From Hoylesella marshii DSM 16973 = JCM 13450 (GTDB taxonomy: Bacteria; Bacteroidota; Bacteroidia; Bacteroidales; Bacteroidaceae), in assembly GCF_000146675.1 (NCBI RefSeq), contig NZ_GL397214.1, positions 1,681,347 through 1,745,346 on the forward strand: a stretch of DNA of 64,000 nucleotides. Reading direction: 5' to 3'. The notes beneath the pieces are model-generated. The model ran no database searches, was not told the origin of the DNA, and saw only the letters and a list, made by a program, of their open reading frames with translations. Below are positions 1 through 64,000 of the stretch, one piece after another; the first letter of the stretch is position 1, and every line of letters starts with the position of its first letter. The position numbers and the translations under genes are program-made.

Positions 1-1029
1 GAGCGAGGCTGCCGAGAGCCGCTTCTGTTGCCGTGTACCGGCAGCGCCGAAGCTGTAGTGCGTTTCCCAATAGGGCGAGACATGAATTTCGAAGAGCTGT
101 TCCAAGGCTTTTACATCGGTACATTCCAACAGTTTGCGCAAACTCGTCCGGTGTTTACAGTAGAGTGCTGCAAGCTGGGCAATGCGCAGATATGGGAAGT
201 TTTGAGGACGTAAACGGAGGAATCGCCACAGCTTAAACGACATGGGCGAGAGATGGAATTTTCGTGTCAGAAAGGCGTATTCCGTCTTTAACTGTAAGAA
301 ATATTCTTCTGTCAGGGTTGCTTCTCTGTGTTTTTCCGTCACTGATTCAGGTGTCAGGAGTCCGGCCTGTCCCATAAAAAGAGCCTCTATTTGCTGTTGA
401 TGGTCGCGATGATGTGCGGCCGCCGACAAGGGAATGTTCCATGCCCACTGCTCAAACGCCTCGCCGTTGATACCAAAGCCGAAGTTGCGTGCTAAGGTAA
501 CGAAATATGTTTTCTCCCAATCGCCGCCGGCTTGTGAGAGTCTTTGCAGGATGTCGGCTGTCTTTCGTTCCAATCGTTCGGCTTGGAGTGAGGCCATCCA
601 GCTGTGTAGGGTCAATCTGCTGAGCGAGGGAATAAGCCTGTGGCAGGGAGGGAAGCGGTCTTCGGCAATCAGCTCCCGATAGTTGCGGGCAATGGTTTCC
701 GGTATCGGAAGCACGAGTTGCGGCAGTTCCCGACCGGCTTTTGTAAAGACGGGAGCACCCGTTTCACCCACCACGTGCAGCACCACATTGTCGTAGGCCG
801 TATCTTTCTCATGGTCATGCAGGTACCAATCGTCGGGGCGGTCGTGAATTTCCACGTTACCCACCCACAGCGTGTCGCCGATTCTTATTTTGGCATTGAA
901 GAAGTCGGGGCCTGCATCGGTGTTGTGCAAGCCGGTATCTATCACGTCCACGGCTTGCCCGTTGTGGGTAAAAAGCTCATGAAGCGGAAAGAGTTTGTGT
1001 TTCCATACATAGTGCAGAAGTTGCTCCAT
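1..1029 (-). CDS. DUF2851 family protein, 3' end outside window
   Basis: The reading frame opens with ATG at 1029 and stays open for 343 codons to the first base of the window, so the C-terminus is missing. The N-terminus (MEQLLHYVWKHKLFP), the stretch NTDAGPDFFNAKIRIGDTLW and the following WVGNVEIHDRPDDW are typical of DUF2851 proteins, which are widespread in Bacteroidota and have no assigned function. No signal peptide or membrane segment is visible, so it is probably cytoplasmic. A -7-like TAGCTTTG lies on the minus strand at 1059-1066, about 30 nt upstream of the start. Family assignment is by remembered sequence resemblance. Confidence 0.85.
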   Translation of the reverse strand, partial: MEQLLHYVWKHKLFPLHELFTHNGQAVDVIDTGLHNTDAGPDFFNAKIRIGDTLWVGNVEIHDRPDDWYLHDHEKDTAYDNVVLHVVGETGAPVFTKAGRELPQLVLPIPETIARNYRELIAEDRFPPCHRLIPSLSRLTLHSWMASLQAERLERKTADILQRLSQAGGDWEKTYFVTLARNFGFGINGEAFEQWAWNIPLSAAAHHRDHQQQIEALFMGQAGLLTPESVTEKHREATLTEEYFLQLKTEYAFLTRKFHLSPMSFKLWRFLRLRPQNFPYLRIAQLAALYCKHRTSLRKLLECTDVKALEQLFEIHVSPYWETHYSFGAAGTRQQKRLSAASL

Positions 1030-1419
1030 AGGGTATAGATGTTGAGGGCTTCTCTCGGCAAAGCTACAATATTTTTTCGACTTTGGAAAGGTTTTACAAG
1101 GTAAAAGCTCAGTCGGGAATCTGCACGAGACCTGCTTTCCTACGTTTGTCTGTTGTCTGCGCGATAGCGCTCAAACAGCCATTGTGCAATGAGCGGTGAG
1201 CAATGAAATGCAAAGAGCTTAGCTTTCAGCATGTGAAAGCTAAGCTCCAAGGGCGTAAAAGCTATGTTTTAAAAGGGTAAGAGCATAGCTTTTGGAAACG
1301 GCTGTCTATCCTATTGTATAATAGGATGTTACGTTCGGTGTCTTCGTTGCATGCAAGGACGGTGTTGCCCGTCTGTCTGCCATGGGGCGACAGGTGTGGG
1401 GCGAGCGCATTACAACAAT
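1030..1419. other. Intergenic region with a 22-bp array and an AT-rich dyad
   Basis: This 390-bp gap separates two minus-strand genes. It holds the probable promoter of the DUF2851 gene, a four-unit 22-bp-period array (1211-1298) and the dyad TCCTATTGTATAATAGGA at 1309-1326. No convincing reading frame is present. Confidence 0.6.
1211..1298. repeat. 22-bp-period array, four units
   Basis: Four consecutive units start at 1211, 1233, 1255 and 1277. Each contains a variant of the near-palindromic core AAAGCNNNGCTTT (for example GAAAGCTAAGCTC, AAAAGCTATGTTTT, AGAGCATAGCTTTT) followed by a variable 6-8 bp segment. The same organisation recurs at 10822-10909, 27553-27640, 38631-38718 and 46997-47084. 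A 22-bp period does not keep a reading frame, so coding is unlikely. Confidence 0.8.
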
Positions 1420-2376
1420 CTATACGTTGAGTTTAATGGCCAATTTCTCCAGCATATCTTTGGTCATGCTGTCGAGGTTGAACGAGGGTTTCCAATCCCA
1501 TTCCTTACGGGCGCAGGAGTCGTCCATGCTGTTTGGCCAACTTTCGGCAATGCCCTGTTTGAGCGGATCCACGTCGTAGACCATTTTGAAATCGGGCTTA
1601 TAACGTTTGATGGCTTGGTAAATGTCTTCCGGTTCGAAGCTCATGGAGGCGATGTTGAACGCATTGCGATGTACCAAACGCGAGGGGTCGGCTTCCATCA
1701 GCTGAATGGCGGCATTCAAAGCGTCGGGCATGTACATCATGTCGAGATAGGTTCCCTTGCGCAAAGGGCAAGTAAATGTCTCGCCTTTTACCGCGCTGTA
1801 ATAGATGTCTACTGCGTAGTCGGTGGTTCCTCCGCCGGGTAGCGTCTTATAAGAGATGAGGCCGGGGAAGCGGACAGCACGCGTATCCACGCCGTATTTG
1901 CTGTAATAATAGTTGCTGAGCAGCTCTGTTGTGACCTTGGAAACGCCATAGATGGTGCACGGACGTTGGATAGTGTCTTGCGGAGTCTTATCATGGGGGG
2001 TATCGATGCCAAACGAACCGATGGAGCTGGGTGTGAAAACGGCGCATTGCTGCTCACGTGCCACCTCGAGAATGTTCCACAATCCGTCTACGCCCACTTT
2101 CCATGCTAAGCGTGGTTTGGATTCTGCAACGACGGAAAGGAGGGCTGCCAAGTTGTAGATGGTATCGATATGATGGTCGCGTACCACAGTTGCAATACCC
2201 TGAGGGTCGGTCACATCGGCCACAGCCGACGGGCCTCCGTCTTTCAATTCGCCGGTAGGCTCAGCCCCGTGGATGTAACCTGCTACAACATGGTCATTGC
2301 CATAACGTTTTCGTAACTCGTTTGTCAGCTCAGAACCGATTTGCCCTGTTGAGCCGATAACTAAAATATTTTTCAT
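1420..2376 (-). CDS. tdh: L-threonine 3-dehydrogenase, SDR/epimerase type
   Basis: This 318-aa protein is an extended short-chain dehydrogenase. It has the NAD-binding motif GSTGQIG (Gly8, Gly11, Gly14) and a catalytic YxxxK (Tyr143, Lys147). It oxidises L-threonine to 2-amino-3-ketobutyrate with NAD+. The assignment to the epimerase-like threonine dehydrogenase class, rather than a sugar epimerase, rests on overall sequence and on the divergent neighbour kbl, which encodes the next enzyme. The start at 2376 (MKNILVIG) is chosen because the 14 codons upstream run into the promoter region and do not resemble the family. Confidence 0.88.
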   Translation of the reverse strand: MKNILVIGSTGQIGSELTNELRKRYGNDHVVAGYIHGAEPTGELKDGGPSAVADVTDPQGIATVVRDHHIDTIYNLAALLSVVAESKPRLAWKVGVDGLWNILEVAREQQCAVFTPSSIGSFGIDTPHDKTPQDTIQRPCTIYGVSKVTTELLSNYYYSKYGVDTRAVRFPGLISYKTLPGGGTTDYAVDIYYSAVKGETFTCPLRKGTYLDMMYMPDALNAAIQLMEADPSRLVHRNAFNIASMSFEPEDIYQAIKRYKPDFKMVYDVDPLKQGIAESWPNSMDDSCARKEWDWKPSFNLDSMTKDMLEKLAIKLNV

Positions 2377-2556
2377 ATAAAATAGAGATAAGATAGAATT
2401 TGTCTGCAAAATAAGCACTTTTTTCGCTAAATTATGAAGATCGGGAATTAAAATAGTTTAAAAGTGAAATGTGGTTTTAAAAAACGTAATCAAATCACGG
2501 TGGTCTCAAAAATTATCACTTACTTTGCATCAATAACCCACAAAATTTTAAATCTT

Positions 2557-3744
2557 ATGTATGGAAAAATGAAAGAACACCTCAGCCGTACACTGGCTGA
2601 AATCAAGGAAGCCGGACTTTATAAGGAAGAACGCATCATAGAAAGTGCGCAACAGGCGGCTATCCGAGTAAAGGGAAAAGAAGTGCTGAACTTTTGTGCA
2701 AACAACTACTTAGGGCTCTCCAATCACCCGAGATTGATAGAAGGAGCTCGCAAAATGATGGAAACCAGAGGATTCGGTATGTCATCGGTGCGTTTTATCT
2801 GCGGCACACAAGACAGTCATAAGGAGTTGGAAAAGGCCATTTCCGAGTACTTCCGAACAGAAGATACCATACTTTATGCGGCGTGTTTCGATGCCAATGG
2901 CGGTGTGTTTGAGCCGCTTTTCACAGAAGAAGATGCGATTATTTCAGACTCATTGAACCACGCCTCTATCATTGATGGTGTGCGTTTGTGCAAAGCAAAA
3001 CGGTATCGCTATGCCAATGCAGATATGGCCGAGTTGGAGAAATGTCTGCAAGAAGCGCAGCAACAGCGCTTCCGCATCATTTGTACTGATGGAGTTTTCT
3101 CCATGGATGGCAACGTAGCACCGATGGATAAGATATGTGATTTGGCAGAAAAGTATGATGCGCTCGTGATGGTAGACGAGTCTCACTCGGCCGGAGTGGT
3201 AGGAGCTACGGGTCACGGAGTGAGCGAGTTGTGCAAGACTTACGGTCGCATAGACATTTATACGGGAACATTGGGCAAGGCATTCGGCGGCGCTTTGGGT
3301 GGATTCACTACGGGACGAAAGGAGATTATCGACCTTCTCAGGCAGAGAAGTCGCCCCTATCTGTTCTCCAACTCTTTGGCTCCATGTATCATCGGCGCAA
3401 GTATCGAGGTGTTTAAGATGCTGAAAGAAAGCAACGAACTGCACGACCGATTGGTGGAAAATGTGAATTATTTCCGCGAGAAGATGATGGCCGCAGGTTT
3501 CGATATCAAGCCTACGCAGAGTGCTATCTGTGCCGTGATGCTCTACGATGCCAAACTCTCGCAGGTGTATGCTGCCAAGATGCTGGAAGAGGGCATCTAT
3601 GTAACAGGTTTCTACTATCCTGTTGTGCCGAAAGGAGAAGCCCGCATACGCGTTCAACTCTCTGCCGGCCACAACCGCGAACAGCTCGACAAGTGTATTG
3701 CGGCTTTCATCAAAGTGGGTAAAGAACTGAAAGTATTGTCGTAA
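2557..3744 (+). CDS. kbl: Glycine C-acetyltransferase (2-amino-3-ketobutyrate CoA ligase)
   Basis: A 395-aa PLP-dependent alpha-oxoamine synthase that converts 2-amino-3-ketobutyrate and CoA to glycine and acetyl-CoA, completing threonine degradation with the divergent tdh. PLP lysine Lys241 lies in TGTLGKAFGG, and the DESHSAG motif at 207-213 is the usual cofactor-binding segment. Length matches the E. coli enzyme (398 aa). The frame is open upstream to 2464, but the N-terminus MYGKMKEHLS at 2557 matches family members, and a weak -7-like TTACTTTGC at 2520-2528 lies in the upstream extension, supporting the later start. Confidence 0.93.
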   Translation: MYGKMKEHLSRTLAEIKEAGLYKEERIIESAQQAAIRVKGKEVLNFCANNYLGLSNHPRLIEGARKMMETRGFGMSSVRFICGTQDSHKELEKAISEYFRTEDTILYAACFDANGGVFEPLFTEEDAIISDSLNHASIIDGVRLCKAKRYRYANADMAELEKCLQEAQQQRFRIICTDGVFSMDGNVAPMDKICDLAEKYDALVMVDESHSAGVVGATGHGVSELCKTYGRIDIYTGTLGKAFGGALGGFTTGRKEIIDLLRQRSRPYLFSNSLAPCIIGASIEVFKMLKESNELHDRLVENVNYFREKMMAAGFDIKPTQSAICAVMLYDAKLSQVYAAKMLEEGIYVTGFYYPVVPKGEARIRVQLSAGHNREQLDKCIAAFIKVGKELKVLS

Positions 3745-3810
3745 ACCGACAGTTTCTAAGGTGTCGCAAACAATCTTTGCAATACCTGAAAGCAAAACCA
3801 ATACGGGGAA

Positions 3811-3832
3811 AAGGGTGTCGGAAGATACCCTT
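3811..3832 (+). terminator. Hairpin after kbl
   Basis: AAGGGTGTC and GATACCCTT form a 9-bp stem with one G-U pair around GGAA. It is followed by a weakly T-rich stretch (TTGTTCCTCGTTGCTTTT). It is a modest candidate terminator for kbl. Confidence 0.45.
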
Positions 3833-3877
3833 GTTCCTCGTTGCTTTTATACGCCTGCCTTGTCAAACATTTTCACA

Positions 3878-3893
3878 CCTTATTTATATAAGG
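3878..3893. promoter_or_regulatory. AT-rich dyad CCTTAT-N4-ATAAGG upstream of porP
   Basis: CCTTATTTATATAAGG is a 6-bp inverted repeat preceded by CACA, about 80 bp upstream of porP. Similar dyads lie at 1309-1326, 21371-21385, 33111-33126 and 44333-44350. A protein-binding site is an inference; no regulator is identified. Confidence 0.4.
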
Positions 3894-3973
3894 ACATGAA
3901 AAACGAGAGATGAAAATGCAGGATGCTTCGCGCTGTTTTACAATAAAAGCGAAAAGAGGGCGTTATCTCTTAT

Positions 3974-4912
3974 GTGTTGAAACGTATTGTCCATATAATT
4001 ACCGTTTGGTTGCTGGTCTCTGCTGGTGCAAAGGCACAGTATGAAGTGGCATTCAGCCACTATTTCGACATGGAAACGGCTTTCAATCCCGCGGCAGCCG
4101 GTAAGGAATCGAAGCTCAATATCACGGGAGCGTATGCCTCTGACTTCACGGGATTCGAGCATAATCCACGCACAGCATACCTTGCTGCCGATGCTCCTTT
4201 CAGGCTGTTGAATGCAAATCATGGTGCCGGTGCTTCGTTTATGAGCGATAAAATCGGTCTGTTTACCCATCAACGCATCACCTTGCAATATGCGTTCCAT
4301 CAACCTCTATGGGGCGGAACCTTAGCCTTGGGCGCACAGTTAGGCTTTTTAGGCGAAACATTCGATGGATCCCGCCTCGATGCAGGTCAACAAAACGACC
4401 CTGCTTTGCCCACGATGCAGGTAAACGGAAGCAGCTTCGATATGGCGTTGGGGCTCTATTATAGGTATCGAACGTGGTATGCCGGCCTTTCGGCACTGCA
4501 CATCAATACACCCACTCCTCAGCTCGGAACCAACAATGAGTTGAAAATAACGCCTGTTTATTATTTAACGGGAGGATACAATATAAAGTTAAGAAACCCG
4601 TTTCTTAAAATACTACCTACCGTTCTCTTGCGTACCGACGGCACGACCCATAGGGCTGACATCACGGGACGGTTGGTTTACCAGACCGAGAACAGGTTTC
4701 TGTATGGCGGATTGGGCTACAGTCCCACCCGTTCTGTTACCGTTCTTGTGGGTGGTAGCTTTCATAGCGTGCACGTGGGGTACAGCTACGAGATGTACAC
4801 CTCTACCCTTCATCCGGGTAATGGCAGCCATGAACTCTTTGTAAGTTATATGATGGACATCGATATCGCTAAGAAAGGGCGCAATAAACATCAAAGTGTA
4901 AGAATACTTTAA
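3974..4912 (+). CDS. porP: PorP/SprF family type IX secretion outer-membrane protein
   Basis: About 312 aa. An N-terminal signal peptide ends AGAKA with predicted cleavage before Gln (QYEVAFSHYFDMETAFNPAAAG). The opening 'FNPAAAG' segment and the repeated beta-strand pattern are typical of PorP/SprF, an outer-membrane barrel that works with the GldKN ring and, in some relatives, anchors cargo. It leads the gldKLMN operon with a 9-nt gap to gldK, the usual arrangement. No in-frame ATG exists between the preceding stop codon at 3944 and the signal peptide, so translation must start at GTG 3974 or TTG 3977 (LKRIVHI). Confidence 0.9.
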   Translation: MLKRIVHIITVWLLVSAGAKAQYEVAFSHYFDMETAFNPAAAGKESKLNITGAYASDFTGFEHNPRTAYLAADAPFRLLNANHGAGASFMSDKIGLFTHQRITLQYAFHQPLWGGTLALGAQLGFLGETFDGSRLDAGQQNDPALPTMQVNGSSFDMALGLYYRYRTWYAGLSALHINTPTPQLGTNNELKITPVYYLTGGYNIKLRNPFLKILPTVLLRTDGTTHRADITGRLVYQTENRFLYGGLGYSPTRSVTVLVGGSFHSVHVGYSYEMYTSTLHPGNGSHELFVSYMMDIDIAKKGRNKHQSVRIL

Positions 4913-4921
4913 CAATAAGAT

Positions 4922-6388
4922 ATGAAAATAAGAAAAGGCTTTCCCTTACTCTGCCTCTTGGCTTCGGCACTCTTGCTGACGGGCTGTTTCGGCGGGAAAT
5001 CACTGCTTTCGAGTGGCGGAGGAGGCGAAGTAACCGGTGTAGGGACAGGTAAGCCGTTTACAGAACCTGCCCCTTACGGCATGGTTATGGTGAAACGAGG
5101 ATATATAAGGATGGGTATGAGCCGTCAAGACAGCCTTTGGGGACGTCAGACTCCTGTGAAAGATATCTCTGTAGACGGCTTTTGGATGGATGAAACGGAG
5201 GTTACCAATTCCAAATACAAGCAGTTTGTAAACTGGGTTCGCGATAGTATCTTGCGTGAAAGGCTCGCCGATCCGGCCTATGGAGGCGATGAATCATATA
5301 AAATAACCGAAGATAAGTTCGGTAATCCGGTCACTCCTCATCTGAATTGGCGTAAGCCCTTACCCCGCAAACCCGATGAAAACGCATTGCGGGCGATAGA
5401 GAGTCTCTATGTAACCAATCCCGTTACAGGCGAAAAACTCATAGATTGGCGGCAGTTGAATTACAGATATGAGGTGTACGACTATACCACGGCAGCCCTT
5501 CGCCGCAATCGTCTGAACCCTGAAGAACGTAACTTGAATACCGACTTCACTGCCAATCCGGACGATGTTGTGATGATTTCCAAAGATACGGCATTCGTAG
5601 ATGATGAGGGAAGAATTGTGAGACAAACCATTGACAGGCCGCTTTCCGGCCCGTGGGACTTCCTCAATACGTATATTGTAAACGTGTATCCCGACACAAC
5701 TTGTTGGGTAAACGACTTTAAAAACTCTGATAACGAAACCTATCTGCGTAACTATTTCAGCAATCCTACTTACAATGATTACCCTGTTGTGGGTGTAACG
5801 TGGGAACAAGCCAATGCCTTTTGTGCATGGCGAACAGACTATTTATTGGCTGGTTTGGGACGTGAGGCGCGTTATGTGCAGCGTTATCGTCTGCCCACAG
5901 AAGCCGAATGGGAGTATGCCGCACGAGGAAAGAACGGTACGGAGTTCCCTTGGGAAAATGAAAACGTAAAGAACGGAGAGGGATGCTTCTATGCTAACTT
6001 CAAGCCCGACCGTGGCAATTATACCAAGGATGGTAATCTGATAACCAGCAAAGTGGGCATTTTTTCACCCAACACAAACGGCCTTTACGACATGGCCGGT
6101 AACGTAGCGGAGTGGACAAGCACTGTTTATACCGAATCGGGGGTGGATGCCATGAACGATTTAAACCCTCAATTAAAGTACAATGCGGCAAAAGAAGACC
6201 CCTATAACTTGAAGAAGAAAAGCGTAAGAGGCGGCTCGTGGAAAGACCCGGAGTCGTATATCCGCTCGGCATGGCGCACATGGGAGTACCAGAATCAGCC
6301 CCGTTCATACATCGGTTTCAGATGTGTACGCAGCTTGGCAAGCTCTTCCAGCACCAAACAAAAACACTTAAAAAAAGGAAGAAAATGA
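4922..6388 (+). CDS. gldK: T9SS ring lipoprotein GldK/PorK
   Basis: A 488-aa lipoprotein with lipobox LLLTGC near residue 22. The body, from about residue 55, is a formylglycine-generating-enzyme-like (SUMF1) domain, with motifs such as EVTNSKYKQFVNW, LPTEAEWEYAARG, NGLYDMAGNVAEW and RGGSW. In GldK this fold is structural rather than enzymatic. GldK and GldN form the large periplasmic ring under the outer membrane. The gene overlaps gldL by ATGA at 6385-6388, indicating translational coupling. Confidence 0.95.
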   Translation: MKIRKGFPLLCLLASALLLTGCFGGKSLLSSGGGGEVTGVGTGKPFTEPAPYGMVMVKRGYIRMGMSRQDSLWGRQTPVKDISVDGFWMDETEVTNSKYKQFVNWVRDSILRERLADPAYGGDESYKITEDKFGNPVTPHLNWRKPLPRKPDENALRAIESLYVTNPVTGEKLIDWRQLNYRYEVYDYTTAALRRNRLNPEERNLNTDFTANPDDVVMISKDTAFVDDEGRIVRQTIDRPLSGPWDFLNTYIVNVYPDTTCWVNDFKNSDNETYLRNYFSNPTYNDYPVVGVTWEQANAFCAWRTDYLLAGLGREARYVQRYRLPTEAEWEYAARGKNGTEFPWENENVKNGEGCFYANFKPDRGNYTKDGNLITSKVGIFSPNTNGLYDMAGNVAEWTSTVYTESGVDAMNDLNPQLKYNAAKEDPYNLKKKSVRGGSWKDPESYIRSAWRTWEYQNQPRSYIGFRCVRSLASSSSTKQKHLKKGRK

Positions 6389-7161
6389 CAGAATACAGCA
6401 AGTTTAACATCGTTTACCACCTCCAAAGGTGGATGGACAGCGTACCCGGGCAAACCTTTTTGAACTATGCCTATAGTTGGGGAGCCTCCGTTGTGATACT
6501 TGGAACGCTCTTTAAACTTACCCATCTGCCCGGCGCAAATATCATGTTGTTTCTTGGAATGGGAACAGAAGTGGTGGTGTTCTTCCTCTCCGCGTTCGAC
6601 AGACCTTTCGATAAAACACAAGAAGGCAAAGAACTGCCCACGCATATCACCGAAGAATACATGGAAACAGGGCAAGTTGTATATAATAAGGTGGAAGCGG
6701 TGGCACCAGAAAAGCCCACTTCCCGTCCCACAGTAATTGCTGCAACAAGTGCTTCGAGTTCTGCACCCGAAGTGTTGCAACCGACATCCGACACGATAGA
6801 GGCTGTGCAGCGACAGCAGCAAATCACGCCTGAAATGGAACAGGCAACAAGCAATTATGTGGCAGAACTCAACCGACTGACTGAAATGTTGGCAAAGGTG
6901 AGCGAACAAAGTCAGCGCCTTACAACCGACAGCGAGGAGATGGAAAACCTCAACCGCACGCTGACCGGTATCTGTAAGATATACGAAATGCAACTCAAAG
7001 GTGCCAGCCGACAGATAGGAACGATAGACCAAATCAACGAACAGAGCACCAAGATGGCGCAGCAAATCGAGCAGTTGAACCGCATCTATACACGTATGAT
7101 AGAGGCCATGACCGTCAACATGCGTGCCACCACTCAGGGGCAACCTGTCGATACCTTATAA
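6385..7161 (+). CDS. gldL: T9SS inner-membrane motor protein GldL/PorL
   Basis: 258 aa starting MTEYSKFNIVYHLQRWMDS. Two membrane helices at about residues 28-46 and 51-71 carry buried charges (Lys44 and Glu62), probably equivalent to the TM Lys/Glu pair linked to proton coupling in known GldL proteins. The rest is a cytoplasmic region with a long Gln/Glu-rich coiled coil (from about residue 145). GldL and GldM form the proton-driven rotary motor of the T9SS. The start at 6385 overlaps the gldK stop; upstream codons in this frame are the gldK shadow. Confidence 0.95.
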   Translation: MTEYSKFNIVYHLQRWMDSVPGQTFLNYAYSWGASVVILGTLFKLTHLPGANIMLFLGMGTEVVVFFLSAFDRPFDKTQEGKELPTHITEEYMETGQVVYNKVEAVAPEKPTSRPTVIAATSASSSAPEVLQPTSDTIEAVQRQQQITPEMEQATSNYVAELNRLTEMLAKVSEQSQRLTTDSEEMENLNRTLTGICKIYEMQLKGASRQIGTIDQINEQSTKMAQQIEQLNRIYTRMIEAMTVNMRATTQGQPVDTL

Positions 7162-7200
7162 ACCGTAATGTCGCTGCTCTGCCGATAGTAAGAAAAACCT

Positions 7201-8751
7201 ATGGCCATAAAGAAAAGACCCATATCTCCACGCCAGAAGATGATAAACCTGATGTATGTCGTCCTTATGGCAATGCTTGCATTGAACGTCTCTCCAGAGG
7301 TGCTCAACGGCTTCTCTATTGTTGAAGAAAGCCTCAACCGAACCACAGAGAACTCGTCGAAAGAGAATGCCGCGCTATACAGCGACTTCGCCAATCAGCT
7401 GAAATCAAACCCGCAAAAAGTAAAGGAATGGTTTGAAAAGGCGACCTTCGTGAAGCAGATGAGCGATTCTTTGTTCGACTTTGCCCAAGCTTTGAAGTGG
7501 CAGATAGTTAGAGAGGCCGACGGACAAGAGGCCGATTTGCGCAATATTCAGAATAAAGAAGACCTCGAAGCGGCCAGCCATGTGATGTTAGCCCCTGGCA
7601 CAGGACAGGGTAAAAAGCTATTTAATGCCATTAATTCTTACAGAGAACGTATCCTGAAAATGGTGACCGATGCCCGTCAAAGGCAGATTATCACCGATAA
7701 TCTGAGCACCCGACTTCCCGCCAAAGCCCACACAATGGGCAAGAATTGGCAAGAGTATCACTTTGAAGACATGCCTGTGGCTGCGGCCATTACACTGCTG
7801 TCGAAACTGCAAAGCGATGTTCGCTACGCCGAGGGAGAGGTGCTTCATACGCTGGTGGCTAACATCGATTTGAAAGATATACGAGTGAATCAACTCAGCG
7901 CGTTGGTCATTCCCAATGCCAAAACCGTTGTCCGAGGCGACAAATTCTCTGCTCAAATCGTTATGGCGGCTATCGATACCACCATGAGACCTCAGATTTT
8001 TATCGGCGGACGGGCAGTGAATTTGCGCAACAACACCTATGAATTCATCGCCGGACGTACCGGAGAATTCAATCTAAGCGGATATATCGCAGTGCAAAAC
8101 GGAAGTGGCGAGACCCTCAAACGTAACTTTTCGCAGCCTTATACTGTGGTAGAACCGAGCGCAACGGTATCTGCCGACCTCATGAACGTGCTCTATGCCG
8201 GTTACAGCAATCCGCTTTCAATCAGTATTCCGGGAGTTCCTTTGAATAAAGTGTCGGCTTCCATGACCGGCGGTACACTGCAACCTACAGGTCCCGGCCG
8301 ATATATTGCACGCCCCTCTGCCGTTGGTCACGACGTGAAGATAACGGTTTCGTCTACCCAGACAGGACATATGCAGCAAATGGGACAGTTCGTTTTCCAT
8401 GTCAGAAAGCTGCCCGACCCCACTCCTTACTTAGCTTTGGGCACATCGAGGTTTAAAGGCGGTGCACTGACAAAGGCCAACCTCATGTCCGTCACAGGCA
8501 TAAAAGCGGCTATTGACGATGGTCTTTTAGACATAGAGTTTCGTGTTACAGGGTTTGAAGCCGTGTTTTTCGACAATATGGGCAATGCTGTTCCGATGGT
8601 GAGCAACGGCTCTCAGTTCTCAGACCGTCAGCGGGAAACGTTCCGAACCTTATCCCGCAATAAGCGATTCTATATCACCCATGTCAATGCAGTTGGGCCG
8701 GATGGCATCTCAAGACGTCTTTCCGCTGCAATGGAGGTGGTTCTCCGATGA
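7201..8751 (+). CDS. gldM: T9SS motor/shaft protein GldM/PorM
   Basis: 516 aa. A single N-terminal membrane helix at about residues 11-30 (PRQKMINLMYVVLMAMLALN) is followed by a large periplasmic part. In GldM this part forms a dimeric shaft of stacked domains spanning the periplasm and contacting the GldK/GldN ring. It sits 39 nt after gldL, and the N-terminal SPRQKMINLMY block is the most diagnostic segment. Confidence 0.95.
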   Translation: MAIKKRPISPRQKMINLMYVVLMAMLALNVSPEVLNGFSIVEESLNRTTENSSKENAALYSDFANQLKSNPQKVKEWFEKATFVKQMSDSLFDFAQALKWQIVREADGQEADLRNIQNKEDLEAASHVMLAPGTGQGKKLFNAINSYRERILKMVTDARQRQIITDNLSTRLPAKAHTMGKNWQEYHFEDMPVAAAITLLSKLQSDVRYAEGEVLHTLVANIDLKDIRVNQLSALVIPNAKTVVRGDKFSAQIVMAAIDTTMRPQIFIGGRAVNLRNNTYEFIAGRTGEFNLSGYIAVQNGSGETLKRNFSQPYTVVEPSATVSADLMNVLYAGYSNPLSISIPGVPLNKVSASMTGGTLQPTGPGRYIARPSAVGHDVKITVSSTQTGHMQQMGQFVFHVRKLPDPTPYLALGTSRFKGGALTKANLMSVTGIKAAIDDGLLDIEFRVTGFEAVFFDNMGNAVPMVSNGSQFSDRQRETFRTLSRNKRFYITHVNAVGPDGISRRLSAAMEVVLR

Positions 8752-8837
8752 GCAGAAGACGAGAAATAAAAGGATAAAGGCCGACGAATCAAGTATTTGA
8801 AAGCCTATTCTCTAACGAAAAAGAAATACATAGAATA

Positions 8838-9869
8838 ATGAAACGTATCTTGTTCATACTAACGATAGCCTGTCTTGTACAGGTAGCCTATGCACAGCCG
8901 GCGGCAAGGAGGCGGGCAGAACAGCAGCAAAAGTCTAATGCCGGGAATGTTACTACCCGTGCCCGTATCGAGTTCCCCGTCAGCCCGTCGATGCCCGAAG
9001 ATGTAGCTTGGCGGCGCGATATCTATCGTGAAATCAATTTAGAGGACAGTCCCAATGCCGGCCTGTATTATCCCGTAGAACCCGTGGACTCACGGATGAA
9101 CTTGTTTACCTATATCTTCAAGCTCATGATGACAGGCAACATACGGGCTTATCAGTATCGTCTCGACGGCAATGAGCTGTTCAACGATTCTTCGCGCGTT
9201 AAGCCTTTGGCTTTCTTAGACAACTATCATATCTATTATGAGCGTAGAGACGGACGCATCAAGCTGGACAACAGCGATATTCCCTCTCGTGAAGTAAAGT
9301 CTTATTACATCAAAGAGAGTGTCTATTATGACCAGCATACGGCCACGTTTCATACCCAAGTCATCGCTCTTTGCCCGATTATGAGCCGTGAGGACGACTT
9401 CGGCGAAGGCACAACCAAGTATCCTTTATTCTGGGTAAAATATGAAGATTTGGCACCGTTTCTTAGCAAGCAGACCATGATGACCAGCAATTTAAACAAT
9501 GCTGCCACAATGAGTATGGACGACTATTTTACCAAACATCAGTATAAAGGAAAAATATATAAGACCACCAACATGTTGGGGAAAACATTGGCACAGGAAT
9601 ATCCCACCGACACTGCCATGACAGCAGCTCGGCAACGCATAGAGCAACAACTCTCAACGTTTGAAAAGAACATTTGGGGAGATCCCGTCCGCAAAGATTC
9701 TCTCGATAGTATTGCACGGTCGGGAGTAAAAGAAAAGGTGGTAAAAAAAGCGCGGCGCACGGTCAAAGACACAGAGACAAAGACGGTAGCGAAGAGCACG
9801 AAGAAGACATCTGCTCCCCGTTCTACCTCTGCTACACCCCGTGTTTCAGTGCGCCGACAAAGACATTAA
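8838..9869 (+). CDS. gldN: T9SS ring protein GldN/PorN
   Basis: 343 aa with a signal peptide ending VAYA and predicted mature N-terminus QPAARRRAEQQQ. Family-typical segments include VAWRRDIYREINLE, NAGLYYPVEPVD, NLFTYIFKLM and FWVKYEDL. GldN is the periplasmic partner of lipoprotein GldK in the ring. The C-terminal 60 residues are Lys/Arg/Thr/Ser-rich (KKARRTVKDTETKTVAKSTK) and look disordered. It is the last core T9SS gene of the operon, 86 nt after gldM. Confidence 0.95.
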   Translation: MKRILFILTIACLVQVAYAQPAARRRAEQQQKSNAGNVTTRARIEFPVSPSMPEDVAWRRDIYREINLEDSPNAGLYYPVEPVDSRMNLFTYIFKLMMTGNIRAYQYRLDGNELFNDSSRVKPLAFLDNYHIYYERRDGRIKLDNSDIPSREVKSYYIKESVYYDQHTATFHTQVIALCPIMSREDDFGEGTTKYPLFWVKYEDLAPFLSKQTMMTSNLNNAATMSMDDYFTKHQYKGKIYKTTNMLGKTLAQEYPTDTAMTAARQRIEQQLSTFEKNIWGDPVRKDSLDSIARSGVKEKVVKKARRTVKDTETKTVAKSTKKTSAPRSTSATPRVSVRRQRH

Positions 9870-9906
9870 CCGACCCACATTATCCAACTACTAAATAATA
9901 ATTCAT

Positions 9907-10521
9907 ATGAAAAAGACTATTCAAATGGCATTGATAGCCTTGGCACTATGTTCGGTATCAACCGCCCGTGCCCAAGTAAAGTTCGGAATCAAAGCGGGTA
10001 TAAACGTCTCGCAGATGTCTATGAGCAGAAATGTTGTGGATGCTTCCAACCGTTTGGGCTATTTTGTCGGCCCTACACTGAAGATAGGCATGCCTGTTAT
10101 CGGCATAGGATGCGACATTTCGGCACTTTACGACCATCGTGATGCCAAACTTAAGGACTCGGATGTAAACATGAGTAAGACCATTAGCCAAGAGTCTATA
10201 AAGATATCCATCAACCTGCGCTATGGTATAGGTTTCGGTGATAACGCCGGTATCTTTGCTTTTGCCGGTCCGCAGTTCGGCTTTAATATCGGCGATAAAA
10301 AGCAAACGTTGGTAAAAGATGCGGCCGATTGGCGGTTGGAAACATCTAATTTCAGCATCAATATCGGTGCAGGTGCCATCTTGGCGAAGCACTTACAGGT
10401 GGCAGCCGGTTACAATATCGTGTGTGGAAAGACCGGAGAGGTGAGAATAGACACCGGTATCAAGGAGAAGGTAAGAGGGCGCAACAATGCTTGGCAGCTC
10501 TCCGGCACCTATTATTTCTAA
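9907..10521 (+). CDS. Outer-membrane beta-barrel protein, PorT-like fold
   Basis: 204 aa with a signal peptide ending STARA and predicted mature start QVKFGIKAGINVSQMS. Alternating beta strands (GYFVGPTLKIGMPVIGIG, SIKISINLRYGIGFG, GIFAFAGPQFGFNIG) and a C-terminal aromatic residue (LSGTYYF) indicate a small outer-membrane barrel of the OMP_b-brl_2 type to which PorT also belongs. It follows gldN by 37 nt and may be co-transcribed with the T9SS genes, but a T9SS role is not shown by the sequence. A strong terminator follows. Confidence 0.75.
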   Translation: MKKTIQMALIALALCSVSTARAQVKFGIKAGINVSQMSMSRNVVDASNRLGYFVGPTLKIGMPVIGIGCDISALYDHRDAKLKDSDVNMSKTISQESIKISINLRYGIGFGDNAGIFAFAGPQFGFNIGDKKQTLVKDAADWRLETSNFSINIGAGAILAKHLQVAAGYNIVCGKTGEVRIDTGIKEKVRGRNNAWQLSGTYYF

Positions 10522-10541
10522 CTCTTTCTCGGGTTGATAAC

Positions 10542-10574
10542 AAGAGGATTTCCTAAGTGGAAGTCCTCTTTTTT
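10542..10574 (+). terminator. Rho-independent terminator of the T9SS operon
   Basis: AAGAGGATTTCC and GGAAGTCCTCTT form a 12-bp stem (one G-U) around TAAGT, followed by TTTT. It lies 20 bp after the stop codon of the last gene. Confidence 0.85.
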
Positions 10575-10690
10575 CATCTTGTTGCATACGTTCGGTGCAG
10601 GAGAACTCGCTTATCTATCGCCCCCTTTGGGGCTTTATGCAGATTCTTCAACCCCATTCACGTATATCGTTCCATCCATTTAACGTTTCA

Positions 10691-11131
10691 AAAGCAAAGT
10701 GTCCGGACATCGGAAAGGCACGACGAAGAAGCACTCCGACAGCTTGTGACGGATTTCCTTACAAGCAGTTCCTTCATCGGTGCTTACGCATTGAAATACA
10801 GCAAGATAGCAGAGCGTTTCTAAGAGCTATCCTTTTAGCGTGCCAAACGATAGCTCTTATCACGTCAAAGCTATGCTTTGAAAGCGTCAGAGCATAGCTT
10901 TTGATATTTGAGAGGTAAGCACCTGAGGTACAAAAGAGATTAAAGTCAAGTCAGCGCCTTGGGTAAATGGTGCAAAAAAGGTGAGTGCTGAAGACGCGAA
11001 AGACCCTTTTCTTTCATTTTCAAATAGATGTTTGATAAAAATGTATCGCACTTACAGCGCTCCATTTAGGGGAACATCATATACCCAGCGCTATGCGCTG
11101 GGCTGACATCTTACGCTCTTTCAGAGCTTAC
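10691..11131 (+). repeat. Inverted repeat arm A1 (441 bp)
   Basis: This segment matches the reverse complement of 27331-27771 over its whole 441 bp, with equal length and roughly 90-95% identity by eye. Positions correspond as x and 38462 minus x. It starts in AAAGCAAAGTGTCCGGACAT, includes the four-unit 22-bp array, and ends after the palindrome CCCAGCGCTATGCGCTGGG and an ACGCTC...GAGC module. The two arms enclose 16.2 kb. Confidence 0.85.
10822..10909 (+). repeat. 22-bp-period array, four units
   Basis: Units start at 10822, 10844, 10866 and 10888. Cores include AAAGCTATGCTTT and AGAGCATAGCTTTT, variants of AAAGCNNNGCTTT. The array lies inside inverted repeat arm A1; its partner copy is 27553-27640. 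Confidence 0.8.
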
Positions 11132-11700
11132 TCCTGCTTTATAAGTGGGGAAAGTAAGGGACGGTGGAAATCGCAACTACATACCCTTGATGATTGAAAG
11201 GTAAGCGCTGGAGGTGCGTAAGCTGTCAGCCCAAGGCATCGCCTTGGGTAGAGAAAATGCCAAGCGCTGAAACGAAGTTCGCCGTGCGAAGCAAAGGCAA
11301 AGTGCGAAAGACCATTTTCTTTCATTTTCAAATAGATGTTTGATAAAGATGTGTCGCACTTACAGCGCTCCATTTAGGGGAACATCATATACCCAGCGCT
11401 ATGCGCTGGGCTGATATATTACGCTCCTTCAGAGCTTACTCCTGCTTTATGAGTGGGGAAAGTAAGGGACGGTGGAAATCTCGACTATATGTTTTTGATA
11501 ATCGAAAGGTAAGCGCTGTAAGCGCGAAACATGTCAGCCCAAGGCAACGCCTTGGGTAAGAGAACGCCACAAAATGGAGCGCTGTAAGTGCGATAGATAA
11601 TAGCCCAAGGCAACGCCTTGGGTAGAAAGGAGCAAAAAAGGTGAGCGCTGGAGGTGCGAAAGACCCTTTTATTTCATTCTATATAGATGCTTGATAAGGA
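11013..11700. repeat. Tandem duplication of about 308 bp with hairpin modules
   Basis: The segment beginning near 11013 (TTTCATTTTCAAATAGATG) and running through CCCAGCGCTATGCGCTGGG to GGGACGGTGGAAATC recurs about 308 bp downstream from near 11321 with few changes. Between and after the copies lie palindromes CCCAAGGCATCGCCTTGGG, CCCAAGGCAACGCCTTGGG (twice) and AGCGCTG...GCG hairpins. The part 11160-11425 is also the inverted counterpart of 26900-27170. Confidence 0.75.
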
Positions 11701-11773
11701 TGTATCGTACCTTGTCTTTGCTTCACACGGCAAAATTCATTTCTAAGAAGAATGGCAATAAAAATTTAATTGC

Positions 11774-11781
11774 TACCTTTG
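11774..11781 (+). promoter_or_regulatory. -7 box of nhaD promoter
   Basis: TACCTTTG is a perfect Bacteroidota -7 element, 33 nt before the nhaD ATG. No good -33 TTTG is visible at the expected distance. Confidence 0.6.
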
Positions 11782-11814
11782 CCGCGCAGAAACTGAAACC
11801 AACGATTTCAACTT

Positions 11815-13170
11815 ATGACTTTTCTAACCATTTCCATCATTGCCGTATTCGTGCTCGGATACGCTTGTATCGCTTTTGAGAGCGGACTGAAGGTAAACAA
11901 AGCCGCCATTGCCCTGCTCATGTGTGTGGCTTGCTGGACGCTTTTCATGATAGACCCGTTGAGCTATGTGATGAGTGCCGACCCTTCCTATGCCGGTGGA
12001 GCGGCGGGACTTTTGTCGCATGTGAGCGGAACGTTGACCCATCATCTTGGGGCAACAGCCGAGACATTATTCTTTCTGATGGGCGCGATGACCATCGTTG
12101 AGATTGTGGATTCCCACGGCGGATTCAACTTTGTACGTGATTTACTGAAAACGAAGAGCAAACGAACACTGCTTTGGCGTGTCGCGTTCATGACGTTTTT
12201 TCTCTCTGCTATCTTGGATAATCTCACCACGAGTATCGTGATGATTATGGTGTTACGCAAGCTCGTACACGACCGCAACGACCGTATCATCTATGCCTCG
12301 CTTGTGATTCTTGCAGCCAACTCGGGTGGTGCATTTTCTCCTATTGGTGATGTGACAACCATCATGCTGTGGATTGGCAACAAGATAACAACCGCAGGCG
12401 TTATCAAAGAGGTGTTTGTGCCCTCGCTTGTGTCGATGATGGTGCCGCTCATCATCATGCAATACAGTTTGAAAGGCGAGCTTCCCGAACCTCAACAGAA
12501 AGGCAGTGCAGTGGTTGCCGATGAGTTTAATGAGTTGCAGCGGCGTATTCTTTTCACTCTCGGCGTAGGCGGTCTGGTCTTCGTGCCTGTATTTCGTTAT
12601 CTCACGAATCTGCCTCCGTTTATGGGTATTCTGTTAGTTTTGGGCATTCTATGGACGGTTACAGAGGTTTTCTATCGCAAGGCCCACCTCGACGAGCATA
12701 GTTTTTCAAAGCGCGTAAGCCATCTGTTGGCGAAGATAGATATGTCTACTATCCTGTTCTTCCTTGGTATTCTGATGGCTGTAGCCTGCTTAGAGGAGGT
12801 CGGGGTGTTGACTTCGTTAGGCAAAGGGCTGGATGCTTTCTCGCAAGGCAACCACTATCTGGTGACAGGTATCATTGGTGTTATCTCAAGTATTGTGGAC
12901 AACGTGCCCCTTGTAGCGGGCTGTATGGGTATGTATGCCACAGCGGCTGTGGGCGATATGGCCGTAGATGGTATCTTCTGGCAGTTGCTTGCTTACTGTG
13001 CGGGCGTAGGAGGGTCGATGCTTATCATCGGCAGTGCCGCCGGCGTTGTGGTGATGGGATTGGAACGAATCACTTTCGGTTGGTATCTGAAGCATGTTAC
13101 ATGGGTGGCTTTTATTGGGTATCTGGCAGGTATGGTGTCGTATGGAATGATTCGCTCTTTCGTCTTCTGA
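11815..13170 (+). CDS. nhaD: Na+/H+ antiporter, NhaD family
   Basis: 451-aa polytopic membrane protein with about twelve hydrophobic segments. Features typical of NhaD in the ion-transporter superfamily include FFLMGAMTIVEIVDSHGGF, SAILDNLTTSIVMIMV, ANSGGAFSPIGDVTTIMLW and SSIVDNVPLVAGCMGMY. It exchanges cytoplasmic Na+ (or Li+) for protons. It stands as a single gene with its own -7 box at 11774-11781, right after repeat block A. Confidence 0.92.
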   Translation: MTFLTISIIAVFVLGYACIAFESGLKVNKAAIALLMCVACWTLFMIDPLSYVMSADPSYAGGAAGLLSHVSGTLTHHLGATAETLFFLMGAMTIVEIVDSHGGFNFVRDLLKTKSKRTLLWRVAFMTFFLSAILDNLTTSIVMIMVLRKLVHDRNDRIIYASLVILAANSGGAFSPIGDVTTIMLWIGNKITTAGVIKEVFVPSLVSMMVPLIIMQYSLKGELPEPQQKGSAVVADEFNELQRRILFTLGVGGLVFVPVFRYLTNLPPFMGILLVLGILWTVTEVFYRKAHLDEHSFSKRVSHLLAKIDMSTILFFLGILMAVACLEEVGVLTSLGKGLDAFSQGNHYLVTGIIGVISSIVDNVPLVAGCMGMYATAAVGDMAVDGIFWQLLAYCAGVGGSMLIIGSAAGVVVMGLERITFGWYLKHVTWVAFIGYLAGMVSYGMIRSFVF

Positions 13171-13212
13171 CCTTTTGCGTGTATCCTGCCAAGCGAAAAG
13201 GGGTGGGTTTTC

Positions 13213-13243
13213 TTTGCATTTCTCCCATTTTACACTACCTTTG
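13213..13243 (+). promoter_or_regulatory. ychF promoter
   Basis: -33 TTTG at 13213-13216 and -7 TACCTTTG at 13236-13243 are separated by 19 nt, a full match to the Bacteroidota consensus. The start codon follows 30 nt after the -7 box. Confidence 0.85.
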
Positions 13244-13272
13244 TAGCAAAGATTCCAATTAGAAATAAAGAA

Positions 13273-14373
13273 ATGTCATTAAAGTGTGGTATTGTAGGAT
13301 TGCCCAATGTAGGTAAGTCCACGCTCTTCAACTGCCTATCGAGTGCAAAAGCACAGGCGGCCAATTTCCCTTTTTGTACGATTGAACCCAATGTGGGAGT
13401 GATAACTGTGCCGGACGAACGGCTTACCCGTTTGGCCGAACTCGTTCACCCCGGGCGCATTGTTCCCGCAACCTGCGAAATCGTAGACATCGCCGGTTTG
13501 GTGAAAGGAGCCAGCAAAGGAGAAGGATTGGGCAATAAGTTTTTGGGCAATATACGCGAAACCGATGCCATTATCCATGTGCTTCGATGCTTCGACGACG
13601 AAAATATCGTGCATGTAGACGGTAGTATCGACCCCATCAGAGACAAGGAAATCATTGATACGGAGTTGCAGTTGAAAGATTTGGAAACGATTGACAGCCG
13701 GCTGGCTAAGGAGCAGAAAGCGGCGGCTGCGGGAAATAAAGATGCGAAAGTCATGGCTTCCGTGCTCACAGCCTATAAGGAAGCGTTGGACAAGGGGCAG
13801 AATGCCCGCACCGTGAACTTCGATACACCGGAGGAAGAAAAAGTAGCCCGCGAACTGTTTCTGCTTACTGCTAAGCCCGTGCTTTATGTGTGTAATGTAG
13901 ACGAGGCGTCGGCTAAAACAGGTAACGCGTATAGTCAGCGTGTGGAAGAAGCAGCCCAAACGGAGGGTGCGGAGACACTCATTATTGCGGGAAAGACCGA
14001 AGAAGACATCGCCGGACTCGACTCCTACGAAGATAAACAATTATTTCTCGAAGAGTTGGGGCTGACAGAGAGCGGTGTAAACCGGCTCATCAAAAAGGCT
14101 TACAGCTTGCTGAATCTCGAAACATTCATTACAGCCGGCGAGATGGAAGTGAAGGCTTGGACGTATCGGAAAGGCTGGAAAGCCCCGCAATGTGCCGGCG
14201 TTATCCATACCGACTTTGAGAAAGGATTCATCAGAGCCGAAGTCATCAAGTATGAAGACTATATAAAATATGGTACGGAGGCTGCCGTGCGCGAGGCCGG
14301 ACGCTTAGGCATAGAGGGGAAAGACTATGTGGTGCAAGACGGCGATATTATGCATTTCCGTTTCAATGTATAA
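13273..14373 (+). CDS. ychF: Redox-regulated ATPase/GTPase YchF (Obg family)
   Basis: 366 aa, the normal length. G1 motif GLPNVGKS at 8-15, switch segment NFPFCTIEPNVG, G3 DIAGLVKGASKGEGLGNKFL and a C-terminal TGS domain (YRKGWKAPQCAGVIHTDFE) identify YchF/Ola1. These proteins prefer ATP over GTP and associate with ribosomes. It has its own consensus promoter and is followed by lgt after 27 nt, so the two are probably co-transcribed. Confidence 0.95.
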   Translation: MSLKCGIVGLPNVGKSTLFNCLSSAKAQAANFPFCTIEPNVGVITVPDERLTRLAELVHPGRIVPATCEIVDIAGLVKGASKGEGLGNKFLGNIRETDAIIHVLRCFDDENIVHVDGSIDPIRDKEIIDTELQLKDLETIDSRLAKEQKAAAAGNKDAKVMASVLTAYKEALDKGQNARTVNFDTPEEEKVARELFLLTAKPVLYVCNVDEASAKTGNAYSQRVEEAAQTEGAETLIIAGKTEEDIAGLDSYEDKQLFLEELGLTESGVNRLIKKAYSLLNLETFITAGEMEVKAWTYRKGWKAPQCAGVIHTDFEKGFIRAEVIKYEDYIKYGTEAAVREAGRLGIEGKDYVVQDGDIMHFRFNV

Positions 14374-14400
14374 CCTGTTTTATTGCTAAAGACAACCGAA

Positions 14401-15249
14401 ATGATATTCAATAGTTTGCTTTACATCGTTTGGGACCCCTCTATTGTGGCTTTTAAGCTGGGGCCTCTCTCCGTCAGATGGTATGCACTTTGCTGGATGG
14501 CGGGGCTGATTGCTGCTTACTTCATTGTGAAGCGTCTGTATAAACAGCAGCGAATCAAAGATGAACTCTTCGATCCGCTCTTTATCTATTGCTTCGTCGG
14601 CATTCTTGCCGGTGCGCGCTTGGGGCACTGTCTCTTCTATGACCCGCAGTATTTTCTGTCGAGTTGGCAACACGTGGCAGAGATTATCCTGCCTGTCCGC
14701 TTCCTTCCCGAGGGCGGATGGCGGTTTATCGGCTATGAGGGTTTTGCCTCTCACGGTGGTACTTTGGGACTGATGTTGGCGTTGTATCTGTATGTGAAGA
14801 AGACGAGGCTCAACCTTTGGACGGTATTAGACGACATTGCTATAGCCACGCCCATAGCGGCCTGCTTTATCAGGTTAGGCAATCTGATGAACAGTGAAAT
14901 CATCGGAAAGGTAACAAACGTGCCTTGGGCGTTTATTTTCGAGAGAGTAGACCACGTGCCCCGACACCCCGGACAACTTTATGAAGCATTGGCTTACGCT
15001 TTGTTTTTCATCGTCGGCCTTATCATCTATCGCCGGCAGCCACAGAAAGTGGGAACAGGTTTCTTCTTCGGGCTTTGCCTGACGCTCATCTTCACTTTCC
15101 GTTTCTTTATTGAATACACGAAAGATATACAGGTAGCGTTTGAGTCGGGTATGCCCATCAATATGGGACAGATTCTCAGCATTCCCTTTATTATCTTAGG
15201 ATTGTATTGCATGCGAGGGAGGAAAAAGGCGGAAACGCACGGTCATTGA
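14401..15249 (+). CDS. lgt: Prolipoprotein diacylglyceryl transferase
   Basis: 282-aa integral membrane enzyme that transfers diacylglycerol from phosphatidylglycerol to the lipobox cysteine of prolipoproteins, the first step of lipoprotein maturation. Signature elements are VRWYALCWMAGLIAAY, AGARLGHCLFYDP, SHGGTLGLM, CFIRLGNLMNSEIIG and RHPGQLYEA. The start is set at ATG 14401 (MIFNSLLYIVWDP); the six upstream in-frame codons begin with TTG and lack family resemblance. Confidence 0.93.
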   Translation: MIFNSLLYIVWDPSIVAFKLGPLSVRWYALCWMAGLIAAYFIVKRLYKQQRIKDELFDPLFIYCFVGILAGARLGHCLFYDPQYFLSSWQHVAEIILPVRFLPEGGWRFIGYEGFASHGGTLGLMLALYLYVKKTRLNLWTVLDDIAIATPIAACFIRLGNLMNSEIIGKVTNVPWAFIFERVDHVPRHPGQLYEALAYALFFIVGLIIYRRQPQKVGTGFFFGLCLTLIFTFRFFIEYTKDIQVAFESGMPINMGQILSIPFIILGLYCMRGRKKAETHGH

Positions 15250-15292
15250 TACCCTCCAACCGACCTCACGACCAAATGGGAGGAAAAAAACA

Positions 15293-15324
15293 GGAACCGC
15301 TATTCTTGACAGAATAACGGTTCC
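15293..15324 (-). terminator. Terminator for the sigma/anti-sigma operon
   Basis: GGAACCGCTATTCT and AGAATAACGGTTCC pair around TGAC with one mismatch. Read on the minus strand, the stem is followed by TGTTTTTTT, so it should terminate the leftward operon ending at 15427. Confidence 0.75.
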
Positions 15325-15361
15325 CTCTCTAAGTTGGTATGTCATGAAAATCAGAGAGAAA

Positions 15362-15379
15362 AGAGGCTTCACAGCCTCT
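15362..15379. terminator. Short hairpin between lgt and the anti-sigma gene
   Basis: AGAGGCT-TCAC-AGCCTCT is followed by GTTTCGTTTT on the plus strand and by TTTTC on the minus strand, so it may act in both directions for these convergent genes. Confidence 0.55.
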
Positions 15380-15426
15380 GTTTCGTTTTACTAAACATGT
15401 TGTTATAGAGAAAGCATTGAAAAATT

Positions 15427-15903
15427 CTATTTGATAAGGGGCATTTCAGGTTGGACACCTTGGCGGAGCGTATCGGTTGCAGCCGAATCGCCCAAGGCAA
15501 CAGGTATGCCTCTTGCACTCTTGCCATAACCGGAGACAGCGTTAGCAGGGTCAGCTTTGTGCGTTTGCTGGAAAGGCACTTGTGCCGCATTGCCCAATGT
15601 GAGGACAATCGCTACAATGGCAGCTGCTTTGAAGAGTGGTTTGAGTTGCTGCGTGATGGAAACGACACGCGCTTTTACTTCTACCGGTTCGTCGATGTGA
15701 CGCAGTATCTTACGGTCGAAATCATCGTTCAGTATGTCGGTCTTGGTCTCTGTCTGCTGATAAACAAAGAGAGACTTATACGGCAGCAACTTTTCCGGTA
15801 TGCTGTCTTGGCTAAAGAACGCACGGAGGATGGCTTCCTCTTCGAGAGAGGTTTGTGCGCTCCAATAGCGTTCTAATAACTGTTCAATGTATTTATAGTC
15901 CAT
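15427..15903 (-). CDS. Putative membrane-anchored anti-sigma factor
   Basis: 158 aa. The N-terminal half (MDYKYIEQLLERYWSAQTSLEEEAILRAFF) resembles the short cytoplasmic zinc-less domain of Bacteroidota anti-sigma-like proteins. One hydrophobic segment (LFKAAAIVAIVLTLGNAAQV, about residues 88-107) would cross the inner membrane, leaving a short periplasmic tail. The start overlaps the end of the ECF sigma gene by 11 nt, the classic sigma/anti-sigma arrangement. The function is inferred mainly from this coupling; no FecR domain is recognised. Confidence 0.65.
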   Translation of the reverse strand: MDYKYIEQLLERYWSAQTSLEEEAILRAFFSQDSIPEKLLPYKSLFVYQQTETKTDILNDDFDRKILRHIDEPVEVKARVVSITQQLKPLFKAAAIVAIVLTLGNAAQVPFQQTHKADPANAVSGYGKSARGIPVALGDSAATDTLRQGVQPEMPLIK

Positions 15904-16405
15904 AATCGTCTGCTTGTTGAAATTTATTTTTGATGACTTGCCTTGCGCGAAAGATGCTTATTTTTACTTGTTCTTCGCTGATTTCGAGCGTTTGGGCTAT
16001 CTCTTTGTAGCTTTTTCCTTCAAAGTCGCGCAGTTGTATGCAGCTGCGTTGTTTCTCGGGCAATGCGTTGATGAGCTGTCTGACAAGTTCTATACTGTCT
16101 CTCTGCGAGGTTTGGTCATACGGATTGGAAGATGCGGCGGGCTCGGAAATATGTCGGCTGTCGAGCGACTCATTATGATGGCTTTGCCGTTTGATTCTGT
16201 CAAGCGACAGATGGCGACATATCGTAAGACTGAAAGCCTCTATCGACTCTATCTCATGCCATGAATCGCGCTTGCTCCATACCTTTATCAGTGTGTCTTG
16301 TACAATGTCTTCTGCCTCCGCATGGTTGAGTGTGATGCGGAGAGCCAGCCTAAACAACTGGTTTTTGAGTGGCAACACATCGTTCCGAAAACTGATAGGT
16401 TTCAT
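15893..16405 (-). CDS. ECF-family RNA polymerase sigma factor
   Basis: 170 aa, with region 2 (LFRLALRITLNHAEAEDIVQDTLIKVW, from about residue 17, with the core-binding DIVQDT motif) and region 4 (LPEKQRSCIQLRDFEGKSYKEIAQ, ending in the helix-turn-helix ISEEQVKISIFRARQVIK). It is an RNA polymerase specificity subunit coupled to the downstream membrane protein. The inducing signal cannot be read from the sequence. Confidence 0.92.
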   Translation of the reverse strand: MKPISFRNDVLPLKNQLFRLALRITLNHAEAEDIVQDTLIKVWSKRDSWHEIESIEAFSLTICRHLSLDRIKRQSHHNESLDSRHISEPAASSNPYDQTSQRDSIELVRQLINALPEKQRSCIQLRDFEGKSYKEIAQTLEISEEQVKISIFRARQVIKNKFQQADDYGL

Positions 16406-16499
16406 CTTCTCTCTGTATGGGTGACGATTGAAGTGGGGTGAAAGTTACGCGAACAGTAAAGTTTTAACTTTCGTTAAGCAGGCGAAGGGGGAAAGGAAA

Positions 16500-16539
16500 G
16501 TCCCTTTCGGAAGCCGGAAAAGCGGTATCCGAAAGGGAC
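16500..16539 (-). terminator. Terminator of topA-aroK-speA
   Basis: A perfect 12-bp inverted repeat GTCCCTTTCGGA/TCCGAAAGGGAC encloses a 16-nt loop. On the minus strand it is followed by TTTCCTTTCC. It lies just after the speA stop. Confidence 0.65.
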
Positions 16540-16545
16540 AGAGGT

Positions 16546-18438
16546 TTATTCGAGATAGGTATAGCCATAGAGACCGGAGCGATAATTGGAAAGGAACTCC
16601 TTTCCTTCTTCGAGCGAAATACGTCCCTGCTTTACGCTTTTGGTAACCCATATTTCGAGTTGGCGCACTAATTTCTTAGGGTTGTATTGCACGTAGTCGA
16701 GCACTTCTTCTACAGTTTCCCCGTCGATGATTTGGTCGATGGTATATTTCCCGTCTTTCACGGAGATATGTACGGCGTTGGTATCACCGAAAAGGTTGTG
16801 CATATCGCCGAGTATCTCTTGATAAGCACCCACGAGGAAGACACCTAAATAGTAGGGTTCGCTCTTGCGCAGGGCATGAACGGGAAGGATATGGGAGATA
16901 TGTCTGTTGGTGACAAAGTTGGCTATTTTCCCATCACTGTCGCAGGTAATGTCTTGAAGGGTAGCACTTCGTGTGGGTCTCTCATCCAGCCGTTGGATGG
17001 GAACGATAGGGAAGAGCTGGTCGATAGCCCAAGAGTCGGGTAGAGATTGAAAGAGAGAGAAGTTGCAAAAATACTTATCGGCCAACAATTTGTCGAGGCT
17101 TTTCAGTTCTTCCGGTACATGTTTCAGTGTCTTGGCTAAGGCATTGATTTCCCGACACACACTCCAATACATGCTTTCTATTTCTGCTCGTGTTTGAAGA
17201 TTTACGATACCGTGGCTGAAAAGGTCGAGTGCTTCTTCTCGTATCTGCTCTGCATCATGCCAATCTTCGAGCATGGAGCGGGGGTTCAGATTGTCCCAAA
17301 TCTCGTAAAGGTCTTTGACAAGTTTGTGGTCTTTTTCAGACGGCTCGAAAGCCTCTGGCATTTGAGGTAGCGAAGCCGTCTCCAACACGTCGATAATCAA
17401 TACGCTGTGATGGGCTGTAAGCGAGCGTCCACTCTCGGTAATTACGTTAGGATGCTTGATTCCGTTAGCGTTGGCCGCTTCGATGAAGGTGTACAAGCAG
17501 TCGTTCACATACTCTTGAATGGAGTAATTCACAGAGCTTTCACTGTTGGGAGACCTTGTGCCGTCGTAATCTACGCCCAATCCGCCTCCGCAATCTACGA
17601 ATTCAACATCATAGCCTAACTTATGGAGTTGTATATAGAATTGAGATGCTTCGCGAAGGGCTGTTTGTATATGGCGTATCTTGGTGACCTGAGAGCCTAT
17701 ATGGAAATGTATGAGCTTGAGACAATCGTGCAATCCTTTCTTCTCCATGGTGTCGAGTGCCTGAAGGAGTTCGCTGCTGGTGAGCCCGAACTTGCTGGCA
17801 TCGCCCCCACTCTCTTCCCATTTGCCTGAACCGGAGGAAGCGAGTTTGATGCGAATACCGATGTTGGGCTTTACGTTCAGTTTCTTGGCAGCCTGTGCAA
17901 TGATGTCGAGTTCATTGAGTTTCTCGATGACAATGAAGATTCTTTTGCCCATTTTTTGCGCCAAAAGTGCTAATTCAATGTAGCTTTGGTCTTTATATCC
18001 GTTGCAGATAATCAGCGAATCGCTTTGGCATTGCACGGCAATGACGGCGTGAAGTTCGGGCTTCGAGCCGGCTTCCAGCCCGAGATTGAACTTTCGGCCG
18101 TGAGAAATGATTTCTTCTACCACGGGTTGCATCTGATTCACCTTGATGGGATAGATGATGAAATTTTCGCCTTGATAGTCGTATTCCTTAGCGGCGCGTT
18201 GGAAACAGCAAGCCGTTTTTTCGATTCTGTTATCGAGTATGTCGGGGAAACGCAGAAGAACGGGTGAAGAGACATCGCGAAGGGCAAGTTCGTCCATCAC
18301 GTCGCGCAGGTCGATTTGCGTATCGTCCTTACACGGAGTTACGTATACGTCGCCTTTGTCATTGACCCCAAAATAGGAGGTACCCCATCCGTTGATGTTG
18401 TAAAGTTCCTTGGCATCTTCAATCGTCCATTTCTTCAT
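16546..18438 (-). CDS. speA: Biosynthetic arginine decarboxylase
   Basis: 630 aa, normal for the PLP-dependent fold-III enzyme that converts arginine to agmatine for polyamine synthesis. The PLP lysine is in IIYPIKVNQMQPVVEEI near residue 100, and the barrel/phosphate motif DCGGGLGVDYDGT lies near residue 285. The C-terminal region around DITCDSDGK is also characteristic. It follows aroK by 21 nt and is the last gene of a leftward operon. Confidence 0.95.
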   Translation of the reverse strand: MKKWTIEDAKELYNINGWGTSYFGVNDKGDVYVTPCKDDTQIDLRDVMDELALRDVSSPVLLRFPDILDNRIEKTACCFQRAAKEYDYQGENFIIYPIKVNQMQPVVEEIISHGRKFNLGLEAGSKPELHAVIAVQCQSDSLIICNGYKDQSYIELALLAQKMGKRIFIVIEKLNELDIIAQAAKKLNVKPNIGIRIKLASSGSGKWEESGGDASKFGLTSSELLQALDTMEKKGLHDCLKLIHFHIGSQVTKIRHIQTALREASQFYIQLHKLGYDVEFVDCGGGLGVDYDGTRSPNSESSVNYSIQEYVNDCLYTFIEAANANGIKHPNVITESGRSLTAHHSVLIIDVLETASLPQMPEAFEPSEKDHKLVKDLYEIWDNLNPRSMLEDWHDAEQIREEALDLFSHGIVNLQTRAEIESMYWSVCREINALAKTLKHVPEELKSLDKLLADKYFCNFSLFQSLPDSWAIDQLFPIVPIQRLDERPTRSATLQDITCDSDGKIANFVTNRHISHILPVHALRKSEPYYLGVFLVGAYQEILGDMHNLFGDTNAVHISVKDGKYTIDQIIDGETVEEVLDYVQYNPKKLVRQLEIWVTKSVKQGRISLEEGKEFLSNYRSGLYGYTYLE

Positions 18439-18459
18439 ATCTGTTAAAAATATCGTTGT

Positions 18460-18987
18460 TTATAGATTGAGTATTTTTCTTAGTTTCTGTACGGAAATCT
18501 TTATTTTCTCGTAATCATCCATCAGACTGACATCCAGCGTATGTTTTGCTTTTTGATAGAATGTTTCGCGCTGCACCAGATGTTCGCGGATATGGGCGAG
18601 AAGCTCTCCTTGGGTCTTACCGCCCAATAGCGGTCTTACGACCCGTCCCATGCTGAGATGTCCGTAGAGCACCTCGGGCAGGGCTTTCAGATAGACCGTT
18701 TCGCCTTGTTGATTCATGTAATCCATGTTGTCGAAGTGGCAAGGTGTGCCGCCTCCGCAGCTGATGATAACGTCTTCAAACTCGCAAACTTCGTGCAGCA
18801 TATTGTATTCTATCTTGCGAAATCCCTCTTCTCCTCTCTCGGAAAAGATATGGGCAATGGTTTTCCGCATTCTGTTTTCAATATACCAATCGAGATCGTA
18901 GAAGCGCATATTCAAGGCCAGAGACAACGCTTTGCCGATGGTTGTTTTGCCGGAGCCCATGTATCCTAAAAGGATAATCCGCTTCAT
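18460..18987 (-). CDS. aroK: Shikimate kinase
   Basis: 175 aa. P-loop GYMGSGKTTIGKALS at about 8-22, substrate-site FYDLDWYIE near 34, SCGGGTP near 79, and a lid with Arg. It phosphorylates shikimate in the aromatic amino-acid pathway. It lies between topA (8 nt gap) and speA. Confidence 0.93.
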   Translation of the reverse strand: MKRIILLGYMGSGKTTIGKALSLALNMRFYDLDWYIENRMRKTIAHIFSERGEEGFRKIEYNMLHEVCEFEDVIISCGGGTPCHFDNMDYMNQQGETVYLKALPEVLYGHLSMGRVVRPLLGGKTQGELLAHIREHLVQRETFYQKAKHTLDVSLMDDYEKIKISVQKLRKILNL

Positions 18988-18995
18988 CGTCTATG

Positions 18996-21311
18996 CTATT
19001 TCTTTTTGGTCGATGCCGACTGTATCAAATCCATACATTGCTGCAAAGTGAGGTCGGCAGCTTTGCTGTGCAGGTTTTTCGGCAAGCGATAGTTCGTACC
19101 GTCAAAAGCCAGATAAGGTCCGTAGCGACCATTGAGCACTTCAAGTTTGGGCTCTTCTTTGAAAGTTTTGATATGCCGTTTCCTCTCCTGTTCGCGTTTG
19201 TCGTTGATGAGGGCGATGGCTTTTTCCAAAGAGACGGTCGTAGGGTCTTCGTTCTTGGGAAGTGTCACGTATTTCTTGTTGTGAAGTACATAGGGTCCGA
19301 ATCGTCCGGCACCGATTTTTACTTCTGAACCTTCGTATTCTCCTAAGATACGTGGCAGTTTGAAGAGTTCCAGTGCTTCTTCGAGCGTGAGATTCTCCAT
19401 GCTTTTGCCGGTAGGAATCTGTGCAAAGCGGGGTTTCTCTTCATCTTCGGCATCTCCAATCTGCACCATCGGGCCGAAGCGTCCTATCTTTACGTACACC
19501 GGTTTGCCTGTTTCCGGTTCTTTGCCGAGCAGTTTTTCTCCAGCTTTATGTGCAGAGCGGGTATTGAGCGCCTCTTCTACCGTCGGTTCGAAGTTCTTAT
19601 AGAAGGTTCTCAGCATTTTCTTCCATTCCTCTTTTCCCTCGGCAATTTTGTCGAAATGTTGTTCCACTTTCGCCGTGAACTGATAGTCCATGATGTTGTC
19701 AAAGTGCTTTATGAGGAAGTCGTTTACTACAATCCCGATGTCGGTAGGCAAGAGTTTGCCCTTATCGGAACCAGCCATTTCCTTCTTGATTTTCTGTGTA
19801 ATACGGTTGCCCTTCAACGTATCAACAGTGTATGTACGCTCTTCGCCCTTTTTGTCGCCCTTTTGCACGTACTCGCGTTGTTGTATGGTACTGATGGTAG
19901 GTGCGTAAGTGGAAGGCCGTCCGATACCTAACTCCTCGAGTTTGTGTACCAAGCCGGCTTCGGTATATCTGCTCGGACATAGACTATAACGCTCTATTGC
20001 CGTGATTTCCTTGCGTTCCAGCACATCGCCTTTTTGCAATGCGGGGAGGGTGTGTGTACTTTCTTCCTGCGAATGGTCATCGTCGCCGTCAGACTCTCTG
20101 TACACTTTCAGGAAGCCATCGAAGATAACTACCTCACCCATGGCAATGAAAGTCTCGTCGGCGTTGCTTGTTTCAATCGTGACAGTGGTTTTTTCTATCT
20201 TTGCATCTGCCATTTGAGAGGCTGCGGTACGCTTCCAAATCAGTTCATAGAGCCGCTTTTCCTGGGATGTGCCTTCTATCTGCAGCGTATTCATATAGGT
20301 AGGACGGATGGCTTCGTGAGCCTCCTGTGCCCCTTTGGCATGTATATGATAGTTTCGGGGGTTGCTGTATGGTTCTCCCCACAGTCTGATGATTTCTTCT
20401 TTACTTGCTCCGATGCACAGCGATGAGAGGTTGACGGAGTCGGTTCGCATGTAAGTGATGCGTCCGCTCTCATAAAGACGCTGTGCGACCATCATCGTTT
20501 GCTGCACAGTAAAGCCCAATTTACGTGCCGCCTCTTGTTGTAAAGTGGATGTAGTGAAAGGAGGTGCCGGCGAACGTTTGAGCGGTTTCTTCGTGACGGC
20601 TTTGATACAGAAAGTAGCCTCTTTACATTTCTCGAGGAAGAGGCTGGCCTCTTTGTGGGTATGGAAGCGCTTATCAAGTTCGGCCTTTATCTCTGCGACC
20701 TTTCCGTCGGTAGTTTTCATGCCGAAAATAGCAGTGACTCGGTAGTAAGGTTCACTCTTGAAAGCCTGTATCTCACGTTCTCTTTCCACGATAAGTCTTA
20801 CAGCCACGCTCTGTACACGTCCCGCAGAAAGAGATGGTTTCACCTTTTTCCACAAAACGGGAGACAGTTTGAAACCCACCAAGCGGTCTAACACACGACG
20901 TGCCTGCTGTGCGTTTACGAGATTCATATCGAGGTGACGCGGATGACTAATAGCATCTAAGATGGCGGATTTTGTGATTTCATGGAATACAATACGGCTG
21001 GTTTTCTGTTCATCCAGCCCTAACATCTCGCATAAATGCCACGAAATGGCTTCTCCTTCTCGGTCTTCATCGGAAGCCAGCCAAACCTTTTCCGCTTTCT
21101 TTGCATTCGATTTCAATTCTTTCACCAGCTTTTCTTTCTCTTCGGGAACCTCATAATCGGGTTCCAACGTATCGAGATTGATGCTGAGTCCTTTCTTCTT
21201 TAAGTCGCGAATATGTCCATAGCTGGACATTACCTTAAAGTCTTTGCCCAAAAACTTCTCAATGGTTTTTGCCTTGGCAGGGCTCTCTACGATGACGAGA
21301 TTTTGTTGCAT
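18996..21311 (-). CDS. topA: DNA topoisomerase I
   Basis: 771 aa. The Toprim domain starts NLVIVESPAKAKTIEKFLG, with acidic DEDREGEAISWHL. The catalytic tyrosine lies in YESGRITYMRTDSVN near residue 290. The C-terminus has topoisomerase C-terminal repeats (KIGRFGPMVQIG, KIGAGRFGPYVL, NGRYGPYLAFDG) rather than classical zinc fingers, as is common in Bacteroidota. It relaxes negative supercoils. It heads the operon topA-aroK-speA. Confidence 0.96.
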   Translation of the reverse strand: MQQNLVIVESPAKAKTIEKFLGKDFKVMSSYGHIRDLKKKGLSINLDTLEPDYEVPEEKEKLVKELKSNAKKAEKVWLASDEDREGEAISWHLCEMLGLDEQKTSRIVFHEITKSAILDAISHPRHLDMNLVNAQQARRVLDRLVGFKLSPVLWKKVKPSLSAGRVQSVAVRLIVEREREIQAFKSEPYYRVTAIFGMKTTDGKVAEIKAELDKRFHTHKEASLFLEKCKEATFCIKAVTKKPLKRSPAPPFTTSTLQQEAARKLGFTVQQTMMVAQRLYESGRITYMRTDSVNLSSLCIGASKEEIIRLWGEPYSNPRNYHIHAKGAQEAHEAIRPTYMNTLQIEGTSQEKRLYELIWKRTAASQMADAKIEKTTVTIETSNADETFIAMGEVVIFDGFLKVYRESDGDDDHSQEESTHTLPALQKGDVLERKEITAIERYSLCPSRYTEAGLVHKLEELGIGRPSTYAPTISTIQQREYVQKGDKKGEERTYTVDTLKGNRITQKIKKEMAGSDKGKLLPTDIGIVVNDFLIKHFDNIMDYQFTAKVEQHFDKIAEGKEEWKKMLRTFYKNFEPTVEEALNTRSAHKAGEKLLGKEPETGKPVYVKIGRFGPMVQIGDAEDEEKPRFAQIPTGKSMENLTLEEALELFKLPRILGEYEGSEVKIGAGRFGPYVLHNKKYVTLPKNEDPTTVSLEKAIALINDKREQERKRHIKTFKEEPKLEVLNGRYGPYLAFDGTNYRLPKNLHSKAADLTLQQCMDLIQSASTKKK

Positions 21312-21343
21312 ACCTATTTAGAACATAAAATTCATTTGAGCGG

Positions 21344-21351
21344 CAAAAGTA
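21344..21351 (-). promoter_or_regulatory. -7 box of topA promoter
   Basis: TACTTTTG on the minus strand lies about 33 nt upstream of the topA ATG. The dyad CCTTATTATATAAGG at 21371-21385 lies about 20 bp further upstream, in the position of the -33 region. Confidence 0.6.
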
Positions 21352-21370
21352 AATAAAACTTTTGCTTATA

Positions 21371-21385
21371 CCTTATTATATAAGG
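21371..21385. promoter_or_regulatory. AT-rich dyad CCTTATTATATAAGG
   Basis: A 6-bp inverted repeat with a 3-bp spacer in the divergent topA/mgtC-family intergenic region, overlapping the expected topA -33 region. It belongs to a small family of similar dyads in this window. Confidence 0.4.
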
Positions 21386-21566
21386 AAGTTTTTTGTTTTT
21401 TTAAGCCTTCGCTCGGTTTTGTCTATTTCCTCTCTTTCATTGGGTCTTCTTTCCTTTAGCGAAATTACATTCTATACCATAGCGGGAAAGCTGTGGCAAT
21501 GGCATGCTATTCATTCCCTTATCGAGTTTCCCGTCTAAAAGGTGTGTATTTTTTAGCGAAAATCAT

Positions 21567-21574
21567 TACTTTTG
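21567..21574 (+). promoter_or_regulatory. -7 box of the MgtC-family gene
   Basis: TACTTTTG lies 20 nt before the ATG at 21595. Because it sits inside the longer open frame, it argues for the later start codon. Confidence 0.6.
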
Positions 21575-21594
21575 TGGCAGTAAATAACAACAGA

Positions 21595-22260
21595 ATGACA
21601 CCTGAACTGATTTTTCGCATCTTCATTGGAGGTCTCCTTGGCGGTCTTATCGGCATGGAACGGGAATACAGAGCCAAAGAGGCCGGCTTCCGAACCCATT
21701 TTCTCGTGGCACTCGGAAGCACCCTCTTCATGATTGTTTCGCAGTATGGCTTCGCTTGGATACTCACCCATTCGCCCAACGTCTCGCTCGATCCCTCACG
21801 TATTGCCTCGCAAGTGGTGACGGGTATCGGTTTCATCGGCGCCGGCACCATTATCTTTCAGAAGCATGTCATCCGTGGTCTTACCACTGCAGCAGGCCTT
21901 TGGGTAACATCGGCCATCGGTCTTGCTGTCGGTTCGGGCATGTATCTCGTTGCATTATCGGCCACCGCCCTTGTGCTGATATGTCTTGAAATACTCTATT
22001 TCTTTATCAATCGTTTCGGCACGGCAAACGTTTCCGTCACATTCTCTGCACAAACTCGCGAATTGATAGAAACCACTCTCAGCCGCATTGCGCACAACCA
22101 TATAGAGATAGAAAACTATCATCTCGAGGAACGTATAGCCGCAACAGGCATAAAGTATGTGGTTACAATGGATGTAAAAATAAAGCGGTCGTGTTATAAT
22201 GGTCGCATTCTCGACTTAATAAAAGAGTTCGAGGGCGTGACGGTAGAGGAAATAGACTAA
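21595..22260 (+). CDS. MgtC/SapB family membrane protein
   Basis: 221 aa starting MTPELIFRIFIGGLLGGLIGMERE. The N-terminal half has four to five membrane helices with the MgtC motif FRTHFLVALGSTLFM and a later IGFIGAGTIIF...GLTTAAGLW block. The C-terminal 75 residues form a small ACT-like cytoplasmic domain (VSVTFSAQTRELIETTLSRI). MgtC proteins are linked to growth at low Mg2+ and to control of F-ATP synthase in some pathogens; the role here is not known. Confidence 0.88.
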   Translation: MTPELIFRIFIGGLLGGLIGMEREYRAKEAGFRTHFLVALGSTLFMIVSQYGFAWILTHSPNVSLDPSRIASQVVTGIGFIGAGTIIFQKHVIRGLTTAAGLWVTSAIGLAVGSGMYLVALSATALVLICLEILYFFINRFGTANVSVTFSAQTRELIETTLSRIAHNHIEIENYHLEERIAATGIKYVVTMDVKIKRSCYNGRILDLIKEFEGVTVEEID

Positions 22261-22316
22261 GGATACTCCCGAAACGTTTTTATTTTCAAAAACCTTTTCC
22301 TTTCCTTGAAAACCGT

Positions 22317-22324
22317 TACCTTTG
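22317..22324 (+). promoter_or_regulatory. -7 box of the 22363 outer-membrane protein gene
   Basis: TACCTTTG, 38 nt before the ATG. It lies inside the upstream extension of the open frame, supporting the start at 22363. Confidence 0.6.
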
Positions 22325-22362
22325 CAACGGTTAATTACAATTTGAGAATAATATTTACTAAT

Positions 22363-23127
22363 ATGAAAAGATTTCTATCTGCTCTATTGCTGCTTTGCAG
22401 CGCATCGGGCATGCTGTCCGCACAGACGAACAGCGATTTTTACGGCGTGTTCAACCACGTTGGTGTAAATGTTTCCTCCGGTACCGAGGGTATCGGACTT
22501 GCCGTAGCCGCACCCGTTACGCCCTATTTGGAAGTAGGCATGGGGCTCAACTTCATGCCCGGCCTAAGCATGAAAGCGGAAGTCAGTGTGAATGAGATAA
22601 AAACAGGTCACCTCACCATTCAACCCAACGACGTGACCCTGAAAGGCGATTTCGCGCGTACAATGGGAGAGCTGAAAGTCAACTGCTATCCCTTTGGTGG
22701 GCACAACGCGCTCTTCGTGAGTGCCGGTCTCTCGTTTGGCGGAGCCAAGTTGGTGAAGCTGACAGGCCACAGCGACGATGTACAGAATGTCATTGCCGAC
22801 CATCCGGAGCTGAAAGACAAAATCTTTGCCGAGATAGACAAATACAATGTGCAGTTCAATGAGCACGGAGACATCCACGGCAGCATCAGAGTAAACGCTG
22901 TCCGCCCTTACTTAGGGCTCGGTTATGGTCGACAGATGCCACGCCATCGCGTAGGCTTTCGCTTCGAGATGGGTTGCCAATTCCAAGGCAGGATGAAAGT
23001 TTATCAGGGTAATTCCATGGTGGAGACCTCCGATTTGGAGAAAGCCAGCGACGACTTTTCCGATCTAATAAAGAAGTTTACCATCTATCCTGTGATGAAA
23101 TTCACGCTTACCGGTCGCATCCTCTGA
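22363..23127 (+). CDS. Outer-membrane beta-barrel protein, function unknown
   Basis: 254 aa. The signal peptide MKRFLSALLLLCSASGMLSA is followed by a predicted mature start QTNSDFYGVFNHVGVNV. Repeated amphipathic strands (YLEVGMGLNFMPGLSMKA, NALFVSAGLSFGGAKLV, RPYLGLGYGRQM, GFRFEMGCQFQGRMKVY) and the ending FTIYPVMKFTLTGRIL suggest a small barrel. It is not recognised beyond that. It has its own promoter and a strong terminator and so appears monocistronic. Confidence 0.75.
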   Translation: MKRFLSALLLLCSASGMLSAQTNSDFYGVFNHVGVNVSSGTEGIGLAVAAPVTPYLEVGMGLNFMPGLSMKAEVSVNEIKTGHLTIQPNDVTLKGDFARTMGELKVNCYPFGGHNALFVSAGLSFGGAKLVKLTGHSDDVQNVIADHPELKDKIFAEIDKYNVQFNEHGDIHGSIRVNAVRPYLGLGYGRQMPRHRVGFRFEMGCQFQGRMKVYQGNSMVETSDLEKASDDFSDLIKKFTIYPVMKFTLTGRIL

Positions 23128-23135
23128 TACGCAGA

Positions 23136-23172
23136 AAGAGCCGATATGCTTCATTGCATATCGGCTCTTTTT
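23136..23172. terminator. Bidirectional terminator
   Basis: A perfect 14-bp stem AAGAGCCGATATGC/GCATATCGGCTCTT around a 6-nt loop. It is followed by TTT on the plus strand and by TTTC on the minus strand, and serves the convergent genes at 22363 and 23193. Confidence 0.85.
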
Positions 23173-23192
23173 ATCTCTATGTGCCATGTCAG

Positions 23193-23771
23193 TTATCGAT
23201 TGCGACGCTTCAAGATACGCTGTGCACAATCAGCGAGCACTACAACTGCACCGGATAGGATGCAGACATCTTTAATTACCAAACGTCCCGCACCTGTAAG
23301 TAATGGGAATCCATGCTCGCCACTTCCCAAATCAGGCACCCATACTTCGGGAGTTGTAATGAGAAATGACAGGGTGCCAAAAGTCATAAGTATCACCAAG
23401 CCGGCTCCAACGAAACCAACACGTGGGAAGAAAATGCCTAACAACGTGAGTATGCCGAAAGTCATGATGGCAATACCTAAGCCTTTGGAGAATATATACG
23501 TTCCGTTTTCTTCATGCCAAGCATGCTTCTTCGCATCAAACTCTCCCTCTTTCAGCTTGTAATCTTTGTACTCGGGTGCCTCCTTAGTATAGAAAAAACT
23601 CATAAAAGGGCTATTGGCCACAAAAGGAACGATACCTTCAGCCTCGTAATTCCAGAATTTCAAACCGCCAATCCAAATGAAAATAATAAAGATACTCACA
23701 CGGATGAGGTGTACACCAAGTCCTTTCAACGATGCCGAAAGGTTTAAAATAAAGTTCATAAATCGTTTCAT
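23193..23771 (-). CDS. DUF417 inner-membrane protein, RclC/YkgB-like
   Basis: 192 aa, close to E. coli RclC/YkgB in length. Four membrane helices are visible, and SIFIIFIWIGGLKFWNYEAEGIVPFVANSPFMSFFY is the typical DUF417 N-terminal block. A central polar insert (APEYKDYKLKEGEFDAKKHAW) is followed by GLGIAIMTFGILTLLGIF. In E. coli, RclC contributes to survival of reactive chlorine stress; a similar oxidant role is only inference. A Crp-family regulator is transcribed divergently, and no AraC-type RclR neighbour is present. Confidence 0.82.
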   Translation of the reverse strand: MKRFMNFILNLSASLKGLGVHLIRVSIFIIFIWIGGLKFWNYEAEGIVPFVANSPFMSFFYTKEAPEYKDYKLKEGEFDAKKHAWHEENGTYIFSKGLGIAIMTFGILTLLGIFFPRVGFVGAGLVILMTFGTLSFLITTPEVWVPDLGSGEHGFPLLTGAGRLVIKDVCILSGAVVVLADCAQRILKRRNR

Positions 23772-24035
23772 TGTCTACATTTTTTGTTTTTATGTTTAAC
23801 TGATTGAGCCTTTCAGATTCCGTAATTAATACTACCGGTTTCCTTATGGCTTTTCCTAAGATTCCACTAACACATACTTGCAAGAAACAGCTATCTTATG
23901 TCCACATCAGCGAAATCACCGGCAAAGATATATATAACTCATGGTATATCTGTACCAATTCTCTTTTTTTACGAAAAAAATGCCATTATTATGGTAGGAT
24001 AAATGAGACACAACAACGTTTTTTGAACACTGTCG

Positions 24036-24067
24036 TTTGCTGGTATCGCCTTTTCTTTCTATCTTTA
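24036..24067 (+). promoter_or_regulatory. Promoter of the Crp-family regulator
   Basis: -33 TTTG at 24036-24039 and -7 TATCTTTA at 24060-24067 are spaced by 20 nt, with the start codon 24 nt downstream. The -7 box lies within the upstream open frame, so the later start is preferred. Confidence 0.7.
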
Positions 24068-24090
24068 CCCCACCAAACCCAAATGTTACG

Positions 24091-24765
24091 ATGATGAACG
24101 ACAAAACGATGCATGCCTTGCTCAAATGCACCCTTTTCAAAGAGATGACACCGCTGCAAATAGACCTGACATTGGCGGGAGTGAACTATCGGATGAAACA
24201 TTTCGACAAAAAAGATGTATATATCTTGGCCGGCATGCCGTGCAAATATGTAGACATCATCATCAGCGGCACGCTTGTAGCCCGTATGGTAGGCCTCTCG
24301 GGCAAGTATGTGGAAGTGAGCAGGCTGGGAGAAGGCGACATCTTAGGGCCTGCTTTCGTATTTGCAAAGGAGAACAAGATGCCCGTCAGCGTAGAGACAG
24401 ATACCGAAACCACCATTCTCCGCATGGCTCCGAGTGAACTGAAACGGCTTATCGATACCGACGAAACAATCCGTATGAACTTCATTGAGATGCTGTCCAA
24501 CATTGATGTCTTTCTCACGAAGAAGATGCGGATATTGAGTTTGCTCACCGTGCGCGAGAAAGTGGCCTATTTTCTCTTAGAGGCTGCCCGCAAAACAGAG
24601 AGCGACATCATCAAGTTAGACCGCTCCCGACAAGAGATTGCCGACTCTTTCGGCATTCAGAAATTCTCTTTGCTGCGCTGTCTTTCTGAACTTTCCGACA
24701 AGGGTGCCATACGGGTGGAAGGAAAAACCATCACCTTGCTCGATAGAAGCAAACTGCAACAATGA
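24091..24765 (+). CDS. Crp/Fnr family transcriptional regulator
   Basis: 224 aa. The N-terminal cyclic-nucleotide-binding-like barrel (residues about 10-120, LAGMPCKYVDIIISGTLVARM, GEGDILGPAFVFA) is followed by a dimer helix and a C-terminal winged helix-turn-helix (RSRQEIADSFGIQKFSLLRCLSEL). No cysteine cluster for an Fe-S centre is visible at the N-terminus, so it is not a classical Fnr. The ligand is unknown. It is divergent from the rclC-like gene and overlaps the RluA-family gene by ATGA. Confidence 0.9.
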   Translation: MMNDKTMHALLKCTLFKEMTPLQIDLTLAGVNYRMKHFDKKDVYILAGMPCKYVDIIISGTLVARMVGLSGKYVEVSRLGEGDILGPAFVFAKENKMPVSVETDTETTILRMAPSELKRLIDTDETIRMNFIEMLSNIDVFLTKKMRILSLLTVREKVAYFLLEAARKTESDIIKLDRSRQEIADSFGIQKFSLLRCLSELSDKGAIRVEGKTITLLDRSKLQQ

Positions 24766-26366
24766 AGCTGCATCCGCTATCTTCGTCTATCGCTGCTCCC
24801 GAGCGGATGAACAATCCTTTTTATTATGAGCCGCACCCGCTGTGTCTGCTTGCCGCAGAAGACTTGCAACGGCGCATCCGCGCGCGTCGGGAATGGCAGG
24901 AAGAGATAGGAAAAGGCAAGATGTTTGGCGTATTGGTCGTGGAAGATACCAATGGGCAACGGGGCTATCTCGCCGCTTATTCAGGACAAATAGCCGGTCG
25001 GAGCGATTGGAAAGACTACGTACCGGCAGTCTTCGACTATCTGCAACCCGGGGGATACTTTAAAGCGGAAGAAACGGAAATAGACCGTCTCAACCACAGA
25101 ATAACCGTGCTGGAGACATCGCCGGAAAGACGTCGTGCCCTGCAAGTCCTGCAAACGACACGCGAAAAGGCTACGACAGAGACGACCGCATACAAACATC
25201 TCATGGCCGAAGCCAAGGTTTTGCGCGACAAACAGCGTGCTGCGGGAGCCGGAAACGAAGCCTACAGAATAAAAGAAAGTCAATTTATGAAGGCGGAACT
25301 AAGAAGGCTGAAGGCAAAACACAAGGCACTCATTGCCGAAAAAGAAGCCGGTATGGCTGCATACGACCGCGAGATAGAAGAGAAACGGGAGGAACGTCGG
25401 CGACGCTCGGATGCCCTGCAACAATGGTTGTTCAGCCGCTTTATCATGGTAAACGGACGAGGAGGACAAAAAGACTTGCTCCATATCTTTTCAGAGGCCG
25501 TTCATCGTGTGCCACCCGCAGGTTCCGGAGAGTGTTGCGCTCCAAAGTTGTTGCAATATGCGCTGACCCATCACCTTCGCCCTTGTTGTATGGCCGAATT
25601 TTGGTGGGGAGCTTCGCCCGCAACAGAGCTTCGCCGCCATCTGGCTTTTTACCCCGCCTGCAGGGGTAAATGCAAACCGATTCTCGACTTTATGTTGCAA
25701 GGTATCGAAGTGGAAGTCAATCCACTGGAAGAGCCAAGCAAGCAAACCTTGGAATGGGTGTTTGAAGACGAGCACCTAACGGTTGTGTGCAAACCTGCCG
25801 GAATGTTAAGCGTGCCGGGGCGTTCGCCTAAAGAATCGGTTGTCGGCATCGTGCAGTCTCAGTGCGGAGGCAATGCTGATGTGTTGCCGGTACATCGCCT
25901 CGATATGCAAACGTCAGGGCTTTTGGTCATCGCAAAATCAAAAGCGGCACACAAACACCTACAGGAACAATTCAGGAAACAGGAGGTTAAGAAGCGTTAT
26001 GTAGCAGTGCTCGACGGTGAATGGAACGGTACCAAGGAGGGGAGAATAGAACTTCCGCTGCGCCCAGACCCGCTGGATAGGCCGCGACAGCTGGTAGACA
26101 GTAAACGCGGGAAACGTGCTTTAACGCTATATAAGGTCTTGGAGACCGGACGGGGACACACCCGTATCGCGCTATATCCCAAGACAGGGCGCACCCATCA
26201 GTTACGCATACACTGTGCGCACATGGCCGGTTTGGGTATCCCCATTGTGGGCGACGAACTCTACGGCCGACATTCCGACCGTTTATATCTGCACGCGGAA
26301 TGTATAGAATTTCAACATCCTGCTACGGGAAAACATCTTTATTTTGAGCGTAAGGCTCCCTTCTAA
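24762..26366 (+). CDS. RluA-family pseudouridine synthase with long N-terminal extension
   Basis: 534 aa. The C-terminal 220 residues are a standard RluA catalytic domain: VVCKPAGMLSVPG, then HRLDMQTSGLLVIAK with the catalytic Asp near residue 376, then KTGRTHQLRIHCA. The first 310 residues are an extension with a Lys/Glu/Arg-rich coiled coil (about 105-225) and a Cys-containing segment (GECCAPKLLQYALTHHLRPCCMAEFWWG). Such long forms are common in Bacteroidota and are usually assigned to tRNA/23S rRNA pseudouridylation; the exact target site cannot be read here. The start ATG overlaps the upstream regulator stop. Confidence 0.88.
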   Translation: MKLHPLSSSIAAPERMNNPFYYEPHPLCLLAAEDLQRRIRARREWQEEIGKGKMFGVLVVEDTNGQRGYLAAYSGQIAGRSDWKDYVPAVFDYLQPGGYFKAEETEIDRLNHRITVLETSPERRRALQVLQTTREKATTETTAYKHLMAEAKVLRDKQRAAGAGNEAYRIKESQFMKAELRRLKAKHKALIAEKEAGMAAYDREIEEKREERRRRSDALQQWLFSRFIMVNGRGGQKDLLHIFSEAVHRVPPAGSGECCAPKLLQYALTHHLRPCCMAEFWWGASPATELRRHLAFYPACRGKCKPILDFMLQGIEVEVNPLEEPSKQTLEWVFEDEHLTVVCKPAGMLSVPGRSPKESVVGIVQSQCGGNADVLPVHRLDMQTSGLLVIAKSKAAHKHLQEQFRKQEVKKRYVAVLDGEWNGTKEGRIELPLRPDPLDRPRQLVDSKRGKRALTLYKVLETGRGHTRIALYPKTGRTHQLRIHCAHMAGLGIPIVGDELYGRHSDRLYLHAECIEFQHPATGKHLYFERKAPF

Positions 26367-26520
26367 CGCCAGAGTCTTCCTCTCAATCAACCCCAATTGG
26401 TCATTCTGTCCCGTACAGATTTTGTCGGTTAGTCATTCAAATGGCCTGTTGTCCTGTTGAAAACGTAGCGGACTACGGCGAGAAAGGGCGGCAGACAAGA
26501 TGCCAACAAGCAAATAAAAA

Positions 26521-26799
26521 CGCGAGTTCGGGATAAGAGAATCTTCTCTAATAAGCCCCAAAGGGGCGACAGATGGCAGACAGGGGTAAGCGGTAGCGTA
26601 GCCCCTGTATCGTGGATACTCACTATCTAAGCCCTAAAGGGGCGGCAGAACACTAGCTCTCAATCCTCCGTCACCCCTACGGGGTTCATCTTTCTACACA
26701 TGCTTATCAGGGGTGGCGCTCTTTCGAGCTTCACACCCTGCCTAAGGTCTTACGCCCCCTCGGGGCTTACAGTCCGATTGCCTTATCCCGAACTCGCGT
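26521..26799. mobile_element. 279-bp element with 18-bp perfect terminal inverted repeats (MITE-like)
   Basis: The left end ACGCGAGTTCGGGATAAG (26521-26538) is the exact reverse complement of the right end CTTATCCCGAACTCGCGT (26782-26799). The interior carries several short GC hairpins: GCCCCAAAGGGGC, CAGGGGTA...TAGCCCCTG, GCCCTAAAGGGGC, ACCCCTACGGGGT and GCCCCCTCGGGGC. No open frame of note lies inside, and no clear target-site duplication is seen. A non-autonomous mobile element is the working interpretation. Confidence 0.5.
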
Positions 26800-26827
26800 A
26801 TATGATAATGCGGTTAGGTGCAGAGTA

Positions 26828-26908
26828 AGCGCTGAAACGAACGTTCGCTGTGCGGAGCGGAGCGGAAACGAAGTTCGCTGACACGAAGAGGAAGCAAAGC
26901 AAAGAGCG
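26828..26908 (-). repeat. Dispersed 80-bp module, copy 1
   Basis: The reverse complement reads CTTTGCTTCCTCTTCGTGTC, then AGCGAACTTCGTTTCCGCTC, then a second AGCGAACGTTCGTTTCAGCG. Close copies lie on the plus strand at 46904-46987 and 56901-56982. Shorter relatives occur at 11262-11303 and 27025-27070. Confidence 0.7.
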
Positions 26909-27170
26909 TAATATGTCAGCCCAGCGCATAGCGCTGGGTATAAGATATGCCCCCAAATGAAGCGCTGTAAGTGCGACACATCTTTATCAAACATCTATTT
27001 GAAAATGAAATAAAAAGGTCTTTCGCACTTTGCCTTTGCTTCGCACGGCGAACTTCGTTTCAGCGCTTAGCATTCTCTCTACCCAAGGCGTTGCCTTGGG
27101 CTAACATCTTACGCGCCTCCAGCGCTTGCCTTTCAATCATTAAAGGCATGTAGTCGAGATTTTCACCGCC
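26900..27170 (-). repeat. Inverted repeat arm B2
   Basis: About 270 bp whose reverse complement matches 11160-11425 at roughly 90% by eye. It contains the palindrome CCCAGCGCATAGCGCTGGG, a TTTGAAAATGAAAT segment, CGGCGAACTTCGTTTCAGCG and the palindrome CCCAAGGCGTTGCCTTGGG. The order relative to arm B1 mirrors that of A1 and A2 in block A. Confidence 0.75.
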
Positions 27171-27330
27171 CCATATTCGGTTCGCTCATGAGGCAGGAGT
27201 AAGTTCTAAAAGAGTATGATTGTGGGGCGTATCAACACCTTATTATAATGGTACGAAATGTAATGTAAGCGCTGCAAGCGCGTAAGATATCAGCCCAGCG
27301 CACAACACCGAGTAGATAACATTTCCTGAA

Positions 27331-27771
27331 GTAAGCTCTGCAAGAGCGTAAGATATCAGCCCAGCGCATAGCGCTGGGTATATGATGTTCCCCTAAATGG
27401 AGCGCTGTAAGTGCGATACATCCTTATCAAACATCTATTTGAAAGTGAAATAAAAGGGTCTTACGCGCCTTCAGCGCTCACCTTTTTTACACCATTTACC
27501 CAAGGTGCTGACTTGACCTTAATCTCTTTCGCGCCTCCGGTGCTTACCCCTCAATTATCAAAAGCTATGCTCTGACGCTTTCAAAGCATAGCTTTGACGT
27601 GATAAGAGCTATCGTTTGGCACGCTAAAAGGATAGCTTTTAGAAACGCTCTGCTATCTTGCTGTATTTCAATGCGTAAGCACCGATGGCGGAACCGCTTG
27701 TAAGGAAATCCGTCACAAACTGTCGGAGTGCTTCTTCGTTGTGCCTTTCCGATGTCCGGACACTTTGCTTT
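27331..27771 (-). repeat. Inverted repeat arm B1 (441 bp)
   Basis: Reverse-complement partner of 10691-11131 with identical length. It contains the palindrome CCCAGCGCATAGCGCTGGG and a four-unit 22-bp array at 27553-27640. Differences from A1 are scattered single-base changes. Confidence 0.85.
27553..27640 (-). repeat. 22-bp-period array, four units
   Basis: Mirror copy of the array at 10822-10909, with the same four units in reverse orientation and cores AAAGCTATGCTCTG, AAAGCATAGCTTT and variants. Confidence 0.8.
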
Positions 27772-27889
27772 CTGGACGTCAAAGCATAGCTCTTTCATAA
27801 TGCCTTTTATCTATCTGAATATGAGGGACTAAAGGGGAAAGGGTGAAAGAATGGGCGCGGAGGATTTCTTAGAACATCTCTAATGTTTT

Positions 27890-29551
27890 TCAAGCAAAGA
27901 ACATCACGATAACCTGTGCAATAATCACGCGGATAAACATGCTCAACGGATAAACTGTGGCATAGCTCACGGAACTGCTGTCGCCTTTTATCGTCTCGTT
28001 GGCATAGCTCAATGCCATGGGATTAGCCATGGAACCGCAGAGTATTCCGCAAATCGTACCGTAGTCCATCCTGCGTGTTTTGAGTGCAATCAGACCTACA
28101 ATAAGTACGGGAACGACGGTGAGTAGGAAACCCAAGCCTATCCATAGCAGCCCCTCCGACCTGATAACGGTTTCAAAAAAGCCTCCTCCGGCTTCCAAAC
28201 CGAGGCACGCCAAATAAAGAGAAAGTCCGAGTTTACGCAACATCAGCGAAGCACTTCGGGTGGTGTAAGTAATCAAATGGAAACGTGGGCCAAAAGTTCC
28301 GACAAGTATTCCTACAAGAATAGGGCCTCCGGCAATGCCCAACCGCACAGGAACATCCATGCCCGGAATACTGATAGGGATGGTTCCGAGTGCCAGACCG
28401 AGGATGATTCCTATAAAGATAGCAGCCAGATTGGGTTCGTTGAGCGTTTGGACGGCATTACCGAGAAAGCCCTCTACGTTGTCAATGTCTTGCGGGGCAC
28501 CTACAACGGCCACGCGGTCTCCGTATTGCAAACGCAGGTCGGGTGTGGCCAGGAGCTTCACATCGCCTCGCATCACACGACTTACGTTCACACCATACGT
28601 ATGCCGGAGTTGCAGCTGACCCAAGAGTTTTCCATTGAGCTCGGTACGACTGATGACGAGCACCCTCGATTCCACCTTTGAGTCTATCGAATTCCAATCT
28701 ATTTGTTCGCGGTTCCAGTCTTTCTCCACCCTCTTTCCGAAGAGCAATGTCATGGCCTCTGCATCGTCTTTCGTAGTAACGACAAGTACACTGTCGTTCA
28801 GGTGTATATGGTTGGATGATATGGGTACAATCACTTGTCCGTCACGCCAGATGCGGGAGATGATAAACTTGAAATGCGTCATCTGCGAAATTTCGGCAAT
28901 CGTCTTCCCTGCGATAGCCGGATTGATGGCCACGAACTGTCCTACAAACGTATCATTCTCATTGCTGTCGCTCTTTGGTTCGAGGTCTTCGGGTTTCACG
29001 AAGAGTTTGCGCATCAACAAGATAGCAAGGATAACGCCCACAACACCCAACGGATAGGTAACGGCACATCCCAATGCGGCACCTCCCGTAGGAAGTCCCA
29101 AATGCTGAAGAGCTGATTGAGCAGCACCCAATGCCGGTGTGTTTGTCGTTGCTCCGCAAAGCAGTCCCATCATGTCGGGGATGCCTACCGAGGTAATCTG
29201 ACAAAGCAGCAGAGCTAAGAGTGTGCCAACCACAATCACGGCAACGCCCCATAGATTGAATTCTTTTCCCTCGTGCTTAAAGGCCGAAAAGAACGATGGC
29301 CCCACATGAAGTCCCAACGTATAGACAAAGAGTATCAATCCGAAATTCTCTGCATAATCCAGCATTTGGGCATCAATGCTGAGTCCCAAATGACCTGCGA
29401 GGATGCCGATAAAGAAGACAAAAGCAATTCCGAGCGAAACTCCGAAAATGCGAATCTTGCCTGCTGCTAATCCGACGGCACAGACCAGCGACAATATAAT
29501 GATAGTTTGAAGTGACGAATGCAGGCTGAACAAGCCCTCTAACCATGTCAT
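27890..29551 (-). CDS. YidE/AspT-type transporter with two RCK_C domains
   Basis: 553 aa. Two hydrophobic halves of five to six helices each flank a cytoplasmic centre with two TrkA/RCK C-terminal domains (about residues 195-285 and 290-375, for example VVPISSNHIHLNDSVLVV and LRLQYGDRVAVVGAP). The two membrane halves carry the internally repeated motifs GLLCGATTNTPALGAAQ and GILCGSMANPMALSYA. This is the aspartate-alanine exchanger family layout, and the substrate is unknown. Its upstream region is a 66-bp tandem repeat with a -7 box in each copy. Confidence 0.9.
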   Translation of the reverse strand: MTWLEGLFSLHSSLQTIIILSLVCAVGLAAGKIRIFGVSLGIAFVFFIGILAGHLGLSIDAQMLDYAENFGLILFVYTLGLHVGPSFFSAFKHEGKEFNLWGVAVIVVGTLLALLLCQITSVGIPDMMGLLCGATTNTPALGAAQSALQHLGLPTGGAALGCAVTYPLGVVGVILAILLMRKLFVKPEDLEPKSDSNENDTFVGQFVAINPAIAGKTIAEISQMTHFKFIISRIWRDGQVIVPISSNHIHLNDSVLVVTTKDDAEAMTLLFGKRVEKDWNREQIDWNSIDSKVESRVLVISRTELNGKLLGQLQLRHTYGVNVSRVMRGDVKLLATPDLRLQYGDRVAVVGAPQDIDNVEGFLGNAVQTLNEPNLAAIFIGIILGLALGTIPISIPGMDVPVRLGIAGGPILVGILVGTFGPRFHLITYTTRSASLMLRKLGLSLYLACLGLEAGGGFFETVIRSEGLLWIGLGFLLTVVPVLIVGLIALKTRRMDYGTICGILCGSMANPMALSYANETIKGDSSSVSYATVYPLSMFIRVIIAQVIVMFFA

Positions 29552-29637
29552 ATTTTTATTCTCTTTTTATGGCTTTTCCGAATAAATGCCATGAATCCCA
29601 CGAGAAACAACTCTCGACTGTCTGCATGCTACTTTCC

Positions 29638-29848
29638 TTATGCAAAGATAGTACAAGTGAATGCAATGAAAGCTCGCTTTCTGATTGCTGAACGCAGGCT
29701 ATCTTATGCAAAGATAGTACAAGTGAACGCAATGAAAGTTTACTTTCTGATTGCTGAACGCAGGCTATCTTATGCAAAGATAGTACAAGTGAATGCAATG
29801 AAAGTTTACTTTCTGATTGCTGAACGCAGGCTATCTTATGCAAAGGTA
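29638..29848 (-). repeat. 66-bp tandem repeat carrying promoter -7 boxes
   Basis: Three full 66-bp units (29638-29703, 29704-29769, 29770-29835) plus a 13-bp partial copy to 29848. Units differ at only a few positions. Read toward the transporter gene, each contains TATCTTTG (29643-29650, 29709-29716, 29775-29782), and the terminal partial copy has TACCTTTG (29841-29848), giving four possible -7 boxes. Each full unit also has a small GAAAG-N4-CTTTC hairpin. Confidence 0.85.
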
Positions 29849-30053
29849 CAAAACAATCTCTAATCTCTCCGCAAAAGCATGTTTTTATTTTCATAGATTC
29901 TCTCTTCGTCTGCTTTTTGTTCTCGTTGTACCGGAAGAATCAACACTTTCTCCTCCTCTCCACTTAGAACAGAAAGGGGTTTCATACCCTTTTCATGTAG
30001 TGAAATCTTATAAAAGGACATGCAGATGTTGACACCTGCTCATACAGAAAACA

Positions 30054-30089
30054 AGAAGAGCCGGAGAAAAAAGTTTCTCCGGCTCTTCT
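30054..30089 (-). terminator. Terminator of rplM-rpsI-rpsB-tsf
   Basis: A perfect 16-bp stem AGAAGAGCCGGAGAAA/TTTCTCCGGCTCTTCT with a 4-nt loop. On the minus strand it is followed by TGTTTTC. It lies 25 bp beyond the tsf stop. Confidence 0.8.
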
Positions 30090-30113
30090 GATAAATATGC
30101 TTCCGTGTTGTAA

Positions 30114-30956
30114 TTATTCAGCGCGAAGTGTGAAACGCTTGAAAGCTACTACGGTCAGCTCTTTGTCTGCAGCGTGCAGATACTCGGTTACTGAGAGCTT
30201 GGAATCTTGTATGAATTCCTGATTCAGCAAACACGATTCTTTAAAGAACTTGCCCATACGGCCTTGTGCAATCTTTTGCAACATCTCATCGCTTGGTGTT
30301 TTGCCCTTAGCAGCTTGCTCCTCGCGGGTCTTCTCTATGGCTACGCGCAATTCCTCGTCCTTAATTGACTGGGGAACGCTGGCTTCATCGAGTGCAACGG
30401 GATTCATTGCTGCCACTTGCATGGTGATAGCATGCCCTTCAACGGGTGCCGGCTTGTTGGTTTGGACTAAGGTACAAAGCAGATTGGTGTTCTGATGATT
30501 GTACGTATAGATGTTCTCTCCTTCCAAGGTAAGGTAGCCGTCGAGTTCCATCTTCTCACCGGTGATGCCTGAACGAGCAATGACAGCATCTTCAACGCTA
30601 TGTCCGTCGGCTAAAATCAGTGCTTTTACCTCATCAAGCGTCTTTGCTTTTTTGGCCACGGCAGCATCGAGTATTGCCTGTGTCAGCTTGATGTGGTCGG
30701 CATTGTTGGCAACAAAGTCGGTCTCGCACTTAAGCGCAATGATGGCAGCAAAGCCGTTATCATACTTCACAAGCACACAGCCATTCGATGCATCGCGGTC
30801 AGAACGCTTGGCAGCAATGGCCTGTCCTTTCTCACGAATGATTTCAATTGCTTTATTGATGTCGCCATCTGCGTCGGCAAGTGCTTTCTTGCAATCTGCC
30901 AGACCGGCACCGGTCATTTTACGAAGTTTTTGTATTTCTGCTATATTAACAGCCAT
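30114..30956 (-). CDS. tsf: Translation elongation factor Ts
   Basis: 280 aa. The N-terminal UBA-like domain (IAEIQKLRKMTGAGLADCKKAL) is followed by the core with LKCETDFVANN, which contacts EF-Tu in the family. It catalyses GDP/GTP exchange on EF-Tu. It is 30 nt after rpsB, in the usual rpsB-tsf pairing. Confidence 0.97.
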   Translation of the reverse strand: MAVNIAEIQKLRKMTGAGLADCKKALADADGDINKAIEIIREKGQAIAAKRSDRDASNGCVLVKYDNGFAAIIALKCETDFVANNADHIKLTQAILDAAVAKKAKTLDEVKALILADGHSVEDAVIARSGITGEKMELDGYLTLEGENIYTYNHQNTNLLCTLVQTNKPAPVEGHAITMQVAAMNPVALDEASVPQSIKDEELRVAIEKTREEQAAKGKTPSDEMLQKIAQGRMGKFFKESCLLNQEFIQDSKLSVTEYLHAADKELTVVAFKRFTLRAE

Positions 30957-30986
30957 TTTCGTTTCTTTTTAAGTGTTTATGTAGGG

Positions 30987-31817
30987 TTATTCAGCGGCCG
31001 GAGCTTCTGTCTGAGGCGCTTCTGCTACGGGAGTAGCCTCTGCTTTACGTGCTCTGCGGGTACCGCGTTTCTTGCCTTCTGCGGCCTCTTCAGCCTGTTC
31101 GGCAGCAGCCTTCTCATCGGCTCTTTCAGCCTTTCTTTCCTCCAGACCTTCTGCAATGGCACTGCAACAGGCAGAGAGTATTACCTCTATGCTGTCCTTG
31201 GCATCGTCGTTGGCAGGGATAACGAAGTCTATATCGTTAGGATTGGAGTTGGTATCCACGATACCGAAAACGGGAATATCCAAGCGATTGGCCTCTTTTA
31301 CAGCAATTGCCTCTTTCATAACGTCTACGACAAAGAGGGCGCTGGGCAAGCGAGTTAAGTCTGAGATGGAACCGAGGTTCTTCTCAAGTTTAGCCCGCTG
31401 ACGGCTAATCTGAAGGAGTTCGCGTTTGGAAAGATTAGAAAACGTTCCATCATTCATCAGTCTGTCGATGGTAGACATTTTCTTCACAGCCTTACGGATG
31501 GTAGGGAAGTTGGTGAGCATACCGCCCGGCCAACGCTCAGTCACATAAGGCATATTCACAGCAGCGGCCTTTTCTGCCACTACATCTTTGGCCTGTTTTT
31601 TAGTAGAAACAAAGAGAATCTTCTTTCCTGACTTAGCTATCTGCTTCAGAGCTTCCGCAGCTTCGTCAATCTTTGCTACGGTTTTGTGTAAATCGATGAT
31701 ATGGATGCCATTGCGTTCCATGAAGATGTAAGGAGCCATAGCAGGATTCCATTTGCGATGAAGGTGTCCGAAGTGACAACCGGCTTGCAGGAGTTGGTCA
31801 AAAGTTGTTCTTGACAT
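30987..31817 (-). CDS. rpsB: 30S ribosomal protein S2
   Basis: 276 aa. S2 signatures are LLQAGCHFGHLHRKWNPAMAPYIF near the N-terminus, WPGGMLTNFPTIRKAV and PVFGIVDTNSNPNDIDFVIPANDDA. The last 45 residues form a Lys/Arg/Ala/Glu-rich tail (KKRGTRRARKAEATPVAEA), a frequent Bacteroidota extension. The 146-bp gap to rpsI contains a small inverted repeat CCCGACAGTGTCAGG at 31893-31907 in the leader. Confidence 0.97.
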   Translation of the reverse strand: MSRTTFDQLLQAGCHFGHLHRKWNPAMAPYIFMERNGIHIIDLHKTVAKIDEAAEALKQIAKSGKKILFVSTKKQAKDVVAEKAAAVNMPYVTERWPGGMLTNFPTIRKAVKKMSTIDRLMNDGTFSNLSKRELLQISRQRAKLEKNLGSISDLTRLPSALFVVDVMKEAIAVKEANRLDIPVFGIVDTNSNPNDIDFVIPANDDAKDSIEVILSACCSAIAEGLEERKAERADEKAAAEQAEEAAEGKKRGTRRARKAEATPVAEAPQTEAPAAE

Positions 31818-31963
31818 TTGTTTTTGTTTTTTATTGTTTACTTTCCGTTTAAGTTTTTAGAACCAACCGTTGGGTAATCGTGAAATACCTTGCCCGACAG
31901 TGTCAGGCATTTCATCCCGCAAGTCTCAACAGTTTGGATGCTAAACATTGATTTCCGATAGCT

Positions 31964-32350
31964 TTAACGCTTACTGAACTGGAAGCGACGGCGAGCTTTC
32001 GGCTGACCGGGTTTCTTACGCTCAACAGCACGTGAATCGCGGGTCAAAAAGCCTTGGTCTTTGAGCGCTTTCTTGTCTTCCTCGTTCACTTTTACAAGTG
32101 CACGGGCGATAGCAAGGCGCAATGCTTGGCTCTGACCTGTGAAACCACCTCCATCGAGGTTAGCTTTGATGTCGTATTTCTCTGTTGCTTCAAGCAGTTC
32201 AAGGGGTTGCTTCACCACATATTGCAAGATAGCAGAGGGGAAATACTGGGTAAGGTCTACTTTATTGATAATAATCTTGCCGGTTCCTTCTTTGAGATAA
32301 ACGCGAGCGACAGCGCTCTTCCGGCGACCGATTGCATTGATTTGTTCCAT
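31964..32350 (-). CDS. rpsI: 30S ribosomal protein S9
   Basis: 128 aa. N-terminal NAIGRRKSAVARVYLKEGTGKI, central GGGFTGQSQALRLAIARAL and C-terminal KKPGQPKARRRFQFSKR are diagnostic. The C-terminal tail reaches the P-site in the 30S subunit. It follows rplM by 9 nt. Confidence 0.98.
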   Translation of the reverse strand: MEQINAIGRRKSAVARVYLKEGTGKIIINKVDLTQYFPSAILQYVVKQPLELLEATEKYDIKANLDGGGFTGQSQALRLAIARALVKVNEEDKKALKDQGFLTRDSRAVERKKPGQPKARRRFQFSKR

Positions 32351-32359
32351 TATTCCTTA

Positions 32360-32821
32360 TTATTTATACAGGTTGATATCGATGGTCTTGGGTTGCTGTG
32401 CTTGCTTATTGTGCTCTGTACCATTGAAAACATAGAGATTACTCAATATTTTACGTCCCAGAGGGCCTTTAGGCAACATGCCTTTCACTGCATGGCGAAG
32501 GATTCTTTCTGCACCGTCGGGCTTCTTGCGAAGCTGCTCTGGAGTGTTGAAACGTTGTCCGCCAGGGTATCCCGTATAGCGTGTGTAGATCTTATCGGTC
32601 TCTTTTTTACCGGTAAAAACCACCTTGTCGGCATTGATAAGAATAACGTTGTCCCCACAATCTACGTGAGGGGTGAAAGAAGGTTTGTACTTTCCGCGAA
32701 GCAATTTGGCAACTTTCGAGCAGAGACGACCTACAACCTGACCGGTGCAGTCTATCACAACCCACTCTTTCTTTGCTGTTTCCTTGTTCACGGAAATAGT
32801 CTTGTAACTTAAAGTGTTCAT
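32360..32821 (-). CDS. rplM: 50S ribosomal protein L13
   Basis: 153 aa from ATG 32821 (MNTLSYKTISVNKE). L13 motifs include WVVIDCTGQVVGRLCSKVA, YTRYTGYPGGQR and VKGMLPKGPLGRKILSNLYVF. A TTG two codons upstream keeps the frame open but is a poor start. It heads rplM-rpsI-rpsB-tsf, driven by a -7 TACCTTTG at 32967-32974 with a leader of about 140 nt. Confidence 0.98.
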   Translation of the reverse strand: MNTLSYKTISVNKETAKKEWVVIDCTGQVVGRLCSKVAKLLRGKYKPSFTPHVDCGDNVILINADKVVFTGKKETDKIYTRYTGYPGGQRFNTPEQLRKKPDGAERILRHAVKGMLPKGPLGRKILSNLYVFNGTEHNKQAQQPKTIDINLYK

Positions 32822-32974
32822 CTTCAATTGAATTGTTTGTACTACTAAAAAACTTATTTACTTCGTTTAGAATACCGATTCACTAACCGTCGTGCCCGGC
32901 CAAAGACACAACTATTAACACGATACCCTTGGGGACTCTAAGCGTATCCCCGAAATAATCGGACTGCAAAGGTA
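32822..32974 (-). promoter_or_regulatory. rplM promoter and structured leader candidate
   Basis: The minus strand has a perfect -7 TACCTTTG at 32967-32974. The transcribed leader of about 140 nt can fold, for example GGGGATACGCTTAGAGTCCCC. Such leaders before rplM often mediate ribosomal-protein feedback in Bacteroidota, but no specific RNA family match could be made by eye. Confidence 0.5.
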
Positions 32975-33110
32975 CGAAGTAATGTTTGAATACATACTCA
33001 TTTTTGCTTATTAGTTATGGTTTTTTAACACACAAAAGGTAAGTTTAAGCCTACCCTTGTTTGCTTTCTCTTCTCATCCACAGTCCTCTCGTTCGCTCGA
33101 AAGGAATTGT

Positions 33111-33126
33111 CTATTATATAATAAGG
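33111..33126. promoter_or_regulatory. AT-rich dyad upstream of the flippase promoter
   Basis: CTATTATATAATAAGG is an imperfect inverted copy of the CCTTATTATATAAGG type, about 20 bp upstream of the -33 box of the flippase promoter. Confidence 0.35.
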
Positions 33127-33147
33127 TGCAAAAACCCTGTCGTTTTC

Positions 33148-33178
33148 TTTGCACTTATCGTGATAAATGTTACTTTTG
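33148..33178 (+). promoter_or_regulatory. Promoter of the flippase-GT14 operon
   Basis: -33 TTTG at 33148-33151 and -7 TACTTTTG at 33171-33178 are 19 nt apart. The ATG at 33190 is 12 nt further, so the transcript would be nearly leaderless. Confidence 0.8.
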
Positions 33179-33189
33179 CGGTTGAAAAC

Positions 33190-34632
33190 ATGGAATCATT
33201 AAAGGAGAAAACAGCAAAGGGACTCTTTTGGGGAGGCATGAGCAACGGTGTGCAACAGCTCGTAGGACTTGTCTTTGGTATTGTTTTAGGACGTTTGCTA
33301 TCGCCCTCCGACTATGGTATGATTGCCATGATTACCGTCTTTTCACTGATTGCCGTAGCGTTGCAGAACAGCGGTTTCACGGCAGCGCTTGCCAATTTGA
33401 AACATCCTAAGCATGAAGACTACAACTCGGTGTTTTGGTTCAATGTCTTCATGGGAGCAGGACTGTATGCTCTTCTCTTTCTTTCTGCACCACTCATTGC
33501 CGCTTATTACCACGAACCTGCCCTCGTATGGCTCTGTCGATACGCCTTTCTCAGCATTCTTTTCTCGTGTTTGGGCACAGCACAGGCAGCCTATCTCTTT
33601 AAAAACCTTAATACCAAACAGCAGGCCAAGACAGGAATGACGGCCGTGTTACTGTCGAGCGTCGTAGGTGCCGGCATGGCATGGATGGGTTTCTCCTATT
33701 GGTCGATTGCCACGCAAACCATTGTTTTCACGGCCACCAACACGCTCCTACTCTGGCATTACTCGTCTTGGCGACCGACAAGGCACATTGATTTTACGCC
33801 GATACGCAAGATGTTTCGTTTCTCTTGCAAGATTTTGGCCACAACCATCACCACACATATCAACAACAACATTCTCAACATCCTGCTCGGGCGATACTTC
33901 TCTGCCCACGATACGGGAAATTACAACCAAGCCTATCAATGGGATTTCAAGTGCTTCTCTCTCGTTCAAGGCATGGTAAACATTGTGGCGCAGCCTGTGT
34001 TGGTAGACTTAAACGGCGAGCAAGACCGCCAACTGCAGGCTTTCCGCAAAATGATGAGGTTCACCGCTTTCATCTCTTTTCCCTTGCTGTTCGGTCTTGG
34101 ACTTGTTGCCGAAGAGTTTATCGTACTTGCGCTCACGGAGAAATGGCTCGTCAGTGCACATCTCTTGCAGATTCTTTGCATCAGTGGCGCAGTGATGCCG
34201 CTTTGCACCCTGCTTTCCAATATGATTATCAGCAAGGGACGTTCCAATATTTTCTTCGGTTGCACATTCAGTCTCGGTGTCATCCAAATTGTGTTGATGT
34301 TGCTTATCTGGCCGTTAGGCATCCGTACGATGGTGATGGCTTATACTGCGCTCAACCTGCTTTGGCTCTTCGTTTGGCATGAGTTTACGCGCCGACTGAC
34401 GGGCTACGGTCTTTTCCCGTTTCTCAAAGACACGCTTCCCTTTGCTTTTGCTGCCCTTGGGGTGATGGTGCTCACAGGATTACTGACCCGCTCCATTCAC
34501 TCCCTTCCGCTGCTCCTTGCTGTCCGTATCTTTCTCTCCGCTCTGCTCTACTACGGTGTGATGCGGTTGGCACGTGTAAAAATACTTGATGAATGTACGG
34601 CTTTCATTCTTCAGAAAATCAGGAAACGATGA
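33190..34632 (+). CDS. Polysaccharide flippase, MOP superfamily (Wzx-like)
   Basis: 480 aa with about twelve to fourteen membrane helices. The N-terminus MESLKEKTAKGLFWGGMSNGVQQLVGLVFGIVLGRLL and LSPSDYGMIAMITVF are typical of lipopolysaccharide/exopolysaccharide flippases. It should move lipid-linked oligosaccharides across the inner membrane. It overlaps the following glycosyltransferase by ATGA. The open frame extends upstream to 33061, but the promoter lies there. Confidence 0.88.
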   Translation: MESLKEKTAKGLFWGGMSNGVQQLVGLVFGIVLGRLLSPSDYGMIAMITVFSLIAVALQNSGFTAALANLKHPKHEDYNSVFWFNVFMGAGLYALLFLSAPLIAAYYHEPALVWLCRYAFLSILFSCLGTAQAAYLFKNLNTKQQAKTGMTAVLLSSVVGAGMAWMGFSYWSIATQTIVFTATNTLLLWHYSSWRPTRHIDFTPIRKMFRFSCKILATTITTHINNNILNILLGRYFSAHDTGNYNQAYQWDFKCFSLVQGMVNIVAQPVLVDLNGEQDRQLQAFRKMMRFTAFISFPLLFGLGLVAEEFIVLALTEKWLVSAHLLQILCISGAVMPLCTLLSNMIISKGRSNIFFGCTFSLGVIQIVLMLLIWPLGIRTMVMAYTALNLLWLFVWHEFTRRLTGYGLFPFLKDTLPFAFAALGVMVLTGLLTRSIHSLPLLLAVRIFLSALLYYGVMRLARVKILDECTAFILQKIRKR

Positions 34633-35528
34633 CACTTGCCTTTCTTATTTCCGCCCATACAGACCCCATTCATCTGGCAAGACTATTGAAAAGTCTGCCC
34701 GAAGACGCAGCTTTTTTCATCCATATCGACAGCAAGACCGACATCACCCCTTTCCTTTCACTCCGCAAAGACCCACGGGTACATCTGCTCAGCCGACGGA
34801 TAAACGTAATGTGGGGCAGCATCCGGCAGGTGGAATACCAAATGGAACTCCTTCGCGAGGCACTTTCCTCCGGCACCTTTCATCGTCTCATTGCCATCAG
34901 CGGTCTGGACTATCCGCTGTGGAGCAATGCACGCATCATCGAATTCTTCAGCCGTTTGGGCGACAAAGAAATATTGCAAGGCATCCGTATGACCCATCAA
35001 GGCGCAGCGGCAGTGAATTATCGACGTTACAGATGGCTCAATGGACACCCGTGGAAAGCCGGTTCATTCCCCAATAAGCTAAGAGTGGCTCTTCAACGGC
35101 TGACTTACGGAATAGGCATTCGCAAGCCCTTGTCGTTCCGCCTACAAGGGATTGAATATCAACTCTATAAGGGGGCATCATGGTGGGCAATCTCTCCCGA
35201 ATTAGCTGCTTATGTGCTGCATGAATGGGACACAAACAAAGCCCTCGTGAAATATTTCTCCACGGCGTTCTGTCCTGACGAGACATTCATCCAAACGATA
35301 GCTTTCAACAGTCCCTTTGCCTCCCGTTGCATGTTGCAGGAAGGCCGATATACCTCGCTCTCGGCACTGACGCCGCTCACCTATATCGACTACCACCCCG
35401 TCATCAAAGTGCTGACAGAGGAAGATTGGCCGGCCTTGAAACAATCGGGGAAAATGTTTTGCCGGAAAACCGTTACGGGGATAAGCGACCGCCTCTTAGA
35501 CCGAATTGACCGAGAGCGCAATGTTTAA
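34629..35528 (+). CDS. GT14-family glycosyltransferase (beta-1,6-GlcNAc transferase-like)
   Basis: 299 aa. N-terminal LAFLISAHTDPIHLARLLKSL, then FFIHIDSKTD, LLSRRINVMWGS, FHRLIAISGLDYPLWS and YKGASWWAISPELAAYVL match the Branch/core-2 GlcNAc-transferase family. There is no signal peptide or membrane helix, so it is a cytoplasmic sugar transferase, probably acting on the glycan exported by the coupled flippase. Donor and acceptor are unknown. Confidence 0.85.
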   Translation: MTLAFLISAHTDPIHLARLLKSLPEDAAFFIHIDSKTDITPFLSLRKDPRVHLLSRRINVMWGSIRQVEYQMELLREALSSGTFHRLIAISGLDYPLWSNARIIEFFSRLGDKEILQGIRMTHQGAAAVNYRRYRWLNGHPWKAGSFPNKLRVALQRLTYGIGIRKPLSFRLQGIEYQLYKGASWWAISPELAAYVLHEWDTNKALVKYFSTAFCPDETFIQTIAFNSPFASRCMLQEGRYTSLSALTPLTYIDYHPVIKVLTEEDWPALKQSGKMFCRKTVTGISDRLLDRIDRERNV

Positions 35529-35599
35529 CCCTCATCGGTCATTCCCTTGAGACGCATTTGCCTACAATAAGGCATCACATCCCATAGCATAAAAAAGAG

Positions 35600-35636
35600 A
35601 AGAGGCAAACCGTTTTTTTGCAACGGTTTACCTCTT
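35600..35636. terminator. Bidirectional terminator between convergent genes
   Basis: AAGAGGCAAACCG and CGGTTTACCTCTT pair with one mismatch around an 11-nt T-rich loop. On the minus strand it is followed by CTCTTTTTT, on the plus strand by TTG. It probably serves the DUF5074 gene mainly. Confidence 0.7.
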
Positions 35637-35728
35637 TTGTGATACCGGCACGGTTTTCATCGTGCCATGAATGTGTCTACAGGCTCTGCAAAGCTGTGTC
35701 TGTCATCTACACAACGCCGTGATTTCGT

Positions 35729-37069
35729 TTATTGAAACGACGAAGTAAAGAACACACCGGCAGGGAATGCGGTCAGCTTATCGAAGAAGAATTTCTTGCC
35801 TCCGCTGCCCTCCACGTCAAAGAGACACGTCTTGTTCTCTTTGTATTTACCGTAGTCAGAAAAGGCCGTATAGATTTTAGCACCTGAAACGGGGTCTACA
35901 CCGAAACCGTTGTAGAAGATATTGGAGTCTATCAGGGTCTTTAAATCCATGACAGGGGTAGTGGTATTGGCTGTAAAGTCGTGCTTGTAAAGTTTGGTTC
36001 CTGCCGAAACGAAGTACACTTGGTCTTTGTGGAGATAGAAAGCAGGTGCACATCCCCAGCCTGCCTGTATGGCGGGAGTCACGGCATGAGAAGCTATCAC
36101 ACTGTAATCTTTGGGATTAATACGGCAGATAGTACCCGGCGAAGTGTACGAAAGCCATAAGTTTCCGTCACCACCTTTCTGTATACCGCTCGGTTTTCCT
36201 GCTACGGGAATGGTAGCAATGCATTCTTCGCCCTCTACCACGTAGACACAGTTAGCCCCCATAGCAAAGAGTTTCTTACCGATAACCACCATAGGAAGTT
36301 TTGAAACCTTCGATACACCGGCAATTTCCGTTAATTTTTCATTGGCTTCACTCAGGTGAAACAGCTTGCCCGTGTTGTAGGTAGTCAGGTAGATATGGTC
36401 GCCAACAACGGCTACGTTGGTAGGATTGGCACCGCCCAACGTTTCGTTGTTATACACCTTCACTTTCTCTAAACTATTGGCTCGGGCAATGGTCAGCAAT
36501 CCTTCACCACCGTTTTTCGCTCCGTTTTGAGAGATGATATACATCTTCTGGTTAGCAATGAACAGGCCTTGGCACACATTGCCTAACTTAGAACCATTCA
36601 CCCGCTGGTACACACTGTCGATGGCCACGTGGCGACGGAGGTCGATATACGACAATGTACCCGTCTCATTACCGGCATTTCCCTCATTGAGGATGAAAGC
36701 ACCATCGGCAAATCGCGGCATGATAATAAAGGTTTTCTTGATGCGGATGGCTGCTTCGCCGGTGGAAGGATGGCTTACGGTGAGCAGCACGGTGCACGTT
36801 CCCGTCCGGGCTGATGACAGTTTAAAGGTCTCCCCCGTTCCTTTCTTTACGCCGTTCACCTCCCATGTATAGGTGGTAGCTGCGGTAGAAACATTAGAGA
36901 GCACTTTCAGCGGAAGCGTATCGAGCTGCATGACGCTTGCAACACCATTCTCCGGAATGATTTCGGCGGGTGTGCCTGTCACGGGAGGGTCATCACTGGA
37001 ACACGCCGTAAAGCCCAAGGCAACGGCTGAAAAACACAATAATAAAAGATGCTTTGTCTTCATTTTCAT
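35729..37069 (-). CDS. DUF5074 surface lipoprotein with Ig/PKD-like domain
   Basis: 446 aa. Signal peptide II with lipobox ALGFTAC followed by SSDDPP; the acidic residues after Cys are compatible with surface export of lipoproteins in Bacteroidota. Residues about 30-115 form a PKD/Ig-like domain (TYTWEVNGVKKGTGETFKLS). The rest resembles a YncE-like beta-propeller of the DUF5074 family (FILNEGNAGNETGTLSYID, GGANPTNVAVVGDHIYLTTYN). Function is unknown. Minus-strand promoter box TACCTTTG at 37119-37126. Confidence 0.8.
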   Translation of the reverse strand: MKMKTKHLLLLCFSAVALGFTACSSDDPPVTGTPAEIIPENGVASVMQLDTLPLKVLSNVSTAATTYTWEVNGVKKGTGETFKLSSARTGTCTVLLTVSHPSTGEAAIRIKKTFIIMPRFADGAFILNEGNAGNETGTLSYIDLRRHVAIDSVYQRVNGSKLGNVCQGLFIANQKMYIISQNGAKNGGEGLLTIARANSLEKVKVYNNETLGGANPTNVAVVGDHIYLTTYNTGKLFHLSEANEKLTEIAGVSKVSKLPMVVIGKKLFAMGANCVYVVEGEECIATIPVAGKPSGIQKGGDGNLWLSYTSPGTICRINPKDYSVIASHAVTPAIQAGWGCAPAFYLHKDQVYFVSAGTKLYKHDFTANTTTPVMDLKTLIDSNIFYNGFGVDPVSGAKIYTAFSDYGKYKENKTCLFDVEGSGGKKFFFDKLTAFPAGVFFTSSFQ

Positions 37070-37118
37070 CGTCTTTATCTGTTAAAAAGTTAGATATTGC
37101 TGTGGATTTCCACGATTG

Positions 37119-37126
37119 CAAAGGTA
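37119..37126 (-). promoter_or_regulatory. -7 box of the DUF5074 gene
   Basis: TACCTTTG on the minus strand, 50 nt upstream of the ATG. The remaining sequence to 37342 shows nothing else recognisable. Confidence 0.6.
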
Positions 37127-37342
37127 ATGTTTTTTCAACGAAAACAGCACGGATTCTCATGAAAAAGCAGAAGAAAGGATGTCGACAAACGAATAAAAGG
37201 TGATAAGAAGCGATGGAATCCATATTGAAAGGATAGATGAGTAGTCCTATGAACCGATTGGGATTCAACCAAGGAAAGAGAAAGGAAACTGCGTCCTACC
37301 GTTTTTCTAAAGAAAAAATGCAAGAATGAGAAAAAAAATATC

Positions 37343-37350
37343 TACCTTTG
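37343..37350 (+). promoter_or_regulatory. -7 box of murG
   Basis: TACCTTTG, 23 nt before the murG ATG at 37374, inside the longer open frame. It supports the later start and shows that murG has its own promoter here. Confidence 0.6.
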
Positions 37351-37373
37351 TCTGTTCAACAAGCACTATTGTC

Positions 37374-38486
37374 ATGGATGAAGAACTAAGAGTGATTATC
37401 AGCGGAGGCGGCACCGGAGGACATATCTTCCCTGCGGTTTCTATAGCCAATGCCATCAAAGCCAAGCATCCCGCTGCCCAAATACTCTTTGTAGGGGCAG
37501 AAGGACGAATGGAAATGCAGCGCGTTCCCGCTGCGGGATATGAGATAAAAGGCCTTCCTATCTGCGGATTCGACCGCAAACACCTGTGGAAAAATGTGGC
37601 TGTACTTTACCGGATATGGAAAAGTCAGCGAATGGCAAAACGCATCATTCGCAACTTCCGTCCCATGGTGGCAGTGGGAGTGGGTGGCTATGCCAGCGGT
37701 CCTATGCTCAATCAATGTGCTTCCATGGGCGTTCCTTGCCTTATACAAGAGCAGAACTCCTATGCCGGCGTGACGAACAAGTTGCTCGCCAAGAAAGCGA
37801 AACGCATCTGCGTGGCCTACGAAGGCATGGAGCGGTTCTTTCCGAAAGATAAAATCCTGATGACAGGAAACCCTGTCCGGCAGGCTCTTCTCAACGTGTC
37901 GGCAGATAGAAACGAAGCCATTGCCTCTTTGGGACTCAACCCTGAAAAGAAAACGATACTGCTCATAGGAGGCAGCTTAGGAGCTCGGACACTCAATGAA
38001 AGCGTATTGCGCCACTTGGAAGAGATAGAACAATCGGGTATTCAGGTGATTTGGCAAACGGGAAAGGTCTATTTCAAGGCTGTGATGGATGCCCTTGGCG
38101 AACGGAAAACACTGCCCACGGTGAAAGTAACCGACTTTATCGACGACATGGGGCTGGCCTATCGCGCCGCCGACCTTGTGGTAAGTAGAGCCGGAGCAGG
38201 AAGTATCTCGGAGTTCTGCCTTATCGGTAAGCCCGTGATATTAGTGCCGTCACCCAATGTGGCCGAAGACCATCAAACGAAAAACGCCTTGGCCTTGGTG
38301 CAGAAAGATGCCGCCCTCTATGTGAAAGACAGCGAAGCACCCGACCGTCTCTTACCTTTGGCCATAGAAACGGTAAACGATGATGCTCGCCTGCAGGCCT
38401 TGAGCCGCAACATCCGTCAGCTGGCTTTACCCCACTCGGCAGACATCATTGCCGACGAGGCGGTGAAATTGGCACAAGGAAGATAG
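37374..38486 (+). CDS. murG: Lipid II synthase MurG
   Basis: 370 aa starting MDEELRVIISGGGTGGHIFPAVSIANA. The Gly-rich N-terminal loop GGGTGGH, VGGYASGP, QEQNSYAGVTN and SRAGAGSISEF are the family signatures. This GT28 enzyme adds GlcNAc to lipid I on the inner face of the cytoplasmic membrane. In many Bacteroidota ftsW precedes it; here the upstream neighbour is an unrelated opposite-strand lipoprotein gene. Confidence 0.96.
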   Translation: MDEELRVIISGGGTGGHIFPAVSIANAIKAKHPAAQILFVGAEGRMEMQRVPAAGYEIKGLPICGFDRKHLWKNVAVLYRIWKSQRMAKRIIRNFRPMVAVGVGGYASGPMLNQCASMGVPCLIQEQNSYAGVTNKLLAKKAKRICVAYEGMERFFPKDKILMTGNPVRQALLNVSADRNEAIASLGLNPEKKTILLIGGSLGARTLNESVLRHLEEIEQSGIQVIWQTGKVYFKAVMDALGERKTLPTVKVTDFIDDMGLAYRAADLVVSRAGAGSISEFCLIGKPVILVPSPNVAEDHQTKNALALVQKDAALYVKDSEAPDRLLPLAIETVNDDARLQALSRNIRQLALPHSADIIADEAVKLAQGR

Positions 38487-38630
38487 CTTCCGACTGCCGG
38501 TTCCACTGAGAAACAGAGGCAAAGAAACACCTCTCAACAAAGAAAAGCATTGTTTGGCCAATGCAGTAGACACGACACGGAAAGACAGAGGCTAACATGC
38601 TGACATAAAGAACGATAGCCGGCTGATTGA

Positions 38631-38718
38631 GAAAGCATAGCTTTTACACCCTGAAACCTTAGCTTTTATCGCGTGAAAGCATAGCTTTTAAAAGCTGAAA
38701 AGATAGCTGTTACAAACA
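38631..38718. repeat. 22-bp-period array, four units, between murG and murC
   Basis: Units start at 38631, 38653, 38675 and 38697. Two contain GAAAGCATAGCTTTTA exactly; the others are GAAACCTTAGCTTTTA and GAAAAGATAGCTGTTA. A degenerate fifth unit may precede (38609-38630). It is followed by a short GTAAGCGCC...GGCATCGCCCC remnant of the longer hairpin module. Confidence 0.8.
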
Positions 38719-38770
38719 GAGGGGTAAGCGCCGGTGGCATCGCCCCTGAAAACGGAATACGAAAAAAAGT

Positions 38771-40147
38771 ATGGAATTAAAAGACATCAAAGCGGTTTAT
38801 TTCATCGGAGCGGGAGGTATCGGCATGAGCGCCCTCGCCCGTTACTTCCTCCATAGAGGTGTTGTGGTGGGCGGTTACGACCGTACGCCGTCGCCATTGA
38901 CACGCCGATTGGAACAGGAAGGCATGCTGATACATTACGAAGAGCGTGTAGACGAGATTCCGCGTGCCTGCCTCAACAAATCAGCAGCATTGATAGTATA
39001 TACACCGGCCATACCCGACAATCACAAGGAGCTGACTTTCTTTCGCGAGGAAGGATTCGAGATACAGAAACGGGCACAAGTGTTGGGCACACTCACACGC
39101 ACCCATAAAGGGCTCTGCGTGGCCGGAACACATGGCAAGACCACCACTTCTACCATGTGTGCACATATCATGCACCAGAGCCATGTTGATTGCAATGCCT
39201 TCTTAGGAGGCATTTCCAAAGACTATGGCACCAACTATATACTGTCGGACGATAGCGACTACGTGGTGATAGAGGCCGATGAATACGACCGCTCTTTTCA
39301 TTGGCTGCGTCCGTGGATGAGTGTCATCACCTCGACAGACGCCGATCATCTCGACATCTACGGCACCCGAGAGGCTTATTTGGAAAGTTTCCGCCATTAC
39401 ACAACGCTGATTCGCGAGGGCGGCGCTTTGATTATTAAGCACGGTTTGGCCATGAAACCCGATGTGAAGGAAGGCGTTCGCATATATGAATATGGTAGAG
39501 ACGAGGGCGATTTCCATGCTAAGAACATACGGATAGCCAACGGCGAGATTACATTCGACTTTGTTTCGCCTGTAGAAAATGTGGAAAACGTGGAAATGGG
39601 ACTACCCATTCCCATCAATATAGAGAACGGCGTGGCCGCCATGGCTATGGCACAACTCAACGGTTGCACAGCAGACGAACTGAGATATGGCATGAAAACG
39701 TATCACGGAGTGGAGCGGCGGTTCGACTTTAAGATAAAGACCGACCACTGCGTGCTGCTCAGCGACTACGCACATCATCCCAAAGAAATCTACCAAAGCA
39801 TCAAGAGCATGCGCGAGTTGTATGAAGGTCGCCGGATAACAGCCATCTTCCAGCCGCATCTCTACTCGCGTACACGCGACTTCTATCAGGAGTTTGCCGA
39901 AGCATTGAGTCTGCTCGACGAGGTGATTCTCTGTGACATCTATCCTGCAAGGGAACTCCCCATCGAGGGCGTCACTTCGCAGTTGATTTACGATTGCTTA
40001 AAGCCCGGAGTGGAAAAACGCATGATAAAGACGGAAGAAGTGTTGAACGTAGTGCGTGAAAAAGACTTCGATGTGCTGATGATACTCGGCGCGGGAGATT
40101 TGGATAGTTACGTGCCGGAAATAAAAAAGATATTGGAAAGCAAATAA
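38771..40147 (+). CDS. murC: UDP-N-acetylmuramate--L-alanine ligase
   Basis: 458 aa. N-terminal Rossmann GAGGIGMSALARYF, ATP-binding GTHGKTTTSTMCAHI near residue 120, DEYDRSFHWL and DYAHHPKEI. It adds the first amino acid of the peptidoglycan stem. It heads the murC-ftsQ-ftsA-ftsZ-yqeY run, with ftsQ starting at the base after its stop. Confidence 0.96.
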   Translation: MELKDIKAVYFIGAGGIGMSALARYFLHRGVVVGGYDRTPSPLTRRLEQEGMLIHYEERVDEIPRACLNKSAALIVYTPAIPDNHKELTFFREEGFEIQKRAQVLGTLTRTHKGLCVAGTHGKTTTSTMCAHIMHQSHVDCNAFLGGISKDYGTNYILSDDSDYVVIEADEYDRSFHWLRPWMSVITSTDADHLDIYGTREAYLESFRHYTTLIREGGALIIKHGLAMKPDVKEGVRIYEYGRDEGDFHAKNIRIANGEITFDFVSPVENVENVEMGLPIPINIENGVAAMAMAQLNGCTADELRYGMKTYHGVERRFDFKIKTDHCVLLSDYAHHPKEIYQSIKSMRELYEGRRITAIFQPHLYSRTRDFYQEFAEALSLLDEVILCDIYPARELPIEGVTSQLIYDCLKPGVEKRMIKTEEVLNVVREKDFDVLMILGAGDLDSYVPEIKKILESK

Positions 40148-40966
40148 ATGCGCTTCAATTGGAAGAAAACCCTCCTCGTTTCGCTCGACGTAGCCTTAGC
40201 CATCTACCTCGTACAGGCCGTTACCGCGTTTAACAAACCCGACAACAGAGCCGACGTATGCAGTAAAGTAGGCATCGATATAGCAGACGAGAATGTGAAC
40301 GGATTTCTCAGTGCGCAAGAGATAAAGCGCATATTAGAGCGCAATAGGTTGTATCCACTGTCGCAGCCCATGAGGTATATAGACCCCAGAAAGATAGAAG
40401 AAGTGCTGACCGGCAGCCCTTTTGTGAAAACGGCAGAGTGCTATAAGACACAAGACGGTAGAGTCTGTATCACGCTTACACAGCGATTACCCATCGTAAG
40501 GATAAAAAATGAGAAAGGAGAAGACTACTATTTAGACGACAACGGCGGTATCATGCCCAATTCTAAATATACTTCAGACTTGATAGTCGTAACCGGTTAT
40601 GTGCCGCAATGGTACGCCCAACACTACATCTACTTGCTGGCAGAAACTCTGATGACCAGCGATTTGTGGCGAAATCAGGTGGAACAAATCAATGTTTTGC
40701 CCAATCGGGGCATTGAAATCGTACCTCGCGTAGGCAACCACATCGTCTTTTTAGGTTATCTGCCTGAGTTTAAATCGGCTAAAAAGCGAAAGACGGAGGT
40801 GCCGAAGTTCGTGGAAAAGAAGTTGAACAGGCTGGAAAAGTTCTATAAATACGGACTTTCACAGGCCGGATGGAACAAATACTCGTATATCAGTTTAGAG
40901 TTTGACAATCAAATTATATGTAAGAAAAGGAGCGAAACGCCTCCTGCAACAGAACAGAAAGAATAA
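40148..40966 (+). CDS. ftsQ: Cell division protein FtsQ/DivIB
   Basis: 272 aa with one N-terminal membrane helix (TLLVSLDVALAIYLVQAVTAF) and a periplasmic POTRA-like/FtsQ region (GIDIADENVNGFLSAQEIKRIL; FVKTAECYKTQDGRVCITLTQRLPIVRI). It links early and late divisome proteins. Sequence conservation in this family is low, so the position between murC and ftsA is important support. Confidence 0.9.
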   Translation: MRFNWKKTLLVSLDVALAIYLVQAVTAFNKPDNRADVCSKVGIDIADENVNGFLSAQEIKRILERNRLYPLSQPMRYIDPRKIEEVLTGSPFVKTAECYKTQDGRVCITLTQRLPIVRIKNEKGEDYYLDDNGGIMPNSKYTSDLIVVTGYVPQWYAQHYIYLLAETLMTSDLWRNQVEQINVLPNRGIEIVPRVGNHIVFLGYLPEFKSAKKRKTEVPKFVEKKLNRLEKFYKYGLSQAGWNKYSYISLEFDNQIICKKRSETPPATEQKE

Positions 40967-40979
40967 TATCATATAGTAT

Positions 40980-42419
40980 ATGGCAGCAAAGGAATTTATC
41001 GTAGCTATCGAATTGGGTTCAACAAAGATTACAGGTATCGCCGGAAGAAAGAACCTTGACGGCAGCCTCACTGTGCTTGCTGTTGTAAAAGAAGATTCTA
41101 CCGCCTGCATCAGAAAGGGAATCGTCTACAACATAGACAAGACAGCATTGTGTCTTACCAATGTAATAAACAAACTGAAGAATACGCTTCACACGGAAAT
41201 CGCTCAGGTTTACGTGGGAATGGGAGGCCAATCTATCCGTAGTATCAGAAATGTTATCGTGAAAGACCTGCCCGAAGAAACGATTGTTACACAGGATATG
41301 ATTAACGAACTCATGGATTCCAACCGCAATATGGAATATCCCGAGCAGGAAATCATCGATGTTGCTACGCAAGAATACAAGGTAGATGCCCAATATCAGG
41401 TAGATCCTGTGGGTATACCATGCAGCCGTTTAGAGGGAAACTTTCTGAATATATTGTGGCGGAAGACGTTTTACCGCAATCTGAATACCTGTTTCGAGAA
41501 TGCGGGAGTTACCATCGCAGAGTTATATCCCGCACCTCTGGCGCTCGCGGACTGTGTTCTTACAGAATCAGAGAAAAGGACTGGATGCGCATTGGTTGAT
41601 TTCGGAGCCGATACAACCACAGTTTCTATCTATTATAAGAATATTCTTCGCCACTTAGCCGTTATTCCGTTGGGCAGCAATAACATAACGAAAGACATCA
41701 CATCCCTGCAAGTGGAAGAGACCGAAGCTGAAGTGATGAAGCTGAAATACGGAAAGGCCATCAACGAATACATGAATAACGAGACGACGATACAGTTGCC
41801 TGTCAATGCTGAAAGGTCTGTCAACGCCAACGATTTCGGCTACGTGGTCGAGGCAAGAACAAAGGAAATCATCGACAATGTGTGGTATCAGGTGCCACGG
41901 GAGCTTCGCGATAAACTGCTCGGAGGTGTTATCCTGACAGGTGGAGGTGCAAATATGCCGGGTATCGAGCAGGCGTTCCGCAACTATACAAACATCGAAA
42001 AAGTGCGTGTGGCCAAGTTTATTACATCCACGGTTAACTCCAATCACGCTGACATCACAGAGCATACAGGCATGATGAACACTGCTCTTGGCCTCTTAGC
42101 CAAGGGAGATATCAACTGTGCCGGTGAGGAAATTGACCCCAATGCGAATCTTTTCGATGCACCGAAAAGCAACTCTGCCGGCATCGCAGTTGCCGGCAGA
42201 AACCCTTATGCCAATGCTACGATGGCTGCGGATGCCGGCAACGGGAAACTAAGAGCCGACGAAGCACGCCGAAAAAGGGAAGAAGAACGGGAAGCCTTGC
42301 TTGCCGAAGAGGAGGAAGAACGCCTCAAAGCAGAGGAAAAAAAGCAAAACAGCTTCTGGAATAAGTTTGTGAAAGGTGCCAAGAAATTTGGTGAACAAAT
42401 ACTGAAAGAAGAAGAATAA
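40980..42419 (+). CDS. ftsA: Cell division protein FtsA
   Basis: 479 aa. Actin-like fold with IVAIELGSTKITGIAGRK at the N-terminus, CALVDFGADTTTVSIYY (phosphate 2) and GVILTGGGANMPGI (adenosine motif). The last 25 residues (NSFWNKFVKGAKKFGEQIL) form an amphipathic membrane-targeting helix after a highly charged linker. FtsA tethers FtsZ to the membrane. Confidence 0.96.
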   Translation: MAAKEFIVAIELGSTKITGIAGRKNLDGSLTVLAVVKEDSTACIRKGIVYNIDKTALCLTNVINKLKNTLHTEIAQVYVGMGGQSIRSIRNVIVKDLPEETIVTQDMINELMDSNRNMEYPEQEIIDVATQEYKVDAQYQVDPVGIPCSRLEGNFLNILWRKTFYRNLNTCFENAGVTIAELYPAPLALADCVLTESEKRTGCALVDFGADTTTVSIYYKNILRHLAVIPLGSNNITKDITSLQVEETEAEVMKLKYGKAINEYMNNETTIQLPVNAERSVNANDFGYVVEARTKEIIDNVWYQVPRELRDKLLGGVILTGGGANMPGIEQAFRNYTNIEKVRVAKFITSTVNSNHADITEHTGMMNTALGLLAKGDINCAGEEIDPNANLFDAPKSNSAGIAVAGRNPYANATMAADAGNGKLRADEARRKREEEREALLAEEEEERLKAEEKKQNSFWNKFVKGAKKFGEQILKEEE

Positions 42420-42466
42420 AATCGAAGAAAGTCCACATCACATATAAGGATAAAAAAGATACAACT

Positions 42467-43798
42467 ATGTCAGATATAGAGAACAACAGATCGAATCTTC
42501 TGGATTTCGGTGCACCGGAGAAAGAGAGCAACATCATCAAGGTCATCGGTGTCGGCGGTGGAGGTGGCAATGCTGTGAACCATATGTACCGAGAAGGCAT
42601 TCACGATGTGTCTTTCGTGCTCTGCAACACCGACAACCAAGCCCTTAATGACTCACCTGTGCCCGTGCATTTGCAGCTCGGCAAAGAGGGATTAGGTGCC
42701 GGAAACAAGCCGGAAAAAGCACGACAAGCCGCCGAAGAAAGCATCGATGCCGTAAGAAACATGTTGAGTGACGGTACTAAAATGGCCTTTATCACCGCCG
42801 GAATGGGTGGAGGAACAGGTACGGGAGCTGCCCCCGTCATTGCTCGTATCTCAAAAGAGATGGGCATCTTGACCGTTGGTATCGTGACCATACCTTTCCG
42901 TTTTGAGGGTACGAAGAAGATAGATCAAGCTTTAGACGGTGTAGAAGAGATGGCAAAGCATGTCGATGCGCTCTTGGTTATCAACAACGAACGTCTTCGG
43001 GAGATATATCCCGACCTTGAAGTGCTCGATGCTTTCGGCAGAGCTGATGACACATTAAGCATCGCAGCCAAAAGTATTGCCGAGATTATTACCATGCATG
43101 GACTGATGAACCTTGACTTCAACGATGTTAAAACGGTGCTGAAAGACGGCGGAGTGGCCATCATGAGTACAGGCTACGGCGAGGGAGAAGGTCGCGTAAA
43201 GAAAGCCATTGAAGATGCGTTGCACTCTCCTTTGCTCAACAACAACGACATTCTCAGCTCTAAAAAGATACTTCTGAACATATCATTCAGCAGCGACAAG
43301 AAGGAAACGCAGGGCTTAATGATGGAAGAAATGAATGAAGTACACGAGTTCATGGGAAAGTTCTCGAGCGAATTTGAAATCAAATGGGGGCTTGCCATTG
43401 ACCCCGAACTCGGCAAAAAGGTAAAAGTCACTATTTTGGCTACAGGCTTTGGTATAGAGAATGTTGAGGGAATGGACCGTCGCATCAAAGAGTACACGCA
43501 GGAAGAAGCCAACCGCATGGCCGAGGAAGAGGAGCGCGAGCGGGAGAGAAAGAGGCGTCGCGGCGATTACTATGGCACTGATGGCAACAACAAGACTTAC
43601 CGTCGACAGCCCCCCATCTTCCTTTTCAGTCCCGAAGAGCTTGACAACGAAGACATCATACTTGCCGTTGAGTCCACACCCACTTACAAGCGTACCACGC
43701 AAATGATAGAAGAGATACGCAAACTGCCGCAAGGCATAACCGAGGAAGACAAATCCTCCGGTAAAGAACCCATACAGGAAACCATTAAATTCATATAA
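42467..43798 (+). CDS. ftsZ: Cell division GTPase FtsZ
   Basis: 443 aa. KVIGVGGGGGNAVNHM at the N-terminus and the tubulin signature GGGTGTGAAP near residue 108. The GTPase and T7-loop domains run to about residue 330. A long charged linker (EEEERERERKRRRGDYYGTD) follows, and the protein ends in a hydrophobic tail PIQETIKFI that may be the partner-binding peptide. It forms the Z-ring. Confidence 0.97.
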   Translation: MSDIENNRSNLLDFGAPEKESNIIKVIGVGGGGGNAVNHMYREGIHDVSFVLCNTDNQALNDSPVPVHLQLGKEGLGAGNKPEKARQAAEESIDAVRNMLSDGTKMAFITAGMGGGTGTGAAPVIARISKEMGILTVGIVTIPFRFEGTKKIDQALDGVEEMAKHVDALLVINNERLREIYPDLEVLDAFGRADDTLSIAAKSIAEIITMHGLMNLDFNDVKTVLKDGGVAIMSTGYGEGEGRVKKAIEDALHSPLLNNNDILSSKKILLNISFSSDKKETQGLMMEEMNEVHEFMGKFSSEFEIKWGLAIDPELGKKVKVTILATGFGIENVEGMDRRIKEYTQEEANRMAEEEERERERKRRRGDYYGTDGNNKTYRRQPPIFLFSPEELDNEDIILAVESTPTYKRTTQMIEEIRKLPQGITEEDKSSGKEPIQETIKFI

Positions 43799-43804
43799 AA
43801 CAAC

Positions 43805-44254
43805 ATGACACTATTTGATCAAATAAGCAACGATATCAAAGAGGCGATGAAAGCAAAGGACAAGGTTCGCCTCGATACACTTCGCAACATCAAGAAAGTA
43901 TTTATCGAAGCAAAGACTGCACCGGGAGCCAACGACATGTTGGACGATGCCGATGCCCTCAAGATATTGCAGAAATTAGCCAAGCAAGGCAAAGAGAGCG
44001 CAGCAACGTTTACCGCCCAACAACGTGCCGACCTTGCCGAAACAGAGCTTGCACAGGTAAAGGTAATCGAAGAATACCTGCCCCAACCCCTTTCGGAAGC
44101 AGAGGTGGAAAGTGCCGTAAAAGCGATTATCGCCGAAACAGGAGCCACCTCTATGAAAGACATGGGTAAGGTAATGGGTATTGCAAGCAAACAGTTAGCA
44201 GGGAAAGCCGATGGCAAACTCATCTCAACCCTTGTGAAACAGCTTTTGGCTTAA
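43805..44254 (+). CDS. yqeY: GatB/YqeY domain protein
   Basis: 149 aa, a stand-alone YqeY domain: MTLFDQISNDIKEAMKAKDKVRLDTLRNIK, VIEEYLPQPLSEAEVE and GKVMGIASKQLAGKADGKLIS. It resembles the tRNA-binding tail of the GatB amidotransferase subunit; its role is unsettled. Starts 6 nt after ftsZ, in the same operon. Confidence 0.93.
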   Translation: MTLFDQISNDIKEAMKAKDKVRLDTLRNIKKVFIEAKTAPGANDMLDDADALKILQKLAKQGKESAATFTAQQRADLAETELAQVKVIEEYLPQPLSEAEVESAVKAIIAETGATSMKDMGKVMGIASKQLAGKADGKLISTLVKQLLA

Positions 44255-44282
44255 TCGCCTTTCAACTCCTCGTTACACCGTT

Positions 44283-44319
44283 CGACCGGCATACACACAC
44301 AACACTTGTATGCCGGTCG
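44283..44319 (+). terminator. Hairpin ending the division operon
   Basis: A perfect 12-bp stem CGACCGGCATAC/GTATGCCGGTCG with a 13-nt loop, followed by TTGGGTTTCT, 28 bp after the yqeY stop. Confidence 0.6.
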
Positions 44320-44332
44320 TTGGGTTTCTACA

Positions 44333-44350
44333 CCTTATTATATATAGGGG
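44333..44350. promoter_or_regulatory. AT-rich dyad upstream of the rubredoxin gene
   Basis: CCTTATTATATATAGGGG, preceded by CA, is an imperfect member of the CCTTATTATATAAGG dyads. It lies about 65 bp upstream of the rubredoxin -33 box. Confidence 0.35.
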
Positions 44351-44412
44351 CATTCTCTTAAATCGGAAACAACACATCCGGGTTAATCAACTCAATAAAT
44401 GTTACTTAAAAG

Positions 44413-44443
44413 TTTGCACACTCGAAAAACTTTCGTATCTTTG
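44413..44443 (+). promoter_or_regulatory. Promoter of the rubredoxin gene
   Basis: -33 TTTG at 44413-44416 and -7 TATCTTTG at 44436-44443 are 19 nt apart. A leader of about 100 nt precedes the ATG. Confidence 0.8.
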
Positions 44444-44553
44444 CAACGCGAATAAGAGAAGAGAGCCAATATCAACAGCAAAGAACAGAACATGGCTCTC
44501 CTATCGACCAACCACAACAGCTAAATTTTAAAGTAAAACCTCAAAACAAAAAC

Positions 44554-44721
44554 ATGATGAAGAAGTATGTATGCGTACCATGTGGGTATATTTACGACCC
44601 CAAAGAGGGTGATCCTGATGGCGGTATTGCCCCCGGAACAGCCTTTGAAGACATCCCCGACGATTGGGTTTGCCCCATTTGCGGAGTTGGAAAAGATGAA
44701 TTTGAGCCGGTAGAAGACTAA
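44554..44721 (+). CDS. rub: Rubredoxin
   Basis: 55 aa (54 if the second ATG at 44557 is used). Two CxxC pairs, CVPC near the N-terminus and CPIC near the C-terminus, bind one Fe. [20 protein letters not shown] and [11 protein letters not shown] are textbook rubredoxin. It is a small cytoplasmic electron carrier, typical of anaerobes, often feeding peroxide or superoxide reduction. It has its own promoter and terminator. Confidence 0.97.
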
Positions 44722-44730
44722 ACGAAAGAG

Positions 44731-44763
44731 AGAAGGGATGCCCTGCAAGGCATCCCTTCTTTT
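44731..44763 (+). terminator. Terminator after rubredoxin
   Basis: A perfect 12-bp stem AGAAGGGATGCC/GGCATCCCTTCT with a 6-nt loop, followed by TTT. It starts 9 bp after the stop codon. Confidence 0.9.
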
Positions 44764-44820
44764 ATATTCATCCCTTGACGAATTGCTACCGAGCCGTTTT
44801 CCGCCTACCCTCTGTTGCTT

Positions 44821-45546
44821 TCATGCAAAGAGTTCCCGCAGTACCCCCAGCGATTTCAATTCGGGAAAGCCCGGCACATGCAGTTGGTAAAACATGAGAA
44901 TCAGTTCTATACAGCGGTTTCTCTCATGGCGCGACATACGAAACAAATGCATCGTATCAAAGTTCATACGCATCAAAAGTCCTATCCGCGCAGCCTCAGA
45001 GGGCAACAAGAAATCAGCATGCGATGGCATTGTAGCGGTAAAGCAGCCGTTTCTTAAATCGAAATAAGCCGTTGCCGCAGACGCTTCCAGATTGGGATAA
45101 AACCCTAAGAAGCGAGAAAGACGCAGGGTAAACACCAGATGGAAATTCGCAAAGGCACCACAGCTATTATCCAACCATTCAATACAGTTGATGAGATAGT
45201 TGAACAACGGGGTATTTTCTTGTTCACTTCGAGTAGCATAATACAGAAATTCGGCCACAAAAAGCGACAGCGACAACTTCACCGGTTCAAAAGGAATAGA
45301 GACAAACGGCAGGGCGATACGTGCATCGCGCATGGTTTGCAGGCCTCCCCGCTGCCGCATATCAAACTCAATTTCCAAAAGTGTGAGCGGCTGGAAGAAT
45401 TGCTTTTTCAATTTGCCCTTTGCTGTTTTCGGAATCCGCGACATAAAGGAAAGCCTCCCAAACTTCTCGGTAAGAAGTTCAATCACCAATTTGGCATCAC
45501 CATATTTGAACGTGTGAAGAACTATCGCGCGGGTCTTTATCAGCAT
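44821..45546 (-). CDS. recO: DNA repair protein RecO
   Basis: 241 aa from ATG 45546 (MLIKTRAIVLHTFKYGDAKLVIELLTEKFG). The N-terminal OB fold is followed by a helical domain (LFVAEFLYYATRSEQENTPLFNYL, FLGFYPNLEA). RecO loads RecA on SSB-coated single-stranded DNA with RecR. The zinc-finger cysteines of some RecO proteins are not evident. A minus-strand -7 TACTTTTG lies at 45555-45562, about 9 nt upstream of the ATG, so the transcript would be almost leaderless. Confidence 0.9.
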   Translation of the reverse strand: MLIKTRAIVLHTFKYGDAKLVIELLTEKFGRLSFMSRIPKTAKGKLKKQFFQPLTLLEIEFDMRQRGGLQTMRDARIALPFVSIPFEPVKLSLSLFVAEFLYYATRSEQENTPLFNYLINCIEWLDNSCGAFANFHLVFTLRLSRFLGFYPNLEASAATAYFDLRNGCFTATMPSHADFLLPSEAARIGLLMRMNFDTMHLFRMSRHERNRCIELILMFYQLHVPGFPELKSLGVLRELFA

Positions 45547-45601
45547 AACAGTCACAAAAGTACGAAAAAAGCCGTGATGTATCAAAAATTATGATGTAAA
45601 A

Positions 45602-45633
45602 TTTGGCGGGACAATAAAAAAGCTATACCTTTG
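45602..45633 (+). promoter_or_regulatory. Promoter of tRNA-Glu (and rpsT)
   Basis: -33 TTTG at 45602-45605 and -7 TACCTTTG at 45626-45633, 20 nt apart, with the tRNA beginning 18 nt after the -7 box. No terminator separates the tRNA from rpsT. Confidence 0.85.
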
Positions 45634-45651
45634 CAACCGCTAAATATTATT

Positions 45652-45723
45652 GGTCCCTTCGTCTATCGGTTAGGACGAGAGATTTTCATTCTCTAAAGAG
45701 GAGTTCGACTCTCCTAGGGACTA
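45652..45723 (+). tRNA. tRNA-Glu (TTC anticodon)
   Basis: 72 nt. Acceptor GGTCCCT/AGGGACT with discriminator A, D arm GTCT...GGAC, anticodon stem AGAGA/TCTCT with loop TTTTCAT (anticodon TTC), T arm AGGAG-TTCGACT-CTCCT. The CCA end is not encoded. It sits 31 bp before rpsT and is probably co-transcribed with it. Confidence 0.97.
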
Positions 45724-45754
45724 CTCAGTAAGAAAATAAATAAGAAAAGAAGAG

Positions 45755-46009
45755 ATGGCAAATCACAAATCATCATTTAAAAGAATTCGTCAAGACAAAA
45801 AGCGTACCTTGCATAATAAGTATTATGCCAAGACTATGCGTAATGCTGTCCGCAAATTGCGTGCTATTACCGACAAGGAAGAAGCCATAAAGCTCTATCC
45901 CAGCATACAGAAAATGCTTGACAAGTTGGCTAAGACCAACATCATTCACAAGAATAAGGCTGCCAATTTGAAGTCGGGGTTGACTCGACACATCAACCAA
46001 TTGGCCTAA
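45755..46009 (+). CDS. rpsT: 30S ribosomal protein S20
   Basis: 84 aa, all-helical, basic: [36 protein letters not shown] and the ending [19 protein letters not shown] are diagnostic. It binds 16S rRNA early in assembly. It follows tRNA-Glu by 31 bp. Confidence 0.97.
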
Positions 46010-46129
46010 GAAAACATCTGTCTGTACCTGAGAAGTTCTGAGGCTGCCGATTGAAAGCGCAGCAAAACCACTTTCAAAAGGTATAGGAAGAGAAACAGAA
46101 TCATCACTGTTGAATTATCATATATAGAA

Positions 46130-46167
46130 GGTTGCAGTTCGAGAGAGCTGCAACCTATTCCTTTTTT
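46130..46167 (+). terminator. Terminator after rpsT
   Basis: GGTTGCAG/CTGCAACC, an 8-bp stem with a 10-nt loop, is followed by TATTCCTTTTTT. It lies 120 bp after rpsT. Confidence 0.7.
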
Positions 46168-46903
46168 ACCCCCTTTGTCTCCCTCGCAGTGCACCCATCG
46201 CCCCCTCTTTCCTTGAGTGCGGGATAATGATATTGGGGACATTAAGCCATGAAACGAAGCTCGCCGTGCAAAGCGAAACGGTCTGTCGCACTTACAGCGC
46301 TCACCTTTTTTGCTCCTTCTTACCCAAGGCGATGCCTTGGGCTGACATCTTACGCGCCTCCAGCGCTTTAGTTTGTAACATTGTTTTACCAAAAGCGTTA
46401 TCCACACCTATTGCCTTTCGCGTCTCCAGCGCTTCATTTTGTGACGTTCTTTTACCCATGGCGTTGCCTTGTGCTGACATGTTTCGCGCCTTTAACGCTT
46501 TAGTTTGTGACATTGTTTTACTAAAGGCGTTATCGGCAGTTATTACCTTACGCGTCTCCAATACTCGCCTTTTTTGCGTCTTTTTACCAAAGGTGCTACC
46601 TTAGACTGACAGCTTACGCGCCTTCAGCGCTTACCTTTCAATCATCAATGGCATGTCGTTGCGATTTCCACCGCCCTACATTTAACCGTTTATAAGATAA
46701 GAATAAGCGCTGTAAGCGCATAACATATCAGCCCAGCGCATGGCACCGAGTAGATGACACTTCCCTAAGTAAGCTCTGCAAGAGCGCAATATACCAGCCC
46801 AGCGCATAGCGCTGGGTATAGGACATGCCCCTAAATGGAGCGCTGTAAGTGCGACACATCGTTATCAAACATCGACTTGGAAAGAAATAAAAGGGTCGTC
46901 CGC

Positions 46904-46987
46904 ACACATTGCTTTGCTTCCTCTTCGTGTCAGCGAACTTCGTTTCCGCTCCGCTTCGCACAGCGAACTTCGTTTCAGTGCTTGCCT
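46904..46987 (+). repeat. Dispersed 80-bp module, copy 2
   Basis: TTGCTTTGCTTCCTCTTCGT, then two near-repeats of AGCGAACTTCGTTTC. It closely matches 56901-56982 and the reverse complement of 26828-26908. Confidence 0.7.
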
Positions 46988-46996
46988 TCTCATTAT

Positions 46997-47084
46997 CGAA
47001 AGCTATGGTATGAGGGTGTAAAAGCTATGCGTTGAGAGGATGAAAGCATAGCTTTAAGGGCGTAAAAGCTATGCTTTTACAAAC
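46997..47084. repeat. 22-bp-period array, four units
   Basis: Units start at 46997, 47019, 47041 and 47063, with cores GAAAGCTATGGTAT, AAAAGCTATGCGTT, GAAAGCATAGCTTT and AAAAGCTATGCTTTT. Confidence 0.8.
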
Positions 47085-47537
47085 ACGCCTCTATCTGTCT
47101 GTTTACCAGACGCTTACATACTTCCTTTCTTTCCCTTTTCTTCATCCCTCCGCGAGATGAGCCAATGGATGTTCCCTCACCCCCATCGGGTTCTTAACAC
47201 TTCCCCTTTTGCCCGTTGCTCTCTATACGCCGGCAAAGCGATGGCTCCACCGACAAGGGAAAGATACTTTCCTTCAACCCCAATCGATCATAAGTGTGCT
47301 TATCTAACATTTTAATAGGGACGACATGGCTTCTTGTCATCTTTTATTCGTTTGTAGGCATCTTACCTGCCGTTCTCTCCCAACGTCGCCCGCAATATCT
47401 TTGATAGTGCCACACGCCATCTAACCGACCATCCGACAAAATCTGTGCAAGTTCTCATGACCCATTCAGGTTTAAGCAAAAGGTATTTGTTTTCTGATTT
47501 TCTCTTTCAAAATGTTGTTCGTTCCATTTTAATTCAT

Positions 47538-47545
47538 TATTTTTG
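47538..47545 (+). promoter_or_regulatory. -7 box of the Lrp-family gene
   Basis: TATTTTTG, 54 nt before the ATG, with a weak GTTG 20 nt upstream as possible -33. Confidence 0.45.
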
Positions 47546-47599
47546 CTAACAGTTTGTAAATCTCTTCATCAATAACCCATCTGTAAATACTAAAAGTTA

Positions 47600-48082
47600 A
47601 TGGAAAAGATAGATAATCTTGACAAAAAGATACTTAGTATCTTATCTAAAAATGCCCGAATCCCCTTTAAAGATGTAGCCGCAGAATGCGGAGTATCGCG
47701 AGCTGCGATACATCAGCGCGTGCAACACCTCATAGAAGGCGGTGTGATAACGGGCAGCGGATTCGATATCAACCCCAAGAGTTTAGGCTATTATACCTGC
47801 ACTTATGTGGGCATCACATTGGAACGGGGTAGCATGTACAAAGCTGTTGTGGAGCGAGTGGCAAAGATTCCCGAAATCATAGAGTGCCACTATACCACCG
47901 GTCCCTATATGATGCTTATCAAGCTGTATGCCCGCGACAACGAGCAACTGATGAACCTGCTCAACAATCAGCTGCAAAGCATCCCCGGAGTGGTGGCCAC
48001 CGAAACGCTTATCTCTTTGGAGCAAAGCATCAAACGCGAGATTCCCATCATCTCGGTGCCCAACGATAAAAAGGAAAAATAA
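47600..48082 (+). CDS. Lrp/AsnC family transcriptional regulator
   Basis: 160 aa. The N-terminal winged helix-turn-helix (LDKKILSILSKNARIPFKDVAAECGVSRAAIHQRVQHL) is followed by the RAM/AsnC ligand-binding domain (GVVATETLISLEQSI). It probably senses an amino acid. It precedes the peptidase fusion gene by only 3 nt, so it may regulate its own operon for peptide or gamma-glutamyl compound breakdown; that link is inference. Confidence 0.93.
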   Translation: MEKIDNLDKKILSILSKNARIPFKDVAAECGVSRAAIHQRVQHLIEGGVITGSGFDINPKSLGYYTCTYVGITLERGSMYKAVVERVAKIPEIIECHYTTGPYMMLIKLYARDNEQLMNLLNNQLQSIPGVVATETLISLEQSIKREIPIISVPNDKKEK

Positions 48083-48085
48083 ATC

Positions 48086-49855
48086 ATGGAGTCATTCGAT
48101 CTCGAAGCACATCTCTCCACCCTTTACGCCTCTTATCCTGAAGCCCCGCAGCAACCGCTCATCGGCATTACAGCCAACTTCCGCGGAGAGGAAGCCTGTC
48201 TGCGCGAGAAATACTACGACCAAGTGGTGAAAGCTGGCGGTTCGTCCGTTCTTATCCCACCTGTGGCCGATAAGAACGTGTTGCTCAATATCCTCGAACG
48301 TATCGACGGACTGCTTCTCAGCGGAGGGGCGGACATCAATCCGCTATGGCTCGATGAGGAGCCGGTTCCCCAAATGGGAGAAATCAATGCAGCCCGCGAT
48401 TTGTCCGAACTGCTTCTAATCAGGCTCGCCTTTAACCGGCAGATTCCCATACTTGGCATCTGTCGCGGCATTCAGGCAATGGCCATCGCTTTAGGTGGCA
48501 GCATTGCGCAAGACATCGGGCAGACTTCTGTCAAGCATTCGCAAGAGGGGGGACGCGGCGAGCCAACCCATTCGGTGACAATAGATGAAAACAGCACGGT
48601 CTACACCTTATATCAAGAAAAGAAATTGTTTGTCAATTCGGTGCACCATCAGGCCGTTTCAAAGGCCGGAAACCGCTTCCGCGTGACAGCAAAAGCATCC
48701 GACGGCATCATAGAAGCCATCGAAAGCACCGAACATAAGGCCGTATTGGGCGTGCAATGGCACCCCGAATGGTTAGGGAAAGACGGGCTTCCGCTGTTTC
48801 AATGGCTGGTTTCTCAGGCGGAAAACTTTCATACGGCCAAACGGTTGCATAGCCACATGCTCACGTTAGATACCCATTGCGATACCCCGATGTTCTTTCC
48901 GGAGGATATCGACTTCATGAAACGTGACCCGAAAATTCTCGTAGATTTGCATAAAATGACAGAGGGGAGGTTGGATGCCACCACGATGGTTGCTTATCTG
49001 CCTCAGCCCAAGGCGGGCGAAAGTTTTGCTTCCAAAGTGGCCTTTCCCGTTTCCAGCCCTACGGAATATGCCGACCTTATCTTCGACAAGATAGAAACCA
49101 TTGTGAGAGAGAACAGCCGTTATCTCGGTTTAGCGCGCTCTCCCGAGCAACTTTACAAGCTGAAACGCCAAGGACGCAAGGCTATTGTGCTTGGAATAGA
49201 AAACGGTCTGGCCTTGGGAGGCGACCTTTCCAACGTAGCACACTTTGCACAGAGAGGCATCACCTATATTACCTTATGCCATAACGGGGACAACGACATC
49301 TGCGATAGTGCACGAGGCAACGGAACACACGGCGGCGTAAGCGATTTCGGAGCGAAGGTAATCGCCGAAATGAACAGGCTTGGCATCATGGTAGACTTGA
49401 GCCACGGCGGCGAGAAAAGTTTCTACGATGCTCTTGATATCAGTCGTATGCCCATCGTATGCAGTCACAGTAATTGCAAAGAACTTTGCGATGTGCCGCG
49501 CAATCTCACAGACGACCAGCTTCGCGCGCTGGCACGTAAGGGCGGTGTAGCTCACACCACGCTCTACAAAGGCTTTCTCCGTAAAGAGGGACAGGCGAGC
49601 ATTCTCGATGCCGTAGCCCATCTTGAACATGCCATCAAGATAATGGGAATCGAACATGTGGGCATCGGTACAGACTTTGACGGCGACGGAGGAGTGCCCG
49701 GAATGGCAGATGCTTCGGAAGCAATTGCCTTTACGCTCCAACTGCTTCGGCACCGATACAATGAAGAGGACATTGCCCGAATATGGGGAAAGAATTGGCT
49801 TCGCGTCATGACAGAGGTGCAGGCAGCATGCGAAAACCAAACGCTACGGACGTAA
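48086..49855 (+). CDS. Fused C26 gamma-glutamyl hydrolase and M19 dipeptidase
   Basis: 589 aa in two enzyme domains. Residues about 22-250 are a class I glutamine-amidotransferase-like C26 peptidase, with nucleophile Cys126 in LGICRGIQ and His226/Glu228 in QWHPEW, like gamma-glutamyl-GABA hydrolase PuuD. Residues about 258-585 are a renal-dipeptidase-like M19 metallopeptidase with zinc ligands His264 and Asp266 in DTHCDTP, the bridging Glu in IENGLALG, and His in DLSHGGE and VCSHSN. All expected catalytic residues are present in both halves. No signal peptide, so cytoplasmic. It may remove gamma-glutamyl groups and then split the dipeptide; substrates are not known. Confidence 0.9.
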   Translation: MESFDLEAHLSTLYASYPEAPQQPLIGITANFRGEEACLREKYYDQVVKAGGSSVLIPPVADKNVLLNILERIDGLLLSGGADINPLWLDEEPVPQMGEINAARDLSELLLIRLAFNRQIPILGICRGIQAMAIALGGSIAQDIGQTSVKHSQEGGRGEPTHSVTIDENSTVYTLYQEKKLFVNSVHHQAVSKAGNRFRVTAKASDGIIEAIESTEHKAVLGVQWHPEWLGKDGLPLFQWLVSQAENFHTAKRLHSHMLTLDTHCDTPMFFPEDIDFMKRDPKILVDLHKMTEGRLDATTMVAYLPQPKAGESFASKVAFPVSSPTEYADLIFDKIETIVRENSRYLGLARSPEQLYKLKRQGRKAIVLGIENGLALGGDLSNVAHFAQRGITYITLCHNGDNDICDSARGNGTHGGVSDFGAKVIAEMNRLGIMVDLSHGGEKSFYDALDISRMPIVCSHSNCKELCDVPRNLTDDQLRALARKGGVAHTTLYKGFLRKEGQASILDAVAHLEHAIKIMGIEHVGIGTDFDGDGGVPGMADASEAIAFTLQLLRHRYNEEDIARIWGKNWLRVMTEVQAACENQTLRT

Positions 49856-49890
49856 ACAGTGAGCAACTCATCCAAAGAAGACGGTAAACA

Positions 49891-50913
49891 ATGAGAAAAA
49901 TACAAATCAAAGGGAAGGTCGCAGCCTGTTTCGGCGTGGCGATAGGCTTGCTAATGGCAAGCTCGTGGATATCTTGTAAAAACACGAAACAGAACGGTGA
50001 AACAGATACAATAGCAGCTCAGAAGCCCTTGGGGCCAGACTTCAACGCCGATTCCGCCTACAGTTTCTGCGCCGCGCAATGTGATTTCGGAGCACGTGTG
50101 ATGAACTCAAAAGCCCATGACCTTTGCGAACAGTGGATCATCGATAAGTTCCGATCGTTTGGCTGCATAGTCAGCACACAGAAGACGACGGTGAGCGGTT
50201 ACGACGGAACCCCGCTCCGCTGTACCAACATCATAGCACGGTTCCGTCCCGAGGCCAGCCGTCGCATCCTCCTCTGTGCCCACTGGGACAGTCGGCCGTG
50301 GGCAGACAACGACCCCGATAGCACCCAATGGCGTAAGCCCGTTATGGGCGCTAACGATGGTGCCAGCGGTGTGGCAGTGATGTTGGAGATAGCCCGTCTG
50401 CTGAAAGCTGACTCCACGCTTCGTATCGGAATAGACTTCGTCTGCTTCGATGCCGAAGATTACGGCACGCCCCAGTGGAGTTCATTGCCTGCAGACGAAA
50501 GTTCGTGGGCTTTGGGAGCACAATATTGGGCAAAGAACATTCCCTCCGGCTACAAAGCAGCGTATGGTATAGTGCTCGATATGGTGGGCGGTCAGGGTGC
50601 AACCTTTTACCAAGAGGGTTATTCCAAGCAATATGCGGGCAGTATCGTAGATAAGTTTTGGAATGCCGCTCACGCCATCGGCTACAGCAGTTACTTCCCG
50701 ATAGCCGACGGAGGATTTATCACCGACGACCACGACCCTGTGAACAAATACGCCCAGATACCCACTATCGACATCGTGCCTTATTATCCTAATTGTGCAG
50801 AAAGTGCTTTCGGACCTACTTGGCACACTGTCAGCGATGATATGGCGCATATCGACCGCAATACGCTCAAGGCCGTGGGACAGACGCTTCTCCACGTTCT
50901 TTTCTCCGAATAA
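49891..50913 (+). CDS. Glutaminyl-peptide cyclotransferase, M28-like type II lipoprotein
   Basis: 340 aa. The N-terminal signal ends ASSWISC, giving a probable lipid-anchored Cys29. The alpha/beta zinc fold matches animal-type glutaminyl cyclases: zinc ligands Asp156 (GANDGASG), Glu189 (FDAEDYG) and His312 (TWHTVSDD), with HWDSRPWAD near residue 131. It cyclises N-terminal Gln of exported proteins to pyroglutamate in the periplasm. This fits the Gln-first mature proteins encoded nearby. An M28 aminopeptidase is the alternative, but the Trp-rich single-zinc pattern favours cyclase. Confidence 0.85.
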   Translation: MRKIQIKGKVAACFGVAIGLLMASSWISCKNTKQNGETDTIAAQKPLGPDFNADSAYSFCAAQCDFGARVMNSKAHDLCEQWIIDKFRSFGCIVSTQKTTVSGYDGTPLRCTNIIARFRPEASRRILLCAHWDSRPWADNDPDSTQWRKPVMGANDGASGVAVMLEIARLLKADSTLRIGIDFVCFDAEDYGTPQWSSLPADESSWALGAQYWAKNIPSGYKAAYGIVLDMVGGQGATFYQEGYSKQYAGSIVDKFWNAAHAIGYSSYFPIADGGFITDDHDPVNKYAQIPTIDIVPYYPNCAESAFGPTWHTVSDDMAHIDRNTLKAVGQTLLHVLFSE

Positions 50914-50973
50914 CTTCGCTTTCGGGCAACAAAACGGTGGGAGGCTGTGGTGTGGCTATAGGGTAGAACACAA

Positions 50974-51576
50974 TTAAAGATACCCTTCGGCCTTCAGATG
51001 ATTGGCAGTGGCTGTGAGTTCGGCATACCAATCAGCGCCGAAGCGGCGTGTAAGCGGTTCGCGCAAGAACACGTATAAGGGAATATTCTGTGAGCGTCCT
51101 TTTGCTACGGCCTCGCGACAAACATCCCAACGGTGGTAGTTTAAAGCCACGGTACCATCGTCCAGATGCTTCTCACGAATAGGATAGAGCGCACAACTGA
51201 TGGGCTTCACGAAAGCGCTTTGTCCTGCTCTGTAAGCCCGTTCCAAAGCACAAAAGCAACAGCCGTTCTCATAGCAGGTAAACACACAGTCTTTTCCATG
51301 CACGATACTCGTAACTAACTCGCCGTCGCAGTCTGCATAGGCCACGCCGTTGCGGTCGATAACGCTCTGTGCGGAAGCAGAGAGAGAAGGCCAAACGGTG
51401 TCTAATGATTGTTCGATGGCAGCTATCTCGTCGGTCGTAACGGGTGCTCCGGCATCGCCCTCGATGCAGCAGATGCCCTTACAAGCATTGAGGTCGCAGC
51501 AGAAACACTCGGTGAAGATGTCGGGAGAAAGCAACACATCACCCACTTGAATGATGGGCAGAAGACGTTTGTTCAT
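50974..51576 (-). CDS. DUF3109 family cysteine-rich protein
   Basis: 200 aa with a dense cysteine pattern: CFCCDLNACKGICC near residue 24, CVFTCYENGCCFCALE near 100 and further Cys at 127 and 152. This is the DUF3109 layout, widespread in Bacteroidota; the related YkgJ family is thought to bind zinc or an Fe-S cluster. Function is unknown. Its start is 7 nt from the stop of ung, so the pair is co-transcribed leftwards. Confidence 0.85.
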   Translation of the reverse strand: MNKRLLPIIQVGDVLLSPDIFTECFCCDLNACKGICCIEGDAGAPVTTDEIAAIEQSLDTVWPSLSASAQSVIDRNGVAYADCDGELVTSIVHGKDCVFTCYENGCCFCALERAYRAGQSAFVKPISCALYPIREKHLDDGTVALNYHRWDVCREAVAKGRSQNIPLYVFLREPLTRRFGADWYAELTATANHLKAEGYL

Positions 51577-51583
51577 CGTGTTT

Positions 51584-52261
51584 TTACCAATCGATGGGTG
51601 CTAATCCTTGCTTTTCGAGATAGGCGTTAGCCTGTGAAAAATGGCGATTGCCGAAGAATCCGCCACGGTTGGCCGACAACGGAGAAGGGTGAGCAGCCGT
51701 AAGTACAAGGTGTTTGGAGGCATCTATCAGCGGCGCTTTGCTCTTTGCATAGCCGCCCCAAAGAATAAAAACCAACCCTTCGCGTTGCGTACTGAGGGCA
51801 TGTATCACGGCATCGGTAAAGGTTTCCCATCCGTGATGCTGGTGACTGGCGGCCTGATGGGCTCGTACCGTGAGCGTGGCATTGAGTAAAAGCACACCTT
51901 GTTCAGCCCATCGGGTGAGATTTCCGCTTGTCGGCATAGGTTTTCCAAGGTCGGTTTGACGTTCTTTGAAGATGTTGATGAGCGACGGCGGGAAAGGTAC
52001 ACCGTCATTGACAGAGAAGCTCAAACCGTGTGCCTGACCGGGTTCGTGGTATGGATCTTGCCCGATGATGACCGCTTTCACTTGGTGAAAAGGGCAGAGA
52101 TGAAAGGCATTGAATATCAATCGACCGGAGGGAAAGCACCGGTTTTGTGCATATTCGGCGCGAACAAAATCCGTCAGCGCTTTGAAATAAGGTTTGTTGA
52201 ATTCTTCGCCGATATGCTCTCGCCAGCTTTCTTCTATTTGTACGTTCATTGATTCTTGCAT
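51584..52261 (-). CDS. ung: Uracil-DNA glycosylase
   Basis: 225 aa. Water-activating motif GQDPYH (Asp69) and C-terminal HPSPLS loop are intact, with the uracil-pocket LLLNATLTVR. It removes uracil from DNA. An internal ATG at 52249 is an alternative start. A minus-strand -7 TACCTTTG lies at 52275-52282, just upstream. Confidence 0.97.
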   Translation of the reverse strand: MQESMNVQIEESWREHIGEEFNKPYFKALTDFVRAEYAQNRCFPSGRLIFNAFHLCPFHQVKAVIIGQDPYHEPGQAHGLSFSVNDGVPFPPSLINIFKERQTDLGKPMPTSGNLTRWAEQGVLLLNATLTVRAHQAASHQHHGWETFTDAVIHALSTQREGLVFILWGGYAKSKAPLIDASKHLVLTAAHPSPLSANRGGFFGNRHFSQANAYLEKQGLAPIDW

Positions 52262-52274
52262 GATTGATTGTGCG

Positions 52275-52282
52275 CAAAGGTA
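52275..52282 (-). promoter_or_regulatory. -7 box of the ung-DUF3109 operon
   Basis: TACCTTTG on the minus strand, 13 nt before the ung start, implying a very short leader. Confidence 0.65.
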
Positions 52283-52431
52283 CGAATAAAGTATGGAAAG
52301 ACAGCCGGAAGACAGGTAAATCTGCGCAGATGCAGACAGGCATCTGCTGTCATTTTCGAACGGAACTCATATCTGTCTCTTCATCAACTCGTTTTCCATA
52401 GGGTGAAAAATGGCGTTTCGCTATTCATTCA

Positions 52432-52463
52432 TTTGCGGGTATGAAGATTATTTTCTAACTTTG
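52432..52463 (+). promoter_or_regulatory. Promoter of folP
   Basis: -33 TTTG at 52432-52435 and -7 TAACTTTG at 52456-52463, 20 nt apart. The start codon lies 125 nt downstream; nothing else is recognised in that leader or in the rest of 52283-52588. Confidence 0.75.
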
Positions 52464-52588
52464 CTTCTATAAAAGGAAGGGACAGAAGCACGGATAAGAG
52501 ACTCTTGCAATCCTTACTATCAGCAAAAGATTTTTCGGATGAAGTGTAAAAAGGACGACCGCATTCGACTATCCGTCCATAAAAAAAC

Positions 52589-53449
52589 ATGACAAAACAG
52601 TTTATGGAATATACCATCAACATCAAAGGCCGGCTTTTCGACCTCTCACGCCCTTGTGTTATGGGCATTCTCAATGCCACACCCGACTCTTTCTATGCCG
52701 GAAGCAGAGTACAGACAGAGCGAGAAATCGCCGAAAGAGCCGAGACTATTCTCCGCGAAGGTGCAGCCATCATAGACGTGGGTGCCTTTTCCACTCGCCC
52801 CGGTGCTACGGAAGTAGACGAAAAAGAAGAAATGCGACGATTGCATACCGCCCTGTCTATCGTGAGAAAAGAGCATCCCAAAGCCATCATTTCTGTAGAC
52901 ACATACCGTCCGAATGTAGCTCGGATGGCAGTGGAAACGTATGGCGCAGACCTCATCAACGACGTTTCGGAAGGAGGCATCACGGGGATTGCCGACACGC
53001 CGATACACGAACAAGGTAGCATGTTCGCGACTGTAGCCGCTCTTCGCGTGCCTTATATCCTGATGTCTGTCAGGTCTACACTCCGCGACATGATGATTTC
53101 GTGGTCGCGAGAGATACAGATGTTGCGCGACTTGGGGCAGAAAGACATCATCTTAGACCCGGGTTTCGGCTTCGGAAAGACCGTGGAACAGAACTACACC
53201 ATCATGAAGGAAATGGACAGACTGCAAACCTTTCGTCTCCCCATCTTGGTAGGTATCTCACGCAAACGGATGATTCAACACGTTATCAATACCACGGCCG
53301 ACGAGTCTCTCAACGGAACGACGGCACTCAACACCCTCGCACTGACCAAAGGTGCTGCCATCTTACGGGTGCATGACGTAAGAGAAGCCGTAGAAGCCGT
53401 TGCCATTTATGACGCCATGACCCGCCCAGCTTTCACTTTCAAATCCTAA
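52589..53449 (+). CDS. folP: Dihydropteroate synthase
   Basis: 286 aa. The pterin-binding motifs MGILNATPDSFY and IIDVGAFSTRPGA are intact, and GISRKRMIQH and RVHDVREAVEAV close the TIM barrel. It joins p-aminobenzoate to the pterin pyrophosphate; it is the sulfonamide target. An internal ATG at 52604 is an alternative start. It is followed after 6 nt by cdaA. Confidence 0.95.
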   Translation: MTKQFMEYTINIKGRLFDLSRPCVMGILNATPDSFYAGSRVQTEREIAERAETILREGAAIIDVGAFSTRPGATEVDEKEEMRRLHTALSIVRKEHPKAIISVDTYRPNVARMAVETYGADLINDVSEGGITGIADTPIHEQGSMFATVAALRVPYILMSVRSTLRDMMISWSREIQMLRDLGQKDIILDPGFGFGKTVEQNYTIMKEMDRLQTFRLPILVGISRKRMIQHVINTTADESLNGTTALNTLALTKGAAILRVHDVREAVEAVAIYDAMTRPAFTFKS

Positions 53450-53455
53450 CTTACA

Positions 53456-54232
53456 ATGATAGATTTCGGAATAAAAGACATCATAGACATCTTCCTCGTC
53501 GCGTTGATATTGTATTACATTTATCGACTGATGAAGGTTTCGCGCTCGCTAAACGTATTTATCGGCATCATGTTCTTCGTATTCGTATGGTTGCTTGTCA
53601 GTCAAGTCTTCGAAATGCGTCTGCTCGGTTCCATCATGGATAAGCTGGTGAGTGTGGGTCTTATCACGCTTATCATCCTTTTTCAAGAGGAAATACGCAA
53701 GTTCCTCTATACACTCGGTGCTCATCAACGCATACGCAGCATCATGCGAATCTTCTCTTCGTCAGACAAACATAAGGATGCCGACAAAGAAACCATCATG
53801 CCTATCGTCATGGCTTGTATGAATATGGCGAAAGGAAAAGTGGGAGCACTCATTGTGATAGAACGGTCGGCACCCCTCGACGACATCGTAGAGACGGGTG
53901 AAATCATAGATGCCAACATCAACCAGCGCCTCATCGAAAACATCTTCTTTAAGAACTCGCCCCTCCACGACGGTGCGATGATTATCTCCGGAAAACGCAT
54001 CCGTGCTGCGGGGTGTATACTCCCCGTGTCTCACAGCTTCGATATTCCCAAGGAACTTGGGCTACGTCATCGTGCCGCCATGGGTATTTCGCAAGACAGC
54101 GATGCTGTTGCCGTAGTGGTAAGTGAGGAGACCGGACGCATCAGTGTGGCCATCAAAGGACAGTTCCAGCTACGTCTCTCGGCCGAGAAGTTAGAGAGTA
54201 TTCTCACCCTTGAGCTGGGTTCACGACATTGA
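53456..54232 (+). CDS. cdaA: Diadenylate cyclase CdaA
   Basis: 258 aa. Three N-terminal membrane helices (about residues 12-28, 33-53, 64-80) precede a DAC domain with catalytic DGA (172-174) and RHRAA (204-208). It makes cyclic di-AMP at the membrane, a signal for osmotic and wall homeostasis. It pairs with folP in an operon, as in many Bacteroidota; no CdaR gene is adjacent. Confidence 0.95.
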   Translation: MIDFGIKDIIDIFLVALILYYIYRLMKVSRSLNVFIGIMFFVFVWLLVSQVFEMRLLGSIMDKLVSVGLITLIILFQEEIRKFLYTLGAHQRIRSIMRIFSSSDKHKDADKETIMPIVMACMNMAKGKVGALIVIERSAPLDDIVETGEIIDANINQRLIENIFFKNSPLHDGAMIISGKRIRAAGCILPVSHSFDIPKELGLRHRAAMGISQDSDAVAVVVSEETGRISVAIKGQFQLRLSAEKLESILTLELGSRH

Positions 54233-54284
54233 TGTCGGGTTAACATGCGTATCGACACCCGCATAAAACTTATGGTATCGGCCG

Positions 54285-54314
54285 TTTGATTGTCGATGAA
54301 AATGAGTAACTTTG
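54285..54314 (+). promoter_or_regulatory. Promoter of ruvB
   Basis: -33 TTTG at 54285-54288 and -7 TAACTTTG at 54307-54314, 18 nt apart. The position excludes the upstream ATG codons at 54290-54302 as starts on this transcript. Confidence 0.7.
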
Positions 54315-54340
54315 CAACGAATTGTAACAGTGATGACAGC

Positions 54341-55378
54341 ATGACAGATGATTTCGACATACGCGAGGAGCGAACAACCGCGGGAGAAAAGGACTTTGAG
54401 AACGCTCTCCGCCCGCTAAGTTTCGGCGATTTCAGTGGACAGCAAAAGGTGGTAAACAACCTTGAGGTGTTCGTAGAGGCAGCCAAATACCGCGGCGAAC
54501 CGCTTGACCATACCCTGCTTCACGGCCCCCCGGGACTGGGAAAGACCACCTTGAGCAACATCATTGCCAATGAGTTGGGCTCCGGATTGAAGATTACCAG
54601 CGGTCCCGTGCTCGACAAACCGGGCGACCTCGCCGGAATCCTCACCTCATTAGAGAAGAACGATGTGCTCTTCATCGACGAGATTCATCGCCTTTCGCCC
54701 GTAGTGGAAGAGTATCTGTACTCCGCCATGGAAGACTATCGTATCGACATTATGATAGACAAAGGCCCTTCGGCACGCTCTATACAGATAGACCTCAACC
54801 CCTTTACCCTCGTTGGAGCCACTACGCGTAGCGGACTGCTTACCGCTCCCTTGCGAGCCCGTTTCACTATCAATCTGCATCTGGAATACTACGATGCCGA
54901 TACGCTCACACAAATCATCCTGCGTTCGGCGGGTATCCTCGGCGTTCCCATTGCGCCCGATGCAGCTGTGGAGATTGCCGGAAGGAGCCGCGGAACGCCT
55001 CGTATTGCCAACGGACTATTGCGCCGTGTCAGAGATTTCGCACAGGTAAAGGGCGACGGACGCATCGACATCGGCATCACACGCCTCGCTCTTTCTGCAC
55101 TCAACATCGACCAATATGGCCTTGACGAGATAGACAACAAGATTCTGCTCACCATCATCGACAAGTTCAAAGGCGGTCCGGTGGGTGTCTCCACCATTGC
55201 AACGGCCATCGGAGAAGACAGCGGAACGGTAGAGGAGGTCTACGAACCCTTCCTTATCATGGAAGGATTCATCAAGCGTACCCCCCGCGGACGCGTAGTG
55301 ACAGAGCTGGCTTACCGACATTTCGGACGCGACCCCTATCGCAGCAACATCATGACCCCGGGGTTGTTTGATGAATAA
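54341..55378 (+). CDS. ruvB: Holliday junction branch-migration ATPase RuvB
   Basis: 345 aa. Walker [11 protein letters not shown] (61-70), Walker B with DEIH (112-115), sensor I GATTRSG and arginine-finger region [15 protein letters not shown]; the C-terminal winged helix has [10 protein letters not shown]. It drives branch migration with RuvA. The start [11 protein letters not shown] at 54341 is chosen because the promoter lies over the earlier ATGs. Confidence 0.97.
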
Positions 55379-55466
55379 AGGAGGATACATTTCGGCATCG
55401 CCGTATTCTATATATCAATATAATATTTATCTTTGTAGGTACAATTAAAAAGAAAGAGAGGTTCAC

Positions 55467-55709
55467 ATGGATACAATGCAGAGCGTATCGCTGAATATCC
55501 CATCATCAGATATGGATTTCTTGAAGCAATTGGTGCATAAAATGGATTGGACATTACACACCGCACACAAAACCAAACAAGAAAACATGCAAGATACCCT
55601 CTCGTATGCAGAGAGAGAACTGACAGACCTTGCGGGTAGCCTTGCTGCGCGGAAAGCAGACCATTGGAAGACTTCCAAGGCTAAATGTCTGATAGAAAAA
55701 TATCAATGA
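55467..55709 (+). CDS. Putative antitoxin of a decayed PIN toxin-antitoxin locus
   Basis: 80 aa (78 from the second ATG). The N-terminus (MQSVSLNIPSSDMDFLKQLVHKMDWTL) resembles the short beta strand-helix start of Bacteroidota antitoxins, and the rest is helical and charged. It ends in an ATGA overlap with a truncated PIN-domain frame, as in vapBC-type pairs. It has a -7 TATCTTTG at 55438-55445. The antitoxin role is inferred from context; no family is firmly recognised. Confidence 0.55.
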   Translation: MDTMQSVSLNIPSSDMDFLKQLVHKMDWTLHTAHKTKQENMQDTLSYAERELTDLAGSLAARKADHWKTSKAKCLIEKYQ

Positions 55710-55777
55710 GAGGATTTCTTGATACCAATATCCTGCTGGACTACCCCCCAGAAGAATTCATTCAAAACTATTCATGA
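55706..55777 (+). pseudogene. Internally deleted PIN-domain toxin remnant
   Basis: A 23-codon frame. The first 13 residues, MRGFLDTNILLDY, are a typical PIN (VapC-type) N-terminus with the first catalytic Asp. The next residues, PPEEFIQNYS, look like the C-terminal TPEEF ending of PIN toxins. This suggests an in-frame loss of about 110 central residues. It overlaps the antitoxin by ATGA and coaD by another ATGA. It cannot form an active nuclease. Confidence 0.7.
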
Positions 55778-56220
55778 AAACAGGAATATTCGTAGGAAGT
55801 TTCGACCCGTTCACCATCGGGCATCAGGCGATACTCGACCGTGCACTGCCGTTATTCGACAGAATCGTGGTCGGGGTCGGCGTGAACGAACGTAAAAACT
55901 ACATGCAGAGCACCGACATCAGGGTGCGAACCATCGCTCATTTGTATCGTAACGAACCGAAAATTACCGTCAAAGCCTACAGCGATCTCACCATAGACTT
56001 CGCCGCAAGGGAGAATGCACACTATATTATTAAGGGAGTGCGCAGCATTAAAGATTACGAATATGAACGCGAACAAGCCGACATCAACCGCTCAATAGGT
56101 GGCATCGACACCCTCTTCTTCTATTCCGACCCCCAATTCGCTGCCGTCAGTTCCTCGATGGTACGCGAGCTGGCACATTTCGGAAAGGATATCAGTGAAT
56201 TTTTACCAACCGATAAATAA
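55774..56220 (+). CDS. coaD: Phosphopantetheine adenylyltransferase
   Basis: 148 aa. Nucleotidyltransferase motif GSFDPFTIGHQAIL at the N-terminus, RSIKDYEYERE and the C-terminal AVSSSMVRELAHFGKDIS. It makes dephospho-CoA from phosphopantetheine and ATP. Its ATG overlaps the stop of the PIN remnant, so it may be read from the antitoxin transcript. Confidence 0.96.
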   Translation: MKTGIFVGSFDPFTIGHQAILDRALPLFDRIVVGVGVNERKNYMQSTDIRVRTIAHLYRNEPKITVKAYSDLTIDFAARENAHYIIKGVRSIKDYEYEREQADINRSIGGIDTLFFYSDPQFAAVSSSMVRELAHFGKDISEFLPTDK

Positions 56221-56229
56221 CGTTTAACT

Positions 56230-56652
56230 ATGGCAATGATTACCTACAGCTCAGACGGCATTGAGATGCCAAACATCAGGAAACGCGACACCACAGCATG
56301 GATACGCGCCGTTATCAATGCCTACGGAAAACGCGCAGGCGACATCGGCTACATGTTTGTAAACGACAACAAGATACTTGAGATCAACCGACAGTTCCTT
56401 CAACACGACTACTATACCGATGTCATCACCTTTGACGATTGCGACGGCAATACCATCAACGGAGATATCGTTATTAGTCTTGATACCGTCAGGTCGAATG
56501 CAAAGCTCTACGGAAAGCCGTATGGAGAAGAGTTGCATCGTGTTATCATTCACGGCATCCTCCATCTCTGCGGCCTTAATGACAAGGGGCCGGGCGAACG
56601 CGAGCTGATGGAAGCCGCTGAAGATCGCGCGCTCGCCTTGCGCAAGAAGTAA
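56230..56652 (+). CDS. ybeY: Endoribonuclease YbeY
   Basis: 140 aa (138 from the second ATG). The zinc motif HGILHLCGLND near residue 106 and FLQHDYYTDVITFD before it define YbeY. It is a single-strand endoribonuclease for 16S rRNA 3' maturation and ribosome quality control. It follows coaD by 9 nt. Confidence 0.95.
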   Translation: MAMITYSSDGIEMPNIRKRDTTAWIRAVINAYGKRAGDIGYMFVNDNKILEINRQFLQHDYYTDVITFDDCDGNTINGDIVISLDTVRSNAKLYGKPYGEELHRVIIHGILHLCGLNDKGPGERELMEAAEDRALALRKK

Positions 56653-57177
56653 CCGGCATGCTGTTTGTCTGACCTTTCTCCCGCCTCTTTTAGGGAATGC
56701 CTGCATATTCACGGGTAACAGCATCCCCTTTCTCTCCCAACCCGAAATACCAAGAATCACCTTATTTGATAAATGAAATCCCTCACTTCGCGGCTGCCGA
56801 TGAGAGAGAGTTGTTACCATCAGCCCCCTTCCCAATCTTTCCCATACAGGTGAAGAACCAGTCGTCATACGCAACAGAGTGTACACCCAATGCCCTTGGG
56901 CACTTTGCTTTACTTCCTCTTCGTGTCAGCGAACATCGTTTCCGTTTCGCTTCGCACAACGAACTCCGTTTCAGCACTTGCCTTGGTTATATCGACAGAA
57001 AGGTTGCCGACCTTGCTGTGTACAAACGCCATCTGTACCACGGACAAACGGCATCTGTGCCCTGTACAGATGCCGACTTATCCATCGCAACCTTACGACC
57101 TTGAAAGATTGTAATCCCGAACGTTTAACCTCAATCGGTCATAAGAACCTGTACAGATTTGGGGTTACAGGAGTATA
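56653..57177. other. Gene-free region between ybeY and sprA
   Basis: About 525 bp between convergent genes. It holds a copy of the dispersed 80-bp module (56901-56982) and an AACCTCAATCGGTCATAAG...CTGTACAGATTT motif at 57127-57160. No clear terminator and no credible gene were found. Confidence 0.6.
56901..56982 (+). repeat. Dispersed 80-bp module, copy 3
   Basis: CACTTTGCTTTACTTCCTCT, then AGCGAACATCGTTTCCG and a second ACGAACTCCGTTTCAGCA. Closely matches 46904-46987; here it stands without the adjacent hairpin modules. Confidence 0.7.
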
Positions 57178-60100
57178 TCAGTGTGTGAGCGAGAGTTTCA
57201 TACTAAGGCCGAAGTCCTGTGTTGTGGTGGGATAACTGCTACCCGATAGCAATGGCGTGTTCGTCTGTCGGTCATAATAGAAGCTCAGGGTCAGGAGGCG
57301 CGAGAGCGTATAGTCGGCCATGAAGCTTAACTTAAAGGCTGTGTTGCCACTGCTGGCGTTACTTGCACAGCCAGCGATGTCGCGACTGATGGCAGCCTGT
57401 CGACGATAGCTCAGGTCAAGGCGGAGGTTCAGGTCATGGTTCATGCGGAGGCCTCGCGTGTTTGTTGCAGCAGAAGAGGCCGCTGTCGGTGCATCGGTTG
57501 GCGTCTTCTTATTACCTTTTGCACGACGTTTCCCACCATTACCAAAGAGATTTACGTCGTTGATGCGATAGCCCATGCCCACTACCCAGTCGCGGCTTGT
57601 GGCTTCGTTGATTTGTATGCTCGTCATGCTAAGGCTCAACACCCGTGTAGTGCGGTATTCGAGCTTGCAGGAGAGGTTGTTCAGAAAGGTCATGTCGATG
57701 CCGAGCAACGGGGAGAAAGCCTCATTGATACTCACTTGCGACACGTTGTACATGCTGCTCGGCACAGGATTTCCGGTGGTGGCATCGGTAACGAATCCCA
57801 ACCCGTTCATGTATTCCATGTAGGTGCTGTAACTGCCGTAGCTGCCCACGGCATAGATACTCTTGTAAGCATGGTTGAGGTTGATGCTCTTGAATACATC
57901 GCGGAACCACGGCAGTTCGACCAACCCACTATAACGCACCGTCCAGTTGGGTAGCAACCGAGAGAGCGAAGGGAAGATACTGAGCCCGTTACCTCCCATG
58001 CCCGTGTAGGTAGAGAGGAAAGCCGGCACCATGACATCGGCACTGTAACGGTTCACTCCTCCGTTAGCGGGATTGAATACATTGCCGGCCAAGGTACTTC
58101 CCTGCGGGTATCGTGCGCCGGCATATTGGCTTTCCACCCGTGTGCGGAAACCGTCTAAAGCATTGCAGAATCGCTCGAACGAAGCCGACCGATACCCGCT
58201 GCGGGCATCGCCCACGCCCTCGAAAGCACTGCGCAGGCTAAGGGTTGTCATGGTGAAAGTGCCGCTTTGCGTGGTAGGGGTACCCGTGTACATATATTGT
58301 ATGCTCCTTGCACGAGTTTCCGTTCGCGAGGCGTTGAGGTCAATCTTCAGGTTTCGTATCGGCTCAAGCGTGAGGCGTATCTGCACATCTTCCGTGCGGT
58401 TGGTGGTAGCGGGTGTAGCCACAGAGTCGTTCATCAGCAACCAGCCATTGTCGCGTGCCTTGCCGATATAGTTGTCGTCTACCATTCCAAAGGCAAAGTT
58501 GAGCCCGGGAGCGAGCAAGCCCATACCACGCGACTGCCCGAAAGCGTCGCCTACTGTGGGCAGGAAGCCGGGCAGCGAGAGGGCATATTGGTTGCGGTAA
58601 CTGATGCTGACGGTACGCACCATCATCAGCATGCGGGCTACATGCTGTGCCGTACTGTACCATGGTTGGTTGTCGAGCGGTTCTCGAGGAGTGACGGTGA
58701 GCTTCAGCGTAACGGCTGTATCCAATGGATTGGATACCCGGATGCGATTGTCGTCGAGCTTCCGGTACTTCAATTTGAGAACCTTCCCGTCGGTGGTTCT
58801 GGCCGCTACGAAGAAGCGGCGGGTTTTCTTGCCATGGTTCACGATGATGGATGTATCGGGCTTAAGCGTAAGCTCCTGCTCATAGCTGCGCTGATTGCGA
58901 GGCAAAGCCTTTTTCTTCTCGTCGTCGGGTTGCTTTTCCTGTGGATGGCGTTGCTGTTGCGTCAGTGGGTTTTCGGGGCGCTTACGGGTTTGCGAAGACG
59001 GACGCTTACGGAATCGTTCGTTCGTTTTCCGCAGGAACGGGATGTGATCGTAGAGACGCTCCATGTTGAACGTGCCGTTGAGGTTGAATGTTCTATTGGA
59101 TGTCACGATGCTTCCCAGCGATGTGCCGTCTTCCAAGTGTGTACCTCGCACCCATCCGTAGGTGGCATTGTAGTTGGCATCTGCGTTGATCCAGTCGAAT
59201 ACAGGTAGCAAGTGAAGAGGCAGTTGGTAGGAAGCAGTGAACGTCTGGTTGTAATCGAGGGGTGTACCCATGTGCTTGATGCTCGTCCAAACCGAGTCCT
59301 TCCATGCGTGATAACGGTCGGGGTACAGTGACTTGTTTACGGGTGTATAAGGCTCTTCTACCTCTGCATGGGTGGCACTTTGGAAACTTGCGTGCAGATG
59401 GTGGGTGAGATCCCACCTTACGGAGAAGTCTCGATTCCACAAGAATTGCTCATTGAATGTAAGAGGAAGTTGCGTTCCGCCTCCACCCATCATGTCTCGT
59501 TCCTGCAATTCATAGTAATTACGTATGATTTCGGAGTTGAAAGAAAGGTTTTGGGGTAGCCAGTTCAGGCCGAAGCGTTTCAGAATGTCGAACCATTTGG
59601 AGCGATTCCTGATGAGTGCCTTGAAGGGTTCAAAAGTCTTGTAAACGGGAGACCATGTGTAGTTTATGGCACCTCGCCACTTGTCTTCATTCTCATAGAC
59701 AGTGGTCTTTCCGCTGGTGTTGCGGTGGCTGTGACTATAAGAAAACGAGAAGTTGGCAGGGTCGTAGGGCATGGGGTGGTGTTTCGTGGCGATACCCACA
59801 CGCATGTTGGAGAGCGAGAAGTTGGTGTTCGTGGTTTTCGTCACGGCAATGCTCTCTATCGAGTCGCGCTCCGAACGGCTTCCGGTGGCATCGAGGGCAT
59901 CTTTCAGTCGCATATCGGTATCGAGCGGGTTATATTTCGGACTTATCTTCTCCTTGGTCACAGAATAATAGAGCGGCGCAGATACCTTCGCCTTGTCGGG
60001 GAAGAATTTGCCAAGTTCCAAGCTGGCTGTCATGCTGTAAGTACCATAATTGTCCTTGGAACGCTCGTTTACACCCTGCTCCAAGCCGCCAAAGCCGTCG

Positions 60101-63100
60101 GTCATATACTTACCGGCCACATTTACGGTGCCGAAGTCTGAGAGTTGCATGTTGAGGTTTCCTTGTGCCGCCCAGCCACCTTCGTTGTTGTAGTCTCTCA
60201 ACCGCAGTTCGTTCACCCATATTTCTCCGCTCTTTGCATCGCCGGAATTGTTACGCACGCCTATCATCATGGTATGCACATCGCCCAAAGTGGGGTTGCC
60301 CATGATGCTTATCTTGTTGTTCGGGCGGTCATTGTCGTAGAGGCTGAATACCGTGGTATATGAGGTCAGTCCCTGCGCCTTAGCCTTGTTGCGTGCCTTT
60401 TTCAGAGCGGTGAATACCGACAGGGGAATGTCAAGCATGTTTTCCTCAGGCCATACGGTGGCACGCGCCTGTCCGGAATACGTATCATAACGCCCCGCGG
60501 GAGTAAGACGTAGAGGTATCTCGTATTCATAGTAATTGTTTTTGTAGTCGCTTCCCAAACGGATGAATACGGACAGTTGGTTGTCTGCAAGGTTGGTCGT
60601 GTTCTGTTGCAGTGCATTGGCATGCACGAACATTTGCAGGCGCTTGTATTGTCGAAGGTCGAGGCTCGTGTTCTTGTACACGGCCTTAGCCTGTCCCGTA
60701 GAGAGATTCGTCACCACCATGTTCAATGCCTGTTCGTTGTTTTCCGTAAGCTGTGGCTGTGAAGGGTCTACTACGCGGCTGATGCCGGGTGGGAGTACAT
60801 AGTTTACAGGGTCTTTATCGCCATTCTCCTCTATGGATACCGCGCTCACTGCCATGTGACCCGTACCTGCTGAAGAGCCGTTGAGTGGCTGTTCGTAAAG
60901 CCGCCAGTCGCCTCTTACAAGGTCGAAACTACCGAATCGCAATACGAGAGGACGCGTGCTGTTTGTCAAAAACATGCGCATAAAACGTATGGAAGTGAAG
61001 TCGGAGATGCCACCCTCGCGCCGCTCGTAACGGTCAAGAGGGATGCGAAACTGGTACCATGTAACAGTAGGCTTGCTACCATCGCGCAGGGCCGCAAGGG
61101 CTTCGCGCTTGTCTACAATGAAGTTTCTACCCACTACCATATCCTGCGGGCGCAGAGACACATGGTATTGGTAGTACTTTTCATACTCATTGAGCGTATA
61201 GTCTTGGTTGATGTCTTCCACATCGGGTGTAGTCTTATAGGAGGTGTCGTAGCCCTCCGGTTGATTGCTCGGTGAGTTTCCTTGGGGGTTGTTGATGCGC
61301 TTGTAACGCTCAAGGATTGAAGTCTGCGCACGGTCGAAGTCCGACCCGCGGAAGTAATGATAGTCATCGTTGGCAGGGTCGGCTTGTATTTGTTGGTAGA
61401 CATCAGGGGCAACATTCGCTTGCACACTCGTCAGGAATGGTTGATAGGGAGTGAACTGTTGCTCCTCAGTATCAGTTAAGCCATTGTATCCCACGTCTTG
61501 CAGTTCTCGTGCACCCGCCGATGTAGCGAAGGCATAAGTCACAGTGGCCTGATTCGGAATCCGTCCCCATTGCGTGGTGGTGTAGGCCTGCGACCCATCT
61601 ACCGGCATACCACTCTCATAAAACTTTTTACCGTCATGCAGCACATCCTCACTGATTTCTCCCAAATTCATGTAGAAGTCGGCACCATACTGCGCCGCAT
61701 CGCTCTGTGTGTTGCTATAGATAAAGGGGTCGAGTAGCCAGAATTCTATGTATTCGATATTGGCTTTTTCAAAGTCGTTGGTATCCAGTCGACGCATCAT
61801 TCCGCCCCAACGTTGCTGCGGATGGGGCAGCGTACCGTCGGCATTCAGTGTGGGATCGAAGTTATAAGGGCCACGTTCAGTGGGATAATAGGCAAGGTTG
61901 AGGATGGAAAGGGTGGAAAGTGCACCATTGTATGCGCTTTGGTCACGGTTCGGGTATAGCTCCGAGACGGGCACCTCGCGCACATAGTGGTTGCTCAGTT
62001 GGGAAATGTCGCTCTTGATGTGGCCGGGGGTAAGCGATGAACTGCGGCGCGTGAAGAGGGGATCTATAGTGTACCACGCCAAACGAGCACGATTGAAACC
62101 GCTTCGGAGTGTCGTCTTGTCGGTATGCTCTGCAAACATGGAAGGTACACTTGACAGCACCCACGACGTAGGAGTCGACACATCAATAGTGCTCTTAGTA
62201 TTCTCGAAGTCGTCGAGATAGGAGGCATTATCTTGCGTGCCCCTGTTCTTACCGGCAATGAGTTGGGCAAACTCGGCATTCAACTGTATATAAGAAGGGG
62301 CTGTCACATGCAGAAAGGGTATTTTGTCGAGCATATGTGTGAGCCATTGACTCTCCTTTTTCCAATTCAGGTTTATCCCCCAGAGTGTATTGTTGAGGGG
62401 CTCGCTGCCCATAGATACCTTGGAAGTGAGCGACTGCTCCGACAGATGTTGGAAGGTGCCGCCCAGCTGGAAATTCTTCGAGAAGTCGTATAGCCAATTC
62501 AGCCCTAACATAGTCTTGCGCTGCTGCCCATAGTCGGTATTGCTTTCGAGCGACACATTGACGGGCGTACCTGCGTCGAGAATGCTCTGATTGAGTATAG
62601 TCACTTCACCTGCGGAGTAGTCTACGCTGTAGTCAGACCCCTCCGAGAGGGTGACACCGCCTGCAGTCACTTTGACCGAACCCTGCGGCACGTTGTATGC
62701 TCCTAACGAAATGATGTTGGCCGAAGTGCCGCGAAACTGACCGGCAAGCACAAACTTATCTTTCTCGGCCATCTGTTTGGCCACGGTCTTGGTGGAGTCA
62801 TACAGCTCCGTGAAGCTATAGGATGAGGCTTTCGTTGCCGATACGCCTCGCTGCAAGAGGTAGTTGTAGAGGTTTTGACCAAAGGGTTCTACCTTGGGCA
62901 AAAACACTCTGCCACCGGCCACCGTGTAGCCTTCCACGTAGTCGAAGTAACCATTGGCATGAGGCTTATTATTATTGTCGAGGCGGTCGGCACCCACTGC
63001 TTTGATGAGCGGGTCGTTCTTGACCTGCTGCTCCGGCAGATAGTTGAGATACACGCCTGTAGTATCGCTCCGATACTTAATATCCATACGGAATCTATCT

Positions 63101-64000
63101 CGCTCAACGGAGGAGGCCAGATAGTAAACGTTTTTCATCATGAGGTCCCAGTTACCCTGCTTGGGATGGTTACTCGTGTTCTTCAGAGACTTGACAAAGA
63201 GTGCTTTATTCACGTCTGACACATCGGACGCAAACTCACCGACCTGATATGTCATGCCACCATATGTATATTCGTATGCCACTGCGAGCACTTGATCTGT
63301 CTGTATGCCACTGCGTAGAGACACATAGCCGAGGGCATTGTTTACGGTATACTCGGAGGCATTCAGCAGACGGGCACTCTCCAACTTCTCGTAATCAGTA
63401 CCTCCGGTGAAGCCTGCAATGGCATCGAGCACGGTGCCGGTGCGATCAATATCGCGGGCATCGGCATAGGTAGTCGTCATGGCACCATATTCCGTATTGG
63501 CACTGTTGGCAGGTACGGGTACGCCCAAGGCCGCCCACAAGGGGTTAGAGATACGTGTGTTTTCGCCCAAGTCGGTCAGTGCGATGATATTCCGCGTATT
63601 GGCGGTCGTACCGGTTTTGTTGGTCACCCATATCTCCACACGGTTGATTTTTACGCCTGTCATGAGGTTCGGCAGCGATTGCATGGCCTTGTCGTAGATA
63701 CTCCGGAAGTATTGAGACAGGAAGAAGTGGCGGTTCTCCTCGTAGTCGGCTGCATCTATCTCAAAGGGTGTCAGCTGTACGCCGCCCCTTGATGACACAC
63801 TCTTAGTAGATGATTTCTTCTGTGAAAGCACGGTTTGCAGTTTCAGTTTGCCAAACTGCATGTCGGTACGAATGCCGAAGAGTGAACTTGCGCCGGTGAT
63901 AAGCGAGGAGTTGGAAGGGAAAGAGACATTACCTGCCTCCACGAGTTTGATAATTTCGTCTTCCTTACCTTCGTATTTCAGTTTCAGATTCTGTGCATCA
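57178..64000 (-). CDS. sprA: T9SS outer-membrane translocon SprA/Sov, 5' end outside window
   Basis: The frame is open from the window edge to the stop at 57178, giving at least 2273 residues; the true N-terminus lies beyond base 64000. Family segments include EAGNVSFPSNSSLITGASSL near the left edge of the visible part, DDFENTKSTIDVSTPTSW, ISEDVLHDGKKFYESGMP and the C-terminal strand DFGLSMKLSLTH. SprA is the giant 36-strand barrel through which T9SS cargo crosses the outer membrane. A Pro/Gln/Lys-rich basic insert lies at about 58890-59010. It is 47 kb from the gldKLMN operon. Confidence 0.95.
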   Translation of the reverse strand, partial: DAQNLKLKYEGKEDEIIKLVEAGNVSFPSNSSLITGASSLFGIRTDMQFGKLKLQTVLSQKKSSTKSVSSRGGVQLTPFEIDAADYEENRHFFLSQYFRSIYDKAMQSLPNLMTGVKINRVEIWVTNKTGTTANTRNIIALTDLGENTRISNPLWAALGVPVPANSANTEYGAMTTTYADARDIDRTGTVLDAIAGFTGGTDYEKLESARLLNASEYTVNNALGYVSLRSGIQTDQVLAVAYEYTYGGMTYQVGEFASDVSDVNKALFVKSLKNTSNHPKQGNWDLMMKNVYYLASSVERDRFRMDIKYRSDTTGVYLNYLPEQQVKNDPLIKAVGADRLDNNNKPHANGYFDYVEGYTVAGGRVFLPKVEPFGQNLYNYLLQRGVSATKASSYSFTELYDSTKTVAKQMAEKDKFVLAGQFRGTSANIISLGAYNVPQGSVKVTAGGVTLSEGSDYSVDYSAGEVTILNQSILDAGTPVNVSLESNTDYGQQRKTMLGLNWLYDFSKNFQLGGTFQHLSEQSLTSKVSMGSEPLNNTLWGINLNWKKESQWLTHMLDKIPFLHVTAPSYIQLNAEFAQLIAGKNRGTQDNASYLDDFENTKSTIDVSTPTSWVLSSVPSMFAEHTDKTTLRSGFNRARLAWYTIDPLFTRRSSSLTPGHIKSDISQLSNHYVREVPVSELYPNRDQSAYNGALSTLSILNLAYYPTERGPYNFDPTLNADGTLPHPQQRWGGMMRRLDTNDFEKANIEYIEFWLLDPFIYSNTQSDAAQYGADFYMNLGEISEDVLHDGKKFYESGMPVDGSQAYTTTQWGRIPNQATVTYAFATSAGARELQDVGYNGLTDTEEQQFTPYQPFLTSVQANVAPDVYQQIQADPANDDYHYFRGSDFDRAQTSILERYKRINNPQGNSPSNQPEGYDTSYKTTPDVEDINQDYTLNEYEKYYQYHVSLRPQDMVVGRNFIVDKREALAALRDGSKPTVTWYQFRIPLDRYERREGGISDFTSIRFMRMFLTNSTRPLVLRFGSFDLVRGDWRLYEQPLNGSSAGTGHMAVSAVSIEENGDKDPVNYVLPPGISRVVDPSQPQLTENNEQALNMVVTNLSTGQAKAVYKNTSLDLRQYKRLQMFVHANALQQNTTNLADNQLSVFIRLGSDYKNNYYEYEIPLRLTPAGRYDTYSGQARATVWPEENMLDIPLSVFTALKKARNKAKAQGLTSYTTVFSLYDNDRPNNKISIMGNPTLGDVHTMMIGVRNNSGDAKSGEIWVNELRLRDYNNEGGWAAQGNLNMQLSDFGTVNVAGKYMTDGFGGLEQGVNERSKDNYGTYSMTASLELGKFFPDKAKVSAPLYYSVTKEKISPKYNPLDTDMRLKDALDATGSRSERDSIESIAVTKTTNTNFSLSNMRVGIATKHHPMPYDPANFSFSYSHSHRNTSGKTTVYENEDKWRGAINYTWSPVYKTFEPFKALIRNRSKWFDILKRFGLNWLPQNLSFNSEIIRNYYELQERDMMGGGGTQLPLTFNEQFLWNRDFSVRWDLTHHLHASFQSATHAEVEEPYTPVNKSLYPDRYHAWKDSVWTSIKHMGTPLDYNQTFTASYQLPLHLLPVFDWINADANYNATYGWVRGTHLEDGTSLGSIVTSNRTFNLNGTFNMERLYDHIPFLRKTNERFRKRPSSQTRKRPENPLTQQQRHPQEKQPDDEKKKALPRNQRSYEQELTLKPDTSIIVNHGKKTRRFFVAARTTDGKVLKLKYRKLDDNRIRVSNPLDTAVTLKLTVTPREPLDNQPWYSTAQHVARMLMMVRTVSISYRNQYALSLPGFLPTVGDAFGQSRGMGLLAPGLNFAFGMVDDNYIGKARDNGWLLMNDSVATPATTNRTEDVQIRLTLEPIRNLKIDLNASRTETRARSIQYMYTGTPTTQSGTFTMTTLSLRSAFEGVGDARSGYRSASFERFCNALDGFRTRVESQYAGARYPQGSTLAGNVFNPANGGVNRYSADVMVPAFLSTYTGMGGNGLSIFPSLSRLLPNWTVRYSGLVELPWFRDVFKSINLNHAYKSIYAVGSYGSYSTYMEYMNGLGFVTDATTGNPVPSSMYNVSQVSINEAFSPLLGIDMTFLNNLSCKLEYRTTRVLSLSMTSIQINEATSRDWVVGMGYRINDVNLFGNGGKRRAKGNKKTPTDAPTAASSAATNTRGLRMNHDLNLRLDLSYRRQAAISRDIAGCASNASSGNTAFKLSFMADYTLSRLLTLSFYYDRQTNTPLLSGSSYPTTTQDFGLSMKLSLTH

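Follow-up and report, generated by a model that had tools for sequence, protein, structure and literature searches.

A 66-bp palindromic repeat, probably mobile, that appears to target promoter -7 boxes in Prevotella and related bacteria

The tandem array that stands in front of an AspT/YidE-type transporter gene in Hoylesella marshii DSM 16973 is, in our judgement, probably made of a mobile palindromic element that targets Bacteroidota -7 boxes and whose own end recreates the target. Its unit is dispersed, forms a palindrome with compensated changes, lies behind native promoters in Prevotella, turns over in number between sister species and, at two loci, can be compared as a filled and a precisely empty site. 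More tentatively, the element might take the primary sigma factor's -7 box as its target, carry another such box at its own end and move as a folded single strand via a recombinase; it would spare the host promoter, land always in register with transcription, stack in tandem and rewrite the leaders of unrelated housekeeping genes.

In the window (the whole stretch of DNA that was analysed, 64,000 nt), Tandem Repeats Finder places at 29637-29845 a repeat of period 66 with 3.2 copies and 96% matches, whose features are listed in Table 1; the start codon of the transporter is at 29551. A preliminary description of this DNA had reported three tandem 66-bp units, each with a -7 box, in front of a YidE/AspT-type transporter, and the repeat search, the box positions and the Pfam domains bear this out; the 13-bp "stub" that it also reported corresponds to CATAAG plus the last box. 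The palindromic nature of the unit was absent from that description, and its recurrence elsewhere is not visible from one window. With up to 3 mismatches, the 19-mer CTATCTTTGCATAAGATAG occurs four times in the window, each time inside the array (0.01 expected from 100 shuffles), and the four window boxes all conform to TAnnTTTG, the -7 consensus of the Bacteroidota sigmaABfr promoter as quoted in PMC7366714. Unit 3 has GCGAGC at its tip where units 1 and 2 have GTAAAC, both sides of the tip pair having changed together. A 16-bp inverted repeat without mismatches, its loop four bases long, is located at 30054-30089, between the transporter gene and a gene that by eye resembles that of elongation factor Ts, whose terminator it may be.

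Table 1. Features of the array and of the transporter gene, in window positions
Feature	Position	Strand	Basis or reading
Outermost -7 box TACCTTTG	29841..29848	-	probable native promoter box and insertion target, from the family
Unit 1, 66 bp, palindromic hairpin, own TATCTTTG at end	29775..29840	-	covariance model match
Unit 2, 66 bp	29709..29774	-	covariance model match
Unit 3, 66 bp	29643..29708	-	covariance model match
Boxes TATCTTTG	29775-29782, 29709-29716, 29643-29650	-	toward transporter start
CATAAG beyond gene-proximal box	29637..29642	-	sequence
Leader, array to start codon, about 85 bases	29552..29636	-	sequence
AspT/YidE-type transporter, 553 aa	27890..29551	-	Pfam Asp-Al_Ex and TrkA_C, two stretches each

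Each unit reads as an imperfect palindrome. A first alignment started from 52 picked units; two of these (L014:271-344 and L042:1386-1456) proved false, and of the other 50 it took in 36. We drew a 22-pair structure by hand, in which standard pairs make up 89.8% of the cells. Both sides have changed in 16 of the 22 pairs, giving 79 double-changed cells, a level reached in 0 of 500 shuffles, and only four cells carry a one-sided change; the covariation score is 0.277, against at most 0.114 for slid structures, and additional kinds of pair are no more numerous than expected by chance (210 of 500 shuffles). Related sequences are not independent, so that covariation counts are not probabilities, and the conservation of the boxes in this alignment is partly there by construction, because the units were picked by requiring them. 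A set of 103 units (distinct, of fixed length, with at least 18 Watson-Crick pairs) yielded, over 23 pairs including the tip, 2203 Watson-Crick, 24 G.T, 67 A.C and 75 other cells; shuffles of this set hold about 167 G.T and 202 A.C cells, far more than observed for both. When the requirement was relaxed to 14 or more pairs, the resulting 126 units, counted over 22 pairs, yielded 2465 Watson-Crick, 43 G.T, 121 A.C and 143 other cells. The Watson-Crick cut-off favours Watson-Crick cells, not A.C over G.T. Paired double changes also separate adjacent units of one array: those of L022 differ by three such changes and by nothing else, and those of L132 by four paired double changes, zero one-sided ones and a few unpaired differences. 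Over all comparisons of units within arrays, two-sided changes affect 49 pairs and one-sided changes 68, and differences fall at 98 unpaired sites.

Two readings of such a sequence were set aside. A coding repeat seems less likely, because the sequence changes follow the pairing, even though 66 is a multiple of three and frames are open on both strands (our gene caller skipped any ORF that shared over 40 bases with an array). A known RNA family was rejected as well: scans of seven loci (E up to 1) and of the window (gathering threshold) returned no Rfam covariance match over the array or the units.

Another reading is a 5'-leader element, whose hairpins would act in the mRNA to control stability or translation. 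In Prevotella, the units come directly behind the native -7 box, which would start the stem at about +1, and the array folds as RNA with a z of -3.83, beating 200 of 200 shuffles; as DNA, it folds with the same z of -3.83 and again beats 200 of 200. However, sense-strand G.T cells are rarer than A.C cells (24 against 67), so wobble is not tolerated on that strand as an RNA hairpin would allow; covariation also extends to the pair across the 2-nt loop, Watson-Crick in 98 of the 103 units, which is not expected in RNA; and at loci of other families it is mostly the proximal box that resembles a promoter. We consider this explanation unlikely.

The preliminary description had proposed looking for the unit before other genes. 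In the own genome, a covariance model built from 36 units finds at least 20 units, spread over 12 places (E<=1.2e-4; 150 of 1432 candidates scored), and the neighbours of units, among ten loci scanned, include unrelated genes (UvrD-type helicase, M16, M3 and PAP2 proteins). BLASTn matches were obtained in 73 of 200 Prevotella genomes, the genus to which the named relatives of the transporter locus belong; in the order, 16 of 198 genomes, from 12 of 147 genera and own genome included, score with the model at E<=1e-4, with no match in two genomes that belong to the same family and another genus. The unit array of another genome matches two named plasmid-collection records, one of Segatella hominis and one, 1.77 Mb long, of Prevotella sp. 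oral taxon 299, as well as four unannotated faecal "Bacteriophage sp." records. A device specific to the transporter is out, since the model search found the unit in none of 31 distinct homologous transporter loci (33 loci, 4 + 29, were searched, and L009/L098 and L010/L110 are each one locus) and since the unit also precedes unrelated genes.

The 100 genus loci consist of 11 own-genome loci, 29 BLASTn loci and another 60 places without overlap, taken in order from the top of the BLASTn list, so that weak copies are under-sampled. We left out L059 (a near-duplicate of L058), L063 (E 0.8) and, as repeats of an array, L006, L007, L013 and L043-L056; L030 and L174 were counted as two arrays each, and are one each after extension. 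Once the matches are extended by similarity, 36, 42, 15, 6 and 5 of the 104 arrays hold one, two, three, four and five units, respectively. Units from different loci are slightly more alike within genomes than between them (means of 0.796 and 0.775; 3 of 2000 permutations as high), and the nearest neighbour of a unit is in the same genome in 29 of 83 cases, a likeness that fits local spread, if weakly. L058 and L059 are related regions of the own genome; in both, a single unit occupies the corresponding position next to a small gene, and the two genes are similar (that of L058 is of HTH_17/MerR type; L059 was judged by eye); units thus also ride on duplicated, probably mobile, DNA.

The orientation that the preliminary description had remarked on, with the boxes toward the gene, is that of the related Prevotella arrays: of 99, 91 have their box end toward the start of a gene and 8 toward the end of one (p 6e-19), and the opposite side of the arrays is split 52 to 50. 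In the order sample, 36 of 49 arrays have their boxes on the side of a gene start. Orientation was read from a simple ATG-ORF caller, which called no neighbour for 5 of 104 genus arrays and 3 of 52 order arrays. At L005 (1498-1720), a unit points away from an amidoligase gene; by eye, a second TACCTTTG box and hairpin lie about 100 bases on, and these could be the limits of a short transcript.

Does each unit, then, act as a promoter? The preliminary description read the units in this way, with the number of units possibly setting expression through multiple promoters, phase variation or level variation. Every unit of the window indeed ends in a gene-directed -7 box, the orientation bias and the fast change in unit number agree with the idea, and promoter elements are reported in BrickBuilt of P. 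gingivalis (PMC4596501). The boxes themselves do not bear it out. In the genus, 98 of 103 arrays have an exact outermost box, which is preceded by TTTG at spacing 19/20 in 27 of these 98, against 0 of the 67 exact gene-proximal boxes (out of 104 ends, 37 being without an exact box); with unextended model ends, the outermost box is exact in 95 of 103, with TTTG in 23 of 95, and the proximal one in 78 of 104 (26 without an exact box), with TTTG in 0 of 78. Control boxes outside arrays at the same loci have TTTG in 23 of 76 cases, which shows that the -33 element is not universal and limits the objection, and transporter promoters without an array have it in 11 of 18; the most frequent spacing of this -33 TTTG is 19-20. 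As the outermost boxes are like the controls and the proximal ones lack TTTG, the units appear to sit just behind a native -7 box and not to form three promoters, and promoter activity of every unit is, to our mind, improbable.

Judged by its letters and spacing, the outermost box of Prevotella arrays behaves like a native promoter. That of the window, suggested in the preliminary description to be perhaps ancestral, has no TTTG at spacing 17-21 and a single one at spacing 23; from the family pattern (the -33 spacing and the two empty sites described below), we read it as probably native. The transporter mRNA would probably start there and carry three hairpins in its 5' leader. At loci of other families of the order, the pattern differs: the distal box is exact in 16 of 52 arrays and the proximal one in 42 of 52, TTTG at N17-21 accompanies 4 of 16 distal and 9 of 42 proximal boxes, and the active box may be the proximal one.

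Two loci can be compared with and without a unit. L238 (genome G046) has one 66-bp unit where L312 in the sister G190 and L320 in the outgroup G029 have none; because the outgroup locus (about 73% identical) is empty, the unit at L238 is a gain. Upstream of this unit, the promoter of the empty site, TTTTG-N19-TATCTTTGCA, has been preserved unchanged, and a second TATCTTTGCA, belonging to the unit, forms the unit's end. At L259 (G131), compared with L330 (G145), a 67-bp insert has the native box TACTTTTGCA upstream and the element's TATTTTTGCA downstream, so that the junction falls within the common TTTTGCA. Both junctions share TTTGCA, which might be a target site duplication, although the element's own end carries these letters as well; both pairs fit insertion at the TTTGCA of a -7 box, the gain being polarised at L238 only. 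Short, dispersed, with terminal inverted repeats and with filled and empty sites in relatives, the element has several traits of a MITE. We found no relative with an empty site at the window's own locus, the closest homolog of the transporter sharing 73% of its protein sequence.

That the number of units is labile, as the preliminary description expected, was followed by counting repeats in sister species: of 25 orthologous arrays, 14 have unequal numbers. We used two sister pairs, G131/G145 and G190/G046, with one genome per species and array flanks 88-99% identical. For G131/G145, 4 of 11 arrays differ, by one unit each (L231/L240, L247/L306, L255/L252 and L259/L330), and the remaining 7 are equal in length within a base. 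For G190/G046, 10 of 14 differ and 3 are equal: the difference is one unit at L270/L305, L277/L301, L279/L292, L284/L175, L285/L295, L287/L293, L281/L298 and L312/L238, two units at L257/L294, and three units with further rearrangement at L275/L156; L280/L242 have one unit each, of different type, at the same promoter. Single-unit differences, measured by anchored flanks, amount to 63 to 69 bp. L275/L156 and L281/L298 were read by eye, and L231/L240 are the arrays of L016/L142. Excluded were L262, L269, L276, L303, L300 and L258 (no anchor in the fetched stretch), L232 (flank not found in G131) and L278 (cut through by a contig end); further G190/G046 loci have no partner among the fetched loci, and L233 matches G046 on one side only.

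Such turnover might be had without a dedicated enzyme, through copying driven by microhomology: native -7 boxes and unit ends share a short stretch, over which template switching or recombination would move units, and slippage would vary their number. The shortness of the stretch that target and unit have in common at both filled sites (TTTGCA and neighbours), the unit of different type at the same promoter in a sister species (L280/L242) and the predominance of single-unit differences all speak for it. Yet whole units of 66 and 67 bp at new sites, together with a structure that compensatory changes maintain and whose unpaired positions are conserved, suggest recognition by a protein, and copying leaves the upkeep of the palindrome unexplained; we would not expect this account to be the right one.

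Insertion of a mobile element at -7 boxes remains our preferred reading, mobility being inferred from the dispersal, the 31 transporter loci without a unit, the filled and empty pairs and the exchanged unit. A copy would enter at the TTTGCA of a primary-sigma -7 box, TAnnTTTGCA; the native -33/-7 promoter would stay upstream, and the 66-bp hairpin would lie at about the first transcribed base. The downstream end of the element, TAnnTTTGCA, would offer a new target with every insertion, and units would then be gained and lost, mostly singly. Because the target is asymmetric, the insert would be oriented by the promoter; because the element's end is again a target, head-to-tail arrays would form in one direction with a 66-bp period, their box side nearly always toward the gene start. 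Where one unit already stands, slippage rather than insertion could supply the next. Mobilisation would presumably rely on an enzyme, a recombinase or a transposase, that works on the DNA strand in its folded form.

One candidate for the enzyme is a Y1 (RAYT) transposase, of which the unit would be the REP. The unit is palindromic, dispersed and conserved in structure, and PMC6006769 describes a mostly-Bacteroidetes Y1 subclass whose atypical flanking structures recur in the genome. Nevertheless, Y1 transposase and element do not co-occur across genomes (20 of 200 genomes have both, from 73 and 67, with 24.5 expected; p 0.21), and a clear element lies beside a Y1 gene in 1 of 30 Y1 loci, the 30 being the loci returned by the search and not a survey of the subclass. 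A RAYT origin, supported by neither co-occurrence nor adjacency, is very unlikely.

The window holds other repeats. A second, different palindromic family, partly tandem with periods 66 and 132, is found at 10996-11663, 27082-27378 and 46320-46849, and scores as Rfam RF01687 (Acido-Lenti-1) at 8 window places. Elsewhere in the own genome, at L215 (C1 near 1594075), three RF01687 matches (2073-2676) lie beside the only Y1 match (E<=1e-10); this second family may thus be the REP of the genome's own Y1 transposase, an association seen at 1 of 16 Y1 loci scanned. At 38631-38715 and 46999-47077, 22-bp tandem repeats contain AAAGCATAGCTTT-like letters, which by eye are also present beside arrays in L002 and L003.

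If our preferred reading is true, a short repeat lands on the promoter itself, and gene-by-gene changes of leader structure are common in an abundant group of bacteria, with 10 of 14 orthologous arrays differing between two sister species as a measure of their frequency. Sitting behind start signals and changing in number between relatives, the element may re-tune many genes. Natural pairs, with 0 to 4 units before the same gene, are at hand for the effects of leader hairpins and stacked -7 boxes on expression, and the element offers a defined target for finding the mobilising enzyme.

Among the matches listed from open-licence PMC papers, the element was not found described; our results suggest a small mobile palindromic repeat, of a variant not found in the literature searched. 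CTnDOT, a large conjugative element, has with IntDOT the attachment core GTANNTTTGC, which resembles both the -7 box and the unit junction, a resemblance of letters only. Insertion of IS200/IS605 elements takes place on the 3' side of a tetranucleotide. As outlined in PMC6006769, this tetranucleotide is fixed; on paper, these elements are like ours in inserting beside a short, asymmetric target and in having folded ends. They differ in having two subterminal hairpins, against one in our unit, for which no transposase was found among the Y1 genes examined.

BrickBuilt is the nearest described case, with REP and Correia elements as looser parallels. REP/BIME sequences with Y1 (RAYT) are, like our unit, dispersed palindromes, some in tandem; however, as described in PMC3733652 and PMC6006769, REPs measure 20-40 bp and carry a GTAG or CGTC tag, and our element has no association with Y1. 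The Correia elements of Neisseria are likewise small, lie mostly immediately upstream of genes and carry promoters, but belong to another phylum, and the passages of PMC10969869 devoted to them mention neither 66-bp tandem arrays nor a promoter-box target. As for the BrickBuilt MITE of P. gingivalis, PMC4596501 describes a 23-nt unit, unlike our period of 66, repeated 1 to 22.8 times between a leader and a tail with TIRs; its passages on the element mention no -7 boxes and report no BLASTn match outside P. gingivalis, with strong matches of leader and tail in P. gulae. In the same passages of PMC4596501, BrickBuilt shares with our element its occurrence in Bacteroidales, the intergenic position, tandem units with predicted stem-loops, promoter elements, a unit number that varies between strains, and filled and empty sites.
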